DNA of 64,000 nt from Nitrosomonas oligotropha (lineage in GTDB: Bacteria; Pseudomonadota; Gammaproteobacteria; Burkholderiales; Nitrosomonadaceae): the NCBI RefSeq assembly GCF_009833085.1, contig NZ_QRBZ01000025.1, forward strand, positions 1 through 64,000, given 5' to 3'. The position numbers and the translations under genes were made by a program. The first letter of the stretch is position 1. The number at the start of each line of letters is the position of its first letter. Of the stretch, positions 1 to 64,000 are shown one piece after another. The notes below the pieces were generated by a model. That model was not told the DNA's origin. It made no database searches and worked only from the letters and a program-made list of their open reading frames with translations.

Positions 1-1454
1 TGATGATGTCGACAATTTTCTTCGAGCTTTCGTTGATCGAGCTCATGGTTTGCACCACTTGGCCGACTACCGCGCCGCCTTTCATCGCAACTTCGGATGC
101 TCCCACCGCCAGTTGATTCGCTTGACGCGCGTTGTCGGCGTTTTGTTTGACGGTGGAGGTCAGTTCTTCCATCGACGATGCGGTTTCTTCCAGGCTGGAG
201 GCTTGTTCTTCCGTGCGTTGGCTCAAGTCCGAATTGCCCGACGCAATCTCTCCCGATGCCGTTGTGATTTGGTCGGTTCCCATGCGTACTTTACCGACCA
301 GGTCAACCAGATTTTCGTTCATCGCTTTCAGCGCTTGCAGCAGTCGTCCGGTTTCGTTCGTGGAAGTGGCTTCTATCCGTTTGGTGAGATATGGCATTGG
401 CGATATTGATCGCTTCCTGCATCGGCTGTGTGATGCTGCGTACGATAAAGACCGCGAACATAATCGCCAAAGTCAGCAAAACCACTATTACGCCAACCAT
501 AAAATAAACGGTCTGCTGCAGATTTTCCTGACGGGATTGAAGTGCTTGCAACAGAATGTCAGCGGCGGCGAAATTGTAGTTATAGATGGCATCGATCGTA
601 CGCGTAAACTCGGCAAAATATTCCGTCGCGGGCAGCTTTAATTCCTTCGCCAGTAACAGTTCTTGGTTTGCCATGAGTAATGTTTTTTCGACTAAGGCTT
701 TCATTTCATTACCTCTCGATTCCAGAGCAGCTTTTATTTTTGGATCGGAGTGCATTGATTTCTCGATATTACGCAAAAATTCTGTGGAAAACTGATTGAC
801 ATTACTGGCTAGCCCCCCCAGTTTAGTTCGACCTTCGTCATTGATATTTCCCAAGGTCAAGTAAGCTGTACCGGCTGCACGCATTTGGCCCATATTTTCG
901 GCTAATCTAGGCGCGTTGAGCATGGATGCATTGATCAGGAAGTAGGTATTTTTGGCCGGATCCAGTAACAGATTGGATTCAATGAGTATTTCCTCACTGA
1001 GAAACATGAGAGCCTGAACTATTTTGGTATGTTGCGCTGTACTCTCCGGAGCTTTGAGCCTACGCGCAGAAACAGCTTGTTGAATTTCTGTGATGCGCTG
1101 TTTTTCAGCGGACCAAAATGACACATTTTGAGAAGATATATTTGCTTCTTTAAGCTCGGTATCTAATAAATTGATGGCTGAATTTAGCTCGCTCTGAGTT
1201 TCTAATAAGCGGCTGGCTACGGATTCATTGCCGTTGAGTAACGCAGCGGATAAGGCACGATGTTGTTGAGTAAATTGCACCACTTTCTGTAGTGCGATGA
1301 CTGGTTTTGTCCCAGCGCTTTCCCGTTTTGTGGTATCGAGTTCGGTGATCACTGTGTTAATGTAAAGTGCTGCCGGCACTGCGGCAATCAGCAATAAAAA
1401 TACCGTCAGGATGGTCAGTTTCTGTGGCATGTTCATGTGATTCAGAAGCATCAT
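1..1454 (-). pseudogene. Methyl-accepting chemotaxis protein, frame-disrupted, cut by left edge
   Basis: A transmembrane chemoreceptor that would pass ligand signals to CheA/CheW. The start at 1454 has a GGAGAAAG ribosome site just upstream. Residues about 14-34 form the first membrane helix, a helical periplasmic sensor follows, and residues about 315-340 form the second helix, ending with the HAMP start (RSITQPM). The frame breaks near 388-391: the reading NIANAI should continue into [14 protein letters not shown], which is present but in another minus-strand frame. That frame runs on to base 1 with clear signalling-domain sequence ([19 protein letters not shown], then [11 protein letters not shown]). 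About 11 bases (or 11 plus a multiple of 3) encoding the usual AxGDL turn of HAMP seem to be missing, rather than a homopolymer slip. As written, the product stops after 383 residues without a signalling domain. Family identification is firm; whether the break is real or an assembly error cannot be told. Confidence 0.85.
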
Positions 1455-1791
1455 GGTGCTTTCTCCATTTTTGTGTAGTTGTTTTGATTAGATAGCTTGG
1501 TATCAAACCGCAGCTATAAACAGTCTAGTAATTGCTGGAGGAAAATCATCTTTGATGAGATTTTTACTCTTGTAAACTTAAGCAAGCTTTTACTGTAAGT
1601 AACTTCTTACGGAAAATAGAAACAGCTCTTTAAAGCTTTTAGCAAGCACCTATTTTTAATACTGATCCTAAGTTCAACCACAGAAATGTAAGTAACCGGG
1701 AGAGGTATTGCGATTGGCGAAAAGAATTTTCGTGCAACTTTGTCATTGGGATTGCTCGAATTTATCAGGGCCTTTTGGGGAGAATGGTTTG
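1455..1791. other. Intergenic stretch without a gene
   Basis: This AT-rich stretch lies upstream of the chemoreceptor gene and downstream of the small membrane protein gene, both on the minus strand. I see no convincing coding frame, no RNA gene and no clear sigma-28 promoter for the chemoreceptor. AGCAAGC occurs twice (around 1582 and 1641), without an obvious role. Confidence 0.5.
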
Positions 1792-1983
1792 TTATTCTTT
1801 CTCCGCACCGGTCATCAGAAATTTGACGAGCAGCGCGAAAACGAAGGGAATGGTGCTCAGTCCCGTCACCATATAGTGCTCGGCCGTGAATTGATCGCCT
1901 TCATCCATGATGATGTAGCCAAAAAATACCGTGACCGGGGTAATGATCGATAGCGCTATAACCAAGTTAAATAGTCCTTTCAT
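1792..1983 (-). CDS. Small two-helix inner-membrane protein, function unknown
   Basis: A 63-residue hydrophobic protein with two predicted membrane helices: residues about 4-24 (LFNLVIALSIITPVTVFFGY) and about 40-59 (GLSTIPFVFALLVKFLMTG), joined by a short acidic loop. A GTG at 1992 is possible, but the ATG at 1983 has AAGGAG eight bases upstream, so I chose ATG. No family is recognised. It stands alone, 144 bp from the oppositely oriented cutA. The good ribosome site and the hydrophobic pattern argue for a real gene. Confidence 0.6.
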   Translation of the reverse strand: MKGLFNLVIALSIITPVTVFFGYIIMDEGDQFTAEHYMVTGLSTIPFVFALLVKFLMTGAEKE

Positions 1984-2126
1984 TTGCTCCACTCCTTGCG
2001 ATTAATTATTTTTTAAGTATATGCGTATTGACGCGGCATGCCCAGTGCGCGGGTTTGCTATCACAATTGTCCATTGCACCGCTAAGCGAGGTAAAATCAG
2101 CTATTGTGTCTTAACCGATAACGCCA

Positions 2127-2456
2127 ATGGAAGCGGTACTTATCATCTCCAACTTTCCCGATCAAAAAACAGCCACGCTACTGGCTAAAGCTTTAATCGA
2201 GCAGCGCTTGGCCGCGTGCGTCAATGTGCTGAGTCCCTGTGCTTCGATCTATCGCTGGCAAGGTAAAATCGAATCGGCCGGGGAAGTTCCGGTTTTGATC
2301 AAAACCCGGAAACAGCATTATGACCGGGTTGAACAGTTGATCAAGATGATGCATCCTTATGAACTTCCTGAAGTGATTATGGTTCCTATAACCGGTGGGC
2401 TGCCTGCTTATTTGCAGTGGATCGCCGACACAACACCACTTTCCGATTCCGATTAA
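2127..2456 (+). CDS. cutA: Divalent-cation tolerance protein CutA
   Basis: A 109-residue CutA, the usual length for this trimeric PII-like cytosolic protein linked to copper and other divalent metal tolerance. It has the family core: ISNFPDQKTATLLAKALIEQ, RLAACVNV, the YRWQGKIE segment, and the HPYELPEVIMVPI strand near the C-terminus. It ends 16 bases before dsbD on the same strand. That pairing is common in proteobacteria, where dsbD was once called cutA2, and suggests co-transcription. The molecular function of CutA is still poorly defined. Confidence 0.93.
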   Translation: MEAVLIISNFPDQKTATLLAKALIEQRLAACVNVLSPCASIYRWQGKIESAGEVPVLIKTRKQHYDRVEQLIKMMHPYELPEVIMVPITGGLPAYLQWIADTTPLSDSD

Positions 2457-2472
2457 ACACGACTGAATACCG

Positions 2473-4407
2473 ATGCGATCAATCCAATTTTTGTTACTGA
2501 TTCTATGTTTGGCCAGTACCGCTGTTTCCGCTCAGGAAAGCGGGTCTTTCAGCTTGTTCCAGAAACTGCAGGGGCTGGGTATCAATCTGGGGCAAAGCAA
2601 TTCGCAAGAACTTTTGCCGCCGGATGAAGCATTCAAGCTCACGGTGGAAGTGCGCGATGGCAACACGTTGATCGCGAGTCTGACACCGGCCATGGATTAT
2701 TATCTGTATCGCGACAAAATCGTGTTTGAGCCAAAGCAAGACGGTATGGTCATTGAAAAAGTGACGTTGCCGCCGGGCAAAATGAAAGAAGACGCGACGT
2801 TTGGTCAAACGGAAGTCTATTACAGCCCGGTACAAGCCATCATTTCGCTAAAACGCGAGGATTCCGCAAGCGAGCAACCGCTGACGCTATCGGCGACTTA
2901 TCAGGGTTGCAATGAGCCGGTCGGGGTTTGTTACGCGCCGATTCATAAAGCCATCGATCTGACGTTACCGGCGGTGAAGGCCGCTATCGGCGCGGTTGCT
3001 AACGCTGTGAGCAACCCGGCGGCTGCGGCCGGGGTGGATGCCACTGCGGAATTGTTCCGCATGCCGTCCAAAGCGCCTGCCATTGAAACCGAGGCGTACA
3101 AGATTGACCAAATGTTTCAAACTGGAGATTTCTGGTTGATCCTGACTGGATTTTTCGGCATTGGCCTGCTCTTGTCCTTTACCCCTTGTGTGTTTCCGAT
3201 GTTTCCGATTTTGTCGGGGATTATTGCCAATCGCGGCAAACACGTGACTAAAAGTCATGGATTTATTCTGGCATTGGCGTATGTGCTGGGTATGGCGATC
3301 ACGTACGCCATCGCCGGTGTAGCGGCTGGATTGTCGGGCGCAATGCTGTCGGCGGCATTGCAAAATGCCTGGGTCCTGGGGTCGTTTGCAGTGATTTTTG
3401 TGCTGCTGTCTTTTTCCATGTTTGGTTTTTATGAGCTGCAATTGCCCGGTGCTTTGCAGACCAAGCTATCCGAGGAAGCCGGGCACCTTAAAGGCGGGCA
3501 TTTGACCAGTGTGTTCGGCATGGGCGCATTGTCGGCGCTGATCGTCGGGCCTTGCGTTGCGGCGCCTTTGGCCGGTGCTTTACTGTATATCAGTCAGACC
3601 CGCGATGTGGTCCTGGGCGGTTCGGCGCTATTCGTCATGGCGCTGGGGATGGGCGTGCCCCTATTGTTGCTGGGCACATCCGCCGGTGCGTTGTTGCCCA
3701 AAGCCGGAGCGTGGATGGAATCGATCAAGCGGTTCTTTGGCGTATTACTGCTCGGCGTCGCTATTTGGTTGATCTCACCGGTTATTAACGACGTGGTGCA
3801 TATGCTGTTGTGGGCGGCGTTGCTGATTATCTCGGCAATTTATCTGCATGCGATTGATCCGCTGCCGGAACGTGCTTCGGGTTTGCAAAAATTTCTCAAG
3901 GGTATCGGCGTCATTGCTTTGCTGGTGGGGGTGGCCATATTAATCGGTGTGTTATCCGGCAGCCGCGATGTGTTGCAGCCGCTGTCGAAACTAAACTTGG
4001 CAGCGGATGCGGCAAGCGGTCAAGAAGTGGCAGCGTCCAGCTATCCGGCCTTACCTTTTCAGGGGGTAAAAACAGTTGCGGAATTGGATGAGCAAATCCG
4101 CCAATCCAAAGGCAAGCACGTTATGGTGAGATTTCATGCGGACTGGTGCGTTTCCTGCAAGGAAATGGATCGTTTTACGTTGTCCGATGCCAAAGTGCAA
4201 TCGCGCTTGAAGGATGTCGTGTTGCTGCAAGTCGATGTGACCGATGGCACACCGGATGATGCGGCTTTATTGAAACGCTTTAAGCTATTCGGCCCGCCGG
4301 GCATTTTGTTTATCGATCGCCAGGGCAACGATGTGCCCGATATTAAAGTAATCGGCTTTCTGAATAAAAATGATTTCTTAACCGTGCTGAACGCCGTTTT
4401 GATTTAG
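2473..4407 (+). CDS. dsbD: Thiol:disulfide interchange protein DsbD
   Basis: A 644-residue inner-membrane reductase that carries electrons from cytoplasmic thioredoxin to periplasmic DsbC-, DsbG- and CcmG-type proteins. A signal peptide (about residues 1-20) is followed by the periplasmic immunoglobulin-like domain with Cys146 and Cys153 (GCNEPVGVCY). The eight-helix membrane domain has its redox pair at Cys239 (TPCVFPMFP) and Cys361 (GPCVAAPL). The C-terminal thioredoxin-like domain has Cys559-Val-Ser-Cys562. All six functional cysteines are present, so it should be active. It follows cutA and precedes a TlpA-like protein. Supply of reductant for c-type cytochrome maturation is a likely role. 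Confidence 0.95.
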   Translation: MRSIQFLLLILCLASTAVSAQESGSFSLFQKLQGLGINLGQSNSQELLPPDEAFKLTVEVRDGNTLIASLTPAMDYYLYRDKIVFEPKQDGMVIEKVTLPPGKMKEDATFGQTEVYYSPVQAIISLKREDSASEQPLTLSATYQGCNEPVGVCYAPIHKAIDLTLPAVKAAIGAVANAVSNPAAAAGVDATAELFRMPSKAPAIETEAYKIDQMFQTGDFWLILTGFFGIGLLLSFTPCVFPMFPILSGIIANRGKHVTKSHGFILALAYVLGMAITYAIAGVAAGLSGAMLSAALQNAWVLGSFAVIFVLLSFSMFGFYELQLPGALQTKLSEEAGHLKGGHLTSVFGMGALSALIVGPCVAAPLAGALLYISQTRDVVLGGSALFVMALGMGVPLLLLGTSAGALLPKAGAWMESIKRFFGVLLLGVAIWLISPVINDVVHMLLWAALLIISAIYLHAIDPLPERASGLQKFLKGIGVIALLVGVAILIGVLSGSRDVLQPLSKLNLAADAASGQEVAASSYPALPFQGVKTVAELDEQIRQSKGKHVMVRFHADWCVSCKEMDRFTLSDAKVQSRLKDVVLLQVDVTDGTPDDAALLKRFKLFGPPGILFIDRQGNDVPDIKVIGFLNKNDFLTVLNAVLI

Positions 4408-4471
4408 GCATGCATCAAACCTCACCGCAGGTTTCTGCAGATTGAAAATTATCTAAGGAAGTGAAGTAGCG

Positions 4472-5152
4472 ATGCCAAAATCTAAACTTCTTGCGTTGTA
4501 TTTGCGCGCACTAAAACCCAATATCAAGTTTCTTCAAGCTGGAAAACTATCAAAGGATTTCGTGATGTCAAAATTTAAGCAGATTTTTTTGTATGTTTGT
4601 GTCGCATTATTTGCATTGGGGGCAGGCTCATTTCTGCGATCCGTATTGACGGAGTCGTACCAGGTTGAATTATCCGGTGCAGAAAGCCAGCAAGGTGCGA
4701 AAGCCATTCTCGAGGCCAATTTACCGGATATTCACGGCGAAAATCAGGCCGTTTCACAATGGCTTGGAAAAGTGCTGGTGGTGAATTTCTGGGCTACCTG
4801 GTGTACACCCTGCCAAGAGGAAATCCCTGAGTTTGTCGAAGCGCAGGAAAAATACCGCGAACAAGGATTGGTGTTTGTCGGCATCGCGCTGGATCAAGCC
4901 GACAAAGTGAAAATGTTCAGCAAGGAATTCGGCATCAACTATCCCGTACTGGTCGGCAGCATGGACGCGTGGTCACTGGCTGCGGCTGCCGGCAACCGTA
5001 TGTCGGTATTGCCGTATACCGTGGTCATTAACCGTTCCGGTGAAATTGCGGAAACCTATGTGGGCCGGGTCAATCTGAAAAAACTGGAAAAATTGGTCCT
5101 GCCGTTACTCAAGGAAAATTCACCAGCGCAGCCGTCAGAAAAAACCAGTTAA
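4472..5152 (+). CDS. TlpA/ResA-like membrane-anchored thiol-disulfide oxidoreductase
   Basis: A thioredoxin-fold protein held in the membrane by an N-terminal helix (IFLYVCVALFALGAGSFL), with its domain in the periplasm. The active site WCTPC (Cys111, Cys114) lies in NFWATWCTPCQEEIPEF, typical of the AhpC/TSA-Redoxin branch that includes TlpA and ResA. A conserved cis-Pro context (VLPYTVVINRSG) follows. The ATG at 4472 adds about 30 residues before the helix. The ATG at 4565 (MSKFKQIF) has AAAGGA seven bases upstream and is a credible alternative start. It lies 64 bases after dsbD, so DsbD is its likely reductant. The substrate, possibly apocytochrome c, is not shown by the sequence. Confidence 0.85.
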   Translation: MPKSKLLALYLRALKPNIKFLQAGKLSKDFVMSKFKQIFLYVCVALFALGAGSFLRSVLTESYQVELSGAESQQGAKAILEANLPDIHGENQAVSQWLGKVLVVNFWATWCTPCQEEIPEFVEAQEKYREQGLVFVGIALDQADKVKMFSKEFGINYPVLVGSMDAWSLAAAAGNRMSVLPYTVVINRSGEIAETYVGRVNLKKLEKLVLPLLKENSPAQPSEKTS

Positions 5153-5431
5153 TAGTTTGACATCTATTGCGCAAGCATGCCAAAAAAGCAGTTACTGGGC
5201 CTGATATTCAGGTAATATTTATTGCAGGAATGGAATGCTTTTTATACTGGTATGCGCGCGAGCTACTCTGTCCATACAAAACCTCGCATTCTGATTTTGC
5301 GAATACTTACCGGAATTCAATAACACTGTTAATTTTGAATTGAATCAAGTTCAGAAGGCAGTAACGCAAGGGTCTTTAATCTAAATGTGACGAGGAATAT
5401 TTTTCCAATATTCATTTAGGAGAGCCTCATC

Positions 5432-5767
5432 ATGGTAAAACTTGATCGCAATAGCCATTTCGTTATTTTCTTTTTAATTGCGCAAATGGCTTTTTTCCCG
5501 GCCTGCACGTCGGCGCCTAAGTATGAGGGAAGCACAGAGCAATACGATGATATTGTCATTACCACCAAGGTTCACGAAGCCATTATCGATGAGCCCTCGT
5601 TGCGGCCTTTCGAAATCAATGTCAGAACCGTGAAGGGTGTGGTGGAACTGAGCGGCACTGTCAATTCTCGCGACGATATCGATAAAGCGCTGGCAGTTGC
5701 GCGCGGTGTCAGCGGTATTCGGTTTATCAAGAATGACATGCGAACCCAGGGAACCGGTGATTATTAA
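5432..5767 (+). CDS. BON-domain lipoprotein
   Basis: A 111-residue exported protein. The hydrophobic leader ends in FFPAC, a plausible lipobox with Cys about 25. The rest is a single BON domain of the OsmY/HypB type: ITTKVHEAIIDEP, INVRTVKGVVELSGTV, then the DDIDKALAVARGVSGIRFIKND helix-strand (shown in part). BON domains bind phospholipid or support the envelope under stress. The ribosome site AGGAGAG is clear. The gene stands alone behind a 279-bp spacer that presumably carries its own promoter. Confidence 0.85.
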   Translation: MVKLDRNSHFVIFFLIAQMAFFPACTSAPKYEGSTEQYDDIVITTKVHEAIIDEPSLRPFEINVRTVKGVVELSGTVNSRDDIDKALAVARGVSGIRFIKNDMRTQGTGDY

Positions 5768-5895
5768 TTTTGTTTGTACCCGTGAATTGCAAGTTTTTGT
5801 TTTCCACACAACTTGCAATTCATTCCTGCCTCAATGGCGCGATGAGTTGTTGCGCCGGTCATCGTTAATGCAAAATTACCCAATCAAACACACCA

Positions 5896-6267
5896 TTGGC
5901 TGACATTGTACTGATCGTCCACTTTTTGTATGTGCTGTTTGTGGTTGGAAGCCTGCCGGTCATTTGGCTGGGCGCGTGGTTTAAGCTGCGCTTTGTCAGG
6001 AATCCGTGGTTTCGTTATTTACATCTTGGCGCGATTGTATTGGTCGTGATGGAATCTTTGATGGGCGTGGTTTGTCCGCTGACAGCATGGGAAAATACCT
6101 TGCGCCGGGTTGAAACCGGCGGCAGTTTTATGCAGCATTGGCTTCATCGCATCCTGTTTTACGATGCGCCGGAAGGTATATTAACAGCGGTTTATATTGT
6201 GTTTGCCGGTTTGGTCGCGATGACTTTCAAATGGGTGCCGCCCGTGCACGGAAATCGCCGGTCATGA
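5896..6267 (+). CDS. DUF2784 integral membrane protein
   Basis: A 123-residue membrane protein with three or four helices ([51 protein letters not shown]) and the DUF2784 signatures CPLTAWE and HxxxRILFYD. The function is unknown for the whole family. The only start fitting the conserved N-terminus is TTG at 5896, without a good ribosome site. Its 3' end overlaps the 3' end of the convergent ttcA by six bases. Confidence 0.8.
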
Positions 6268-7170
6268 TGATGAAACGAGCGAACGATCGTCCGTTTCTTC
6301 CGCACCAGGGGTTAGCATTTCTTCGATATTCGGCTCAAAGGTTTCTTCATCGAACGCCGTGTCGCCGTCGATGAAGGGCTGATCTTGCGCTTTCAGATTG
6401 AAGAAATCATAGCGGGAGGTATCGGCCAAATGCGATGGTTGAATGTTTTGTAAAGCGCGGAACATGGTTTCCAGCCGGCCGGGAAATTTTTTGTCCCATT
6501 GTTGCAACATTTCTTTGATGACCTGGCGTTGCAAGTTCGGCTGCGATCCGCATAAATTGCACGGAATGATTGGAAAGTTTGCAATCGCGGCGTACGCTGC
6601 CAAATCCTTTTCCTTGCAGTAAGCCAGCGGCCGGATAACGATGTGCTTGCCATCGTCGCTGACCAGCTTGGGCGGCATCGCTTTCAGTTTTCCACCATAA
6701 AACATATTCAAAAACAAGGTTTCCAGGATGTCGTCGCGATGATGACCCAGCGCGATTTTGGTGGCGCCCAGTTCGCTGGCAACCCGGTAAAGCACGCCGC
6801 GGCGCAAACGCGAGCAAAGGCTGCACGTGGTTTTTCCTTCCGCGATGACGCGTTTCACAACGCTGTAAGTATCTTGTTCGATGATACGGAAAGGCATGCC
6901 GATTTCCGTCAGGTAGCTGGGCAGTACCTGTTCAGGAAAACCGGGTTGCTTTTGATCCAGGTTGACTGCGATCAGCTCGAAGTCCAATGGCGCATGCGCT
7001 TGCAGATTGCGCAGGATATCCAGTAAAGCATAACTATCCTTGCCGCCGGACAAACAGACCATTACCCGGTCACCGGCCTCGATCATATTGAAATCAGCAA
7101 TCGCAGTACCGGCCAGCCGCCGCAGACGTTTTTGCAGCTTATTGGTATTATATTGTTGTTTTTGTTGCAT
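6262..7170 (-). CDS. ttcA: tRNA 2-thiocytidine(32) synthetase TtcA
   Basis: A 302-residue cytosolic enzyme that thiolates C32 of certain tRNAs using ATP and an iron-sulfur cluster. It has the PP-loop [12 protein letters not shown] and two CxxC motifs, [10 protein letters not shown] and [10 protein letters not shown], that bind the cluster. [19 protein letters not shown] and the [10 protein letters not shown] segment are family signatures. The last 40 residues are acidic and variable. It converges on the DUF2784 gene. Family assignment is unambiguous. Confidence 0.95.
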
Positions 7171-7329
7171 ACTTTATGAGATTCCAGTGAATGAAAATGA
7201 CCTTTTTAACCCGGTAAAATGCAGGATACTGGTGGCGGAATATTAGACAAATAAAGTGGAACAATTTAGCATAGCCGGATTCTAACCAAGACGGATAAAC
7301 AGGTTCGGGAATTATTTCAGGAGAATTCT

Positions 7330-7782
7330 ATGAACGGGATTATACCATTTGTGATCTTGGTCTTGTTTTCAACCAGTAGTTACTCGAATACCAACCATTC
7401 CAATGCTGAAGTGGATATTGGCAGGCCGGGTGAGGCGGACAAAGTATCCCGTATCATCAAGCTGACACAAGTGGATAATATGTTTTTACCGGTTGAGGTC
7501 AAAGTAAACGAAGGCGAAACGATCCGGTTCGTGGTTAAAAATGGCGGCAATCACCCGCATGAAATGTTGCTGGGTTCGATGGCAGAGTTGAAAAAAGTTG
7601 CTACTATGCGGCGCATGTATCCTGATAAGGAGCACACCGAAGCGCATCTGCTGCAACTGGAGCCGGGCGAGCAAAAAGAATTGATCTGGCAATTCACGCA
7701 CGCAGGAACGATTGATTTTGCCTGCCCGTTGCCGGGCCATTTTAAGAAGATGCATGGAACAATCATTGTGGAGAAAAAATGA
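7330..7782 (+). CDS. Periplasmic cupredoxin
   Basis: A 150-residue secreted blue-copper-type protein. The signal peptide is about residues 1-19. The cupredoxin fold carries the expected type 1 copper ligands: a His in GGNHPHEM (His75 or His77), then Cys132, His137 and Met141 in CPLPGHFKKMHG. The C-x4-H-x3-M spacing and the long loop rich in charged residues resemble the CopI-like or plastocyanin-like cupredoxins found beside copper-resistance genes. The stop overlaps the start of the DUF411 gene by four bases, so the two are translationally coupled. Roles in copper buffering or electron transfer are both possible. Confidence 0.85.
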   Translation: MNGIIPFVILVLFSTSSYSNTNHSNAEVDIGRPGEADKVSRIIKLTQVDNMFLPVEVKVNEGETIRFVVKNGGNHPHEMLLGSMAELKKVATMRRMYPDKEHTEAHLLQLEPGEQKELIWQFTHAGTIDFACPLPGHFKKMHGTIIVEKK

Positions 7783-8306
7783 AATTACGAATAGGTGCGA
7801 TACTGGCAGCCGGATTGTTAGGTGTTGCTGCGCAAGCAGCCGCTACAACGACGGTTGATGTTTATAAAAGCCCGACCTGCGGGTGCTGCGCTAAATGGGT
7901 CGATCACATGCGCGATCACGGTTTTACCGTAAAAACGCACGATGTGGGCAATAAGGAAATCCGCAAAAAATCGGGTATTTCCGAATCCCTGGGTTCTTGC
8001 CATACCGCATTGATCAACGGCTATGCGATTGAAGGGCATGTACCGGCGCCGGATATCATTCGCATGCTGAAGGAAAAACCCAAAGCCGTCGGCTTATCGG
8101 TGCCCGATATGCCGCATGGCACACCGGGTATGGAGGGCAGCGGACGAGTCGACCCGTATAATGTTCTGCTGATCGAAGAACGAGATCAAGCGCGCAAGGA
8201 TACGAAAATTTATCACCGCTATGACCCTTATGCCAAGAAAGCCGTGCAAGAATCGGAACCGGCTGCTGAGCCGGAGAAAAGCGGTTCTGTGATGCGCTTG
8301 AAGTAG
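7779..8306 (+). CDS. DUF411 (CopG-like) periplasmic metal-binding protein
   Basis: A 175-residue protein with a signal peptide (about 1-22) and a DUF411 domain: VDVYKSPTCGCCAKWVDHM carries the Cys34, Cys36, Cys37 cluster, followed by ESLGSCHTALINGYAIEGHV and the VGLSVPDMPHGTPGME segment. DUF411 proteins, including CopG of copper-resistance clusters, are thought to bind or reduce copper. The C-terminal 45 residues are charged and low in complexity. It is coupled to the cupredoxin and followed 13 bases later by a cytochrome c, so the three form one small operon. Confidence 0.85.
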   Translation: MKLRIGAILAAGLLGVAAQAAATTTVDVYKSPTCGCCAKWVDHMRDHGFTVKTHDVGNKEIRKKSGISESLGSCHTALINGYAIEGHVPAPDIIRMLKEKPKAVGLSVPDMPHGTPGMEGSGRVDPYNVLLIEERDQARKDTKIYHRYDPYAKKAVQESEPAAEPEKSGSVMRLK

Positions 8307-8319
8307 CAGCGGCTTTTTC

Positions 8320-8787
8320 ATGATCGTGCGTAATGTGGTGCTTTGCATATTTGCTGCAACGATGCTGGGCTGCGGTAATTCTGCGCCGCCCGGCATTGCT
8401 TCCGGTAAACATCAGGTCGATAGCAAGACAGGCTTAATAAAGCGGAATTTGGACCAAGCGCAAATCAAACGCGGTGAGAGTGTCTACAACGCCAATTGCA
8501 TTGGATGCCATGGGCCTAACGGTGAAGCGACCCCGGAATGGCGCAAGCCTGGCGCGGATGGAAAATATCCGCCACCGCCATTGGATAGCACCGCGCATGC
8601 CTGGCATCATTCGACCGACGTTTTGAAAAAAACGATACTCAAAGGTACACCGCCCGAAATCGGTTCCATGCCAGCGTGGGAAGGTAAACTGACCGAGCAG
8701 CAGGTGGATGATGTGATCGTCTGGATAAAATCGTTGTGGTCGGACGAAATTTATGACATCTGGTTCAAGAATTTTGAAGGCAAGTAG
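8320..8787 (+). CDS. Monohaem c-type cytochrome lipoprotein
   Basis: A 155-residue cytochrome c with a lipoprotein-type leader (TMLGC, Cys18), a haem site Cys60-Ile-Gly-Cys63-His64 and a probable axial Met117 in GSMPAW. The fold matches class I cytochromes (YNANCIGCHGPNGE, then LTEQQVDDVIVWIKSL at the C-terminus). A proline-rich insertion (KYPPPPLDS) and HAWHHSTD sit between the haem site and the Met loop. It is the last gene of the cupredoxin-DUF411 operon, which suggests a shared periplasmic redox or copper role. Confidence 0.85.
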   Translation: MIVRNVVLCIFAATMLGCGNSAPPGIASGKHQVDSKTGLIKRNLDQAQIKRGESVYNANCIGCHGPNGEATPEWRKPGADGKYPPPPLDSTAHAWHHSTDVLKKTILKGTPPEIGSMPAWEGKLTEQQVDDVIVWIKSLWSDEIYDIWFKNFEGK

Positions 8788-8835
8788 CAGCCAGCAACCG
8801 TTTTTACCGGATTAAATCCGCACCGCTGGCGATGG

Positions 8836-9243
8836 TCATTCTTCCGTCTTTTGTTCCAGTGATCTTATTTGTTCCAGGATAACCTGTTTTTCATTTTCCA
8901 GTTCTGTGAAGCGCGCATACAGCCGGTTTAAGTCGGCTGTATATTTTTCAATCCGTTGATCCCTTTCCTGTTTCTGCTGCATTAAATTATTGTAATTGGG
9001 CACCGGGATACTTTGTCCGGGTGTGCTCGGCAGCTGTACATTCATGGGAGGCTCAGCCATGTCATTGCGGCGTAATTCCTGAATCATCATGAATTGCTGT
9101 TGAGTGGATTGAGATTCTTGCTGTACGCGAGCTAATGCTTTTTCCAGCTGACGCATTTGCTTTTCCGTATCCGTACTCTTGTTCTCATCAGCCCAAATTG
9201 CGAAGGAAAAAGTCAGTGCCAGCAATAAAAGAATTGTTCGCAT
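8836..9243 (-). CDS. Exported coiled-coil protein, function unknown
   Basis: A 135-residue protein with a signal peptide (residues 1-18, ending IWA). The mature part is two long heptad-rich coiled coils (about 27-65 and about 90-135), separated by a proline-rich linker (PPMNVQLPSTPGQSIPVP). It is rich in Gln and Glu. No catalytic motif or known domain is recognised. It converges on the cytochrome c gene. A structural or scaffolding role in the periplasm is a guess. Confidence 0.6.
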   Translation of the reverse strand: MRTILLLLALTFSFAIWADENKSTDTEKQMRQLEKALARVQQESQSTQQQFMMIQELRRNDMAEPPMNVQLPSTPGQSIPVPNYNNLMQQKQERDQRIEKYTADLNRLYARFTELENEKQVILEQIRSLEQKTEE

Positions 9244-9727
9244 GGTATAAGCGCCTATTCAAAAGAAGAATTACAGTGAGTGTTTCACGCCATAAAGCAG
9301 CATCTTCCATTTTACACGCCGGTTAATTCAATGCGCCAATGTCGTGCCGCTTTCGATTGCTTCAGTGTAATGGGTCAGCCAGTTTTTTGTGAGTTTATTT
9401 GTCTTGTGCATTGAAATATCTCAATAATCATCAAGGCTTGGGATAGCGCTTAGGTCGATCCGCCCGGTCATTTAATCGTTGCTCCGGTTGTAACCTGATC
9501 TGGCAGGTCAATTTCCCGGAATTTTCTGAATAATTTTGCCTATAATGGAGATAAATGCTGAAGCGGCGTCAACGGCGGTTCTGCTCGATTTTCCATCCAG
9601 TTACTATCTTATTTTGCATCCATGCTGCGATTAAAAAGAATTGATTTAGCATCAAGACATTTACCTCAAACGGAAGATTGCACCGGATGATGCATTTTCC
9701 GCTACGCAAATTATCAGGCACGAATCA
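9244..9727. other. Intergenic region upstream of mutS
   Basis: A 484-bp stretch between divergently oriented genes. I see no credible coding frame. A TATAAT hexamer at 9541-9546 could be a -10 box for mutS, but there is no good -35 box at 16-18 bases from it. No terminator or RNA gene is recognised. Confidence 0.4.
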
Positions 9728-12328
9728 ATGAAAACTCCAAAGGAACAGCATACGCCGATGATGCAGCAATATTTGCGCATCAAGGCGCAGCATCCGGATA
9801 TGCTGATGTTTTACCGCATGGGGGATTTTTATGAATTGTTTTTTGACGATGCGGAAAAAGCAGCAAAACTGCTGGGGATCACGCTGACGCAACGCGGCGC
9901 TTCTGCCGGGGAGCCGATCAAAATGGCGGGTGTGCCCTACCATGCGGCCGAGCAGTATCTGGCAAAGCTGGTCAAGGCGGGTGAATCCATTGCGATCTGC
10001 GAGCAAGTCGGTGATCCGGCAACCAGCAAGGGACCGGTAGCCCGCGAAGTGACGCGCATCATCACACCGGGGACACTGACCGATGCGGCATTGCTGGATG
10101 ATAAGCGCGATTGCATCTTATTGGCGCTGTCGGTACAGGAATCGGTTTTGGGATTGGCTTGGCTGAATCTGGCGGCGGGACAGTTACGCGTGCTGGAAAC
10201 GGCGCCGCAGAATCTGCTCAGCGAACTGGAACGTCTGCAACCGGCGGAAATTCTTTTGCCCGAGTCATTGAATTTGCCTGAGCTACAAGGAAGAAATTGG
10301 GCGTTGAAGCGTCTGCCGCTGTGGCAGTTCGATCATGACAGCACGCGTAATACACTGACACGGCAATTTGCCACGCATGATCTCAGCGGTTTCGGTTGTG
10401 AGGACTTATCCACCGCGCTGTGCGCCGCCGGGGCATTATTGGAATACACGCGCCTGACGCAGGGAGCCGCTGCGCCGCATATTTCGTCGTTGCAAGCGGA
10501 GCGGGAGAGCATTTATGTGCGCATGGATGCCGCAACGCGGCGCAATTTGGAAATTTCCGAAACAATACGCGCCGAGCGGTCGCCGACGTTGCTGTCGTTG
10601 CTCGACACCTGCGCCACCAATATGGGCAGCCGTTTGCTGCAATTCTGGCTGCATCATCCGCTGCGCGATCGCGCTGTCATCCAGCAGCGGCTCGATAGCG
10701 TGGCGGCGTTGACCGGAGAAAATGGGCAGCATCATTTTGCGCCAGTGCGCGTTCTGCTGCGGCAATGTGCCGATATCGAACGGATAACCGCGCGAATTGC
10801 GCTGAAATCGGCGCGGCCAAGGGATTTATCGGGTTTGCGCGACAGTCTGAAACTGCTGCCGCAAGTCATCCAGGCAACCGCGCACTGTAGCAGCGAGCGC
10901 ATCGGTCAATTGCTTCACGTCATGCAGATTGAACCCGCGGTGGTTGAATTACTGAGCAAAGCGTTGCTGCCGGAGCCGGGCGTGGTGTTGCGCGAAGGTA
11001 ATGTCATCGCCGACGGTTTTGACGCCGAGCTCGATGAGTTGCGTGCGCTGCAAAACAATTGCGGTGAATTTCTGTTGCAACTGGAAATGCGCGAAAAGGA
11101 ACGTACCGGCATTCCCAACTTGAAAGTGGAATATAACCGTGTGCATGGTTTTTATATCGAAGTCACGCATGCGCACAGCGAGAAAATCCCCGCCGATTAC
11201 CGGCGCAGGCAAACGTTAAAGAATGCCGAACGCTACATTACACCGGAACTGAAGACCTTCGAAGACAAAGCCTTATCCGCGCAAGACCGGGCGCTGGCGC
11301 GGGAAAAATATTTGTACGAGGGATTGTTGAATGCGCTCGCCCAGTATATTCATGCGCTGCAAAAGATCGCCGCGAGCGTCGCGGAAATCGACGTTCTGTG
11401 CGCATTTGCCGAACGTGCGCAAGCACTCGATTATGCCGCTCCGCAGTTAGCCGGTGTCGATGTGTTTACCATCGACACCGGCCGCCATCCGGTGGTGGAA
11501 CAGCAGGTGGAAAATTTTGTCGCCAATGATGTGCAGCTGGGCGGCGAGCATAGCGGAAAACCGCGCATGCTGATGATTACCGGTCCCAACATGGGCGGCA
11601 AATCAACCTACATGCGGCAAATCGCGTTGATTGCCCTGCTGGCGCATTGCGGCAGTTATGTCCCGGCTAAAGCAGTGCAAATGGGCATGCTGGATCAAAT
11701 CTTCACCCGCATCGGCGCTGCCGACGATTTGGCCAGCGGACGCTCGACATTCATGGTGGAAATGACCGAGACCGCCAATATTCTGCATAACGCTACGGCG
11801 CACAGTCTGGTGCTGATGGATGAAGTCGGGCGCGGCACGTCGACATTTGACGGTTTGGCGTTGGCGTTTGCGATTGCCCGCCATCTACTGGTCAAGAACC
11901 GCAGTTTTACCCTTTTTGCCACGCATTATTTTGAATTGACCAAGCTTGCGGAAGAATTCAAACAGCTCCAGAACGTGCATTTGGATGCGGTCGAGTATAA
12001 GCACCGCATTGTTTTTCTGCACAAGGTTGCCGAAGGACCCGCCAGCCAGAGTTACGGCCTGCAAGTGGCTGCACTCGCAGGCGTTCCCGAAGCGGTGATC
12101 AAGCTAGCGAAAAAACACTTGATCAAGTTGGAACAGGAAAGTGTGAAGCAAGAACCGCAATTGGATCTGTTTTCTGTTTCGATTGCCGGGCCGCAAGAGG
12201 AAAGCGTGCAAGAACATCCCGTCATTACCATGCTGCAAAGCCTTTCGCCGGACGAACTCAATCCCCGGCAGGCATTGGAACAACTCTATTTATTGAAAGA
12301 AGCCCTGGGTACTGCGGATAACAGCTGA
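9728..12328 (+). CDS. mutS: DNA mismatch repair protein MutS
   Basis: An 866-residue mismatch-recognition ATPase. The N-terminal mismatch-binding domain has the Phe-x-Glu type loop ([17 protein letters not shown]; the canonical motif is [11 protein letters not shown]). Connector, lever and clamp domains follow, and the ATPase has Walker [10 protein letters not shown] at residues 619-627 and [16 protein letters not shown] as Walker B. The [11 protein letters not shown] and [13 protein letters not shown] motifs are intact. Length is normal for bacterial MutS1. It is a single gene with no mutL nearby. Confidence 0.97.
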
Positions 12329-12359
12329 CTTTTATCGCTCCAGCGCAATTTTTGCTGCA

Positions 12360-12845
12360 TTAATGCTCGTGCTCATGCCCGTGCGCGCCGTGAACATGCT
12401 CGTGCGCGATTTCTTCCTCCGTGGCCGGACGCACATCCGTCACGGTGCAGGCAAAATTCAACCGCATCCCGGCAAAGGGGTGGTTCCCGTCGACAATAAC
12501 TGAATCTTCCGTCACGTCAGTGACTTTGTAGAGAATAAAATCATCGGAATCTTCCGCGCCGCCTTCGAAGTGCATGCCGATTGACACATTATCGGGGAAT
12601 GAATTGCGCGGTTCTACGCGGATTAACTCAGCGTCATACTCACCGAAAGTATCTTCCGGATCCATTGAAACCGTGCAGGAATGACCAACTTCCTTGTCAT
12701 GCAACGCTTCTTCGACCAAGGGAAAAATACCGCCATAGCCGCCGTGTAAATAACTGATCGGTGTATCTGTTTTCTCCAGAATTTTTCCCGAAGCGTCCGA
12801 CAATTCATAGTTGAGTGAGACCACGGTATCTTTTAAAACGCGCAT
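12360..12845 (-). CDS. slyD: FKBP-type peptidyl-prolyl isomerase SlyD
   Basis: A 161-residue FKBP of the SlyD type, a cytosolic prolyl isomerase, chaperone and nickel carrier. It has the FKBP strand VSLNYELSDASGKILEKT, the YLHGGYGGIFPLVEEAL core, an inserted-flap domain and a short His-rich tail (HEHVHGAHGHEHEH) that would bind metal. It converges on mutS with 31 bp between the stops. The tail is shorter and lacks the cysteines of the E. coli protein. Confidence 0.93.
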   Translation of the reverse strand: MRVLKDTVVSLNYELSDASGKILEKTDTPISYLHGGYGGIFPLVEEALHDKEVGHSCTVSMDPEDTFGEYDAELIRVEPRNSFPDNVSIGMHFEGGAEDSDDFILYKVTDVTEDSVIVDGNHPFAGMRLNFACTVTDVRPATEEEIAHEHVHGAHGHEHEH

Positions 12846-12891
12846 GTTATGTTTATCCTCGCTTTGGTAATTGCAAAATTAAAAAACTTCT

Positions 12892-12910
12892 AATAATCAA
12901 GACGATTATT
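12892..12910 (-). terminator. Weak hairpin, possible terminator after ygjP
   Basis: Read on the minus strand, AATAATC and GATTATT pair across a five-base loop, followed a few bases later by a run of six T. It lies about 75 bases past the ygjP stop. The stem is only seven A/T-rich pairs, so termination strength is doubtful. Confidence 0.3.
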
Positions 12911-12982
12911 GGTCACTGAAACTTGTATCGAATAGGTGCCCATTATACGCATAAAGCTATTTTTTTCCTGCAAAACAAAAGA

Positions 12983-13675
12983 TCAACCATAGTTTTTGAG
13001 CATATTCCGGGCAACCTGATAATCCGGGTAAATCGCCCCAACCAGTCCCCAAAACGCCTTTGAATGATTCATTTCGATCAAATGCGCCAGTTCATGCACG
13101 ACGACGTAGTCGATCAAATGCAGCGGCAGTTGGATCAAGCGCCAGTTGAGCGTGACAAGACCACGGCTGTTGCAGCTGCCCCAGCGGGTTTTGGCGCGAG
13201 ACAGGCGGAACGGCGGTGGGCGTACATGCAATGCCGGGGCGTAGATGGCAATGCGTTCTTTGAAGCAGGCAACCGCTTGCTGGCCGTACCAGGCCATGAC
13301 GAATCGCTCGATTTGGCGGGGACTGAGTTGCGCTAGGGGGTGTTGCGCTGCTTCACAGGTAAATTGCCGCGTCATTGCGATCTCGCCGGATGGTTTCAGT
13401 GCGATACACCACGGTTCACCGAGCAGCGGATAGGCCGCATCGTGCGCCCACGTCAATGTGAGGCTTTTTTTGGCTTGCCATTGATCGAGCTTTTTCGTGA
13501 TCCAACCGGCTTTTTCCCGCAGAACATTATCGATGTGCGGGAGCGCGGTTTGCAGCGGTACGCTGATGCGCAAACCGTGGTGATCAATTTGTAAACCGAT
13601 CGATTTGCGCCGGCAACGTTTGAGCGTGTAGGTAATTTCCCGGCCGTTGAGCGTCGTGGTGGCTTGCGCGAGCAC
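12983..13675 (-). CDS. YgjP-like zinc metalloprotease (DUF45)
   Basis: A 230-residue protein of the YgjP/WLM-SprT-like group. It carries the zinc motif HELAHLIEMNHS with the third ligand region downstream, and the family signature TRWGSCNSRGLVTLNWRLI. Family members are predicted soluble metallopeptidases of unknown substrate. It starts with GTG two bases after the plsC stop, so it is the last gene of the lnt-glyQ-glyS-gmhB-plsC run. Confidence 0.85.
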   Translation of the reverse strand: MLAQATTTLNGREITYTLKRCRRKSIGLQIDHHGLRISVPLQTALPHIDNVLREKAGWITKKLDQWQAKKSLTLTWAHDAAYPLLGEPWCIALKPSGEIAMTRQFTCEAAQHPLAQLSPRQIERFVMAWYGQQAVACFKERIAIYAPALHVRPPPFRLSRAKTRWGSCNSRGLVTLNWRLIQLPLHLIDYVVVHELAHLIEMNHSKAFWGLVGAIYPDYQVARNMLKNYG

Positions 13676-13677
13676 GG

Positions 13678-14403
13678 TTACGGTTCTTGCGGGTTTTTCC
13701 GGCTGATGCGCAACATTTCAGTCTCGATCCAGGCTTCCACTTGCGCATTCAGTTCCCCGGCTTCCATGCCGGTGGGGTCGATCGGTTGACCGATGCTGAC
13801 GGTGATCGTGCCGGGATGTTTGACGAAAGAATTTCTGCCCCAGAATTCCCCGGCGTTATGCGCCACCGGCACCACCGGCACATTGGTATGCGTTGCCAGC
13901 CACGCGCCGCCGATGCGGTATTTGCCGCGCTGCCCCGGCGGGATGCGCGTGCCTTCCGGAAACACCACGATCCAGAAACCTTGTTTGAGCCGGTCTTTGC
14001 CTTGATCGACGATTTGTTCCAAAGCCTTTTTCTTGGCGCTGCGGTCGATGGCGATCGGGCTGGTCATCGCCAAGCCCCAACCAAAAAACGGAATGCGCAG
14101 CAGTTCTTTTTTCAGCACCCATACCTGTGGCGGAAAGATTTCTTGAAACGCCAAGGTTTCCCATGCCGATTGATGCTTGGAAAGAATGATGCTCGGGGTT
14201 TTTGTGATATTCTCCGCGCCGATGATGCGATAACGGATACCGCACAGATTGCGCAGCAGGAACAACATGATGCGTGTCCAACTCGAGGTGACGCGGTAGC
14301 GGTTATGCGGCGACAGTGGAAAGCACATCAGCGTAAAAATGGCATACGGCGGTGTGATGATGATTTGCAGCAGCATGTACAGCGCTGAACGGAAAAACGC
14401 CAC
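13678..14403 (-). CDS. plsC: 1-acyl-sn-glycerol-3-phosphate acyltransferase
   Basis: A 241-residue membrane-associated enzyme that adds the second acyl chain to lysophosphatidate in phospholipid synthesis. Hydrophobic residues 5-25 anchor it. Motif I reads KHQSAWE, an HX4E variant of HX4D. Motif III is FPEGTR and motif IV is VPVVPVAHNAG. It starts two bases after the gmhB stop and is followed two bases after its own stop by ygjP. Confidence 0.92.
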   Translation of the reverse strand: MAFFRSALYMLLQIIITPPYAIFTLMCFPLSPHNRYRVTSSWTRIMLFLLRNLCGIRYRIIGAENITKTPSIILSKHQSAWETLAFQEIFPPQVWVLKKELLRIPFFGWGLAMTSPIAIDRSAKKKALEQIVDQGKDRLKQGFWIVVFPEGTRIPPGQRGKYRIGGAWLATHTNVPVVPVAHNAGEFWGRNSFVKHPGTITVSIGQPIDPTGMEAGELNAQVEAWIETEMLRISRKNPQEP

Positions 14404-14405
14404 GC

Positions 14406-14945
14406 TTATTCTTCTCCAACCAGTGCGTCGGCCACAGCCGGCAGATCGGCGAAAATCTGCGTGTGCGCGGGAATCTCCTGGGCCGTGCGCGTCGCTTCCC
14501 CGTTACCGGTCAGCACCAGCGCGGGAATCGCGCCAGCTGCCGCAGCCGCTTGCAAATCTTTCAGCGAATCGCCGACCGCCATGACATTTTTCAGATTGAC
14601 GCCGTAGCGTTGCATGATTTCACTGAACAAACCGGTCGCCGGTTTGCGGCAATTGCATTTATCCGCGTTGGTATGCGGGCAGAAAAATATCGCATCGATG
14701 CGCCCGCCCGCTTGGTTGACGGCCTTGTACATTTTGTCGTTGATGGCGTTGTAAGTCGCCATGTCGAGCAGGCCGCGCCCGATGCCCGACTGATTGGCGG
14801 CGATGACCACGCGATACCCGGCGTGCGTCAAACGGGCAATCGCTTCCAGACTACCGGGGATGGGAATCCACTCATTCGGTATTTTGATAAACGCACCACT
14901 GCTCTGGTTAATGACACCGGTTTGGTCGAGGATGATCAGTTTCAT
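14406..14945 (-). CDS. gmhB: GmhB-like HAD phosphatase with altered active site
   Basis: A 179-residue member of the D-glycero-D-manno-heptose 1,7-bisphosphate 7-phosphatase family, which makes the heptose precursor of the LPS inner core. The zinc site (CPHTNADKCNCRKP) and motif IV (VGDSLKDLQAA) are intact. Motif I reads LDQTGVIN: the nucleophile Asp7 is kept, but the second, acid/base Asp of DxD is Thr9. Motif II reads IAANQSG where the family has TNQSG, so the phosphate-binding Thr is Ala50. The gene is open, full length and in its normal operon place between glyS and plsC. Activity on heptose bisphosphate is therefore doubtful. Confidence 0.88.
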   Translation of the reverse strand: MKLIILDQTGVINQSSGAFIKIPNEWIPIPGSLEAIARLTHAGYRVVIAANQSGIGRGLLDMATYNAINDKMYKAVNQAGGRIDAIFFCPHTNADKCNCRKPATGLFSEIMQRYGVNLKNVMAVGDSLKDLQAAAAAGAIPALVLTGNGEATRTAQEIPAHTQIFADLPAVADALVGEE

Positions 14946-14946
14946 A

Positions 14947-17112
14947 TCAGGTGGCTAGCTTGGATAAATCGGCGATTCGATTCATGATGCGATGCAGTTG
15001 CGCCAGTAACGCCAGCCGGTTATTGCGCAATTTTTCATCGTCCACATTTACCATCACGTGATCGAAAAACGTATCGACCGGAGTTTTCAGTGTTGCCAGC
15101 AGTTGCAGCGAAGCAGTGTAATCACCGGCAGCAAAGGCTTTCTCGGTTTTCGGCTGAATATCTTGTAACGCCTGATAAAGCGCCTCCTCATCGGCTTCCT
15201 GCAATAAACCGGTATCGACGGTGTCACTGACAGTACTTTCCGACTTCTTGAGGATATTGCCGACCCGCTTGTTAGCTGCTGCCAGACTGACCGCTTCCGG
15301 TAATGCGGCAAAAACCCGCACGGCGGCAAGACGCTTAGGAATATCGCTCAAATGCTGAGGGTTCAGGCTGAGAACTGCGTCGACTTCTTGGGCAGTGCCT
15401 TGATCGCGTAAAGTGCTCGCGAGACGTTCGTAAATAAAAGTGATTAATTGTTTGTACGATTCCACTGAGATTTTACGCGGTCCGTGGGGTATGGTGCCAT
15501 TAAAAGTTTGGCCACCATCAAACTTTGGCAAAATATCTTTATCTTCGATGATTCTAACTATCTGCTGAATAATCTTATTCAACTCAAGCGCTAAATCCTT
15601 TTCAATCAAAATACGAATAACACCTAATGCGTGGCGGCGTAGAGCAAACGGATCCTTGTCACCGGTCGGTACTTCGCCGATACCAAACATATTGATCAAA
15701 GTTTCTAGTTTGTCTGCCAACGCCAGACAAATGCCCACCGAGTTGCCCGGCAGTTCATCTCCGGCAAAACGCGGCTTGTAATGATCTTCGATGGCAAACG
15801 CAACTTCACCGTTTAAGCCTTCGTGTTGCGCATAATAGCGTCCCATGATGCCTTGCAGTTCGGGAAATTCGCCGACCATGTCAGTCAATAAATCCGCCTT
15901 GGCTAGTGTGGCGGCTTCGTAAGCCTGATTAGCCAATTCATCGCCACCTAGCATTTCGCCGATCATCTTGGCGATCTCGCGAACATAGTTCATGCGCAAA
16001 CCTTGCGTACCCAGTTTATTGTGATACACCACCTTATCCAATTCCGGCAAGCGCGATGCCAGCGTTTTTTTGCGATCCTGATCAAAGAAAAACTTGGCGT
16101 CGGCGAGGCGCGAGCGCACCACGCGTTCGTTACCGGCGATGACTTGCGCCGGATCAGCCGGGCAGATGTTAGAAACCAGCAGGAATTTGTTGGCCAGCTT
16201 TCCTTGCGCATTGAACAGCGGAAAGTATTTCTGGTTTGCTTTCATGGTCAGAATCAGACATTCCTGCGGTACTTGCAGAAACTCTGCGTCGAATGTGCCA
16301 ACCAGCACATTGGGACGCTCGACCAGCGCGGTGACTTCGTCGAGCAGCGCTTCGTCGTCGATGGGCGTCAGGTGTTCATGCGCCGCCGCAGCCGCGAGCT
16401 GGTGCGCGATTTCGGCGCGGCGTTCGGCAAAACCGGCGAGCACGGCGCCTTCAGTTTGCAGTTGCTGCGCGTAGCTATCAGCGTTGTGCAGCACGATCGG
16501 ATTTACTTTCGCTTCAAAGCGGTGCCCCTGGGTTTCCCGCCCGGCTTGCAGACCGAGAATATTCACCGGAACGATGTCCGCACCGTGCAACGCCACCAGG
16601 GAATGCGCCGGGCGCACGAAATGCACGCTTTGCCAGCCGTCCGCCAGTTGATACGTCATCACTTTCGGAATCGGCAATTGGCTGATCGCGTCCTGCAAGG
16701 CTTTTTGCAGCCCGTCAGTCAACAACGTCCCTTGCACAACAACATCCAGAAACAACGTTTCGGTTTTGCCGTCCAGCGCACGCTTGAGTTGCGGCACAGC
16801 TGAGGCATCCGCGCCGAAGCTGGCCAGTTTTTTCAATAACGGCGGTGTCGCCTGGCCTGCGGCATCCAAGCCGACTTTGACCGGCATCAGTTTTTGCGTA
16901 ACCGCTTGATCGGCCGCTTGCGTCGCAACGTTGGCGATATGCACCGCCAACCGCCTGGGAGTGGCGTACGGCGTGATCGCCGCATCGGGCGCGATCAATC
17001 CTTGCGCTTTCAGGCTGTCAGCCAGTAATTGCGCAAAACTGGCACCCAGCTGTTTCAGCGATTTGGGCGGCAATTCCTCGACCAATAATTCGACCAGCAG
17101 ATTCTTGCTCAT
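14947..17112 (-). CDS. glyS: Glycine-tRNA ligase beta subunit
   Basis: A 721-residue beta subunit of the alpha2-beta2 glycyl-tRNA synthetase. It starts with the family N-terminus [17 protein letters not shown] at the ATG at 17112. This ATG overlaps the glyQ stop by four bases (ATGA), so I reject the longer frame from 17151. It has the HD-type central domain and a C-terminal DALR-like anticodon-binding domain ([22 protein letters not shown], shown in part). It is essential and co-translated with glyQ. Confidence 0.97.
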
Positions 17113-18035
17113 GATGCGGATTCCTGCATATCGGGCATTTGCGCGACCCATTCGCGCGGCGCCATCGGGAACGGCGGATTGAGGCTTTTGCGGCTGTCGT
17201 AATAGGCTTTAGCGACTTGGCGCGACAGGTTACGGATGCGGCCGATATACGCGGCGCGCTCGGTGACGGAAATCGCGCCGCGTGCATCGAGCAGATTGAA
17301 GGTATGCGCCGCTTTCAATACTTGCTCGTAGGCGGGCAACGCCAATTGTTGTTCGATGAGATGATTGGCTTGCGCTTCGTGCTTGCCGAAGGCCAGAAAC
17401 AGAAATTCAGTGTCGCTGTGCTCAAAGTTATATTTAGATTGCTCGACTTCGTTTTGATGATACACGTCGCGGTACGTCAATCCTTTGGTCCAGGTCAGAT
17501 CGAACACGCTTTCCACGCCCTGCAAATACATCGCCAGACGTTCCAATCCGTAGGTAATTTCACCGGTAATGGGTTTGCAATCGATACCGCCGACTTGCTG
17601 GAAATAGGTGAATTGCGTGACTTCCATGCCGTTCAGCCAGGTTTCCCAGCCCAAACCCCACGCGCCCAAGGTTGGGTTTTCCCAGTCGTCCTCGACCAGG
17701 CGCACGTCATTCTGCGTCAAATCAAACCCCAGTAAGCGCAGCGAATCGAGATACAAATCCAGGATATTTTTCGGCGCGGGTTTCAGTACCACCTGAAACT
17801 GATAATAATGCTGCAAGCGATTGGGGTTGTCGCCGTAACGGCCGTCTTTGGGGCGGCGCGCCGGTTGCACATAGGCGGCTTTCCACGGTTCGGGGCCGAT
17901 GGCACGCAGAAAAGTGGCGGTATGGCTGGTGCCCGCGCCCACTTCCATATCGTACGGCTGCAAAATCGCGCATCCCTGCTCGTTCCAATACTGTTGCAAG
18001 GTCAGGATAATTTCCTGGAAGGTCAATGTCGGCAT
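17109..18035 (-). CDS. glyQ: Glycine-tRNA ligase alpha subunit
   Basis: A 308-residue class II catalytic alpha subunit. Signatures are [19 protein letters not shown] (shown in part), [30 protein letters not shown], and the motif 3 region [14 protein letters not shown]. It forms glycyl-adenylate and charges tRNA-Gly with GlyS. The gene is 46 bp downstream of lnt and overlaps glyS. Confidence 0.97.
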
Positions 18036-18080
18036 GAAAAGTCGAGTTTTATCGCCATTAAAAGTAAAATTATGCGGATT

Positions 18081-19646
18081 TTACCGGGTTTTCCATGCCG
18101 CGCGAAAGGCGGATAGCAAACCGATGCACAATAACAAGCCGGCCAGCCCGAGCACCGGGTAATTTCCCATACGCACATACGGTGTCGCGCCGGTAAAGCC
18201 TTGCGCCAATCCATGCAGCGCCGCGGTGGTGAAAATTTCGATGGTTTGCAACACCCTGCCGCGCTCGTCGATGATCGCGGTCACGCCGGTATTGGTGGCG
18301 CGCAGCATGTAGCGCCCGGTTTCCAAGGCGCGCATTTGCGAAATCTGCAAGTGTTGCTGCGGCCCGATCGAGCGGCCGAACCAGGCATCGTTGCTGACAT
18401 TGACCAGCATCGTCGCTTGCGGCAATTGATAGATGATTTCCTCGCCGAACACGTCTTCGTAACAGATATTGATCGCCACTCGCTGCCCGGCTAAATTCAT
18501 CGGCTGCTGATCCAAACCGCCGCGCGAGAAATCCGATAAGGGAATTTGCAGCACTTGAATCACCCAGCCAAAAAGCGGCTTGAAGGGAATGTATTCGCCG
18601 AAGGGAACCAGGTGATGCTTGCGGTAACTCTGTTCCGGTGCGGAACCGAAGCTGAACATGGTGTTGTAATATTCGTTGCCGTTATGCGTTGTGCGCTCGG
18701 CCAGACCGATCAACACGTCGCCGTTGTTATTCCTGGCATGCTCGGCCAGATACGACAAATACAGTGGCGGCACGGTATCGCTGAACAACGGAATGGAAAT
18801 TTCCGGCGTCACGATCAAGCGGCTATCGCTTTGCATTATCAGCTTGGCATACGTTTCCATGGTGCTTTCCAGGTGATCTTCACGCCACTTCATGTCTTGC
18901 GGAATATTACCTTGCAGTAAACTCACGCTAACCGGTTCTCCCTCCGGTTTAACCCAATCGATCAACTGCAAGCCATACCCGCCGCACCACATTAGCAGCA
19001 AAGGCAATGCGTAACGCCATTTTCTAATCCCCTGATCAAACCAGAAGAAAAGCAAGGCCGCGCTGAATATCAGCAAAAACGAAATACCGTAAACACCGAA
19101 AACCGGTGCAAAACCCGCCAAGGGGCTCAACGGCGCTTGCGAATAACCCAGCGCCAGCCAGGGAAAACCGGTAAACAACGTGCCGCGCAACCATTCCGAC
19201 AGCACCCATAAGGCCGCAGCCAGCGATGCCCAAAGAAAAGGCGAAGTCAGGCGGGACCGAGTCAGAAGCCAAAAACCCAAAGCCGGAAACAGCGACAGGT
19301 AAGCGCACAGTACGATCAATGCAACCACCGCAATGGGCATCGGCATGGCGCCAAAATCGTGCAAGCTGACGTAAATCCAGGTGACCCCGGCGCTAAACAA
19401 CCCCATGCCGAAACCGAATCCCAATGCGGCATTTTTCAGCGGGCTTTGGCTTTTGTGGCACAATCCCAGCAATACAGCCACGGTGATGACCGGCACCGGA
19501 AAAAGATAGAAAGGCGCAAAACCGAGCACGGTCAGCATGCCCAGCAGAAAAACAATAACCAGTTTTAACAATGGATTTTTCAATCGAGTCCAATTAGCGA
19601 TGTAGATGGGAAAAACTGCCAGCCGCCGGAAATTACCGGATACCAT
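18081..19646 (-). CDS. lnt: Apolipoprotein N-acyltransferase
   Basis: A 521-residue inner-membrane enzyme that adds the third acyl chain to lipoproteins before Lol export. Membrane helices at the N-terminus are followed by a nitrilase-type periplasmic domain with the catalytic triad Glu (VTPEISIP), Lys (the Lys of YRKHHLVPFGEYIPF region and nearby) and Cys (NICYEDVFGEE). A last membrane helix lies near the C-terminus (YPVLGLAGLLLCIGLLSAF). The start at 19646 has no good ribosome site, so the first 20 or so residues are uncertain. It heads the lnt-glyQS-gmhB-plsC-ygjP run. Confidence 0.92.
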   Translation of the reverse strand: MVSGNFRRLAVFPIYIANWTRLKNPLLKLVIVFLLGMLTVLGFAPFYLFPVPVITVAVLLGLCHKSQSPLKNAALGFGFGMGLFSAGVTWIYVSLHDFGAMPMPIAVVALIVLCAYLSLFPALGFWLLTRSRLTSPFLWASLAAALWVLSEWLRGTLFTGFPWLALGYSQAPLSPLAGFAPVFGVYGISFLLIFSAALLFFWFDQGIRKWRYALPLLLMWCGGYGLQLIDWVKPEGEPVSVSLLQGNIPQDMKWREDHLESTMETYAKLIMQSDSRLIVTPEISIPLFSDTVPPLYLSYLAEHARNNNGDVLIGLAERTTHNGNEYYNTMFSFGSAPEQSYRKHHLVPFGEYIPFKPLFGWVIQVLQIPLSDFSRGGLDQQPMNLAGQRVAINICYEDVFGEEIIYQLPQATMLVNVSNDAWFGRSIGPQQHLQISQMRALETGRYMLRATNTGVTAIIDERGRVLQTIEIFTTAALHGLAQGFTGATPYVRMGNYPVLGLAGLLLCIGLLSAFRAAWKTR

Positions 19647-19967
19647 AGAAACTGCACTGAACTTTCATATTTTAATGGTGTTCTCAGCATTTGCTTTATC
19701 ATAAATTAACCCGTGGCATCTTTGCGTACAATTTTAATCTTACTTTTCCGGGTGACATTCCATACGACTTATGCTAAATAATTATTTATTCACTTTATTG
19801 CCGGTATAAAAGTAGAATATGCGCACTGTTTTGCGTAACATCCGGTCTTGAATCCAGCACACGGCTGCACGAAAAATGACTGAATGCTAAACGATTTAAT
19901 GAATCCTGCGAATGCGGCACAGAAGTTGTACGTTTTATCTTATATTTGAAAATCAATCGGATTTCTC
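19647..19967. other. Divergent intergenic region between lnt and the TPR lipoprotein gene
   Basis: This 321-bp AT-rich spacer must carry promoters for both directions. I see several TATAAA-like hexamers (for instance in GGTATAAAAG near 19803-19812), but no pair of boxes good enough to assign. No coding frame or RNA gene is visible. Confidence 0.4.
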
Positions 19968-21704
19968 ATGAAATTTAAAATTCTATGCGTGTTATTGCTG
20001 TCCGGACTTACTGCCTGCGCGCAGCTTCCTTCCAACAAGGAGGCAGAAAAAACAGGGGAATCCGCCGATCCGGAAGAAGTCAGCCAGCTGAATTTACCCA
20101 AGCAGGAGCTGACCGCGCCCATTCTGTTTGATTTTTTAGTCGGTGAGACCGCATTGCAGCGCGGTAGCTTGGATATTGCCGTCAACCGCTATGTCAAGCT
20201 AGCCAAAACGACGCGCGATCCCCGTATCGCCAAGCGCGCAACGGAAATTTCCCTGCATGCCGGCAATCCCTTTGCGGCGGAACAAGCGGCCACGCTGTGG
20301 GTTGGGCTCGAGCCTGATTCCGTCGATGCGCGCCAAACCATCGCCGCGCTGCTGGTCAATCTTGGCAAGCTGGATGCCGCGCGGCCTCATCTCGAAAAAC
20401 TGCTGGCCACGGAAAAAGAAGGCGTCGGCCCTGCCTTCATGCAACTCAACCAATTGTTGTCACGCAATCCGGAAAAAACCGCGACACTGCAATTGATACA
20501 ACAGCTTTCGCAACCGTATAAGGATGTTCCGGAAGTCCATTTCGCCATTTCCCAGGCAGCATGGTTTGCCAATCAGCATCAGCTGGCATTGGACGAGATG
20601 CAGCGCGCGCTGGCTTTGCGCCCCGAATGGGAAGTCGCCGCCGTGCATAACGGCAGAATACTGCAACGCGTTTCCGCTGCCGATGCGAGCGAGTTCTACC
20701 GCGGTTATCTCGAAAAATATCCGGCATCCAATGAAGTCAGGGTGGCTTATACCCGGGTATTGATCGGTGCCAGCGAGATTGATCAGGCGCGCGAGCAAGT
20801 GCAATGGTTATTGGATAAAAATCCCGAAGACGCGGAAATTACCCTGGCAGCGGGATTATTGGCCACGGAGATGGGTGATTTTGATGTTACGGAAGCCAGT
20901 TTCAAAAAAGCGCTGACTCTGGGATACAAGGATACCAACGCGGTGTACTTCCACTTGGCGCAGATTTATGAGGAAACCAATCGCCCCGATTTAGCCATGG
21001 AAGCGTATCAGCAGGTAAAAAGCGGGGGACGTTATTTACCGGCGCAAATCCGTTACGCGGATTTATTGGCATTAAAAGGTCATTTGCAGGAAGCGCGCGC
21101 GCATCTGCAAAAACTGCCTGCCGCCAATGACCAGCAGGCCGCGCATTTGATATTGGCGGAAGCGCAGATTCTGCGCCGCTCCAAGGCTCACCAGGAAGTC
21201 TACGATTTGCTCGATGCCGGATTAAAGAAACTGCCGGATTATCCTGAGCTGCTTTATGATCGCGCCTTGGCAGCCGACAAGCTGGGCAAATTTAAAATCC
21301 TGGAGCAGGATTTGCGCAAACTGATCAAGCTGAAACCGGAAAATGCGCATGCTTATAATGCCTTGGGCTACAGCTTCGCTGAGCGCGGCATGCATTTACC
21401 GGAAGCGTTGAAATTGATCAGGAAAGCCGTTGAGCTTTCTCCGGAAGATCCCTATATTATGGATAGCCTGGGTTGGGTATACTACCGCATGGGAAATTTC
21501 GTGGAAGGATTGAATTTCCTGAATTTGGCATTCGCCGCCCGCCCCGATGCGGAAATTGCGGCGCACTTGGGTGAAGTGCTTTGGGTACAAGGCGCTAAAG
21601 ACGATGCCAAAAATATATGGCGTACCGCCTTGGAAAAAGATCCGGATAACGAAATCCTGCTGGAAACATTGCAACGTTTAACAAAAAAGAAAGCGATTGA
21701 TTAA
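19968..21704 (+). CDS. TPR-repeat lipoprotein
   Basis: A 578-residue protein with a lipoprotein leader (LLSGLTAC, lipidated Cys17), followed by ten or more tetratricopeptide-like helix pairs up to the C-terminus. Clear TPR units are NAHAYNALGYSFAERGMHLP, DPYIMDSLGWVYYRMGNFVE and the one after. It matches the tetratricopeptide protein that lies next to lolB-ispE in betaproteobacteria, where it is thought to act in envelope assembly. Here minCDE sits between it and lolB. No enzymatic domain is seen. Confidence 0.85.
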   Translation: MKFKILCVLLLSGLTACAQLPSNKEAEKTGESADPEEVSQLNLPKQELTAPILFDFLVGETALQRGSLDIAVNRYVKLAKTTRDPRIAKRATEISLHAGNPFAAEQAATLWVGLEPDSVDARQTIAALLVNLGKLDAARPHLEKLLATEKEGVGPAFMQLNQLLSRNPEKTATLQLIQQLSQPYKDVPEVHFAISQAAWFANQHQLALDEMQRALALRPEWEVAAVHNGRILQRVSAADASEFYRGYLEKYPASNEVRVAYTRVLIGASEIDQAREQVQWLLDKNPEDAEITLAAGLLATEMGDFDVTEASFKKALTLGYKDTNAVYFHLAQIYEETNRPDLAMEAYQQVKSGGRYLPAQIRYADLLALKGHLQEARAHLQKLPAANDQQAAHLILAEAQILRRSKAHQEVYDLLDAGLKKLPDYPELLYDRALAADKLGKFKILEQDLRKLIKLKPENAHAYNALGYSFAERGMHLPEALKLIRKAVELSPEDPYIMDSLGWVYYRMGNFVEGLNFLNLAFAARPDAEIAAHLGEVLWVQGAKDDAKNIWRTALEKDPDNEILLETLQRLTKKKAID

Positions 21705-21802
21705 ATCGGCTTTCATTGACGTGACCGGTACCTTTTCAAACATCATTAAACAGTGCTATTGATCCTTGCAATGAATCTCTGTGAGCCTGTCAAACCATTA
21801 AA

Positions 21803-22573
21803 ATGCTAAACACCACTCCAGCACTGGAATTCAAAAGCAGCACCTTTTTCGCGCCCATCCTGATTCTTTACACCAACGATCTGGCCGCAATCGAACAGAC
21901 ATTGCATGAAAAAATCAACCTGGCGCCGGAATTCTTCAAGGATTCTCCGCTGATTATCGATTTGCGCGAATTAAACAAGCAAAATCAGGATCTGGATTTC
22001 ACGCAGATCATCCAGCTGTTGCGCCGGGTCAGTTTTTTCCCGGTCGGTATCCGCGGCGGCAATGAGAACCAGAATAAACAAGCGCGCGCCTTATTCATTC
22101 CGATCGATACGGTGCGTGAGCAAGGCAGTTCCATCATCATTGGAGAACCGCAGAAACCGGAAGCGGTTCAACAACCCGCCGCGCAACTTGAAACAGTCGC
22201 GGTCAAGGAGCCATCCGTCCGGCCTGTTCCGATTCCGCCGGTTGCCGCAACGGCAACCTTAGTGACGCAGCCGATCCGCTCAGGACAACGAATTTACGCA
22301 GCCGGTGATTTGATCATTTTGTCGCAGGTGAGCGCGGGCGCCGAAATTATGGCCGAAGGCAATATACACGTCTATAATACGTTAAGAGGGCGCGCTTTGG
22401 CGGGCGTGCATGGCAATACAGCTGCCCGGATATTTTGTTTTGATTTACAGGCAGAGCTTATTTCCATCGCGGGCGATTATAAAACCAGCGAGGATTTGAA
22501 TAAGCAGACATACAATCATCCCGTGCAGATCTATTTGCAGAATCATGCGTTGATCATTAAAGAGATTGCTTAA
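21803..22573 (+). CDS. minC: Septum site-determining protein MinC
   Basis: A 256-residue inhibitor of FtsZ assembly. The N-terminal domain ([20 protein letters not shown] region) is joined by a proline-rich linker (about 115-150) to the C-terminal beta-helix that binds Min[40 protein letters not shown] is the conserved stretch (20 or fewer residues at a time: [20 protein letters not shown]). It heads a minC-minD-minE operon. Confidence 0.95.
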
Positions 22574-22590
22574 GACCAAACAGCAAAGGA

Positions 22591-23410
22591 GGCTCAATTG
22601 GCAAGAATTATAGTCGTGACATCAGGCAAGGGCGGCGTTGGTAAAACAACCACAAGCGCGGCAATCGCCATGGGGCTGGCGAAAAAAGGGCATAAAACAG
22701 CGGTCATCGATTTTGATGTGGGCCTGCGGAACTTGGATTTGATTCTTGGTTGCGAACGCCGGGTGGTCTATGATTTTATCAATGTGATCAATGGCGAAGC
22801 CAGTCTCAATCAAGCGCTCATCCGCGATAAGAACTGCAATCTGCTGTATATCCTGCCGGCATCGCAAACACGCGACAAAGACGCGCTGACACAGGAAGGC
22901 GTGGGCAAGGTTTTAGACGAATTATCCAAGGATTTTGAGTACATTGTGTGCGACTCTCCCGCCGGTATCGAGAAAGGCGCCAATCTGGCGCTTTATTTTG
23001 CCGACGATGCCTTTGTCGTGACCAACCCGGAAATTTCTTCCGTCCGCGATTCGGATCGCATGCTGGGGATTCTCTCCAGTAAATCCCGCCGGGCCGAAAG
23101 AAATGAAGAGCCCATTAAAGAGTATTTGTTACTGACCCGGTATGATGCCGACAGGGTTAAGCTGGGTGAAATGCTGAGTCTGGAGGATGTGCAGGAAATC
23201 CTGTCGCTGGAGTTGTTGGGCATTATTCCCGAATCGAAATCGGTTCTATCCGCATCAAACGCAGGCATGCCGGTCATACTCGATGAGAAGAGTGAAGCCG
23301 GTCAGGCATACGCCGATGTCGTTGCGCGTTACTTGGGAGAAAAGCTGCCGCATCGGTTTATCGATGGTAAACAAGGGTTTCTCAGAAGGCTATTCGGAGG
23401 AAGAAAATGA
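22591..23410 (+). CDS. minD: Septum site-determining ATPase MinD (TTG start)
   Basis: A 270-residue membrane-associated ATPase that recruits MinC and oscillates under MinE. Translation starts at TTG 22598, supported by a very strong AAAGGAGG ribosome site (22585-22592) and by the family N-terminus ARIIVVTSGKGGVGKTTT. The deviant Walker A has Lys11 and Lys16. The C-terminal amphipathic membrane-targeting helix (FLRRLFGGRK) is present. Its stop overlaps the minE start by four bases. Confidence 0.96.
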
Positions 23411-23685
23411 GTTTACTGGACTATTTCAGATCATCCAAACCTAAAACCGCTTCGCTGGCGAAAGAACGATTACAGATTCTGGTTGCGCATGAACGCAGCT
23501 ACCGTAATCAACCTTCGTACCTGCCACAATTGCAGAAAGAACTGCTAGAGGTTATCCGGAAGTACGTGAACGTCGATCAGGATGCGATATCGGTTAACTT
23601 TGAACAAGACGAGAATCAGGAAACACTGGAGCTCAATATCGTATTGCCTGATTTTCAGCAAACGAACAAGACGATCAATAGTTAA
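23407..23685 (+). CDS. minE: Cell division topological specificity factor MinE
   Basis: A 92-residue MinE. The N-terminal amphipathic and MinD-contact segment (LLDYFRSSKPKTASLAKERL) is followed by the beta-strand and helix dimer core (LQILVAHERSY, then LPQLQKELLEVIRKYV). It stimulates the MinD ATPase and places the division ring at mid-cell. It overlaps minD (ATGA). Confidence 0.95.
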   Translation: MSLLDYFRSSKPKTASLAKERLQILVAHERSYRNQPSYLPQLQKELLEVIRKYVNVDQDAISVNFEQDENQETLELNIVLPDFQQTNKTINS

Positions 23686-23705
23686 CAAAGCACACTCCAT
23701 ATCCG

Positions 23706-24395
23706 TTGGTAATTGCGCAATTGATATCTGCCCGTTTTTATATTGAATTACCAGCAAGCAAGTTCAGAATTCAGCCGTGGAAAATTATTCTGGGAATTCT
23801 GGCTAGTTGTATTTTTCCGCTATTCTCCGGCTGTCAGCTATTGCCCGTTCAAACGCAACCCGAAGCGGCCGTAACGACCATCCAGACAGAGCCTGTTGCG
23901 GGTGCGCATAACGCGGTCGCTCCTGATTTCAACATCCTGGGCAGAATCGCGATTCAAGACGAGAATCAAAGTTTTTCCGGCAGCTTCCGCTGGCAGCATC
24001 TGGCCGCCAGCGACGAAATTTTGTTATTCACACCGCTAGGCCAAGCGGTGGCGGAAATTTCCAAAGATCACGAAGGCGTGCGGCTGATCACTTCTAAATT
24101 GGAAGCTTTTTATGCCAACGATGTGGAAAGTTTGACGGAAGAAATTCTCGGCTGGCGCTTGCCGCTCAATGGTTTGCAGTACTGGATACAGGGCATGCAC
24201 TCGCCCGCAAACGCGTCACAAAAGGATTTCGATCATAAAAATCAGATTATCGCGATCCGGCAAGATGGCTGGCACATTCACTATCAAGGCTTCACGGCGG
24301 CACAACCCAACGCCGCAGCGCTTCCCCGGGTGCTGAATTTAGTCTACCAGAAACTGAAAATCCGCCTGGTTGTCGATGACTGGAAAGTTGAATAA
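23706..24395 (+). CDS. lolB: Outer-membrane lipoprotein localisation protein LolB
   Basis: A LolB-like lipoprotein that accepts lipoproteins from LolA and inserts them in the outer membrane. The lipobox FSGC follows a hydrophobic helix (KIILGILASCIFPLFSG). The mature part has LolB strands: FNILGRIAIQDENQSFSGSF, the FTPLGQAVAEI strand, and WRLPLNGLQYWIQG. No ATG precedes the lipobox in frame, so it must start at TTG 23706 or TTG 23721, and the leader is longer than usual. It lies 41 bp upstream of ispE, as in other betaproteobacteria. Confidence 0.88.
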   Translation: MVIAQLISARFYIELPASKFRIQPWKIILGILASCIFPLFSGCQLLPVQTQPEAAVTTIQTEPVAGAHNAVAPDFNILGRIAIQDENQSFSGSFRWQHLAASDEILLFTPLGQAVAEISKDHEGVRLITSKLEAFYANDVESLTEEILGWRLPLNGLQYWIQGMHSPANASQKDFDHKNQIIAIRQDGWHIHYQGFTAAQPNAAALPRVLNLVYQKLKIRLVVDDWKVE

Positions 24396-24436
24396 CCGTT
24401 TCTGTCATTAAAGCATAAGCGCTCAATCCCATTTTT

Positions 24437-25276
24437 ATGTTCACATTCCCCGCTCCTGCCAAGCTGAATCTTTTTCTACATGTCGTTGGCCGTAGACCGG
24501 ATGGTTATCATTTGCTGCAAACCGTGTTCAGGTTTATTGATTTTTCCGATCAAATCAGTTTCAAGTTACGCGATGACGGTGTCATCAAACTGCACAATCC
24601 GATTGCCGGAGTACCGGAAGAAAAAGATTTGTGCGTCCGCGCCGCCAAACTGCTGCAACAGCAAACTGGAACCACACAGGGTGTGGATATCTTTTTGCAA
24701 AAACAGATCCCGATGGGCGGCGGCTTGGGCGGCGGGAGTTCCGATGCCGCCACCACACTGCTGGCACTGAATCACTTGTGGAAAGTGAATGTAAACCCGG
24801 AGCAATTGCTCGAATTAGGACTTCAACTGGGCGCCGATGTGCCGGTATTTATTTTTGGGCAAAATGCCTTCGCTGAAGGTGTCGGTGAAAAACTCGCCGC
24901 CATTGAACTGCCACCGGCATGGTATCTGGTTCTTGTGCCACCGGTGCAAGTATCGACCGCAGAGATTTTTACCAGTAAGGAATTGACACGCAACACGATA
25001 CCCATCACAATACCGCCCTTTTCTGTCTGGCAAGGGCATAACGATTTAGAATTAGTCGTTTGCCGGGCATATCCTGAAGTGGCAAGATGCTTGGAGTGGC
25101 TAAAGCGGCTAGAAAATACTACAATAGCGGCGATGAGCGGTTCGGGCGCTTGTGTGTTCGCAGAATTTGCCACGGAACAAGCAGCACGGGCTGCATTTGA
25201 ACAGATTCCAGACGATATGAAAGGGTTTGTCGCAAAAGGATTGGATTGTCATCCGATGCACAAAACCTTGAACTAA
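24437..25276 (+). CDS. ispE: 4-diphosphocytidyl-2-C-methyl-D-erythritol kinase
   Basis: A 279-residue GHMP kinase of the non-mevalonate isoprenoid pathway. It begins FPAPAKLNLFLHVVGRRPDG and has the ATP-binding glycine loop PMGGGLGGGSSDAATTL near residues 92-107. The C-terminal motif is TIAAMSGSGACVFAEF. The pathway enzyme dxr and the prenyl transferase uppS are also in this window. tRNA-Gln follows immediately. Confidence 0.96.
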   Translation: MFTFPAPAKLNLFLHVVGRRPDGYHLLQTVFRFIDFSDQISFKLRDDGVIKLHNPIAGVPEEKDLCVRAAKLLQQQTGTTQGVDIFLQKQIPMGGGLGGGSSDAATTLLALNHLWKVNVNPEQLLELGLQLGADVPVFIFGQNAFAEGVGEKLAAIELPPAWYLVLVPPVQVSTAEIFTSKELTRNTIPITIPPFSVWQGHNDLELVVCRAYPEVARCLEWLKRLENTTIAAMSGSGACVFAEFATEQAARAAFEQIPDDMKGFVAKGLDCHPMHKTLN

Positions 25277-25282
25277 GAATTT

Positions 25283-25357
25283 AGGGGAGTCGCCAAGTGG
25301 TAAGGCACCGGATTTTGATTCCGGCATTCGTAGGTTCGATCCCTACCTCCCCTGCCA
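25283..25357 (+). tRNA. tRNA-Gln (anticodon TTG)
   Basis: A 75-base tRNA with a perfect seven-pair acceptor stem (AGGGGAG with CTCCCCT), an anticodon stem CCGGA/TCCGG around the loop TTTTGAT (anticodon TTG, reads CAA), a T-arm GTAGG-TTCGATC-CCTAC and an encoded CCA end. The ispE, tRNA-Gln, prs order is the standard one in beta- and gammaproteobacteria. Confidence 0.97.
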
Positions 25358-25511
25358 GTATTTGGCTTGGTAGTAACTCCGGAGAGGAGACTATTTCATT
25401 CATTCTGATTGAGAATGAATGCGGAATAAAACAAAACTGTGATCATCACAGCTGCTATTTAACCAGAGAAACCTTTACTCCCTTACCAGCTAGCTAGCGC
25501 AAAGAAATATA

Positions 25512-26462
25512 ATGGCTTATGACAGTTTGATGGTCTTTACCGGAACTGCGAATCCCAAATTGGCGGAGGATGCTGTGAAGCATCTCAATATCCATCTGGG
25601 GCGCGCTACTGTCGGACGCTTCAGCGACGGTGAAGTCATGGTGGAAATTCTGGAGAATGTGCGCGGCAAGGATGTGTTTGTATTGCAATCCACCTGCGCG
25701 CCCACCAATGATAGCCTGATGGAGATAATGGTCATGGTGGATGCGTTGAAACGCGCATCGGCCAGCCGTATTACCGCAGCAATCCCCTATTTCGGTTACG
25801 CCCGTCAGGATAGACGGCCGCGCTCGGCGCGCGTGCCGATTACCGCCAAAGTGGTTGCCAATATGCTGACTACCGTCGGTATTGACCGGCTGCTCACGAT
25901 GGATTTGCATTCGGATCAAATCCAGGGTTTTTTCGATATCCCGGTTGATAATATTTATGGCATGCCCATTTTGCTCGGCGATATCTGGAAACATAATTAC
26001 CAGAATTTAATCGTGGTATCGCCGGATGTCGGCGGCGTTGTCCGCGCCCGCCATCTGGCAAAGCGCCTGGAATGCGATCTGGCCATCATCGACAAACGCC
26101 GCCCAAAACCCAACGAAGCAAAAGTCATGAACATCATCGGTGAAGTCAAAGACCGAACCTGTGTGATTATCGATGACATGGTGGATACCGCCAATACGCT
26201 GTGCCAGGCAGCCAATGCGTTAAAAGAGCACGGCGCGAAAGCCGTGATAGCGTATTCCACGCACGCGGTATTATCCGGTAATGCGGTGGACCGCATCCGG
26301 AATTCGGCGCTGGATAAGCTTGTGGTGACCGATACCATACCATTGCGCGAAGACGCGCTGGCGTGCGATCGCATTTGCCAGCTGAGCATCGCCAACCTGC
26401 TGGCGGAAACCATGTTACGCATCAGCAATGAAAGCTCTTTAAGCTCATTATTCATGGAATAG
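25512..26462 (+). CDS. prs: Ribose-phosphate pyrophosphokinase
   Basis: A 316-residue PRPP synthase that makes 5-phosphoribosyl diphosphate for nucleotide, His, Trp and NAD synthesis. It has the N-terminal [17 protein letters not shown], the flexible-loop region [20 protein letters not shown], and the PRPP-binding loop [13 protein letters not shown]. Length and motifs are those of bacterial class I enzymes. It is followed by rplY. Confidence 0.97.
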
Positions 26463-26522
26463 ATTACGTTTTTTTAACCGGTTTGTTTGGTCGCGAACAA
26501 ACCATCTTTATGGAGTATCACA

Positions 26523-27143
26523 ATGAAAATAGAAATCAGCGCTGATAAGCGCACGTTGCAGGGAAAGGGTGCGAGCCGCCGCCTGCGTGGTTCCGGTAAA
26601 GTACCGGCAATCATTTATGGTGGTGATCAAGCAGCCCAATCGATTGAGATGGATCACAACGATCTGTATCACAAACTCAAGCTGGAAGCTTTTCACGCCT
26701 CCGTACTGTCGTTAAGTGTCGCAGGAAAAAAAGAACCTGTACTGCTGCGCGATATCCAGATGCATCCTTTCAAACAACAAGTACTGCACGTGGACTTTCA
26801 ACGCGTCGACAAGAATAAGAAAATACACATGAAAGTGCCGTTGCACTTTATCAATGCCGAAGCTGCACCGGGTGTGAAAACCTCCGGCGGTATTGTTTCT
26901 CATATCTTGACGGAAGTGGACATCAGCTGTCTGCCTGATGATCTGCCTGAATTTATTTCAGTTGATCTGGCCGAACTCACTGCAGGGCACACGCTGCATT
27001 TGAGTGATCTGGTCATGCCTAAAGGTGTAGAAACCGTGGCGCTGGGCAAAGGTGAAAATCTGCCGGTAGCCACAATCGTCATTCCTCGCTCGGTATTGTC
27101 CGAAGAAGCCGGTGCTGAGGGTGCGGGCGCTGAGAAAAAGTAA
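26523..27143 (+). CDS. rplY: 50S ribosomal protein L25/general stress protein Ctc
   Basis: A 206-residue long form of L25 (Ctc type), which binds 5S rRNA with its N-terminal domain ([20 protein letters not shown]). A second beta-barrel domain follows, and a Gly/Ala/Glu-rich tail ends the protein. I place the start at ATG 26523 ([16 protein letters not shown]), seven bases after GGAG, not at the upstream in-frame codon at 26487. A strong terminator follows at 27183. Confidence 0.95.
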
Positions 27144-27182
27144 GCTGAGTGACAACACACTGAGCTGTTCTGGAAATTGGAC

Positions 27183-27222
27183 AAATCTGCCGGGGTTGCA
27201 ATATACACCGGCAGATTTTTCG
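27183..27222 (+). terminator. Rho-independent terminator after rplY
   Basis: An 11-pair stem (AAATCTGCCGG at 27183-27193 with CCGGCAGATTT at 27208-27218) is followed by T bases. It lies 40 bases past the rplY stop and ends the prs-rplY unit before pth. Confidence 0.9.
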
Positions 27223-27279
27223 TTTCTGGGCATGCTCTCAGCAACCCGATAAATTCTCACAGAAGCCTGACATCATTTC

Positions 27280-27849
27280 ATGAAACTTGTCGTCGGATTG
27301 GGTAATCCCGGCAGAGAGTACGCCGGAACGCGCCATAATGCCGGTTTTGAGTGGGTTGACCGGTTAGCGCATACGCTGCACGCCACGCTAAGACCGGAAG
27401 CCCGGTTTCATGGGCTGTGCGCGCAGGTGCGGGAGAAAGATAGCGACTTGTGGCTGCTGGAACCGCAAACCTTCATGAATCGAAGTGGGCAGTCGGTCGC
27501 GGCACTGTGTCAGTTTTACAAAATCCTGCCGGATCAAATCATCGTGGTGCACGATGAGCTGGATTTACTCCCGGGCATCGCCAAACTGAAAAAAGGCGGC
27601 GGTTTAGGCGGGCATAACGGTCTCAAGGATATCGCCGCCAAATTGGGCACGCAGGATTTCTGGCGGCTGCGCATCGGCATCGGTCATCCGGGCGACCGCA
27701 ACGCCGTGGTCGGCTATGTGTTGCATCCACCGAGAAAAGAAGAAGCGCCGCTGATCGATGAAGCCATTCAAAAAAGCCTGGAAGTCTGGCCGCTCATCGC
27801 GCAAGGCGCTTGTGAAGCGGCGATGTTGAAACTGCACACCAAAGCATAA
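27280..27849 (+). CDS. pth: Peptidyl-tRNA hydrolase
   Basis: A 189-residue enzyme that recycles tRNA from peptidyl-tRNA. It has the motif [18 protein letters not shown] with the catalytic His in TRHNAG, then [10 protein letters not shown] and HDELDLLPG, and [12 protein letters not shown]. All known active-site residues are visible. Position between rplY and ychF is standard. Confidence 0.97.
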
Positions 27850-27905
27850 ATTCCAGCAATAATTCATCACATTGTTATTTAACCCTTTTTAATGAGAAAC
27901 CGGTC

Positions 27906-28997
27906 ATGAGTCTGAAATGTGGAATCGTGGGTCTACCCAATGTCGGCAAATCCACCTTGTTTAATGCTTTGACCAAAGCAGGCATCGCGGCGGAAAACTA
28001 TCCTTTTTGCACTATCGATCCGAATGTCGGCATTGTCGAAGTACCTGATCCGCGCCTGCAAAAACTCAGCGGCATCGTCAAGCCGCAAAAAATACAACCG
28101 GCCATCGTCGAATTCGTCGATATCGCCGGACTGGTCGCAGGCGCATCCAAAGGCGAAGGACTGGGCAACAAATTCCTCGCCAACATCCGCGAGACCGACG
28201 GCATCGTCAACATGGTGCGCTGTTTCAACGATGACAACGTCGTGCACGTTGCCGGTAAAGTCGACCCGGTCTCCGATATCGAAGTGATCCAAACGGAATT
28301 ATCCCTGGCCGATCTCGCCACGGTGGAAAAAGCGCTGCTGCGCGAATCCAAGGTGGCCAAATCCGGCAACAAGGATGCAATCAAATTGTGCGCCTTGCTG
28401 GAACAAGTGCAAGCGCATCTTGATCAGGGCAAACCCGCCAGAACAATGGACTTGGATAAAGAGCAAAAACTCTTATTGCAGCCGCTGTGTTTATTGACCG
28501 CCAAACCGGCGATTTACGTCGCCAATGTCGACGACCACGGCTTTGAAAACAACCCGCTGCTCACCCGCGTGCAAGAATACGCCGCCCAGGAAGGTGCACC
28601 GGTCGTCGCCATCTGCGCCGCTCTTGAAGCGGAAATCGCGGAACTGTCCGACGAAGACAAAAAAATCTTCCTAGCCGACCTGAACCTCGAAGAACCCGGC
28701 CTCAACCGCCTGGTGCGCGCAGGCTATGAACTGCTCGGACTGCAAACCTACTTCACCGCCGGCGTCAAAGAAGTCCGCGCCTGGACCATCCACAAAGGCG
28801 ACACCGCCCCGCAAGCAGCCGGTGTCATCCACACCGATTTTGAAAAAGGCTTCATCCGCGCCGAAGTCATCAGCTACGACGACTTCATCGCCTACAACGG
28901 CGAACAAGGCGCCAAAGAAGCCGGCAAAATGCGCCTCGAAGGCAAGGAATATGTCGTCAAGGATGGCGATGTGATGCATTTCCGTTTCAACGTCTGA
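27906..28997 (+). CDS. ychF: OBG-type ATPase/GTPase YchF
   Basis: A 363-residue P-loop protein ([17 protein letters not shown]) with the NxxE-type specificity region that favours ATP, a coiled-coil insertion and a C-terminal TGS domain ([20 protein letters not shown] region). It binds ribosomes and is linked to stress responses. It is the last core gene before the accessory island. Confidence 0.96.
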
Positions 28998-29000
28998 TTG

Positions 29001-29060
29001 ATATGTCGCAAAAAATGAAAATTTGCGACATATTGAATTGACCTGTCGCTGTGGGCGACA
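29001..29060. repeat. Cluster of inverted repeats with TGTCGC/GCGACA cores
   Basis: Two adjacent hairpins lie just after the ychF stop. The first pairs 12 bases (29001-29012 with 29022-29033) across a nine-base loop. The second pairs TGTCGC (29044-29049) with GCGACA (29055-29060). Both share the TGTCGC core, giving four copies in 57 bp. No T run follows, so an ordinary terminator is not supported. They mark the boundary between core genes and the defence island. Confidence 0.6.
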
Positions 29061-29124
29061 CAAACTGACAATGCGTTGCTAAGATACAAAAATTAAGCCC
29101 TATCCACCCGGCACTCAAAGGTAT

Positions 29125-30222
29125 TCATTTTTTCCCTGAATTAGGTTTCGTTCTGCTGGATTTCGGATTTCCATCCATCAGAGTTTTGGTTGCTTTCAAC
29201 ACTCGATCAAAATCGGATTCGATCTTCTGTGTCCGGTTAAATTCCGCGTATTCGGATAAAGCCTTCTGATCAGCCTGCATCTTGCTTACACGGCCTTTAT
29301 GTGTCAGCACTTCAAATTCATTAAAGCTTAAAAACTTGTCTACACTTTCGGTCATATCGGCCATGCTCATTTGAAGCCGGTTTTCAATGATGTTTTCGAT
29401 ATAGTCGAAAAAACTGGAAATGGTACGTTCTAATCGCTTGATTTCCGGTTCGGTCAAATAGTTCTTAGCGACCGTTACATCTGAGGCGAGGATACGGCCA
29501 TGAGGTGCATTTTTCCAAGTAAGTAAGCCCATGTGAGGAGCAGCGCGATCAGCTTTCTGCAGAATGATCTCGGCTGCGGTCTGACCGGTAATGGCGTAGT
29601 GAAACTTGTTTTGCACCATGGCATAGAAGTTTTGCGTGATGTCCGATTTTGGATCGTAATCAATACTGCATTCGGCAAAGATATCAGTGATTTGCTGATA
29701 GATACGCCGCTCGCTGGCCCGGATAGAGCGGACCCGCTCGAGCAATTCTTGGAAATAATCTTCGCCGAAAACCCGCTTTCCCTGCTTTAACCGCTCATCA
29801 TCCAGCACAAAGCCTTTACGAATATATTCTTTGAGGATCTGGGTTGCCCAGATGCGAAACTGGGTAGCGCGCTTGGAGCTCACACGATAGCCAACGGCAA
29901 TAATGGCGTCAAGGCTGTAGTGTTTGAGCGTGCGCCGGACGGCCCGCCCACCCTCATTCTGAACTACCGAGAAATCCTCGGTAGTTGCCGATTCCTCCAG
30001 CTCGCCCTCAGCAAATATATTCTTAAGGTGTAAGTTGATATTGTCCGCGCTAGTCTGGAACAAATCGGCCATAAGGCGCTGGGTTAACCAAAGAGATTCA
30101 GCGTGGATGAGCACTCGTACATGTACATTTTCATCATCACCGGAATAAAGCAGAAAAGGAATCTCGGCACCTTCTGTGACCATGATGGGTTGTTTCTCTG
30201 CTGGAATCTTTTTTTCATTCAT
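29125..30222 (-). CDS. RhuM-family protein (virulence RhuM-like)
   Basis: A 365-residue soluble protein of the RhuM family. It has the N-terminal domain with LWLTQRLMADLFQTSADNIN, a winged-helix-like region, then the hallmark RTLKHYSLDAIIAVGYRVSS and FRIWATQILKEYIRKGFVLD segments. The molecular function is not known; RhuM genes are common inside type I restriction loci. I chose ATG 30222 (MNEKKIPAEK), which has GAGGAAG just upstream, over the upstream codon at 30249. It is the last gene of the hsd operon, 34 bp behind the HNH gene. Confidence 0.85.
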   Translation of the reverse strand: MNEKKIPAEKQPIMVTEGAEIPFLLYSGDDENVHVRVLIHAESLWLTQRLMADLFQTSADNINLHLKNIFAEGELEESATTEDFSVVQNEGGRAVRRTLKHYSLDAIIAVGYRVSSKRATQFRIWATQILKEYIRKGFVLDDERLKQGKRVFGEDYFQELLERVRSIRASERRIYQQITDIFAECSIDYDPKSDITQNFYAMVQNKFHYAITGQTAAEIILQKADRAAPHMGLLTWKNAPHGRILASDVTVAKNYLTEPEIKRLERTISSFFDYIENIIENRLQMSMADMTESVDKFLSFNEFEVLTHKGRVSKMQADQKALSEYAEFNRTQKIESDFDRVLKATKTLMDGNPKSSRTKPNSGKK

Positions 30223-30255
30223 ATACTTCCTCAGAATATACTTGTTCAATGCCGG

Positions 30256-31356
30256 TCAAGACACTGATGCCAATTCACTGTGCCAGGCTGCAAGACGTGC
30301 GGGTTCAAGCATCGCCGAGCACAGCACTTGATGCACTTCATGGTGGGGTTGGCTTGGCAACAAATCGGCTTGCCACTGCTGCACATAGGCTTGTACATCG
30401 GCAAGTGTGTGTCGTGTTTGTGCCTTCTTAACTCGGCATCGTTCCCGTCCACGAAGAATATCCTGCTGATTGGCATACTCCGCTTTGAATTCACGTGTCC
30501 AACGATCGGCAAGATTGAGCAACTGACTGAGATTATCCACCTTTGGTTGATCAGCCGTCTCGATAGCTGTGCATTTCACTGTTAATTCAGGCAGTACATA
30601 ATCAAGGTGGAACTTTCCATTGGCAGAGCGGAAATAGGGATGAAACCAATCGTCGAAGCTGCCCGCGCTGTGCACGTCCTTCTCGCCTTTATTTGCCGTT
30701 GAATTACACTCGCCGCAGATGGGAAGCAGATTGTCGGCACAGACGCTGAGCAAAGGAAAGGCACTCTTGGCGATCCAGTGATCCACCTCGGGCGTCTGGC
30801 CCAGTAAACCGCCACACAGCACACACACTTCATGGGCGTTGGGATTAGGATTCTGACGATGTGCTTCACGGAAGGCCTGTACGAAATTCGCATAATTTAT
30901 GCCTCCAATCGCTACTGGAGTTCCATCAAACAAGTACGGTAAGCCACTGCGAAAACCTTTTTCATAGAAAGCCATCATTAGCGGCTTGAATGCGCTCCAT
31001 GCAGTTTCGGCTACAACTGGCTTTGTCGCTGGCCAAGCTATGGGATTAGGTTGAAATTGATCGGCTAATCTCGATACTGTCAATATCCAGCTTCGAAGCG
31101 CGTTCTTTTCATTTACCGGAGTACTTGCAATTTCATTCGCATGTGTAAGCAAAGCTTGCCCTGCATCAATACGCTGCAAGAAAGTCCACAACCATTCCGC
31201 CTCAATGTGACTTGGCATTCGAGCTTTCAGATTATCCGGAGTGATATCTACAACATGAACATTCTCCTCGCATAACCATAGTGAAAACTTCTGCATCAGC
31301 CGTTGGCACGCCGCCAATGCAGGAGAGCAGGAAACATAATGAATGGGCTTAAGCAT
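30256..31356 (-). CDS. HNH endonuclease, PtuB-like partner of the ATPase
   Basis: A 366-residue protein. The N-terminal 185 residues have no recognised domain. An HNH nuclease module lies in the middle: a zinc pair CVLCGG, the catalytic EVDHWIAKSAFP, then the Asn of NLLPICGECNSTANKG with the second zinc pair CGEC. Its start overlaps the ATPase stop by eight bases (ATGCTTAA), so translation is coupled. An SMC-like ATPase plus HNH protein is the composition of the Septu (PtuA-PtuB) anti-phage system. Assignment to that system is inference; the large N-terminal part is longer than in typical PtuB. Confidence 0.8.
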   Translation of the reverse strand: MLKPIHYVSCSPALAACQRLMQKFSLWLCEENVHVVDITPDNLKARMPSHIEAEWLWTFLQRIDAGQALLTHANEIASTPVNEKNALRSWILTVSRLADQFQPNPIAWPATKPVVAETAWSAFKPLMMAFYEKGFRSGLPYLFDGTPVAIGGINYANFVQAFREAHRQNPNPNAHEVCVLCGGLLGQTPEVDHWIAKSAFPLLSVCADNLLPICGECNSTANKGEKDVHSAGSFDDWFHPYFRSANGKFHLDYVLPELTVKCTAIETADQPKVDNLSQLLNLADRWTREFKAEYANQQDILRGRERCRVKKAQTRHTLADVQAYVQQWQADLLPSQPHHEVHQVLCSAMLEPARLAAWHSELASVS

Positions 31357-33142
31357 TCCCGCTCCGCCACATATTCAACAAAGTGCGCAATTCGCTACGA
31401 TAAAACCCGGACCCCATGCGCAAGATCAATTGTTCTAATTCCGCAATCTCTGCGGGTGTACCGGTAGCTTGGCGTAGTTTTTGTTCGATGAACTCCTGTG
31501 CGCGCTTGCCAATACTGTCATCGGCGTCAAAAACAGTCATCATTAAAGCACTGGGATCAGTGGCAAACGTTGAATCGGTAACACTGCGTATCCTCGATCC
31601 ATTCGCCGTTTTCTCTACCATCACGATTTCGTTGCTGAATGCATCCGAGAGCATGATGGAAGAGTGTGTCGAAATCAGAACATCGTTGGCAGTATTGCCA
31701 ATAGCATGATCAATGATGTCTACAATTTCACGCTTCCATCGATCATTGAAATGCGTTTCCGGTTCATCGAGTAGCAGCAACGCATCCTGCTGGCTTTCCA
31801 GCAAATGAAACAATGCCATGCGCCCCAATACCATCCGTTCGCCATCCGACAAATCCTCGTAGCGCAGCACGCCGATATCCTGTTCACTTGTATCTGTACC
31901 GGCTTCGGGAACTGGCTGGCGGCGCAAGCGCAACAGCACCTCGTCAAACAAGCCAGCTTGATTCAACTCCAGCAAGCGCTTGAACAAATCGAAAGGAGTG
32001 GCATTTTCGGCGCCACCAAGTAAAGCCCACAAGGCTTCACCTTGGGTGAAGCTTGTGCTCAGATCGACAGTGCGTGTTGAGGAATCTTCTAAATTGCATG
32101 CACCCTTCAGGTCGTAGATCAATAGCCGACGTACCTCGAAGGGATGCGGTTCAGCAATCACCTCACCGGCGCACAACCACCAGTCATGCGCGGTTTCGCA
32201 TAGCTTGCGATCCCAGTTATCCGCTTGTAAACGGCTACGAAAACTCACCGACACCAGATGGTGCCAACCACCCCGTTCCAACAGTTCTTGTAGCGCATTC
32301 TTGTTATCGTTACGGGAAAGGAATTTGGCCATTGCAGCATCTACCTCGGTTCGCCCCGGGTAATCGGCTGTTTCTACAAAAGCTTGGGGTAACGCTACCG
32401 CCAGTAGCGCACATTTGAGCAAAGTGTCATCCAGTAGGATGGGACGGCGGAATAAATCGGAATCGAGCGGTGTCTGGCTCTGACTCACTCGTGCTGCACG
32501 GGAAGATTCTTGTCGTGCGGCTTCCAGTGCTATTTCTTGGGCATTGGTCCATCCTGCGGGGCGTTCATCGCCCAGAATTTCATCACTAGACTCAAACAAG
32601 CCCTGCGCATCCTGATTTCGGCTCCAAACCGAACGCCAGGGCTGGAGGTCGCCAGTGGTATAAGCCAGCACGGCCGAGGGTAATGCGATCTGCGGTGGAG
32701 TGCTGTCGCGTAACGGCCAGCTCCCAGGCACAATCAATGCGGAGAAGCCCGGCACTAAGGGTACGCCCTTTAGATTCAGGTACTCAATACAGGTATCAAA
32801 CACTTCTTGGCCATTTCGGTCATCAAAGGCAAAACGCTCATGCATCCACAAACTGGCTTGCTGGCGGTTATCGGGACAATGCAACAGCAGCGTGCGATGA
32901 TTAGGCGAACCACGCATTCCCAGCTCGTAAATCAGGCTGACTGGAAATGGCGGCACTCGCAGATCGGCCAGCGCCAGAAACACCTCGGCCACCGCGCGCA
33001 GCAGGTTCGACTTGCCGCTTCCATTGAGACCCACAACAAAACGAATGGCGCATTCACGCGCCAACGGCGAACCACTGGCAAAGCATATCTTGATATCCGT
33101 GATCGGCGGATAATTCTGCAAGTGCAGGTATCGCAGCCTCAT
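31349..33142 (-). CDS. SMC/ABC-like AAA ATPase of the restriction operon (PtuA-like)
   Basis: A 597-residue ATPase. Walker A is VGLNGSGKSNLLRA near residue 40, right after an SMC-like N-terminus (MRLRYLHLQNYPPITDI). The ABC signature region is YEDLSDGERMVLGRM, Walker B is LLLLDEPETHFN and the H-loop is LISTHSS. There is no TOPRIM or DUF2813 nuclease domain that would make it an OLD protein. Its start overlaps the hsdS stop (ATGA) and its stop overlaps the HNH gene. It is probably the sensor/regulator for the HNH nuclease, as in PtuAB, or a restriction-associated ATPase acting with Hsd. Confidence 0.82.
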   Translation of the reverse strand: MRLRYLHLQNYPPITDIKICFASGSPLARECAIRFVVGLNGSGKSNLLRAVAEVFLALADLRVPPFPVSLIYELGMRGSPNHRTLLLHCPDNRQQASLWMHERFAFDDRNGQEVFDTCIEYLNLKGVPLVPGFSALIVPGSWPLRDSTPPQIALPSAVLAYTTGDLQPWRSVWSRNQDAQGLFESSDEILGDERPAGWTNAQEIALEAARQESSRAARVSQSQTPLDSDLFRRPILLDDTLLKCALLAVALPQAFVETADYPGRTEVDAAMAKFLSRNDNKNALQELLERGGWHHLVSVSFRSRLQADNWDRKLCETAHDWWLCAGEVIAEPHPFEVRRLLIYDLKGACNLEDSSTRTVDLSTSFTQGEALWALLGGAENATPFDLFKRLLELNQAGLFDEVLLRLRRQPVPEAGTDTSEQDIGVLRYEDLSDGERMVLGRMALFHLLESQQDALLLLDEPETHFNDRWKREIVDIIDHAIGNTANDVLISTHSSIMLSDAFSNEIVMVEKTANGSRIRSVTDSTFATDPSALMMTVFDADDSIGKRAQEFIEQKLRQATGTPAEIAELEQLILRMGSGFYRSELRTLLNMWRSGNA

Positions 33143-34869
33143 GCAGAATCCTCCTGCTCTCCCAGCGCCTTGCGTAAGTTCTCCACATCGGCAAGGCGTG
33201 TGGATTCTTCCGGCCGCAACGGGCGGAACGCCTTCAGATATTCGCGCTCACCGGTTTCGAGGCTCTGCTTGGGTAACGTTACTTTGGCGATCAGACCCAA
33301 GGCCGCCAACTGACCGAGCGTGCGGCGGATACGATTGTTCAGTGTCGGACCGAAAGCTTGCAGTCGTTCGGCCACCTGCTCATCATCACAAAAACCGGCA
33401 AATACATCCGGATCTTCGGCCAGCAAAGGGTTTCCGGTTTGTTCGCAGTACTCAGAAAATGCAACCAACACCTGCCGCTGAAATTCGCTAAGCTCGCCGA
33501 GCAGCCAATGGCGTGCGGGGCGCACCGTAGCATCCGCTTGAGCCGTAACAGTGATCACTCCTTCGGCGCTTGCATTGATGATATTGGCGCCGCGCTGGCG
33601 TAACAGAGCATCGCGCGCATTTGCTGCATCAGCAACTTCGGTTGTGTGCTTGTCTCTCCAAACAGCTGTCAATTCACCAGACAGTGCGTAAACGCTCAAT
33701 GCCTCACGCAGGCCATTTGCAATGCTTTCCGACTTGGCAATAAGTTGACGAAGCTCCCGAACTTGCAACCAGAAATCACGGAACCATTCCTGCTCAGCGA
33801 TAGGGGGGACTGGCAACTTCACCTTGGTCAAGTTTTCGCCGCTCAGATTACTCTGACCGGCGGTTGTTCGAATGGCATTTCTCATTGCTGCTCGCCCATA
33901 GGCACTATTCAGGAATGCACTCAGATACTCTGGTAACAAACGTGTCGTATCGGTTCGCAAGCGAATTAAATACGACGCATAGACCATGGCAAATTTGGCT
34001 ATGTCTTCAGTTATGGGTGCAGAGCGACCAACATAGTCAGGATTGCCGTTAGAACGAACAATCAACACATCTGCAGAAGTTAGGCTCAGGCGTTTCAGTT
34101 CAATCTGCGTGAGATCGACATACTTCAAGTCCTCGGTGTCGACTTCACCTCCCATCACATTCGGGATGCGAAGAACCGCGACACCCGATTCAGCAGTGGC
34201 ATCCGCTGAAACTGACGTGCCATATCGGGCCTCCACCAAGGTTCCGAGTTGCTCCCACTCAGGCTTCGCACTAGAGAGTACCAAGCGATCCAGAGCCGAC
34301 TTGATCACCAAGTCGAGTTGCAAGCGTCTTAATTGCTGATTCTGGGCTGCCTCCGCCTGCCGCAGCACATCGACAATGCGCTGTTGTTCGGGGAGTGTAG
34401 GAAGAGGGATCTTGAATGATGCGAGCGCGCTAGTCTCAATGCCCGCTTGACTGATCCATCGTTTTGCCCGAGTCTTGGAATATCCTATCGCCCACAACTG
34501 GTGCAGGTAACTGGCCAGATATTCCGGTATCACCAGTTCGCGCTGCACCCGCAGTCGCGTCATATGATTAGAAAAAACATATTCGCCTTCTTGATCAAAC
34601 ACGGCGGTCTTGCCTACCCATTCCTCGCTGTTTGTGTTGTTGAAGATGACGTCACCCTTTTTCAAGGTATATCGTTCTCCTTCCTTTACACTGGCCGATA
34701 TGTGTTTAATCCCTTCGAAGGTAATTTTTCCATCTGGCGAAACGTTGTGTGTGCGAATTTGTGGTGTCGTACCCTCATCTTCTTCGCCAGGCTTTTGTGC
34801 AAAACCTGGCTGCAGATCAATAACGATATTGCCAACGGTCGTTTCTCGCCAGCTTTCTGGCAATTTCAT
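33139..34869 (-). CDS. hsdS: Type I restriction specificity subunit HsdS with C-terminal extension
   Basis: A 576-residue DNA-recognition subunit. Target-recognition domain 1 (about 1-150) is followed by the helical conserved region LPTLPEQQRIVDVLRQAEAA, then domain 2 (about 200-345) and the second conserved region PIAEQEWFRDFWLQVRELRQ ending near ALSGELTAVWR. An added segment of about 145 residues follows, with a helical LLGELSEFQRQVLVAFSEYC and a winged-helix-like GQLAALGLIAKVTLP. Ordinary HsdS ends near 400-450 residues. It overlaps hsdM and the ATPase gene by four bases each. The target site cannot be read from the sequence. Confidence 0.9.
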   Translation of the reverse strand: MKLPESWRETTVGNIVIDLQPGFAQKPGEEDEGTTPQIRTHNVSPDGKITFEGIKHISASVKEGERYTLKKGDVIFNNTNSEEWVGKTAVFDQEGEYVFSNHMTRLRVQRELVIPEYLASYLHQLWAIGYSKTRAKRWISQAGIETSALASFKIPLPTLPEQQRIVDVLRQAEAAQNQQLRRLQLDLVIKSALDRLVLSSAKPEWEQLGTLVEARYGTSVSADATAESGVAVLRIPNVMGGEVDTEDLKYVDLTQIELKRLSLTSADVLIVRSNGNPDYVGRSAPITEDIAKFAMVYASYLIRLRTDTTRLLPEYLSAFLNSAYGRAAMRNAIRTTAGQSNLSGENLTKVKLPVPPIAEQEWFRDFWLQVRELRQLIAKSESIANGLREALSVYALSGELTAVWRDKHTTEVADAANARDALLRQRGANIINASAEGVITVTAQADATVRPARHWLLGELSEFQRQVLVAFSEYCEQTGNPLLAEDPDVFAGFCDDEQVAERLQAFGPTLNNRIRRTLGQLAALGLIAKVTLPKQSLETGEREYLKAFRPLRPEESTRLADVENLRKALGEQEDSA

Positions 34870-37389
34870 TCCCGCCCCTCCACCATCGCCAGCAACGTGT
34901 CCAGTTCGCTGATAATCTGCTGTTCGGTGGCCTTAAGCTCGCCAATCAACTCGGCTACACTCTTGTCGCTCTTGAGCTGAGTGAAGTCGAACGGTTTGTA
35001 TTGCCCGGCGGACAAGTTCCAGCCACGGGCTTCGATACAGTCCGGGTCGAGCAGATCGTCTTTGAGCACACCTTTCTCGTCATATAAGCTATTCGTTAGC
35101 ATCGCCTCAACATAATCACGGCGTACCAAACCATCGGCATCATGCGAACCGATCAGTTTGCCGTCGTCTGATTGCCATTCGTCGTTGCGCATCCATGCGC
35201 GCACGGGCACCACCCAGTGCTTGGCGGCTTTCAGTTCGGTAAGCTGATCGATAGCGAGACTGCGAAGTGTAACGTCGAAACCGTCGAGCTTAGCGACTTC
35301 ACGCGCGCAAATTTCGATACGTTCGATGATGTCAAAATCGACTGGAGAATAACTGGTGAACGGCACAGTCTGAGGATTCGTAGCAGCATTTTCATGAAAA
35401 ACAAGCCCCTCTGCCAATGCATTTTTAGTCAGATCTTTCCAGAATGGCAATGCTGGCGAGTCTTCTGGCTCGAAGAAACTTTGCACATTCTTTGTCGCAC
35501 GGTTGAACTCTTGCAGTGGCATTTTGATGGCTTTCTGCCATTGACTTCGAAGCTGTTCTTTGGTCATAGTCTGATTGACTTGCCATTGATCCAAGACCGA
35601 TCTGGCTGAGGCAGCAAAATAATGCACGATGGTGTCTCGTAGATATTTGCCGTAATCCCTACGTACCTGCGCCTCGGCCTCTTTCGGACCGGCCGGTAAT
35701 TCAGCAAATAACTCATGGATACCCCATACCTTGCCATCCCACATTCTGGTATCAGGTAAATTCGCAAAGGCTGCACCCGCCGGTGTAAGCTCTTCACCAG
35801 TATCGCGCAGCAAGGCTTGGCGCCAACGCTCGTTACGAAAACTCGGTTGCAGCAGGGTTTTTTCATGCCGCTGCGCACCTTCGCGGCCGTGGATCCGCCA
35901 GCTCTTAAACTTTTCCAGTCCATCCCACAAATCGTTGCGCTGGCCAGGCCGGGGATTGCGCTTGGCGTCGAGCGAGTAACCGTCTTCTTCCACTTCGTAA
36001 AACCAGACGTACTCGGTGCGAGGCGCAATATTGCCGGTGAAAGTTTGCTTGTCGTCGCGGCGGGTCTCCTTGCGGAAAACGAGAATAGAAGTTTTAACGC
36101 CGGTATAAGGCTGAAACACACCACCGGGCAAGGAAATCACGCCTTCGACCACGTGCTCGGTAAGCAGCTCGCGGCGCAGACGCATGTGTGCATCGGTATT
36201 GCCGAACAGCACACCTTCTGGAATGATGACCGCACAGCGTCCGCCCACTCGCAGCAGATCGAGCATTAACCAGAGAAACAATAGCTCGCTTTTATTAGTC
36301 AGCGCGTCCTCTTTTTTCTTGCCTTTATCAGCAGCGCGAGGGAAAAGCTTGCTGTCTTTTTCCAGATCGTTGCTATCCACCGTGCCCGTAAAAGGCGGAT
36401 TGGCGAGCACGAAGTCGTAGCGTTCTGATGTCAACAGCTCGGTCGAGCGTTTAGAGGGGTCGCGCTTGGATAGGCTATCCGCTTGATACAGGTGAGGGTT
36501 ATGGATGTCGTGCAATACCAGATTCATCCAGCCGATTCGTGCCATGGTGCGGTCATTATCAAGACCTACAAAATTGGCACCCTGGTGAATCGCAGCGTAT
36601 TGCTCGGGTGTGGCTGCGGCACCATCGGTGCGGTGCGGGGTGCCGTCCCATTCCAACACCAGGTTCTCTTGGGCTGAGTACTTGCGCATCATCGATCCGG
36701 CAGCGGGTACTGAACAAAAATCCGCCAGTACCCGCTGCCGGATCGATGATGCGCTGGCCCGGCTCGGGATCAAGCAGTTCGACCATGAAGCGGATTAGAT
36801 GACGAGGTGTGCGGAACTGACCGTTCTTACCGGCCGTAGCCATTTCGCTGAGCAGATATTCAAAAGTGTCGCCCATGATGTCCTGGGCAGCGGAACCTTC
36901 ACCGGCGCGGGCAAACAGTTGGTCAATGGCATCGATGGCATCGCTCAGCACCTTGCCCTTGTTGGGATCAAGCTGAAAGTAGGCATCCGCCATGCGGTTG
37001 TTGAGACTGGCCAGTTCGGTATCATCTTCATTGCTTGCCAAGCGCTGATCTATGGTGCGCAACCAAGGAAAAACCTTATCAATGAGATGCACTGGATTAG
37101 TTTTTTCCTGCCGGATATAGCTCCACCGGCAACTGGAAGCATCTAGCTTTTCTCGAAGCGCGGCCTTGTCCTTTTCGGGTGCTGCTTGAATCTGAGCCTC
37201 CTCGTCCGGGGTCAGTGCATAAATTGATCGCAGGCCTCGGTCGGCTCTTTTCGTGTCGATATCTTCTAAACGCTTGAGAAAGAGCAGGTAAGTGATTTGC
37301 TCTACGGCCACCAATGGGTTGGTGAGGCCAGCTGCCCAGAAACGATTCCAGAGTTCATCGACTTTTTTCTTGATATGTGGCGCAAGCAT
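34866..37389 (-). pseudogene. hsdM: Type I DNA methyltransferase HsdM, disrupted by an inverted repeat
   Basis: The gene for the N6-adenine methyltransferase subunit lies in two frames. The 5' part (37389 to about 36735) has the HsdM N-terminal helical domain and the SAM motif DPAAGTGGF. The 3' part (about 36695 to 34866) resumes in a shifted frame at MRKYSAQENLVLEWDG and has the catalytic NPPF (FVLANPPFTG) and a normal C-terminus. The junction carries a perfect 27-bp inverted repeat (36684-36710 and 36728-36754). Its second arm is a backwards copy of the codons for RIIDPAAGT and shifts the frame. The start has AAAAGGA upstream. As written no full methyltransferase is made. If real, the restriction subunit would be unprotected; if an artefact, hsdM is whole. 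Confidence 0.85.
36684..36754. repeat. Perfect 27-bp inverted repeat inside hsdM
   Basis: Arms 36684-36710 and 36728-36754 are exact reverse complements, with a 17-base spacer 36711-36727. The right arm, read on the minus strand, encodes the HsdM SAM-binding motif. The left arm is its mirror copy and introduces the frame break. It is far longer and more perfect than chance hairpins elsewhere in the window. Confidence 0.95.
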
Positions 37390-37409
37390 TCAGTTTTTCC
37401 TTTTAGCGG

Positions 37410-40154
37410 TCATACAGCTTCATCCAGCCAATGGTTGGCGAGATTAACAAGTTCTTCGATGTCCTGCGGCGGAAATAGCGACTCCACGCTGCCAACGCGC
37501 GACAGTGGCGGTTCACTGAGTGCCGCGCGGCTGATGCGTCCATGGCGGAGTACCGCTGCTTTTACCGCTCGCAAGTAGTTCAATTGGTTAGCACGCAGAT
37601 AACCATGCGCGGCGATGAATGCGTCAAATGCTTCATTAATGCGCTGTTCACGGTTGGGCAACTGTGTGCTTTCACAGAGAATATGGCGCAGGAAGTCCGC
37701 CAGCGAAGCGGCAGGCGCTTCGAAAGCCTTACGCAAGATGTCTTCGGTAACGAACAGATCAGCCTGATTCAGCGTTTCGCTGATGCGTTCCAACTCTTCA
37801 TCAGTCAAGTTCTCCCCGTTTTTGAGTTTGGCTAACTCGGGCAGTTGATCGGCCAAACGACGCACCAGCGCCTCTACCTGCTCGCGATAGCTTTCGGCAA
37901 ACGCACCTTCACCGGTGGGGCCATAGATAATCCAACTACGCTGAGTGATGCTATCCGGGAGGTTGATCTCGATGGTGTTCCCCGGCGTGCTAGTGCGATA
38001 GCGCATCAAGGGGGCGAATATGGTTTGTAGTGTCATTAGTCGTGGCATGTCCAGATGCTGCCAGAAACCGATTGAGCACATCCATGCGCGTTGTTCGGCG
38101 ACGCGCTGCACTTCGGGGATGTTATCGGCTAAGCCGGTAATGGCTTTTTGGATGTATTCGCGGATATTGGCTTGCTCGTCAGCATCTCCGTTGAGCCAGG
38201 CCACGGTAAGGCGCTCGCACCAAATGTGAAATTGAAGCTCATCCAGGCCCGTCAAGGGTGCGAGCTGCATCAATGGCGCAATAGCCTTGGAAAGATGTTG
38301 CAGCATACTTTGTTCAGGTGCAGGCCATTGCTGCGCTAGCGCATCAAGCTCATTCCAATGCGGGCGTACGTTGATACTTTGCCGAGGCAAAGCTTGTAAC
38401 ATGGCGCGCAATTCATCAATGGCAGCTTGTGTGTCTTGCTTCTGAGCATACAGGAGCTGCCATTTTTCGAGTCGTAGTCGAAATAAACGGACGGGTAACG
38501 GCTCGCTGGGGTGATCAATCTCACCGTCGGGCTTTAGCTTGAAGTAGGCAAAGTTTTTCCAGTAATCAATAATCAAAAAATCTTTTTTTATCTCACCTGA
38601 AGCTTTATCCGTGTGCAACCGGGTGCCGCGACCGATCATCTGCCAAAACTTGACCTTGCTAAATACCGGTTTGGCAAAGACCAAGTTTTGAATGGCGGGA
38701 ATATCCACGCCGGTATCCAGCATGTCAACCGAGATAGCGACACGTGGCATGGTTTTGTATTTGAAATCATCCAGCGTAGCGTCGGCACGCTCCATATGAC
38801 TATCGATGATTTCAGCCATGCCTTGCCGCTGTAGCTCGGGGTAAAGGCGGTTGAAACTTTCGTACAAACGTTTGGCGTGAGCGTGACTAACAGCAAAGAT
38901 AATCGATTTGTGCGGCAGACCGCGAATATCTTTTCGGCTCTTGTCCATAAACTCGCGCACCATGGCATCGTTAGTGCCATGATTGATAATGCCTTTCTCA
39001 ATATCGCTGCCATCGAAGTTAAGTTCATCGAGTTCCACTCCTTGATCGCGCGCCATTTGCTTTAAGGGTTCGGGCAAAGCATCGCCTTGAATGCCTTGAA
39101 GTTGAAAGTTAGTTTGCACATCCAACACACGATAGTTCACCAGGTTCTTATCGGCGACAGCCTGTTCGTAGCTGTAGTAGTAGCTGGGAACGCCATCACC
39201 ACAATCAAATAATTCGAAAGTATTGTGATCGATGTAGTCCGTCGGTGTGGCTGTCAAGCCGAGCTGAATGGCATCGAAGTGATCAAAAATGGCTTTGTAG
39301 CGCTGATAAATGGAACGGTGGCTTTCATCGGCAACGATCAAGTCGTAATAACCGACCGATAGACGGGAGTACACTTGCATCATGCTCGGATAGGTAGAAA
39401 ACTGAATACGCGCACCGGAAGTTTCACCGGCTTCAATGCGTGCAAGGCTTTCGTTAGGTAGGTGGAATTTGAATTCTGACATTGCCTGCCGAACCAATTC
39501 ACGGCGATCAGCCAAAAACAGTACGCGTTGCACGCGCTTGGCGCGCAGCAAGTTATCCACCAATGCAATGGTGGTTCGTGTCTTGCCTGTACCGGTAGCC
39601 ATTACCAATAGGAATTTGCGCTTAGCGGCGTCAATTCCTTCCGTTACTCGGCGTATCGCTTCGTTTTGATAATCACGGCCAGCGATTTCTGCATTGATCG
39701 TTACGTCCTTAAGCGACTGGGCATATTGCCGCTGGTGGCGCAGGCGTTCAAGGTCATCACGTGTATAAAAACCTGCTACTTTTCTAGGGGCATAGCGCTC
39801 TCGATCCCAAAATTGAATTTCTTTACCATTAGTAAGAAATATAAATGGATCTAGATCAAACTTTGTTTTGATTGCATCTGCGTAATCGGCCGCTTGACGT
39901 TTTCCAGAAAGCTCATCCCGGGATGAGCGTTTCGCTTCAACTAAAGCAATTGGTTTGCCATCCGATCCAAGCAACACGTAATCTGCAAACTGATCATTTC
40001 GATAAGTGCTATCCGGTTGGGCAGCTTTGAGCAAAAACTCTTCGAGGAGCGTAAACCGGCTACGAGACCAGCCTGCTTGTGCGAGCTGTGAATCAATAAA
40101 GTCTGCTCGCGTTCGGGCTTCATTTAGGTTTGATTGAATCATTGATTGCTTCAC
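37410..40154 (-). CDS. hsdR: Type I restriction enzyme R subunit HsdR
   Basis: A 914-residue restriction and translocation subunit. The N-terminal PD-(D/E)xK nuclease has the motif YVLLGSDGKPIALVEAKRSS. The SF2 helicase part has Walker A VMATGTGKTRTT, the DEAH-type box VADESHRSIY, motif III GLTATPTDY and the C-terminal motifs MLDTGVDIPAIQNLV and MIGRGTRLH. A helical C-terminal domain binds the methylase core. The predicted start is GTG 40154; ATG 40142 (MIQSNLNEAR) is an alternative. The frame is open from end to end. It heads the hsdR-hsdM-hsdS-ATPase-HNH-rhuM operon. Confidence 0.94.
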   Translation of the reverse strand: MKQSMIQSNLNEARTRADFIDSQLAQAGWSRSRFTLLEEFLLKAAQPDSTYRNDQFADYVLLGSDGKPIALVEAKRSSRDELSGKRQAADYADAIKTKFDLDPFIFLTNGKEIQFWDRERYAPRKVAGFYTRDDLERLRHQRQYAQSLKDVTINAEIAGRDYQNEAIRRVTEGIDAAKRKFLLVMATGTGKTRTTIALVDNLLRAKRVQRVLFLADRRELVRQAMSEFKFHLPNESLARIEAGETSGARIQFSTYPSMMQVYSRLSVGYYDLIVADESHRSIYQRYKAIFDHFDAIQLGLTATPTDYIDHNTFELFDCGDGVPSYYYSYEQAVADKNLVNYRVLDVQTNFQLQGIQGDALPEPLKQMARDQGVELDELNFDGSDIEKGIINHGTNDAMVREFMDKSRKDIRGLPHKSIIFAVSHAHAKRLYESFNRLYPELQRQGMAEIIDSHMERADATLDDFKYKTMPRVAISVDMLDTGVDIPAIQNLVFAKPVFSKVKFWQMIGRGTRLHTDKASGEIKKDFLIIDYWKNFAYFKLKPDGEIDHPSEPLPVRLFRLRLEKWQLLYAQKQDTQAAIDELRAMLQALPRQSINVRPHWNELDALAQQWPAPEQSMLQHLSKAIAPLMQLAPLTGLDELQFHIWCERLTVAWLNGDADEQANIREYIQKAITGLADNIPEVQRVAEQRAWMCSIGFWQHLDMPRLMTLQTIFAPLMRYRTSTPGNTIEINLPDSITQRSWIIYGPTGEGAFAESYREQVEALVRRLADQLPELAKLKNGENLTDEELERISETLNQADLFVTEDILRKAFEAPAASLADFLRHILCESTQLPNREQRINEAFDAFIAAHGYLRANQLNYLRAVKAAVLRHGRISRAALSEPPLSRVGSVESLFPPQDIEELVNLANHWLDEAV

Positions 40155-40255
40155 TAGAGTAATAACAGAAGGCTGGTTTTATATCGATTACCCATTTATT
40201 CCTCCATTTAACTCAATGCTGCAATAAATTAAGTTGCTAGTAAAGCGTTGGTTCT

Positions 40256-40372
40256 CAAGTCGCCACAATCACCCTTACGGCATCGAGCCGCAGATTGCTG
40301 GATTTCTTCGTCGCGCACATTCGGGTTGACTTGTTGCAGTGCTTTGAAGCATTCGATTTCCGGGTTGAAGCA
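40256..40372 (-). pseudogene. Decayed second copy of the rapA 3' end
   Basis: Read on the minus strand this stretch encodes FNPEIECFKALQQVNPNVRDEE and then, after loss of about 47 bases and a frameshift, the last residues and stop of RapA. The intact rapA tail at about 41349-41520 reads FTPEIERLKALQQVNPNVRN. The last 47 bases differ at about two positions, but the other part at about a sixth of positions, so it is not a recent exact duplication. It separates hsdR from the MntA-HepT pair. Ends are approximate. Confidence 0.8.
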
Positions 40373-40382
40373 AACCCACTCG

Positions 40383-40402
40383 ATTCCCGCCTGTGCGGGA
40401 AT
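40383..40402. repeat. dRS3-like 20-bp inverted repeat
   Basis: ATTCCCGCCTGTGCGGGAAT has the form ATTCCC-N8-GGGAAT, as in the neisserial dRS3 repeats and the related CGTCATTCCCGC... elements scattered in betaproteobacterial genomes. On the minus strand it reads CGTCATTCCCGCACAGGCGG, the usual version. In Neisseria such sites are targets for phage integration and recombination. Here it sits exactly between hepT and the rapA tail copy. Confidence 0.8.
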
Positions 40403-40427
40403 GACGGATAGGTGCGCCACGATAACG

Positions 40428-40859
40428 CTACTGATGCCGGGAGTGCGCCGCATCCTTGAGCAACACCGCTTTGCTATATTGCAGGAATTCGTCCAGATGG
40501 TTTTCTATCACCGCTACAGTGATGGATAATTGCAGCGCCTGATAATCATGCACCGCGATGTTGCGAAACCCCACCATGCGCTTGAGTTTTTCTGCCAAGA
40601 CCAGATCAATCCAGCCCGCCTGCGCCAGCAGCGTAAACACATCGCGCGCACTTTGCGGAATACCCAGCCGTTCACGCCGGATCAAGTGCTGCCCCATATC
40701 CAGTGCCGCTTCGCAGGCGCGTTGAATGTTCAGAATAGCAGCATCCTGCCGTGTGGGATTCCCGGCAAATGTGGCGGGGTCAGCCGCATATTCCTCACGC
40801 GCGCGCAGCACACATCGCTCAATGGTGGCGGCTTTGTTGAGCAAGACATCATCGGCCAT
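40428..40859 (-). CDS. hepT: HepT-like HEPN toxin
   Basis: A 143-residue HEPN-domain protein of the type VII MntA-HepT toxin-antitoxin family. It carries the RNase motif Rx4HxY as RNIAVHDY in MVGFRNIAVHDYQALQ. It starts at ATG 40859 (MADDVLLNK), which overlaps the 3' end of mntA by 11 bases. In studied pairs HepT is an RNase that is silenced when MntA adds AMP groups to the Tyr of this motif. Confidence 0.88.
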   Translation of the reverse strand: MADDVLLNKAATIERCVLRAREEYAADPATFAGNPTRQDAAILNIQRACEAALDMGQHLIRRERLGIPQSARDVFTLLAQAGWIDLVLAEKLKRMVGFRNIAVHDYQALQLSITVAVIENHLDEFLQYSKAVLLKDAAHSRHQ

Positions 40860-41244
40860 ACACGCTCCCCCGGTGTTGAATGTCATCGATCAGTGCATTG
40901 CGGGCCTCATCCAGCGCGGTCTTTTCGCTCAGAATGGCCACTTCATAAAGCGCCGCCTGACCATCTTTTTGCCACCAGCGCTCGCCCGTGATGATAATTT
41001 GGTATTGCATGACCGTCGATGCCGCCCGCAGATCGAGTAAGTCCACCGCGCAACCCACATCATCGGCTAATCCCCCGGCCAGATCGAACATCAGCAGTGG
41101 GTCGGCATAACCAGGCACCAACACCGCCAGATCCAGATCGCTTTCAGCGCTGGCAAGGCCTTGAATGCGGCTGCCAAAGGCATACAGCGCCAGCAGACCG
41201 GGTAAGCGGTTTTGCACTCGCTTCACAATGATTTCTTTGTTCAC
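40849..41244 (-). CDS. mntA: MntA-like nucleotidyltransferase antitoxin
   Basis: A 131-residue minimal nucleotidyltransferase. Its signature GSx10DxD is complete: GSRIQGLASAESDLDLAVLV. It would inactivate HepT by AMPylation. I chose GTG 41244 (VNKEIIVKRVQ), which has a perfect AGGAGG at 41249-41254, over TTG 41262. It overlaps hepT, the usual antitoxin-first arrangement. It lies about 100 bp downstream of rapA on the same strand. Confidence 0.88.
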   Translation of the reverse strand: MNKEIIVKRVQNRLPGLLALYAFGSRIQGLASAESDLDLAVLVPGYADPLLMFDLAGGLADDVGCAVDLLDLRAASTVMQYQIIITGERWWQKDGQAALYEVAILSEKTALDEARNALIDDIQHRGSVYGR

Positions 41245-41348
41245 GCGGCCTCCTGATTTCAAGGATTAGGACAGATTCTGGCGTGTATCATACCTTCTCA
41301 CTACTGATTTCACTGCTTTTTTCGTTATTTCCGAGCTACCGGATGGCT

Positions 41349-44270
41349 TCACGTCGCCACAATCACCCTTACCGCATCGAGCCGCAGATTACTGGATTTC
41401 AGCGCAGCGGTCAGTTGCTGCAATTGTTGCTCAAAAAATTCAATTTCTTCGTTGCGTACGTTCGGATTGACTTGCTGTAACGCTTTGAGGCGTTCGATTT
41501 CCGGGGTGAAGGTTTGCTGGATGCGCGCTTCGGCTGCGGCGATGAGTTGCGGGGCTTGCGCGCTGGCTTGTTGTTCGCTGGTGGTTAACAGCTCGCGGAT
41601 GGCGTCTTCTTTCAGTTGGATTACTTGTTTGGCGATGCCGGTTGCGACCGGTTGCAGGTGTTGGTTGACCGAGTCGTGATCCAGGAACGGGTAGTCGCCG
41701 CTGCCGTGTTCGTCCAGCACAATGCGGATTACGGCGGGCGGCAGGTAGCGGTTGCTTTGCTGCACGTTGTGTCCACTGGCTTCGAGCACAAACAGGGTTT
41801 CCAGCAGCAAGGTGCCGGGTTGCACGCGTTTGTGTTTCAGCATGGCCACTACGGCATTGCCGTTTTCATGGCTCAGAATCCGTTCCATGGCGTGCGTGAC
41901 CATCGGGTGTTCCCACGTCAGGAAATGCATATCCTCGTTGGCCAGCGCCACTTCGCGCGCGTAGGTGATGACCGAGCCTTCGTCCTGCAAGCCGGGAAAC
42001 GGCATGCTCATGTGTTCGCTCGGTTCGATCAGAAAGCTGCCGCTGCGGTGGTCTTCGATGTGCACGCCGCAGCAATCGAATACCGTTTCCATGTACTGCG
42101 GCAGCAGCGGATCGTTATCCTGCGTGCGCGCGGCTTGTGTGAGCTGTTCCGCTGCGATGGGCCGGAACGAATTGTATTCCAGCAGCTTGTCGCGCCCGCG
42201 GTCGAGCGCTTCGTTCAATTCCCGATGCGCCGTTTGCGTGACGCCGATCAATCCGGCCAGTATTTCGGCCTGGGTTTGGCGTTGATGCAGCGCGGCGATG
42301 AGTTGCTCTTCGACTTTGACAAATACCGTTTGACCGGCCGGGCAGGTTTTCTCGAACGCATTCAAGCCTTCGTGATACCAATGGAACATCACCGCCAGCG
42401 CGCTGTTTTCCAAATAGGGCACGTGGATTTGGATGGTGTCGGTCTGGCCGATGCGGTCCAGGCGGCCGATGCGCTGCTCGAGCAGATCGGGATTGAGCGG
42501 CAGGTCAAACAGCACCAGATGATGGGCGAACTGGAAATTGCGGCCTTCGCTGCCGATTTCCGAGCAGATCAGCACTTGGCCGCCGGTTTCCTTGTCGGCA
42601 AAGAACGCTGCGGCGCGGTCGCGCTCGATCAGGCTCATACTTTCGTGAAACACCGGAATGAACTGGCCGGTTTTTTCTTTCAGCGCTTGCGCCAGATCGC
42701 GCGCGGTTTGGGCATTGGCGGCGATGACCAGCACTTTCTCCGGTTTCACCCGCTTGAGCGTGGCGATCAACCAGTTCACGCGCGGGTCGATTTCGCTCCA
42801 ATACGGCTGATCGTCTTCGCATCGCACCTGATAGATCAATTCCGGGCATAGCAGTAATTGCGGTTTGGATAATGACGTGGTTTCAAACGTTAGCAGGAAT
42901 GGCAGGTATTCCGCCGGTAGCGGCAGCGGATTGGCAACCAGCTTGCGTGACGGAAATCCTTTGACCGCCGCGCGCGTGTTGCGGAACAGAATGCGTCCGG
43001 TGCCATGCCGGTCGAGCAAGGATTCCGCGAGTTTATTCCGGGCTTGCTGGTCTTGCAGTTCCGCCAGCAGTGCTTGGGCTTGCGCCGGGTCCAGCGTGTC
43101 CGCGATCAATTGGCGAGTGTCTCCGGTCAACTCTTTTCCTTCGAGCAACGCTTCGACGGCGCGGGCGATGGGTTCGTACGACTGCTCTTCGGTGACAAAT
43201 GCGGAAAAACTGCTGAAACGGTGCGGGTCGAGCAGGCGCAGGCGGGCGTAGTGGCTGGCTTTACCCAGTTGTTCCGGCGTTGCGGTCAGTAGCAGCACGC
43301 CCGGAGTGCGCGCCGCCAGTTGCTCGATCATGGCGTATTGCGGGCTTGCGGCTTGCGGCGACCAGTGCAAATGATGCGCTTCGTCAACCACCAGCAAATC
43401 CCAGCGGCCTTCCAGCGCTTGCTGAAAACGCTGCGGATTTTGCCGCAGAAAATGCAGACTGCACAGCACCAGTTGCTCGCTGTGAAACGGATTTTCGGCG
43501 TTTTCACTTTCTTTGCCGTTGCCGTCTTCCTCATCTTCATCGTCTTCATCGCTTGCTTCCAGCGACAAACAACGTTCTTCGTCGAAGATGCTGAATTGCA
43601 GATTGAAACGCCGCAGCATTTCCACCAGCCATTGGTGGATCAAGGTTTCCGGCACCACGATGAGCACGCGCTTGGCGCGCTCGGTGAGCAATTGCTGGTG
43701 CAAAATCAGACCGGCTTCGATGGTTTTGCCCAAGCCGACTTCATCGGCCAGCAGCACGCGCGGTGCAAAACGGCGGCCCACTTCGCGGGCAATATAGAGT
43801 TGGTGCGGAATCAGGCTGGTGCGCGTGCCCACCAGTCCATACAGTGGCGCGTTTGCCAGCCGGTTGCGGTTCAGCAGTGTTTGATAGCGGATGCGAAACC
43901 ATTTGTCCTGGTCGAATTGGCCGGTGAATAAGCGCGCGGACGGGCGGTTCAATTGTACTTGTGCTGCCAGCCGGTTTTCCGCCAGCTCAACCTGGCTGCC
44001 GTCTGCGCGGGTACCGGTATAAACAATCAATCCGTCGCGTTCGATCAGGCCGGTGACTTTGATGGCGGCGCCATCCTGACCGCTGACGGTATCGCCCGGT
44101 TTAAAGATTACCCGCGTTAACGGCGCCGATTGTTTGGCGTATGAACGGGTTTCACCGGTCGCTTTAAACAGAATGGTGACAATCCGGTGTTCGACGGTCT
44201 GCACCGTGCCTAATCCCAGTTGCAGATCGACATCGCAGATCCAACGCTGGCCTGGCTTAAAATCTTGCAT
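41349..44270 (-). CDS. rapA: RNA polymerase-associated ATPase RapA/HepA
   Basis: A 973-residue SWI2/SNF2 ATPase that recycles RNA polymerase. The N-terminal Tudor-like RNAP-binding domains (FKPGQRWICDVDLQLGLGTV) are followed by Walker A LLADEVGLGKTIEAG, the DEAH box VVDEAHHLHW and motifs V-VI SEGRNFQFAHHLVLFD and RIGRLDRIGQ. An acidic insertion (ASDEDDEDEEDGNGKESENA) interrupts the helicase domain between motifs Ib and II. The C-terminus (PEIERLKALQQVNPNVRNEE) is the part copied at 40256. Confidence 0.95.
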   Translation of the reverse strand: MQDFKPGQRWICDVDLQLGLGTVQTVEHRIVTILFKATGETRSYAKQSAPLTRVIFKPGDTVSGQDGAAIKVTGLIERDGLIVYTGTRADGSQVELAENRLAAQVQLNRPSARLFTGQFDQDKWFRIRYQTLLNRNRLANAPLYGLVGTRTSLIPHQLYIAREVGRRFAPRVLLADEVGLGKTIEAGLILHQQLLTERAKRVLIVVPETLIHQWLVEMLRRFNLQFSIFDEERCLSLEASDEDDEDEEDGNGKESENAENPFHSEQLVLCSLHFLRQNPQRFQQALEGRWDLLVVDEAHHLHWSPQAASPQYAMIEQLAARTPGVLLLTATPEQLGKASHYARLRLLDPHRFSSFSAFVTEEQSYEPIARAVEALLEGKELTGDTRQLIADTLDPAQAQALLAELQDQQARNKLAESLLDRHGTGRILFRNTRAAVKGFPSRKLVANPLPLPAEYLPFLLTFETTSLSKPQLLLCPELIYQVRCEDDQPYWSEIDPRVNWLIATLKRVKPEKVLVIAANAQTARDLAQALKEKTGQFIPVFHESMSLIERDRAAAFFADKETGGQVLICSEIGSEGRNFQFAHHLVLFDLPLNPDLLEQRIGRLDRIGQTDTIQIHVPYLENSALAVMFHWYHEGLNAFEKTCPAGQTVFVKVEEQLIAALHQRQTQAEILAGLIGVTQTAHRELNEALDRGRDKLLEYNSFRPIAAEQLTQAARTQDNDPLLPQYMETVFDCCGVHIEDHRSGSFLIEPSEHMSMPFPGLQDEGSVITYAREVALANEDMHFLTWEHPMVTHAMERILSHENGNAVVAMLKHKRVQPGTLLLETLFVLEASGHNVQQSNRYLPPAVIRIVLDEHGSGDYPFLDHDSVNQHLQPVATGIAKQVIQLKEDAIRELLTTSEQQASAQAPQLIAAAEARIQQTFTPEIERLKALQQVNPNVRNEEIEFFEQQLQQLTAALKSSNLRLDAVRVIVAT

Positions 44271-44420
44271 GCGTTACTTTGTGAGTGGTCGGAAAGGAGC
44301 AGTATAGTAATGGAATGCGAAGAAAAAGTTACTACTTCTTGTGTCTGTTGATATTCAATGCGGAAAATCGAAACGAAGAGCGCGGATTTTTTATCCGCGA
44401 ATACAATCCAGTGAATGCGG

Positions 44421-44467
44421 AAAAAATTAACCGGTTAACTTCCTGAAGTCAGGAAAATTAACCGGTT
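44421..44467 (-). terminator. Rho-independent terminator after the DUF2490 gene
   Basis: A long stem pairs AACCGGTTAA (44429-44438) plus TTCCTGA with TCAGGAA plus TTAACCGGTT (44458-44467). On the minus strand it is followed by a T-rich stretch (TTAATTTTTT). It lies about 50 bases past the stop of the 44516-45280 gene and 150 bases before rapA. Confidence 0.8.
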
Positions 44468-44515
44468 GTTTGAAATACAAACTAGGTGTTAACTGCTTAA
44501 CATCACTAGTGTGTC

Positions 44516-45280
44516 TTAGAAGTTCAGGAACAAGCTGGCTACAAAGTTATGCATCATTTGATCCGGACGTTTGCTATGCGGTCTGTTGATGAATTGGTTC
44601 ATGTAACCCATTTCAACGGTCGCATATTGATTGATTTTGTAACCCAATCCAACGAATGCCCGGTTCTGATCGTAGCCGCGGGAAATAAAGCCCGGATTGT
44701 TGTCAATCGTCGTCATGGCAATAAACAACTCGCTTTGAACGATGAAACTTAAATTCGGATTGACTTGGGGCAATGGAACTGCCAATTTGACCAATTGACG
44801 GAACCGGTGCGCTACATCGTTTGCACCTGGAAGCGGTGCGTTATGATCAAAGAAACGTTGCTCGAAACGGCTACGCGCTGATAACCGGCCGAATGAAAAA
44901 TTATCCGCCCAGGTTACTTGCTCCCAAATACGGTGTTCGTTGAATGGATGGCCTGACTTCAATGCTAAAGGTTCAGCAGTCGGCGCCCAAGCATAACCTG
45001 CCCACACAACGATTTTGTCGGTTACCGCATAACCTAAACCCGGACGGATCAGTGATTGCGAAAATTGCGTAGCATCATTACCAAACCGGCCTTGTCCTTC
45101 CATCCACCATCTGAATTTTTTCAATTCGGCATTTTGCGGATTGACGAAACCAAAATTACCTTGTGAGAAAACACCTCCCCACACTTCAAAATCTTCTACG
45201 GTCTTGTCAGCGGCAGCTGGATTGCTCAGCGACAGGCCAAGTGCGGACAACAAAATAACAGTACTTATCTTTTTAAACAT
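44516..45280 (-). CDS. DUF2490 outer-membrane beta-barrel protein
   Basis: A 254-residue exported protein with a signal peptide ending NPAAA (about residue 24) and alternating-hydrophobicity strands typical of a barrel. It ends in Phe (VASLFLNF), as outer-membrane proteins do. The pattern WMEGQGRFGNDATQFSQSLI, AGYAWAPT and RSRFEQRFFDH is that of DUF2490. Its function is unknown. It is monocistronic, with its own terminator and a long AT-rich upstream region. Confidence 0.85.
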   Translation of the reverse strand: MFKKISTVILLSALGLSLSNPAAADKTVEDFEVWGGVFSQGNFGFVNPQNAELKKFRWWMEGQGRFGNDATQFSQSLIRPGLGYAVTDKIVVWAGYAWAPTAEPLALKSGHPFNEHRIWEQVTWADNFSFGRLSARSRFEQRFFDHNAPLPGANDVAHRFRQLVKLAVPLPQVNPNLSFIVQSELFIAMTTIDNNPGFISRGYDQNRAFVGLGYKINQYATVEMGYMNQFINRPHSKRPDQMMHNFVASLFLNF

Positions 45281-45931
45281 GCAATCTCCCTATTAATGCA
45301 ATGTGAATTTACTAAACTATTTGCTAACGTTCTGTTACCAATAAAAAACTCTACTACGCGCAACTGCTTTTTATTATATTGATGATAGCGGGTTGCTAAC
45401 TTCATTTTTTTAGCATAACACTTGATTTTTTGTAAAAAAGAATCTTTGTCGCTCTTTTACTACAGTGCTGCGCACAGTAGCATAGTAAATGTTAAAAAAT
45501 TGTTAAGAGTTACACTTAACGCAAATGATGCTATTGTCATTAATTGTTATTAATATTGAAGAGCCTAAATTAATAATAATTAAGAACTGCTGCGCACAAT
45601 AACATGGGAAATGTTAAGAAATTGTTAAGAATTACACTTAATGTTAACAATGCTATTGAAACCGAGGTCATAATCAGCTTGGCCGCTTCAGCAAATATGC
45701 GCTATTCCATTGATTGCATTTGATTTATAAATAATGCTAAGTGCGCTTGTTGACACCGGATAACCTTGGGATGCTAGGAAACTGTCTTAAAACATTTGTT
45801 TGGCAAGCTGTTATGATACTGGGTATGGTTGGTCTTCTAAAGCGCGGAGCTGATAAATTTTATAAGCAACCAAGTAGGGATCGGGATTACTCCCGGTATT
45901 TTGATTGAACTAAGTAAACTGGAGTCAGGGA
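45281..45931. other. Long AT-rich regulatory region with duplicated segment
   Basis: A 651-bp divergent spacer between the DUF2490 gene and a cytochrome c gene. No coding frame is convincing. It holds a 70-bp direct repeat (listed apart) and a TTGACA hexamer at 45750-45755 with a poor -10 box (TGCTAG) 16 bases on. The cytochrome gene has GGAG (from CTGGAGTCAGGG) upstream of its ATG. Confidence 0.5.
45467..45658. repeat. Direct repeat, two 70-bp copies 122 bp apart
   Basis: Copies at 45467-45536 and 45589-45658 are the same length and match at 59 of 70 positions by my count. Each begins GCTGCGCACA and ends ATGCTATTG, and each holds AAATTGTTAAG(A/A)(G/A)TTACACTTAA-like sequence, that is TTAAG-N7-CTTAA, a dyad. 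The second half differs most. This looks like a duplicated operator or promoter segment. Confidence 0.85.
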
Positions 45932-46240
45932 ATGAAAAAATTAAATTTCGCATTAACGATAGCGGCGCTATTCATTTTAGCCGGCTGTGGCGCAAGCAAA
46001 GACTATGCTCCGCCAGCAGATGCATCCGGAGAAACGATTTTTAGCTCTGCTTGTACAGAATGCCACAAGCCTTTAAGCGCTAATGTGGCAATGGTATTAA
46101 GCGAAAAAGTGGCCAATAAGGATGCAATTATCAAGAAATTTCAATCGGGCAGCATGAGAATGCCGGCATTTAAGAATATTCAGGGTGAATCCGCCGACCG
46201 TTTGGCTGAATATATTTTGACGAATAGCCAAGTCAAATAA
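45932..46240 (+). CDS. Small monohaem cytochrome c lipoprotein
   Basis: A 102-residue lipoprotein (LAGC, lipidated Cys19) with haem motif Cys41-Thr-Glu-Cys44-His45 and a Met-rich axial segment SGSMRMPAF (Met75 or Met77). The fold is a short class I cytochrome c. It is a probable periplasmic electron carrier anchored to the outer membrane. It converges on the HemN-like gene and has a long regulatory region upstream. Confidence 0.85.
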   Translation: MKKLNFALTIAALFILAGCGASKDYAPPADASGETIFSSACTECHKPLSANVAMVLSEKVANKDAIIKKFQSGSMRMPAFKNIQGESADRLAEYILTNSQVK

Positions 46241-46279
46241 TTCTGACTACCTGAGAGTCCAACGATTCTCAGGTAAATT

Positions 46280-47737
46280 TCACATAGGTATCGAGCGGTT
46301 TTTATGGCGCTGCACAGCGCGCAGATACTTGTCAAAAACCGCGCAAATACTGCTCATCAATAATTGTCCCTTGGGCGTCACTGTAATTTCCTGATCGTTG
46401 AGCGTGACCAAGCCTGCTTGTTCATAAACAATAAGTTCTGCTAATTCCGTAGCAAAATAGTTTTTGAATTCGATGGGAAAATACGCCTCCACCGACTCAT
46501 AAGAAAGCACGGAATGACAAATAAGCGCTTGCATGACAGAGCGCCGGATCAAATCGTCGGGAGTTAATTCGATGCCGCGTTTGATTGGCAGAATATTGTG
46601 TTCCAGTTTGCTGTAGTACTGCAAAAGATCGCAATCATTTTGACTTAAAGCCGGACCAATGCTGCCGATTGCCGAAACTCCCAATGCGACGCGATAGCTG
46701 TCAGGATAGATCGAATAACCTTGCAGGCCGTAGTAAAGCCTGCCTTGACGTTGTGCAACGATCAGTTGATCATCGTTTTTGGCAAACAGATTCATGCCGA
46801 TGTGCAGGTATCCTGCCGCCGTTAAACGGGCAATCGCAAGCAAAAGCATTTCTAGTCCGGTTTCTATATCAGGTAAATCTTCCGGATTAATATTTTGTTG
46901 CGGCTTAAATTTTTCTGGCAGGTGCTGGTAATTTAATAAGTTAATTTGATCCGGGTCGGCCGTTATGATTTTTCCCAGCGTGTACTCAAACTTTTTTACA
47001 GTTTGCTTGGGTAATCCATAAATCAATTCCGTTCTTATTGTTTTAAAGCCCGCTTGCTGAGCGTCACGGATTGCAAGCAACGTGGCATTCTCTGTCTGAA
47101 CGCGATGGACGGATTGTTGCACATGATCATCAAAATCCTGAACACCGATAATCGCGCAATTAAAACCTATTTCCTTCAAAGCTTGCATGGATAGATGAGG
47201 CATTTGCCGCGAATCGATTTCGATTGAGAATTCACCGTCTTTTATCAGGTTAAAATTTTGCTGGATTGCTTTTAAGATGCTGCCTAGCTGAGTGTCATTC
47301 AGCAGCGTCGGTGTGCCCCCTCCAAAATATAGCTGTTCAAGCTTCGGGTCTTCTTTGAAAAACTGCGCTTGTAGTTTTATTTCACGCGATAAGTAATCGA
47401 GATAGGTCGATATGCCGTCATTTTTGTCGGCGATGATCTGATTGAATTGACAGTAAAAACATAAAGAACGGCAAAAAGGGATATGCACATATAACGATAT
47501 TGGCCGACGGAAGTGTCCCGATTTGCAATTGTTCAACCATGTGGAATAGGTGCGCGCATCAAACGTTTCGACAAAGTAATCCGTTTCCGGGTACAAACGA
47601 TAATCAGCATTGTAAACACCGAACTTGCGAATGAGATCTGAGCTGATTTGAAGCAAATCAGTAGATGAATCCGAATATCTTAGTGGATGCACTGGGAATC
47701 TCATTTTGTGAAGAATCTTGCCCGAAGAGATCTGCAT
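46280..47737 (-). CDS. HemN-like radical SAM protein, divergent
   Basis: A 485-residue homologue of oxygen-independent coproporphyrinogen III oxidase over its whole length. The radical SAM motif is HIPFCRSLCFYCQFN: the three cluster cysteines (Cx3Cx2C) are present, but the extra Cys of HemN (Cx3Cx2CxC) is Phe. The N-terminal YTSYPTA motif reads YRLYPET. Other sites also differ from E. coli HemN (SIEVDPRE to SIEIDSRQ, IDLIYG to TELIYG, GMDHFA to GMNLFA). GGGTPT, VQDF and LPKQT are kept. It may be a HemN paralogue with another substrate, a ChuW-like haem enzyme, or a tolerant HemN. It is divergent from fnr. Confidence 0.8.
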   Translation of the reverse strand: MQISSGKILHKMRFPVHPLRYSDSSTDLLQISSDLIRKFGVYNADYRLYPETDYFVETFDARTYSTWLNNCKSGHFRRPISLYVHIPFCRSLCFYCQFNQIIADKNDGISTYLDYLSREIKLQAQFFKEDPKLEQLYFGGGTPTLLNDTQLGSILKAIQQNFNLIKDGEFSIEIDSRQMPHLSMQALKEIGFNCAIIGVQDFDDHVQQSVHRVQTENATLLAIRDAQQAGFKTIRTELIYGLPKQTVKKFEYTLGKIITADPDQINLLNYQHLPEKFKPQQNINPEDLPDIETGLEMLLLAIARLTAAGYLHIGMNLFAKNDDQLIVAQRQGRLYYGLQGYSIYPDSYRVALGVSAIGSIGPALSQNDCDLLQYYSKLEHNILPIKRGIELTPDDLIRRSVMQALICHSVLSYESVEAYFPIEFKNYFATELAELIVYEQAGLVTLNDQEITVTPKGQLLMSSICAVFDKYLRAVQRHKNRSIPM

Positions 47738-47863
47738 TGATATGCCATCAATTACTGGTTTTCATGGCCAAACATGTTGTGTTGTATGCGATCGATCTAA
47801 AAAAGAATATCCACTCCTCCCGCCAATATCGTAGAATTATGTTGCGGGTTTGAAATGTTAATT

Positions 47864-47877
47864 TTGATTCAGATCAA
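47864..47877. promoter_or_regulatory. FNR box
   Basis: TTGATTCAGATCAA matches the FNR consensus TTGAT-N4-ATCAA at every defined base. It lies 28 bases before the predicted TTG start of fnr and 127 bases before the HemN-like gene. The position so near fnr suggests autorepression; activation of the divergent gene is possible. Confidence 0.85.
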
Positions 47878-47904
47878 TTAAAGCGTTGAAATGTAGTTCC
47901 CTAT

Positions 47905-48666
47905 TTGGAAAACACTTTGCTTATCGATACATCGCTACATCATCTCGATATCTCGCACATTCGTTCCAGCTGCGCTACTTGCAGTTTGCGGGAGCTTTGC
48001 TTACCTGTCGGTCTTAATGATCAGGAAATCCAGGTTCTGGGTGATGTCGTCAGTCATAAACGGAAAATTCAGCGAGGCGGCTATTTGCATCGTAGCGGCT
48101 CGCAGTTTCAATCCTTGTTTGCCATTCGCAGCGGATTCTTAAAGACCTGCGTGCTGGAGGAAGATGGACGTCAGCAAGTGACCGGTTTTCACATGACGGG
48201 TGAGCTGCTGGGTTTGGATGCCATCAGTACGGACACTCATACCTGCGATGCGATAGCGCTTGAGGATAGCGAAGTGTGTGAAATTCCCTTCGCCAAGCTG
48301 GAAGAGATTAGCCGCACCATCCCCTCTCTCATGCGTCATTTCCATAAAATCATGAGCCGTGAAATCGTGCGCGACCATGGTGTAATGCTGCTGCTCGGCA
48401 GTATGAAGGCGGAAGAACGTTTGGCATCTTTTCTGCTCAATTTGTCGCGTCGCTTTTTAATGCGCGGTTACTCCGAGTCCGAATTCAATCTCCGCATGAC
48501 GCGCGAGGAAATTGGCAGCTATCTTGGTCTCAAATTAGAGACTGTCAGCCGAGCGTTTTCAAAACTGCAAGACGAAAATATCATTACTGTGGATAATAAA
48601 CACATACAAATAAATGATATTGCCCGCTTAAGATTGAAAATGGGAAACTCGTCCTGTATCACTTAA
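47905..48666 (+). CDS. fnr: Fnr/Anr-type oxygen-sensing transcription regulator
   Basis: A 253-residue Crp-Fnr family regulator. The N-terminal cysteines CATCSLRELC (Cx2Cx5C) with an inner Cys (DTHTCDAIALED) are the four ligands of the oxygen-labile 4Fe-4S cluster. An effector-like barrel, a dimer helix and the DNA-binding helix EEIGSYLGLKLETVSRAFSK follow; the E-x2-S-R recognition pattern is that of Fnr. The start at TTG 47905 has no clear ribosome site, so the exact N-terminus is uncertain. It would control microaerobic genes such as the neighbouring HemN-like gene. Confidence 0.92.
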   Translation: MENTLLIDTSLHHLDISHIRSSCATCSLRELCLPVGLNDQEIQVLGDVVSHKRKIQRGGYLHRSGSQFQSLFAIRSGFLKTCVLEEDGRQQVTGFHMTGELLGLDAISTDTHTCDAIALEDSEVCEIPFAKLEEISRTIPSLMRHFHKIMSREIVRDHGVMLLLGSMKAEERLASFLLNLSRRFLMRGYSESEFNLRMTREEIGSYLGLKLETVSRAFSKLQDENIITVDNKHIQINDIARLRLKMGNSSCIT

Positions 48667-48784
48667 CGGTGATAGCCGCTAAAAAGCCTTAAATCTTTAA
48701 CGATTACTAGCATAGTGCGACGCTGGAAAAGTGCTTGTTGCACATCCGTAATAATTACCTGCGTTATTCTGTTTCTCTGTCAGC

Positions 48785-48814
48785 TTGAGTAAGCCAAGGA
48801 AAATGCTATATAAT
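48785..48814 (+). promoter_or_regulatory. Sigma-70 promoter of rpsB-tsf
   Basis: TTGAGT (48785-48790) and TATAAT (48809-48814) are separated by 18 bases. This lies about 120 bp before rpsB and fits a strong promoter with a leader of about 115 bases, where S2 autoregulation is usual. Confidence 0.7.
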
Positions 48815-48936
48815 ACGGCCATAATTTAACGGTCGATGCGGTAGCGCATGAAACACCCGTTGAATTAAATACACACATTCGCTCTTAATTCTGAATTATT
48901 AAAGCGAATGGAGGCTCAATCCATAAGGAGAAATTT

Positions 48937-49662
48937 ATGTCAGTAACTATGCGTCAAATGCTGGAAGCAGGTGTTCATTTTGGTCATCAAACCCGCTTCT
49001 GGAATCCCAAAATGGCCCCCTATATCTTCGGCCATCGCAATAAAATTCACATCATCAATCTCGAAAAAACGTTGGTGATGTATGAAGAAGCCATGAAATA
49101 TGTGCGTCAACTATCAGCAAACAAGGGTGTTATTTTATTTGTCGGCACTAAACGCCAGGCGCGCGACATTGTGCGCGAGGAAGCCCAGCGTTGCGGATCA
49201 CCTTACGTAGATCAACGCTGGTTAGGCGGAATGCTGACTAATTTCAAAACCATCAAGCTATCTATCAAGCGTTTACAAGAAATGGAAGTAATGACACAAG
49301 ATGGAACGCTGGATAAGCTTGTAAAAAAAGAAGCGCTCGATCTTCAGCGCGAATTGGATAAACTCAATAGCAGTCTGGGCGGCATCAAGGATATGAAAGG
49401 ATTGCCGGATGCGTTATTTGTCATCGATGTGGGCTATCAAAAAGGCGCGATTACAGAAGCCAGAAAGCTCGGTATTCCTGTTATCGGTGTCGTTGATACC
49501 AATCATAATCCCGATAATTTACAGTACATTATCCCTGGAAATGACGATTCGAGCCGGGCAATACGCTTATATGCGCGCGGTGTAGCCGATGCGATTCTGG
49601 AAGGACGTAATCAATCGATTCAAGAAATCGTTGAGATGAGTGCAGAGGCCGGGCAAAGTTAA
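48937..49662 (+). CDS. rpsB: 30S ribosomal protein S2
   Basis: A 241-residue S2 with the N-terminus [20 protein letters not shown], the coiled-coil insertion and the signature [14 protein letters not shown]. The ribosome site AAGGAG is seven bases before the ATG. It heads the rpsB-tsf-pyrH-frr translation cluster. Confidence 0.98.
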
Positions 49663-49667
49663 GAAAT

Positions 49668-49784
49668 TTGCATTTTTCGATAGCTGCAGCACGTGCAGCA
49701 GTTATCGATTGGGTATCAAATACCATTGAACTGTTTCAAGGTAAGGCTTATCAACCTGTGGCGGATTTGTTGAAGATTATTTAA
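49668..49784 (+). CDS. Possible small ORF or coding remnant between rpsB and tsf
   Basis: An open frame of 38 codons starts at TTG 49668, six bases after the rpsB stop. It reads SIAAARAAVIDWVSNTIELF followed by a QGKAYQPVADLL stretch, with coding-like amino-acid balance. No ribosome site is seen, and the first part overlaps an imperfect hairpin (TCGATA to TATCGA, about 49677-49709). It could be a remnant of a longer gene or the rpsB-tsf attenuator read by chance. I do not recognise it. Confidence 0.25.
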   Translation: MHFSIAAARAAVIDWVSNTIELFQGKAYQPVADLLKII

Positions 49785-49871
49785 TTTGCCATTGAATGTT
49801 AAGTAAATTTTAATCTTATCTTGATTAAAATCTCTATTCATTCATAAATTAATTTTGTAACTGGAGTAAAT

Positions 49872-50756
49872 ATGGCGGAAATTACCGCGAGCATGGTCAA
49901 AGAGTTACGTGAAATGACCGGTCTTGGCATGATGGAATGCAAAAAAGCGCTGGCAGAGACTGACGGCGATATGAAAGCGGCAGAAGATCTGTTAAGAATT
50001 AAAAGCGGCGCCAAAGCAAGTAAGGCGGCAGGACGAATCGCAGCTGAAGGTGTCATTGGCGCGTATATTTCGACTGACAGCAAATGCGGCGCACTGGTTG
50101 AAGTTAACTGTGAAACGGATTTTGTGGCCCGAAATGAAGATTTTATCAATTTTGCCAAAAGCTTGGCTGGGTTGGTGGCGACAAAAAATAGCACGGATGT
50201 TGCAGTATTAAGCGAAGCGGCGCTGCCGAGCGGTGAAACTGTTGAAACGGTTCGTAAAGCGTTGATCATGAAGCTGGGTGAAAATATCAGCATCCGCCGC
50301 TGCGGGCGTCATGAAACACAAGGTCAGCTGGCTTATTACCTTCATGGCACTAAAATTGGTGTAATGATCGATTACACCGGTGGTGATGAAGTGCTAGGCA
50401 AAGATCTGGCTATGCACATCGCGGCAAGTAAACCCGTGTGCGTTTCCAAAGAGCAAGTATCCGCCGATGTTTTGGCGCATGAACGGCAGATCTTCACGGC
50501 ACAAGCGGCTGATAGCGGCAAACCGGCGAATATCATTGAAAAAATGGTCGATGGCCGCATTGCAAAATATCTGGCTGAAATCACCTTGTTAGGTCAGCCT
50601 TTTGTCAAGGATCCGGAGCAAACCGTAGAAAAATTGCTGGCTAAAAAATCCGCCAAAGTAAACGCGTTTACGATGTTTGTGGTTGGAGAAGGGATAGAAA
50701 AGAAATCCGAGAATTTCGCGGAAGAAGTGAAAGCCCAGATGGAACAAGCAAAGTAG
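49872..50756 (+). CDS. tsf: Translation elongation factor Ts
   Basis: A 294-residue nucleotide exchange factor for EF-Tu. The N-terminal domain has [19 protein letters not shown] with the UBA-like fold; the core has [20 protein letters not shown]-terminal residues form the dimerisation part. The GGAG ribosome site lies upstream. It follows rpsB and precedes pyrH. Confidence 0.98.
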
Positions 50757-50788
50757 CACGAGTTATCATCATCTCCAATTAACGATCA

Positions 50789-51505
50789 ATGACCGCTGTT
50801 GCCTATAAACGTATTTTACTGAAGCTATCCGGCGAAGCCCTGATGGGTGAAGATAAGTATGGGATCAATCATGCAGTGATGGGCAGAATTGTTGCTGAGA
50901 TTCAAGAGGTCAGTAAATTGGGTGTTGAAATTGCCATTGTGGTTGGCGGCGGAAACATTTTTCGTGGCATGAAGTCCGCCAATGACGGGCTTGAGCGCGT
51001 TACCGCGGATTATATGGGCATGTTAGCCACTGTGATGAATGCCCTGGCACTGCAAGATGCCATGAAGCTCGTCGGCTTGGTGCCGCGAATACAGTCCGCT
51101 TTACGCATCGAACAAGTTGTGGAACCTTATATTCGCGGACGTGCTATTCGTTATCTGAAAGACGGCAGAGTGGTAATTTTTGCGGCAGGAACGGGTAATC
51201 CTTTTTTTACTACCGATACCGCAGCCGCTTTACGGGGCATGGAAATGAATGCGGATATCATGCTCAAGGCAACCAAGGTGGACGGCATTTATACCAGCGA
51301 TCCGAAAATTAATCCGGATGCGACGCGCTTTCATCAGTTATCTTTTGATGAAGCGATCGCTAAGAATTTACAGGTAATGGATGCAACAGCGCTGACGTTA
51401 TGCCGGGATCAAAAATTACCACTCAATGTATTCAGTATTTTCAAGACTGGCGCTCTTAAACGTATAATAACAGGAGAAGATGAAGGAACGTTGGTGACGG
51501 TCTGA
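50789..51505 (+). CDS. pyrH: UMP kinase
   Basis: A 238-residue hexameric UMP kinase of the amino-acid kinase fold. It has the N-terminal [23 protein letters not shown], and [16 protein letters not shown], which bind ATP and UMP, and [13 protein letters not shown]. Normal length, 32 bp after tsf. Confidence 0.97.
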
Positions 51506-51555
51506 TGCTACGATAGTCGGGTCTTCTGAAATAGATTCAAGAGGGATAGGATATT

Positions 51556-52113
51556 ATGATTGCCGATGTAAAAAAATCCGCTGAACAAAAGATGCAAAAA
51601 AGCCTGGAAGCATTGAAAGTGGATTTGAGTAAAGTTAGAAGCGGGCGAGCACACACTGGTCTGCTGGACCATGTCACTATTGATTATTATGGCGCGCAAA
51701 CGCCAATCAACCAAGTCGCCAATATCAACCTCATAGACGCGCGGACGATCGGAGTTATCCCTTGGGAGAAGAAAATGGCTAACGCCATCGAAAAAGCTAT
51801 TCGCGAATCTGATTTGGGTTTAAATCCGATGCCGGTAGGCGAAACGATTCGTGTGCCCATGCCGGCGCTTACTGAAGAACGCCGCCGTGATCTGATCAAA
51901 GTGGTTAAGCATGAGGCGGAAGCAGTACGTGTGGCCATGCGTAATATTCGCCGGGATGCGAATGCACACTTAAAAGACTTACTAAAGTCGAAAGACATAT
52001 CAGAAGACGAGGAGCGCCGGGGTCAAGACGAAATTCAAAAGTTAACCGATCGCTATATCTCAGAAATTGATAAGGTTTTACAGGTTAAGGAAGCCGAACT
52101 GATGGCGGTTTGA
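51556..52113 (+). CDS. frr: Ribosome recycling factor
   Basis: A 185-residue tRNA-mimic that splits post-termination ribosomes with EF-G. It has the helix [20 protein letters not shown], the [13 protein letters not shown] turn and the C-terminal [20 protein letters not shown]. Its stop is one base before the uppS ATG. Confidence 0.98.
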
Positions 52114-52114
52114 T

Positions 52115-52882
52115 ATGCCTCAAGGCCCGAGTTCAACCCGAGAAATACCCGAGAGAGGTGCAATACCCAAACACATTGCCATTATTATGGATGGTAACGG
52201 CCGTTGGGCGCAAAGCCGTTATATGCCTCGGATTGCCGGACATAAGCAAGGTGTCGAAACAGTTCGCGGTGTTATTAAAGCCTGTATGGAACGCGGCGTT
52301 GCTTTCCTCACATTATTTGCTTTCAGCAGCGAAAACTGGCGGCGGCCTTCGGATGAAGTTACGTCTCTGATGCAACTGTTTCTTGGCGCATTGGAGCAGG
52401 AAATCGCCAAATTGCATGAAAATGGCATCCGTTTTAAAGTTATCGGCGATATATCAAAATTCGATCCTAAAATCGTAGAATTCATTCGTCTTGGTGAGCA
52501 ACTCACTGCCAACAATACACGTCTCACATTTACGATTGCGGCCAATTATGGCGGCCGCTGGGATATCATGCAGGCCATGCGCAAGATGATGGCACAATCG
52601 AAAGACCTGCCGCTTAACTTTGAAGAAGAAAGTTTAGCGCAATATCTGTCCATGAGCTATGCGCCTGAACCGGATTTATTTATTCGCACTGGCGGTGAAT
52701 ACCGCATCAGTAATTTTTTACTATGGCAACTGGCCTATACTGAATTATATTTCACCGATACGTTATGGCCCGATTTTGACGAGCGTGAACTTGAACTGGC
52801 CATTCAATCTTATCAGCAGCGCGAGCGCCGCTTTGGCCGTACCAGCGAGCAGCTGCAAATGAAACTATCCGCTGAAGGATAA
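52115..52882 (+). CDS. uppS: Undecaprenyl diphosphate synthase
   Basis: A 255-residue cis-prenyltransferase that makes the C55 carrier lipid for peptidoglycan and O-antigen. Catalytic Asp26 is in [20 protein letters not shown] and [19 protein letters not shown] are the other substrate-binding motifs. It follows frr by one base. Confidence 0.97.
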
Positions 52883-52896
52883 AAAGATTACTTTTC

Positions 52897-53721
52897 ATGC
52901 TTAAAACCCGCATTCTCACTGCAATTGTTATTCTTCCCTTATTTTTATCGGCACTGTTTTTTTTGCAAGATATCTTTTGGGCGATAGTGCTACTGTCACT
53001 GACAGTGATCGGATCGCGCGAATGGAGCCGGTTAGCCGGATTTTCAGTAAGAAATACCATCATTTTTATGCTCCTGACCACATTCGTTGGGGGGGAGTTG
53101 TTGTTTCAAATGAGTGAATCGTTGAAAATCAATGTTTACTCTTCCGATTTGATCTGGGTTTATATTGTTTCGGCCGCTTTTTGGATCATCAGTGTGCCGC
53201 CCTATCTGAAGCAGCTTTACACCATTAAAAATCCGCTACTCCTGATGCTGACCGGCTGGATGCTTTTGTTACCCACATGTCTCGCGTTGTACCAATTACG
53301 CGCCATCAGTCCGGAGCTTTTACTGGGCTTCATGGCAACTATCTGGATTTCCGATACCGCAGCTTATTTCACCGGAAGATCATTGGGTAAACGAAAGCTT
53401 GCCAGTCAGATTAGTCCGAACAAAACCTGGGAAGGGGTGTTTGGCGCGCTTATCGCAGTATTCATTTATGGTCTGGCTTGGGATTTCTGGTTTATTGAAG
53501 AATCTTTAGCGGCTAAATTGATACCGTTGCTGTTGCTGATGGCGATATTGGGTATCATCGGTGATTTATACGAATCGCTGATGAAACGTCAGGCGGGTGT
53601 TAAGGATAGTGGAAATATTCTGCCGGGTCATGGCGGTATTTTAGATCGAATCGACGCTTTGACCTCTTCGCTGCCCTTTGCCATTTTAGCCTTACTCATT
53701 TTTTATTCCCCAGCACTATGA
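52897..53721 (+). CDS. cdsA: Phosphatidate cytidylyltransferase
   Basis: A 274-residue polytopic enzyme that makes CDP-diacylglycerol. The signature [19 protein letters not shown], the KTWEG segment and [18 protein letters not shown] with [14 protein letters not shown] near the C-terminus are complete. Its stop overlaps dxr (ATGA). Confidence 0.97.
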
Positions 53722-54905
53722 AAACTATCCGTCAAATCACTATTCTTGGCTCTACCGGCAGTATCGGAGAGAGCACATTGGATGTTATCGCACGGCATCC
53801 GGATCGCTTTCAGGCTTTTGCATTAACGGCCAATCACAGTGTCGAAAAGATGCTCGCACAGTGTCAGCGCTTTCAGCCGCGATTTGCAGTCATGCTGGAT
53901 ACGGCCAGCGCCGGGCAACTGGCCGATGCAATTAAAGCAGCCGGGATCCGAACGGAAGTGCTGGCCGGTATCGAATCGCTGGAAAAGGTGGCTTCGCTTC
54001 CCGAAGTCGACGCCGTAATGGCCGCCATCGTGGGCGCTGCCGGGATCCGTCCGACGTTTGCGGCAGCACGAACCGGAAAACTGGTGCTGCTCGCCAATAA
54101 AGAAACGCTGGTCATGGCCGGACGTATTTTTATGGATTTGGTCAAGCAGCACAATGCCACATTATTGCCGATCGACAGCGAGCATAACGCCATCTATCAG
54201 TCATTGCCGCATCATTTCAATGGCAATTTGACGGCAGCGGGTATCAGCCGCATTTTACTCACCGCTTCGGGTGGGCCATTCCGGCGCGCACCGCTGGAGT
54301 CGCTTGCAAGCGTAACACCGGAGCAAGCCTGTGCGCATCCGAACTGGGACATGGGACAGAAAATCTCGGTGGATTCCGCCACCATGATGAATAAAGGATT
54401 AGAAGTGATTGAGGCGCATTGGCTGTTTGAGGCGCCACCGGAGAAAATCCAGGTAGTGATTCATCCGCAAAGTGTCATTCATTCCATGGTTGCTTATGTC
54501 GATGGCTCGGTCATTGCGCAATTGGGGAATCCGGATATGCGCACACCCATTGCCCATGCGATGGGCTTCCCTGAGCGGATAGAAAGCGGAGTGTCCGCTT
54601 TGGATATGTTCAAGGTTGCTCACCTGGATTTTGAAGAGCCTGATTTTAAAAAGTTTCCGTGTTTGGAGTTAGCCTATCAAGCACTCTCCGCAGGCGGAAA
54701 TATGCCCGCAGTGCTGAATGCTGCCAATGAGATCGCAGTGGAATCGTTTCTTAAACGACGTATGCCGTTTACCGCCATCCCGGTCATGATTGCGCATGCC
54801 ATGAAAACCGTGCGGCATGAAGAAATGGCGACATTGGATGACGTATTGAAAACAGACGCACTGGCCCGTGATGCAGCGCGGAATTGGCTCGCAAACCTGC
54901 AATAA
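53718..54905 (+). CDS. dxr: 1-deoxy-D-xylulose 5-phosphate reductoisomerase
   Basis: A 395-residue NADPH enzyme making 2-C-methylerythritol 4-phosphate. It has the NADPH motif [15 protein letters not shown], the metal and substrate residues in [10 protein letters not shown], and [14 protein letters not shown]. It starts inside the cdsA stop. Confidence 0.97.
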
Positions 54906-55057
54906 TCCGCGTAAGTAAATTGTTACAGCGACTAGATTCTATTTTCCTAAATTAATGATAGTATCGCGTATTATTCAATCAGCATCGGCAGTGAAATGAT
55001 AAGTATCGTGCGGTCACAACACCCCTTCTACCTGCATCCCTTACGTAATAAACCCAT

Positions 55058-56425
55058 ATGTCAATAACCTATACTATCATTTCGTTCATACTGGCCCTGG
55101 GTATATTGATTACATTTCATGAGTTTGGCCATTATCTGGTGGCGCGCTGGAATGGTGTGAAAGTGCTGCGGTTTTGCATTGGATTCGGTCAACCAATTTT
55201 CCGCAAGCGCTGGGGAAAAGACCGGACAGAATGGGTGATTGCCGCTATTCCACTGGGCGGCTATGTCAAGATGCTGGATGAAAATGAAGGCCACGTTGCG
55301 GCGGAGGATTTGCCGCGCGCATTCAATCGCCAGCCGGTCGCCCGGCGTTTTGCGATCGTAGCTGCCGGACCTATAGCCAATTTTTTGTTAGCGATTGTTT
55401 TATATTGGCTGCTTTTCATTCTCGGTGTTAACGGCATGAAGCCCGTGGTCGGGCCGGTCGAGCCCGCTACAGCTGCCGCTCATGCACAATTCGTAGAAGG
55501 CGAGACCATTGTCAGCATCGAAAACGAGCCGGTCGCCAGCTGGCAGGATGCGCGTTGGGCTTTATTACGCTATGCCATCGATCAATCCGCGAACGTCACG
55601 ATACAAACCGTTAATAAAAATGGCGAGATCAATTTGCGCAAATTGGATCTCAGCCGTGTCGATCCGGACAAGCTCAATGAAAATTTTCCAGGCATTATTG
55701 GACTCACCAGTTATCAACCCACCATCAAGCCTGTCATTGGACAAGTCATAGCCGGTGGTGTTGGCGACAAAGCCGGGCTGCAAACAGGCGATGAAATCAT
55801 CGCTGTGTATGATACGGAAATCCATACTTGGATGGACTTTGTCAAAGAAATCCGCTCAAGCCCCGGAAGGACACTAGAGCTGGAGATTTTGCGCAACGGC
55901 GAAATGATTGCGCTGACCGTTACGCCGGAGGCAGCGGCTGAACATGGCAAGCAAATCGGCAAAATTGGTGTGGCGCCCGTTATCAATCAGGCTGAGTTTG
56001 ACGAATTGCTCGTCACCGTCAGTTATTCTCCCGGCAAAGCATTCCAAAAAGCCATCGAGAAAACTTGGGAAACGACCATACTGACATTGCAAATGCTATC
56101 CAAAATGATCACCGGTGATGTTTCTCTGAAAAATGTCAGCGGACCGATCTCGATCGCTGATTATGCCGGTCAATCCGCACAGATGGGGCTGGTGTCGTAT
56201 CTGGCATTTCTGGCATTGATCAGTGTCAGCATCGGTGTTTTAAACTTATTGCCGATCCCGATTCTGGATGGCGGACACCTCATGTATTATCTAATTGAAA
56301 TCATCAGAGGCAATCCGCTTCCTGACAAAGCCATCATCATTGGGCAGAAGATTGGCATGGCCATGCTGTTTACTCTGATGACATTTGCCATCTATAACGA
56401 TATTAACCGGCTTATCACTGGCTAG
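55058..56425 (+). CDS. rseP: Intramembrane site-2 protease RseP
   Basis: A 455-residue zinc protease that cuts anti-sigma E after stress. The metal motif HEFGH is in LITFHEFGHYLVARWNG and the third ligand is in PIPILDGGHLMYY. Two PDZ domains (about 120-300) lie between. It precedes bamA by three bases; the pair is standard. Confidence 0.96.
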   Translation: MSITYTIISFILALGILITFHEFGHYLVARWNGVKVLRFCIGFGQPIFRKRWGKDRTEWVIAAIPLGGYVKMLDENEGHVAAEDLPRAFNRQPVARRFAIVAAGPIANFLLAIVLYWLLFILGVNGMKPVVGPVEPATAAAHAQFVEGETIVSIENEPVASWQDARWALLRYAIDQSANVTIQTVNKNGEINLRKLDLSRVDPDKLNENFPGIIGLTSYQPTIKPVIGQVIAGGVGDKAGLQTGDEIIAVYDTEIHTWMDFVKEIRSSPGRTLELEILRNGEMIALTVTPEAAAEHGKQIGKIGVAPVINQAEFDELLVTVSYSPGKAFQKAIEKTWETTILTLQMLSKMITGDVSLKNVSGPISIADYAGQSAQMGLVSYLAFLALISVSIGVLNLLPIPILDGGHLMYYLIEIIRGNPLPDKAIIIGQKIGMAMLFTLMTFAIYNDINRLITG

Positions 56426-56428
56426 ATA

Positions 56429-58735
56429 ATGAAATTCCAGCATTTTGCCGCTGCGCTTGTCAGTTTTTTTTATGCGTTCTCCTGTTGGGCCGGCGATTCT
56501 TTCATCGTCAAAGATATCCGTGTTGAAGGCATACAACGTACCGAAGCCGGTACGGTATTCAGCTATCTGCCGATTAAAGTCGGCGATGCCATGAATGAAG
56601 ACAAAGCCACCGAAGCGATCAAGGCGCTTTATGCAACCGGTTTTTTCAAAGATGTAAAATTAAAATCCGAAAATAACATCTTGATCGTGGAAGTTGTAGA
56701 GCGACCGGCGATTGCGCAAATCGCTATCAATGGCGCGAAGGAATTCGAGAAAGACAAACTGCTTGAGGGATTAAAGCAGGCGGGCATTTCGGAATCGCGG
56801 ATTTTCAGCCGCTCGTTGCTGGAAAGAGCGGAGCTGGAATTGAAGCGTCAGTACATCAGCCGCGGCAAATATGCCGTCAAAATTACCACAACTACAACGC
56901 CTCTTGAACGTAACCGTGTGGCGATTAATTTTGACATCAAGGAAGGCCGCACGGCCAGAATTAAAAAAATAAGCTTTGTCGGTAATGAAAAATTTCCCGA
57001 CAAAGAGTTGCGTGGCATATTGGTTCTCAGAAAGCCCGATTTACTGAGCTGGTTCACCAAGAATGATCAATATTCCAAGCAGAAGCTAGCCGCCGACCTG
57101 GAAACGCTGCGTTCTTACTATTTGGATCGCGGCTATCTTGAATTCAATATTGAATCTACGCAAGTATCGATTACACCGGACTTACGCGACATCTATATCA
57201 CCGTCAACGTGACCGAAGGCGCCCAATATACCGTCTCCGATATCAAAGTGGCTGGCGATACCATCGTACCGGAAGAAGAATTGCGTAAACTCATTTTGCT
57301 CAAAAGCGGCGCGGTATTTGCCCGGCAAAAGCTGACCGAGTCGATCAAATCCATGACCGACCGCCTGGGTGACGATGGTTATGCCTTTGCCAATATCAAT
57401 GCATCGCCGGAAATCGATCATGAAAAACGGCAAGCTGGATTTACATTCTTTGTTGATCCTGGCCGCCGGGTTTATATCCGGAAAATCAACATTACAGGCA
57501 ACGACCGTACGCGCGACGAAGTTATCCGGCGCGAGTTCCGGCAAATGGAAGGTGCTTGGTATTCCACGAAAAATATCAATCTCTCCAAAGTGCGTGTGGA
57601 CCGTTTATTTTTCTTCAATAGCGTCAATGTCGAAACGCCTGCCGTACCCAATAAAACGGACCAGGTGGACATTAATGTCAAAGTGGAAGAAAGACCAACC
57701 GGATCCATCATGTTCGGTGCAGGTTATTCGCAACAACAAGGTATTATTCTGAATGGCTCGGTTTCTCAGAACAATATTTTTGGTACCGGTAATTTTTTCA
57801 GTCTGGATGTTAATACCGGTCTTATCAATAAAACCTATGCCGCTTCATTCACCAATCCCTATTTTACCGTGGATGGTGTCAGTCTCGGCTTCGATGTTTA
57901 CAAGCGGGACTTGAATACCCGCCCTTTAACGCAAGTGGGTGCATTTAAAACGGAGACGGTCGGGGCCGGCGTCCGCTTGGGTATACCGATTGCCGAAGGC
58001 GACATCGTTTCTTTCGGATTGGCTGCGGAAAATACCCATATCGGTACTTTTGACGATAGTCCAAGGCGTTATCTGGATTTTGTCAAGGAATTCGGCACAT
58101 CGACCAATAATTTTCCATTGACCGTCAGCTGGGCTCGAGACCGCCGTGACAGCGCCATCTGGCCCACTTCCGGCACGACGCATCGATTGTTCGGTGAAGT
58201 CAGTGTGCCCGGTGGAGATTTGAATTACTATAAAGTCAGTTACAATCAAAAATGGTATTTCCCCATTACCGATTTCTTCACTTTGATGCTGAATGGCGAA
58301 GCCGGTTACGGTGATGGATATACCGGACATTCATTGCCGTTCTTCAAAAACTTTTTTGCCGGCGGTAATAATTCCGTCAGGGGATATAATTTGAACTCTT
58401 TGGGTCCTCGCGATCAGTTTACAAATACTTCAAACAGCAATTCAATCTTGTTTGCCGTTGGCGCCAGCAAGCGCGTTGTGGGTAATATTGAACTGATGTT
58501 TCCGGTTCCTTTTATGAAAGACGATCGATCGTTGCGCTTGAGCACATTCCTGGACGGCGGTACTACATTCAATAAATTCGGCGATCTGAATAATTTTATG
58601 CGTTACTCGGCCGGACTGGCGCTTACCTGGGTCTCGCCGATGGGACCGTTGAAGGTCAGTATCGCACAACCCTTGAATGACCAGCCTGGCGATAATTTGC
58701 AAAGATTCCAGTTCATGTTCGGGCAACAATTCTGA
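56429..58735 (+). CDS. bamA: Outer-membrane assembly factor BamA
   Basis: A 768-residue Omp85 protein. The signal peptide ends near SCWAG, then five POTRA domains (about 22-420) and a 16-strand barrel follow. The conserved VRGY loop is in NNSVRGYNLNSLGPRD and the last strand ends in Phe (FQFMFGQQF). It inserts beta-barrel proteins into the outer membrane. Confidence 0.97.
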   Translation: MKFQHFAAALVSFFYAFSCWAGDSFIVKDIRVEGIQRTEAGTVFSYLPIKVGDAMNEDKATEAIKALYATGFFKDVKLKSENNILIVEVVERPAIAQIAINGAKEFEKDKLLEGLKQAGISESRIFSRSLLERAELELKRQYISRGKYAVKITTTTTPLERNRVAINFDIKEGRTARIKKISFVGNEKFPDKELRGILVLRKPDLLSWFTKNDQYSKQKLAADLETLRSYYLDRGYLEFNIESTQVSITPDLRDIYITVNVTEGAQYTVSDIKVAGDTIVPEEELRKLILLKSGAVFARQKLTESIKSMTDRLGDDGYAFANINASPEIDHEKRQAGFTFFVDPGRRVYIRKINITGNDRTRDEVIRREFRQMEGAWYSTKNINLSKVRVDRLFFFNSVNVETPAVPNKTDQVDINVKVEERPTGSIMFGAGYSQQQGIILNGSVSQNNIFGTGNFFSLDVNTGLINKTYAASFTNPYFTVDGVSLGFDVYKRDLNTRPLTQVGAFKTETVGAGVRLGIPIAEGDIVSFGLAAENTHIGTFDDSPRRYLDFVKEFGTSTNNFPLTVSWARDRRDSAIWPTSGTTHRLFGEVSVPGGDLNYYKVSYNQKWYFPITDFFTLMLNGEAGYGDGYTGHSLPFFKNFFAGGNNSVRGYNLNSLGPRDQFTNTSNSNSILFAVGASKRVVGNIELMFPVPFMKDDRSLRLSTFLDGGTTFNKFGDLNNFMRYSAGLALTWVSPMGPLKVSIAQPLNDQPGDNLQRFQFMFGQQF

Positions 58736-58760
58736 TTCAGTTGAGACTCCGGTAGCGTAT

Positions 58761-59300
58761 ATGTTGAAACAACAAATCAACCAACAGCGGCGCAATCTGG
58801 TTATGGTGGTAACTGCCGCTGCCATTGCCTGCGGGTTCATGGTTGCGGTTGCTTTTGCTGGCGATATCAAGATCGGCGTAGTGAATACCGAAAAGATTCT
58901 GCGCGAATCGCAACCGGCGCTCCTGGCGCAGAAAAAAATCGAGCAGGAATTCGTGCCGCGTGACGAAGAAATCAAGAAAATGGCTTTAGAAGCCAAGAAC
59001 CTGCAAGATAAGCTGGAAAAAAACAGCATCAAGATGGAAGAAACCGAGCGGCGTAATCTGGAAAGAAACCTCGCTAACCTGAGCCGGGAATATCAACGCG
59101 CGCAGCGCCAAATGCGCGAGGATCTGAGCGTGCGCCAGAACGAAGAATACAGTGTCATCCTGGAGCGCACCAATCGTGCGATCAGCAAAATCGCTGAAGC
59201 GGAAAACTATGATCTGATATTACAATTGCAAGACTCGGTGTATAGAAGCCAGCGCATCGATATCACGGATAAAGTGATTAAAACGCTCGATAAAGAATAA
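58761..59300 (+). CDS. skp: Periplasmic chaperone Skp/OmpH
   Basis: A 179-residue Skp-like chaperone that delivers proteins to BamA. The leader contains a hydrophobic stretch ([20 protein letters not shown]) and the mature part begins [20 protein letters not shown] with long charged coiled coils. I chose ATG 58761 ([11 protein letters not shown]); the upstream frame lies inside bamA. It is followed directly by fabZ, with no lpxD between. Confidence 0.9.
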
Positions 59301-59353
59301 GTCACAATTCGGTCAATGCTGATCGCGCCCTTAGGGCTAGAAAGGAAAATAAA

Positions 59354-59797
59354 ATGAGCACCATGAATATTCACGAAATTTTAAAATACTTACCGCACCG
59401 CTACCCGATCTTACTAGTAGACCGGGTCATTTCATATGAAGCGGGCAAGGATATCGTCGCATTAAAAAATGTTTCCATAAATGAACCGTTTTTTTCCGGA
59501 CATTTTCCGCATCATCCCGTCATGCCGGGTGTTTTGATTGTCGAAGCATTAGCGCAAGCTGCCGCGATTCTGACTCTGAGAACCGAAGATACGGTTAACA
59601 AAGAAGACACGGTTTACTATTTTGTCGGTATCGACGGTGTCCGTTTCAAGAAACCGGTCATCGCCGGTGATCAGTTAATCCTCAAAGTGGCCATCGAACG
59701 GCAAATCAAAGGACTTTGGAAGTATTCGGCGCGCGCGGAAGTCGATGGACAACTCGTGACGGAAGCCCAACTGATGTGCACCTCCAGAAGTGTCTAG
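59354..59797 (+). CDS. fabZ: 3-hydroxyacyl-ACP dehydratase FabZ
   Basis: A 147-residue hot-dog fold dehydratase of fatty-acid elongation. The catalytic His and Glu are in [20 protein letters not shown]. The N-terminal [19 protein letters not shown] is typical. The normal lpxD-fabZ-lpxA-lpxB neighbours are missing. GAAAGGAAA precedes the ATG. Confidence 0.97.
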
Positions 59798-59833
59798 GAT
59801 CCGATCCTATCGATTGAAATAGTGATTGGCAGC

Positions 59834-59842
59834 GGGGGGGGG
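59834..59842. repeat. Run of nine G between fabZ and rnhB
   Basis: Nine consecutive G bases (59834-59842) lie 37 bases after the fabZ stop and just upstream of the rnhB frame. Long G runs are prone to slippage in cells and in sequencing. No other run like it is in the window. Confidence 0.9.
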
Positions 59843-59870
59843 CTGAAGCATCGTAACGCCATGCGCCAAT

Positions 59871-60434
59871 GAGCTGATTTGCGGCGTCGACGAAGCTGGC
59901 CGGGGACCCCTCGCCGGACCCGTTTATGCAGCCTGTGTGGTGCTGAAAGCCGATCACCCGATCGCTGGACTGGCCGATTCTAAGAAGTTAAGCGAAAACA
60001 AGCGCGATGCGCTTGCGATCATGATCAAACAACATGCTGCCGCATGGGCTGTGGCATCGGCTACAGTCGAAGAAATCGATCAGCTCAACATCCTGCAAGC
60101 AAGCTTGTTGGCCATGCAACGTGCTGTGAATAGCTTACCGTTTGTGCCCGAGATCGCGCTCGTCGATGGAAATCAAAGCCCGCGTTTGCCATGTCCGGTG
60201 CGCACCATCATCCGGGGTGATAGTCTGATACCCGCCATTTCAGCCGCTTCCATTTTAGCCAAAACCGCACGTGACGCGGAAATGAAGCGATTGCACCAGC
60301 TTTATCCGTGCTATGGCTTTGATAAGCACAAAGGGTACGGAACCACAGCGCATTTGGCCGCACTGCATGAATATGGCGCTTGTAAAATACACCGGCAAAG
60401 TTTTGCGCCGGTAAATGCCTTAAACCAGCGATGA
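59871..60434 (+). CDS. rnhB: Ribonuclease HII, no in-frame start codon
   Basis: The frame encodes [20 protein letters not shown] with the catalytic Asp-Glu, then [12 protein letters not shown], and the C-terminal [16 protein letters not shown] and [13 protein letters not shown] of RNase HII. It would remove ribonucleotides from DNA. The frame is open only from 59847 and has no ATG, GTG or TTG before the DEAGRG motif; the ATG at 59869 is out of frame by one base. A single missing base (ATGGAG to ATGAG) would restore a normal start. Otherwise the start is CTG 59874 or the gene is impaired; the next GTG (59937) removes the catalytic site. Start coordinate is the conserved frame, not a proven codon. 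Confidence 0.85.
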
Positions 60435-60630
60435 TCATTGAATCATCGCGATGGCTTTCATGCGGCATCATCTTTTAAAACCCAAATTACCGGATCACTC
60501 GTAAAGAGAGAGTCGTAGGATGTCCCTCACATAGTGAGGCGCATCGTTCGCTATACCTGAGATTCGCTCAGTTTGTCCTTCAACAATGTTATGATTTGCT
60601 CCTGAATATGAACCCATCGCTGGAGAAATC

Positions 60631-61290
60631 ATGCGTGACTCAGAACCTCAATCCGGTTTGAATTTTAATTTCATCGTGCCAATTGCCATGTTGGCTGTTT
60701 TGTTGCTGGTGCCTTTTTCGATCAATGCGGTGTTGCATATGTTGTCGGCTAAAAGGATACATAACCCGGTAATCATGAAATTGCCGCTGGATAGTACGGT
60801 GATTACGATTCCGTCCGAGGTAAAACAATATGAACCGTTTGAAGTAGCGGTCAATCTGGAAACAAAACACCTTGCCAAGTTTCTGAATGAGATTGTGGCG
60901 ACGGCTTCCGAAGGAACTTCGATACATGGAATTCGCGGTGTGGTGTCGCCCAATATGAAGGCTGAGATTGCTGGCGATGATTTTGAAATTGACAGATTAG
61001 GCGCGCAGGATCCGGTTTCGGATTATGGCGGTACGGCCAAATGGCGCTGGCGCGTGACGCCGGAATCATCCGGGGAGCAAGTGTTAAGGTTTCAGCTGCA
61101 TATAGTGACGCAAGATAATGTGCAGGCAGACACTAAAGTGCTGGGACTCGCCGAAGCGAATTTTTCCGTCCAGGCGAATCTGTCGGAGTGGATGAAACGG
61201 AACGGAGTCTGGGTTGCTGTGCTGCTGACGGTACTTGCAGTGGCCTTTTATGGCTTGCGGCGGCGTTACGCTCGTCAGTTACCTATCTGA
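60631..61290 (+). CDS. Bitopic membrane protein of unknown function
   Basis: A 219-residue protein with one helix near each end (IVPIAMLAVLLLVPFSINAV at about 15-35, VWVAVLLTVLAVAFYGLR at about 193-210). Between them lies a roughly 150-residue beta-rich domain with PSEVKQYEPFEVAVNLETK and WRWRVTPESSGEQVLRFQLH, resembling an immunoglobulin-like fold placed in the periplasm. No family is recognised. It stands alone before hsp20. Confidence 0.6.
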   Translation: MRDSEPQSGLNFNFIVPIAMLAVLLLVPFSINAVLHMLSAKRIHNPVIMKLPLDSTVITIPSEVKQYEPFEVAVNLETKHLAKFLNEIVATASEGTSIHGIRGVVSPNMKAEIAGDDFEIDRLGAQDPVSDYGGTAKWRWRVTPESSGEQVLRFQLHIVTQDNVQADTKVLGLAEANFSVQANLSEWMKRNGVWVAVLLTVLAVAFYGLRRRYARQLPI

Positions 61291-61338
61291 TTTGTAACTG
61301 GAATTGTAATAATCGTATTGAATGGTTTTTTCAGGACG

Positions 61339-61366
61339 CTTGAAAAAAAATAATTGATCCTTATAT
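61339..61366 (+). promoter_or_regulatory. Sigma-32-like heat-shock promoter of hsp20
   Basis: CTTGAAA (61339-61345) is a perfect -35 box for sigma-32. CCTTATAT (61359-61366) lies 13 bases on and matches the -10 consensus CCCCATNT at five of seven defined positions. The hsp20 start is 128 bases downstream. Confidence 0.6.
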
Positions 61367-61493
61367 CAGGTTTGAAAGTGTACTTTTTGTAACTGTGAAA
61401 ACGCTGCATTAAATATAGAGCATTTGAGATTGAATGAGGCGTTGATGTTGAACTTACACAATGTGCTTTTTTAATTGATAAGGAGAATTAAGT

Positions 61494-61922
61494 ATGGCTA
61501 TTACACGTTATGAACCTTGGGGATTGTTGAGTCAACTGCAAAGAGAATTGGAGCGTAACGTTGCGGAAGGTTCTACCGCAACGGCGGAATGGTCTCCTGC
61601 GGTGGATATTAAGGAAGAAGCGGACAAATTTGTCATTCATGCGGATATTCCGGGGGTGAAACCGGAAGAAATCGATATCAGCATGGAAGATGGCGTACTC
61701 ACCATTAAAGGTGAGAAAAAATCGGAAAGCAAAACCGAAAAAGAAGGCTACAAGCGTGTTGAGCGAACATACGGTTCCTTCTACCGGCGTTTCAGTCTGC
61801 CGGATACCGCTAACGCCGAAGCGATTTCCGCATCGTCAAAACACGGTGTGCTGGAGGTAGTCATACCGAAGCGTGAAGCCGTACAACCGAAGAAAATTAA
61901 CGTCACCGCGGCGGCCGAGTAA
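61494..61922 (+). CDS. Small heat-shock protein Hsp20
   Basis: A 142-residue alpha-crystallin-type chaperone. After a short N-terminal arm, the domain begins WSPAVDIKEEADKFVIHADI, has EDGVLTIKGEKK and the G-x-L motif SSKHGVLEVVIPK, and ends with a short tail. A GGAGAA ribosome site precedes the ATG. A sigma-32-like promoter lies upstream and a terminator downstream, so it is a separate heat-inducible unit. Confidence 0.95.
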   Translation: MAITRYEPWGLLSQLQRELERNVAEGSTATAEWSPAVDIKEEADKFVIHADIPGVKPEEIDISMEDGVLTIKGEKKSESKTEKEGYKRVERTYGSFYRRFSLPDTANAEAISASSKHGVLEVVIPKREAVQPKKINVTAAAE

Positions 61923-61950
61923 TGTAGCCTTTTTGACGCGCAGAGATGGG

Positions 61951-61978
61951 AAATGGAGCCTTCGGGCTCCATTTTTAT
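61951..61978 (+). terminator. Rho-independent terminator after hsp20
   Basis: A ten-pair stem AAATGGAGCC (61951-61960) with GGCTCCATTT (61965-61974) closes on a TTCG tetraloop and continues into T bases. It lies 30 bases past the hsp20 stop. Confidence 0.92.
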
Positions 61979-62101
61979 TACAGCTGTTTTTGCCAAGCGG
62001 GCTAAAGCATGACAGAATTGCCCCCCTTGGTTTATCGGGAAATGCAAAATCAATAACTTGATTAATCCCGCAATCGTTTTTATCCAAATTAAACTTCACT
62101 G

Positions 62102-64000
62102 ATGCCGCTCATTACACTGGAAAATGCCTGCCTGGCTTTTGGCCACCATGCTCTGCTCGATCATGCCAACTTGCAACTCGACCCGGGCGAGCGTGCCGGT
62201 CTGATCGGCAGAAACGGGGGCGGTAAATCAAGTTTGCTGCGATCATTGGCAGGCGAGATTAAACTCGATGACGGCCGGCTCTGGCGCGCGCCCAATTTAA
62301 AGCTGGCGTATGTATCGCAAGAGCCGCTGTTGAATCCTGCCAATACGGTATATCAAGAAGTTTCCACGGGTTTGGGCAATATCAGCCAGATATTGCTGGA
62401 GTATCACGCAGTCTCGCATGCATTAGGCGAAGCACCGGAAAATACCGAAACGTTGCTGATCCGTCTGCAAGATTTGCAAGGCGCTTTGGAAGTCGACGGC
62501 GGATGGAACCTGCAAGCAAAAATAGAAACAGTGATCGATAAACTGAATTTGCCTGCGGATACCTTGATCGATCATCTCTCCGGGGGGTTAAAAAAGCGGG
62601 TGGCGCTGGCGCGTGCGCTGGTGATATCGCCGGATGTGCTGTTACTGGATGAACCCACCAATCATCTGGACTTTTCTTCCATTGAATGGCTGGAAGGATT
62701 ACTGAGGGATTTTTCCGGTAGCGTTTTGTTTATCACGCATGATCGCCGTTTTCTCGATAACGTGGCGACCAGAATTATTGAGCTGGATCGCGGAAATTTA
62801 CAGGCTTTTTCCGGTAATTTCTCCGATTATCAGCGCCAGAAAGCGGAAATGCTGGAAGTCGAGGCGATACATAACCGGAAATTCGACAAATTCCTGGCGC
62901 AGGAAGAAGTTTGGATACGCAAAGGAATCGAAGCGCGGCGCACCCGTAACGAAGGCAGAGTGCGAAGGCTGGAGGCATTGCGTCTGGAACGCGCGGCGCG
63001 CCGGGACAAGGTCGGAAAGGCCAATATCAATGTCGATGCGGGGGAGCGTTCGGGTAAGCTGGTTGCCGAGCTGGAGCAGGTTAGTAAAAGCTACGGTGAT
63101 AAAGCGATTATCAAGGATTTCTCCTGCCGCATTATGCGCGGTGACCGGGTGGGATTGCTGGGTCCGAATGGTGCTGGAAAATCGACGCTGTTAAAATTGA
63201 TTCTGGGCGAATTGCAACCGGATTCCGGTAGCATTCAGCAAGGTACCAAGCTGTCGGTTGCTTATTTCGATCAGATGCGCGAGCAGCTCAATGAAGAAAT
63301 GGTTCTGACGGATACCATCAGCCCGGGTTCGGATTTTGTTGAGATTAACGGTAAGCGCAAGCATGTCATCAGTTATTTGGAGGATTTTTTGTTTCCGCCG
63401 GAACGCGCTCGTTCGCCCGTCAAGTCACTTTCAGGCGGCGAACGCAATCGTTTGCTGCTGGCGCGATTATTTACCCGTCCTGCCAATGTGTTGGTTCTGG
63501 ACGAACCCACCAACGATCTGGATATCGAAACGCTGGAATTGCTGGAAGCGTTGTTGCAAGATTATTCCGGTACGTTGTTTTTGGTCAGTCATGACCGGGA
63601 ATTTCTGGATAATGTCGTTACTCAAGTAATTGCATTTGAAGGAAATGGAAAATTATGTGAATATATTGGCGGTTATGAAGATTGGATACGTGCAAAACAG
63701 TTTGAAGATAATAACAATCAGCAAAAAATATTATCGAAGCAGCCGGAAACCTCACCAAACAGTGGTTCTACAGCGCCAAAGCCTGCTCGGACTAAAAAAC
63801 TGAGTTATCAGGAAGCACGTGAGCTTGAAGCATTACCTGGTAAAATTGATACGTTGGAACGGGAGCAGGCCAATATTACTTTGCGCTTGCACGAACCAGC
63901 AATTTATCGTGATCACCCAGACGAAGTAAAAGTATTACAAACACGCTCAGCAGCGATTGAAAAAGAATTGACAGACTGCCTTGCAAAATGGGAAGAATTG
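62102..64000 (+). CDS. uup: ABC-F ATPase Uup, cut by right edge
   Basis: At least 633 residues of an ABC-F protein with two ATPase domains. The first has GRNGGGKSSLLRSLAG, LSGGLKKRVALARAL and DEPTNHLDF; the second has GPNGAGKSTLLKLILG, LSGGERNRLLLARLF and DEPTNDLDIETLE. A charged linker lies between, and a C-terminal domain begins near LSYQEARELEALPGKIDTLE, forming the Uup coiled coil. Uup suppresses transposon excision and acts on ribosomes and branched DNA. The frame is open to base 64000 (no stop seen); few residues should be missing. Confidence 0.95.
   Translation, partial: MPLITLENACLAFGHHALLDHANLQLDPGERAGLIGRNGGGKSSLLRSLAGEIKLDDGRLWRAPNLKLAYVSQEPLLNPANTVYQEVSTGLGNISQILLEYHAVSHALGEAPENTETLLIRLQDLQGALEVDGGWNLQAKIETVIDKLNLPADTLIDHLSGGLKKRVALARALVISPDVLLLDEPTNHLDFSSIEWLEGLLRDFSGSVLFITHDRRFLDNVATRIIELDRGNLQAFSGNFSDYQRQKAEMLEVEAIHNRKFDKFLAQEEVWIRKGIEARRTRNEGRVRRLEALRLERAARRDKVGKANINVDAGERSGKLVAELEQVSKSYGDKAIIKDFSCRIMRGDRVGLLGPNGAGKSTLLKLILGELQPDSGSIQQGTKLSVAYFDQMREQLNEEMVLTDTISPGSDFVEINGKRKHVISYLEDFLFPPERARSPVKSLSGGERNRLLLARLFTRPANVLVLDEPTNDLDIETLELLEALLQDYSGTLFLVSHDREFLDNVVTQVIAFEGNGKLCEYIGGYEDWIRAKQFEDNNNQQKILSKQPETSPNSGSTAPKPARTKKLSYQEARELEALPGKIDTLEREQANITLRLHEPAIYRDHPDEVKVLQTRSAAIEKELTDCLAKWEEL

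Follow-up and report, generated by a model that had tools for sequence, protein, structure and literature searches.

With their Escherichia coli lacZ reporters, Klaric, Perr and Lovett detect the conversion of a quasipalindrome of 18 bp, carrying a 4-bp frameshift, into a perfect one (PMC7202029, in the portions of the text used here). The break in the hsdM gene described below is like these quasipalindrome (QP) reporters and the E. coli thyA hotspot in that, following the Ripley model, one arm of an inverted repeat appears to have been copied into the other, which changes several bases and shifts the frame (same portions of PMC7202029). However, the QP reporters restore a gene, whereas the hsdM case is natural, longer (29-base arms), and gene-destroying. 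It also resembles inverted-repeat template switching in yeast coding genes and the short template switches of apes, which the relevant parts of the respective papers describe as homogenization of the arms in one multinucleotide event, found by comparing relatives (PMC8604942, PMC7954356). Unlike these eukaryotic examples, the hsdM case is bacterial and its product is a broken frame. Inactivation of a type I hsdM is itself known from spontaneous loss-of-function mutants of group A Streptococcus, but the mutations listed in the pertinent sections of that study are deletions, an insertion, and stop and missense changes, which were selected by transformation (PMC8084154).

The hsdM break is a new and unusually legible natural case of a known mutation type in an environmental bacterium. 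A search of the open-access literature, which is not proof of absence from print, found no template switch in an hsd gene. When comparison with relatives discloses the donor arm, the matches, and the pre-mutation state all together, a natural bacterial case is good material for testing how often template switching, as opposed to independent small changes, breaks genes. Moreover, what has been annotated as an ordinary frameshifted pseudogene can go back to one templated event, a point of relevance to software that treats frameshifts as sequencing errors.

A perfect inverted repeat at the break in hsdM

The window, which is the whole stretch of 64,000 nucleotides of the Nitrosomonas oligotropha contig analyzed here, contains an hsdR-hsdM-hsdS cluster on the minus strand. 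All three components of a type I restriction-modification system were found together by Pfam and PADLOC, with hsdM in two pieces. Both hsdR (37410–40154, minus strand; 914 aa) and hsdS (33139–34869, minus strand; 576 aa) are uninterrupted according to their open reading frames and the Pfam and PADLOC matches, in agreement with the earlier note, which had described the other hsd genes as open. The first open frame of hsdM (36559–37389, minus strand; 276 aa) covers the Pfam domains HsdM_N and N6_Mtase as far as motif I. The remainder of the gene lies in another frame (34866–36692, minus strand) and contains the rest of N6_Mtase including the NPPF motif. In the first frame, MLAPHIKKK...QRIIDPAAGTGGFLFST, the reading frame is lost after the residues FST within the second arm of an inverted repeat, and 48 foreign, out-of-frame residues (229–276 of 276) follow up to a stop at 36559. 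The methylase domain is thus not unbroken: position 75 of the N6_Mtase profile ends the first piece, position 76 begins the second, and the cut separates SAM motif I from the NPPF motif. The open frames and the split profile confirm the former claim that the frame shifts exactly at the repeat. The second hsdM piece starts with two in-frame ATG codons (36692 and 36689), both of them within arm 2.

The repeat spans window positions 36684–36754 and consists of two arms of 29 nt that are 100% complementary (29 of 29 pairs) and a spacer of 13 nt. The 27-base arms and 17-base spacer reported previously cover the same 71 bases but assign the two innermost bases of either arm to the spacer; the statement that the second arm is an exact backwards copy of the SAM-motif codons holds for all 29 pairs. 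Arm 1 (36726–36754, minus strand), the first in the reading direction and the putative template, codes for RIIDPAAGTG, the SAM-binding motif I of the methylase. The spacer or hairpin loop (36713–36725, minus strand), delimited by the repeat search and the comparison with relatives, codes for part of GGFLF, and the same two analyses place arm 2, the exact reverse complement of arm 1, at 36684–36712 on the minus strand.

Within the window, this is the sole perfect inverted repeat with arms of at least 14 bases and a spacer of 3–60 bases. With positions 36600–36800 excluded and the same spacer range, the longest arm elsewhere measures 13 bases, and the longest arms in 60 random first-order Markov sequences of 64 kb each were 9 to 13 bases long. 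A survey of 61 other loci (472,517 bases, including partly overlapping copies, with the five best repeats per locus inspected) revealed two perfect repeats that reach 18 bases, both in locus L020, the better one having 22. The 29-base repeat is more than chance. Its RNA fold is very stable, with −84.1 kcal/mol for 141 nt as compared to −46.0 kcal/mol (sd 3.95) for shuffled sequences (z −9.64). The 22-base repeat of L020, which belongs to a Pseudomonadota MAG, is located at 5289–5344 of that locus and has a 12-base spacer.

The site in related hsdM genes

The state of the site before the break can be read from 29 relatives, comprising 28 of 29 homologous loci and the locus of Nitrosomonas sp. 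sh817 (G111). Left out of this comparison were L029, which is outside the E-value limit, L036 and L049, which repeat L014, L062, which repeats L048, and four loci derived from the window. All 29 relatives have ordinary coding sequence, FS(T/A)QQ(Y/H)L, after motif I and no second arm. Arm 1 is the conserved side, with 19 to 28 of its 29 bases being the same in the relatives, and by this comparison it is the ancestral one. The outer eight bases of arm 2 (36684–36691, minus strand), the probable return point, are exact in 23 of the 29, and in seven they are fully complementary to arm 1 of the same relative. At the inner eight bases (36705–36712, minus strand), the probable switch-out point, the relatives match the window at five to eight positions (at least seven in 10 of the 29, all eight in L011 only), and within each relative's own sequence pairing occurs at two to six of the eight positions. 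Between these ends the relatives have 9 bases and the window has 13 (36692–36704, minus strand), a net gain of four. Every one of the 13 new bases is the reverse complement of arm 1. Hence, the site in the relatives has the features of a quasipalindrome, in that the repeat is imperfect and matched at either end, more weakly at the inner one, and the changed bases in the window can all be accounted for by the other arm as template. The alignment proposed in the earlier note, which left open whether relatives have a plain sequence or an imperfect palindrome at this site, thus revealed plain coding sequence that holds an imperfect palindrome.

The same picture emerges at the protein level. Among the best 120 of 4338 protein relatives, 118 carry the matching pattern and all 118 stay in frame beyond the site; of the other two, P0012 begins downstream of the site and P0013 does not fit the pattern. 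The same break occurs neither in these 118 pattern-bearing proteins nor in the 29 loci. One of the 29 relatives, the hsdM of Pseudomonas benzenivorans (L033, 5890–6174), has a stop just after the same site (MRK*SAQ), four residues past FS(T/A)QQ(Y/H)L. Judging from its sequence, this gene is not intact and represents a separate break near the same place.

Comparison with Nitrosomonas sp. sh817

A syntenic locus is found in Nitrosomonas sp. sh817, a member of the same genus, where hsdR (922 codons), hsdM (815), hsdS (565), an ATPase gene (588), and an HNH-type gene (368) follow in the same order and are all open. Synonymous distances (dS) between the two genomes are 0.226 for hsdR, 0.69–1.14 for hsdM, and 1.27 for hsdS. 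These uneven distances suggest that the hsd region (window 33139–40154) may be a mosaic assembled by recombination. The dN/dS ratio is 0.065 for hsdR; in hsdM it is 0.076 for the part upstream of the break and 0.117 for the part downstream. Relaxed selection was considered as a clock for the break but cannot date it, given a dS of 0.7–1.1 in hsdM. The low ratio of the second hsdM piece, whose dS is 0.689, mostly reflects time before the break and shows no more than that the break is not old.

In sh817, the gene runs with the leftward replication fork leaving dnaA, if the origin is at dnaA, so that the coding-sense strand would be the leading strand. The G+C skew of the window's plus strand, which is positive in five of eight blocks and weak in the rest, does not support this; the two lines of evidence disagree on the replication strand. 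At about position 48900 of the window, collinearity with sh817 jumps from 3.05 Mb to 2.63 Mb, and the genomes are not collinear beyond about 48.9 kb; this may be either a rearrangement between the genomes or a join of the draft.

Origin of the repeat and alternative explanations

While DNA was being synthesized, one quasipalindrome-associated template switch very probably made the repeat perfect and broke hsdM in the same step. The earlier proposal of template switching or quasi-palindrome correction gains support from the imperfect palindrome of the relatives and from the identity of the 13 new bases with the reverse complement of arm 1. We infer the polymerase event and its strand from this comparison, taking the assembled DNA to be true, and one event would be the simplest account of the whole change. 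In the ancestral hsdM, the motif I codons and the codons 12 to 20 residues downstream would have formed the two sides of an imperfect inverted repeat. On a growing coding-sense strand, synthesis may have passed through the spacer and the inner portion of the present arm 2 before the strand folded back, used its own arm 1 as template, and resumed on the proper template where the outer match lies. This exchange of about 9 bases for 13 would have made the 29-base repeat perfect and, at a net +4, shifted the frame. Copying of the coding-sense strand would require only a simple fold-back, whereas the opposite sense would need the other parental strand as template. Since the inner stem pairs at only two to six of eight positions within the relatives, the evidence locates the switch-out point no more precisely than to the inner eight bases.

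Alternatively, the repeat could be a fold-back artifact of amplification or library making (e.g. MDA or PCR) that became fixed in the assembly. Strand-displacing amplification yields inverted-repeat chimeras at short inverted repeats, as reported in the sections of PMC9484634 that bear on this point. The draft genome comprises 70 contigs, and the allele was found on no other contig. A search with the truncated protein recovered no second genome or independent contig with the allele; its single identical match (P0121, whose cluster has two member sequences) lies on a contig of 76,970 bases, the same size as the window's own. The 29-base arm had no exact match in viral_contigs, the repeat region had no near match among phages, and hsdM gave one weak plasmid match of 134 bases (Pantoea). 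However, the amplification chimeras in those sections of PMC9484634 are fold-back hairpins with alignments of about half the read length, while here the proper template is regained within 31 bases. Judging from the 8-base matches, an assembler using words longer than about 8–10 bases could have made neither junction unless the reads held it. The completeness of 100 and contamination of 0.04 would also be unlike single-cell amplification, and the window contains no second long perfect repeat. We therefore regard an amplification artifact as unlikely.

The very stable hairpin, if formed in RNA (−84.1 kcal/mol over 141 nt), and the open hsdR and hsdS might be taken to indicate a phase-variation or expression device for hsdM, in line with the on/off variation considered in the earlier note. 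This idea found no support and is scarcely credible, because the replaced bases are gone from the locus, so that a second switch could not restore them, and the genome contains no second copy of the region. Neither an invertible or repeat-tract sequence nor alternative forms, as would mark a phase-variable type I system, were seen at the locus, which was observed in one form, and the perfect form occurs in none of the 29 loci or 118 proteins. The genome has three further N6-methylase matches (contigs C6, C12, and C62), and HsdR-type helicase matches lie close to those on C6 and C12. It is also very improbable that the two hsdM pieces still form a working enzyme, either as a split protein initiated at the ATG codons in arm 2 or through ribosomal frameshifting. 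Both pieces are open, in-frame ATGs occur exactly where the second one begins, and the dN/dS of that piece is low. Yet these ATGs sit in the stem and have no ribosome site evident by eye, the domain is cut between two of its motifs, and the low ratio was, as noted above, mostly shaped before the break.

Likely functional consequences

HsdM is needed for DNA binding by HsdS and for cutting by HsdR, as stated in the parts of PMC8084154 that deal with these subunits. A broken hsdM should therefore give neither methylation nor restriction, and an open hsdR should be harmless; on these grounds, both activities of this type I system likely have been lost. The open hsdR beside a broken hsdM, which the earlier note had held to need explaining, is accordingly less of a puzzle than claimed. 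One might go further and see a built-in one-way fuse in the motif I codons of this HsdM family, which would form an imperfect hairpin convertible into a perfect one by template switching, although we consider this quite improbable. If it were true, one step would switch off the type I system without the danger of the nuclease being active alone, and breaks of this kind would be expected to have arisen repeatedly and independently in related hsdM genes.

Neighboring genes

Behind hsdS (window 29125–33142) follow a gene for an AAA ATPase with PtuA-like matches and a gene with weak matches to PDC-M01B/PtuB (HNH-type defense) and no Pfam family, and after these a RhuM-family gene (PDC-S05). The ATPase and HNH-type genes are also located behind hsdS in sh817. 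Together, the ATPase, PtuB-like, and RhuM-family genes may form a second defense unit, as suggested by their matches and arrangement. On the other side of the cluster, at 40428–41262, a HepT-like gene overlaps a nucleotidyltransferase gene, as in HEPN-MNT pairs.
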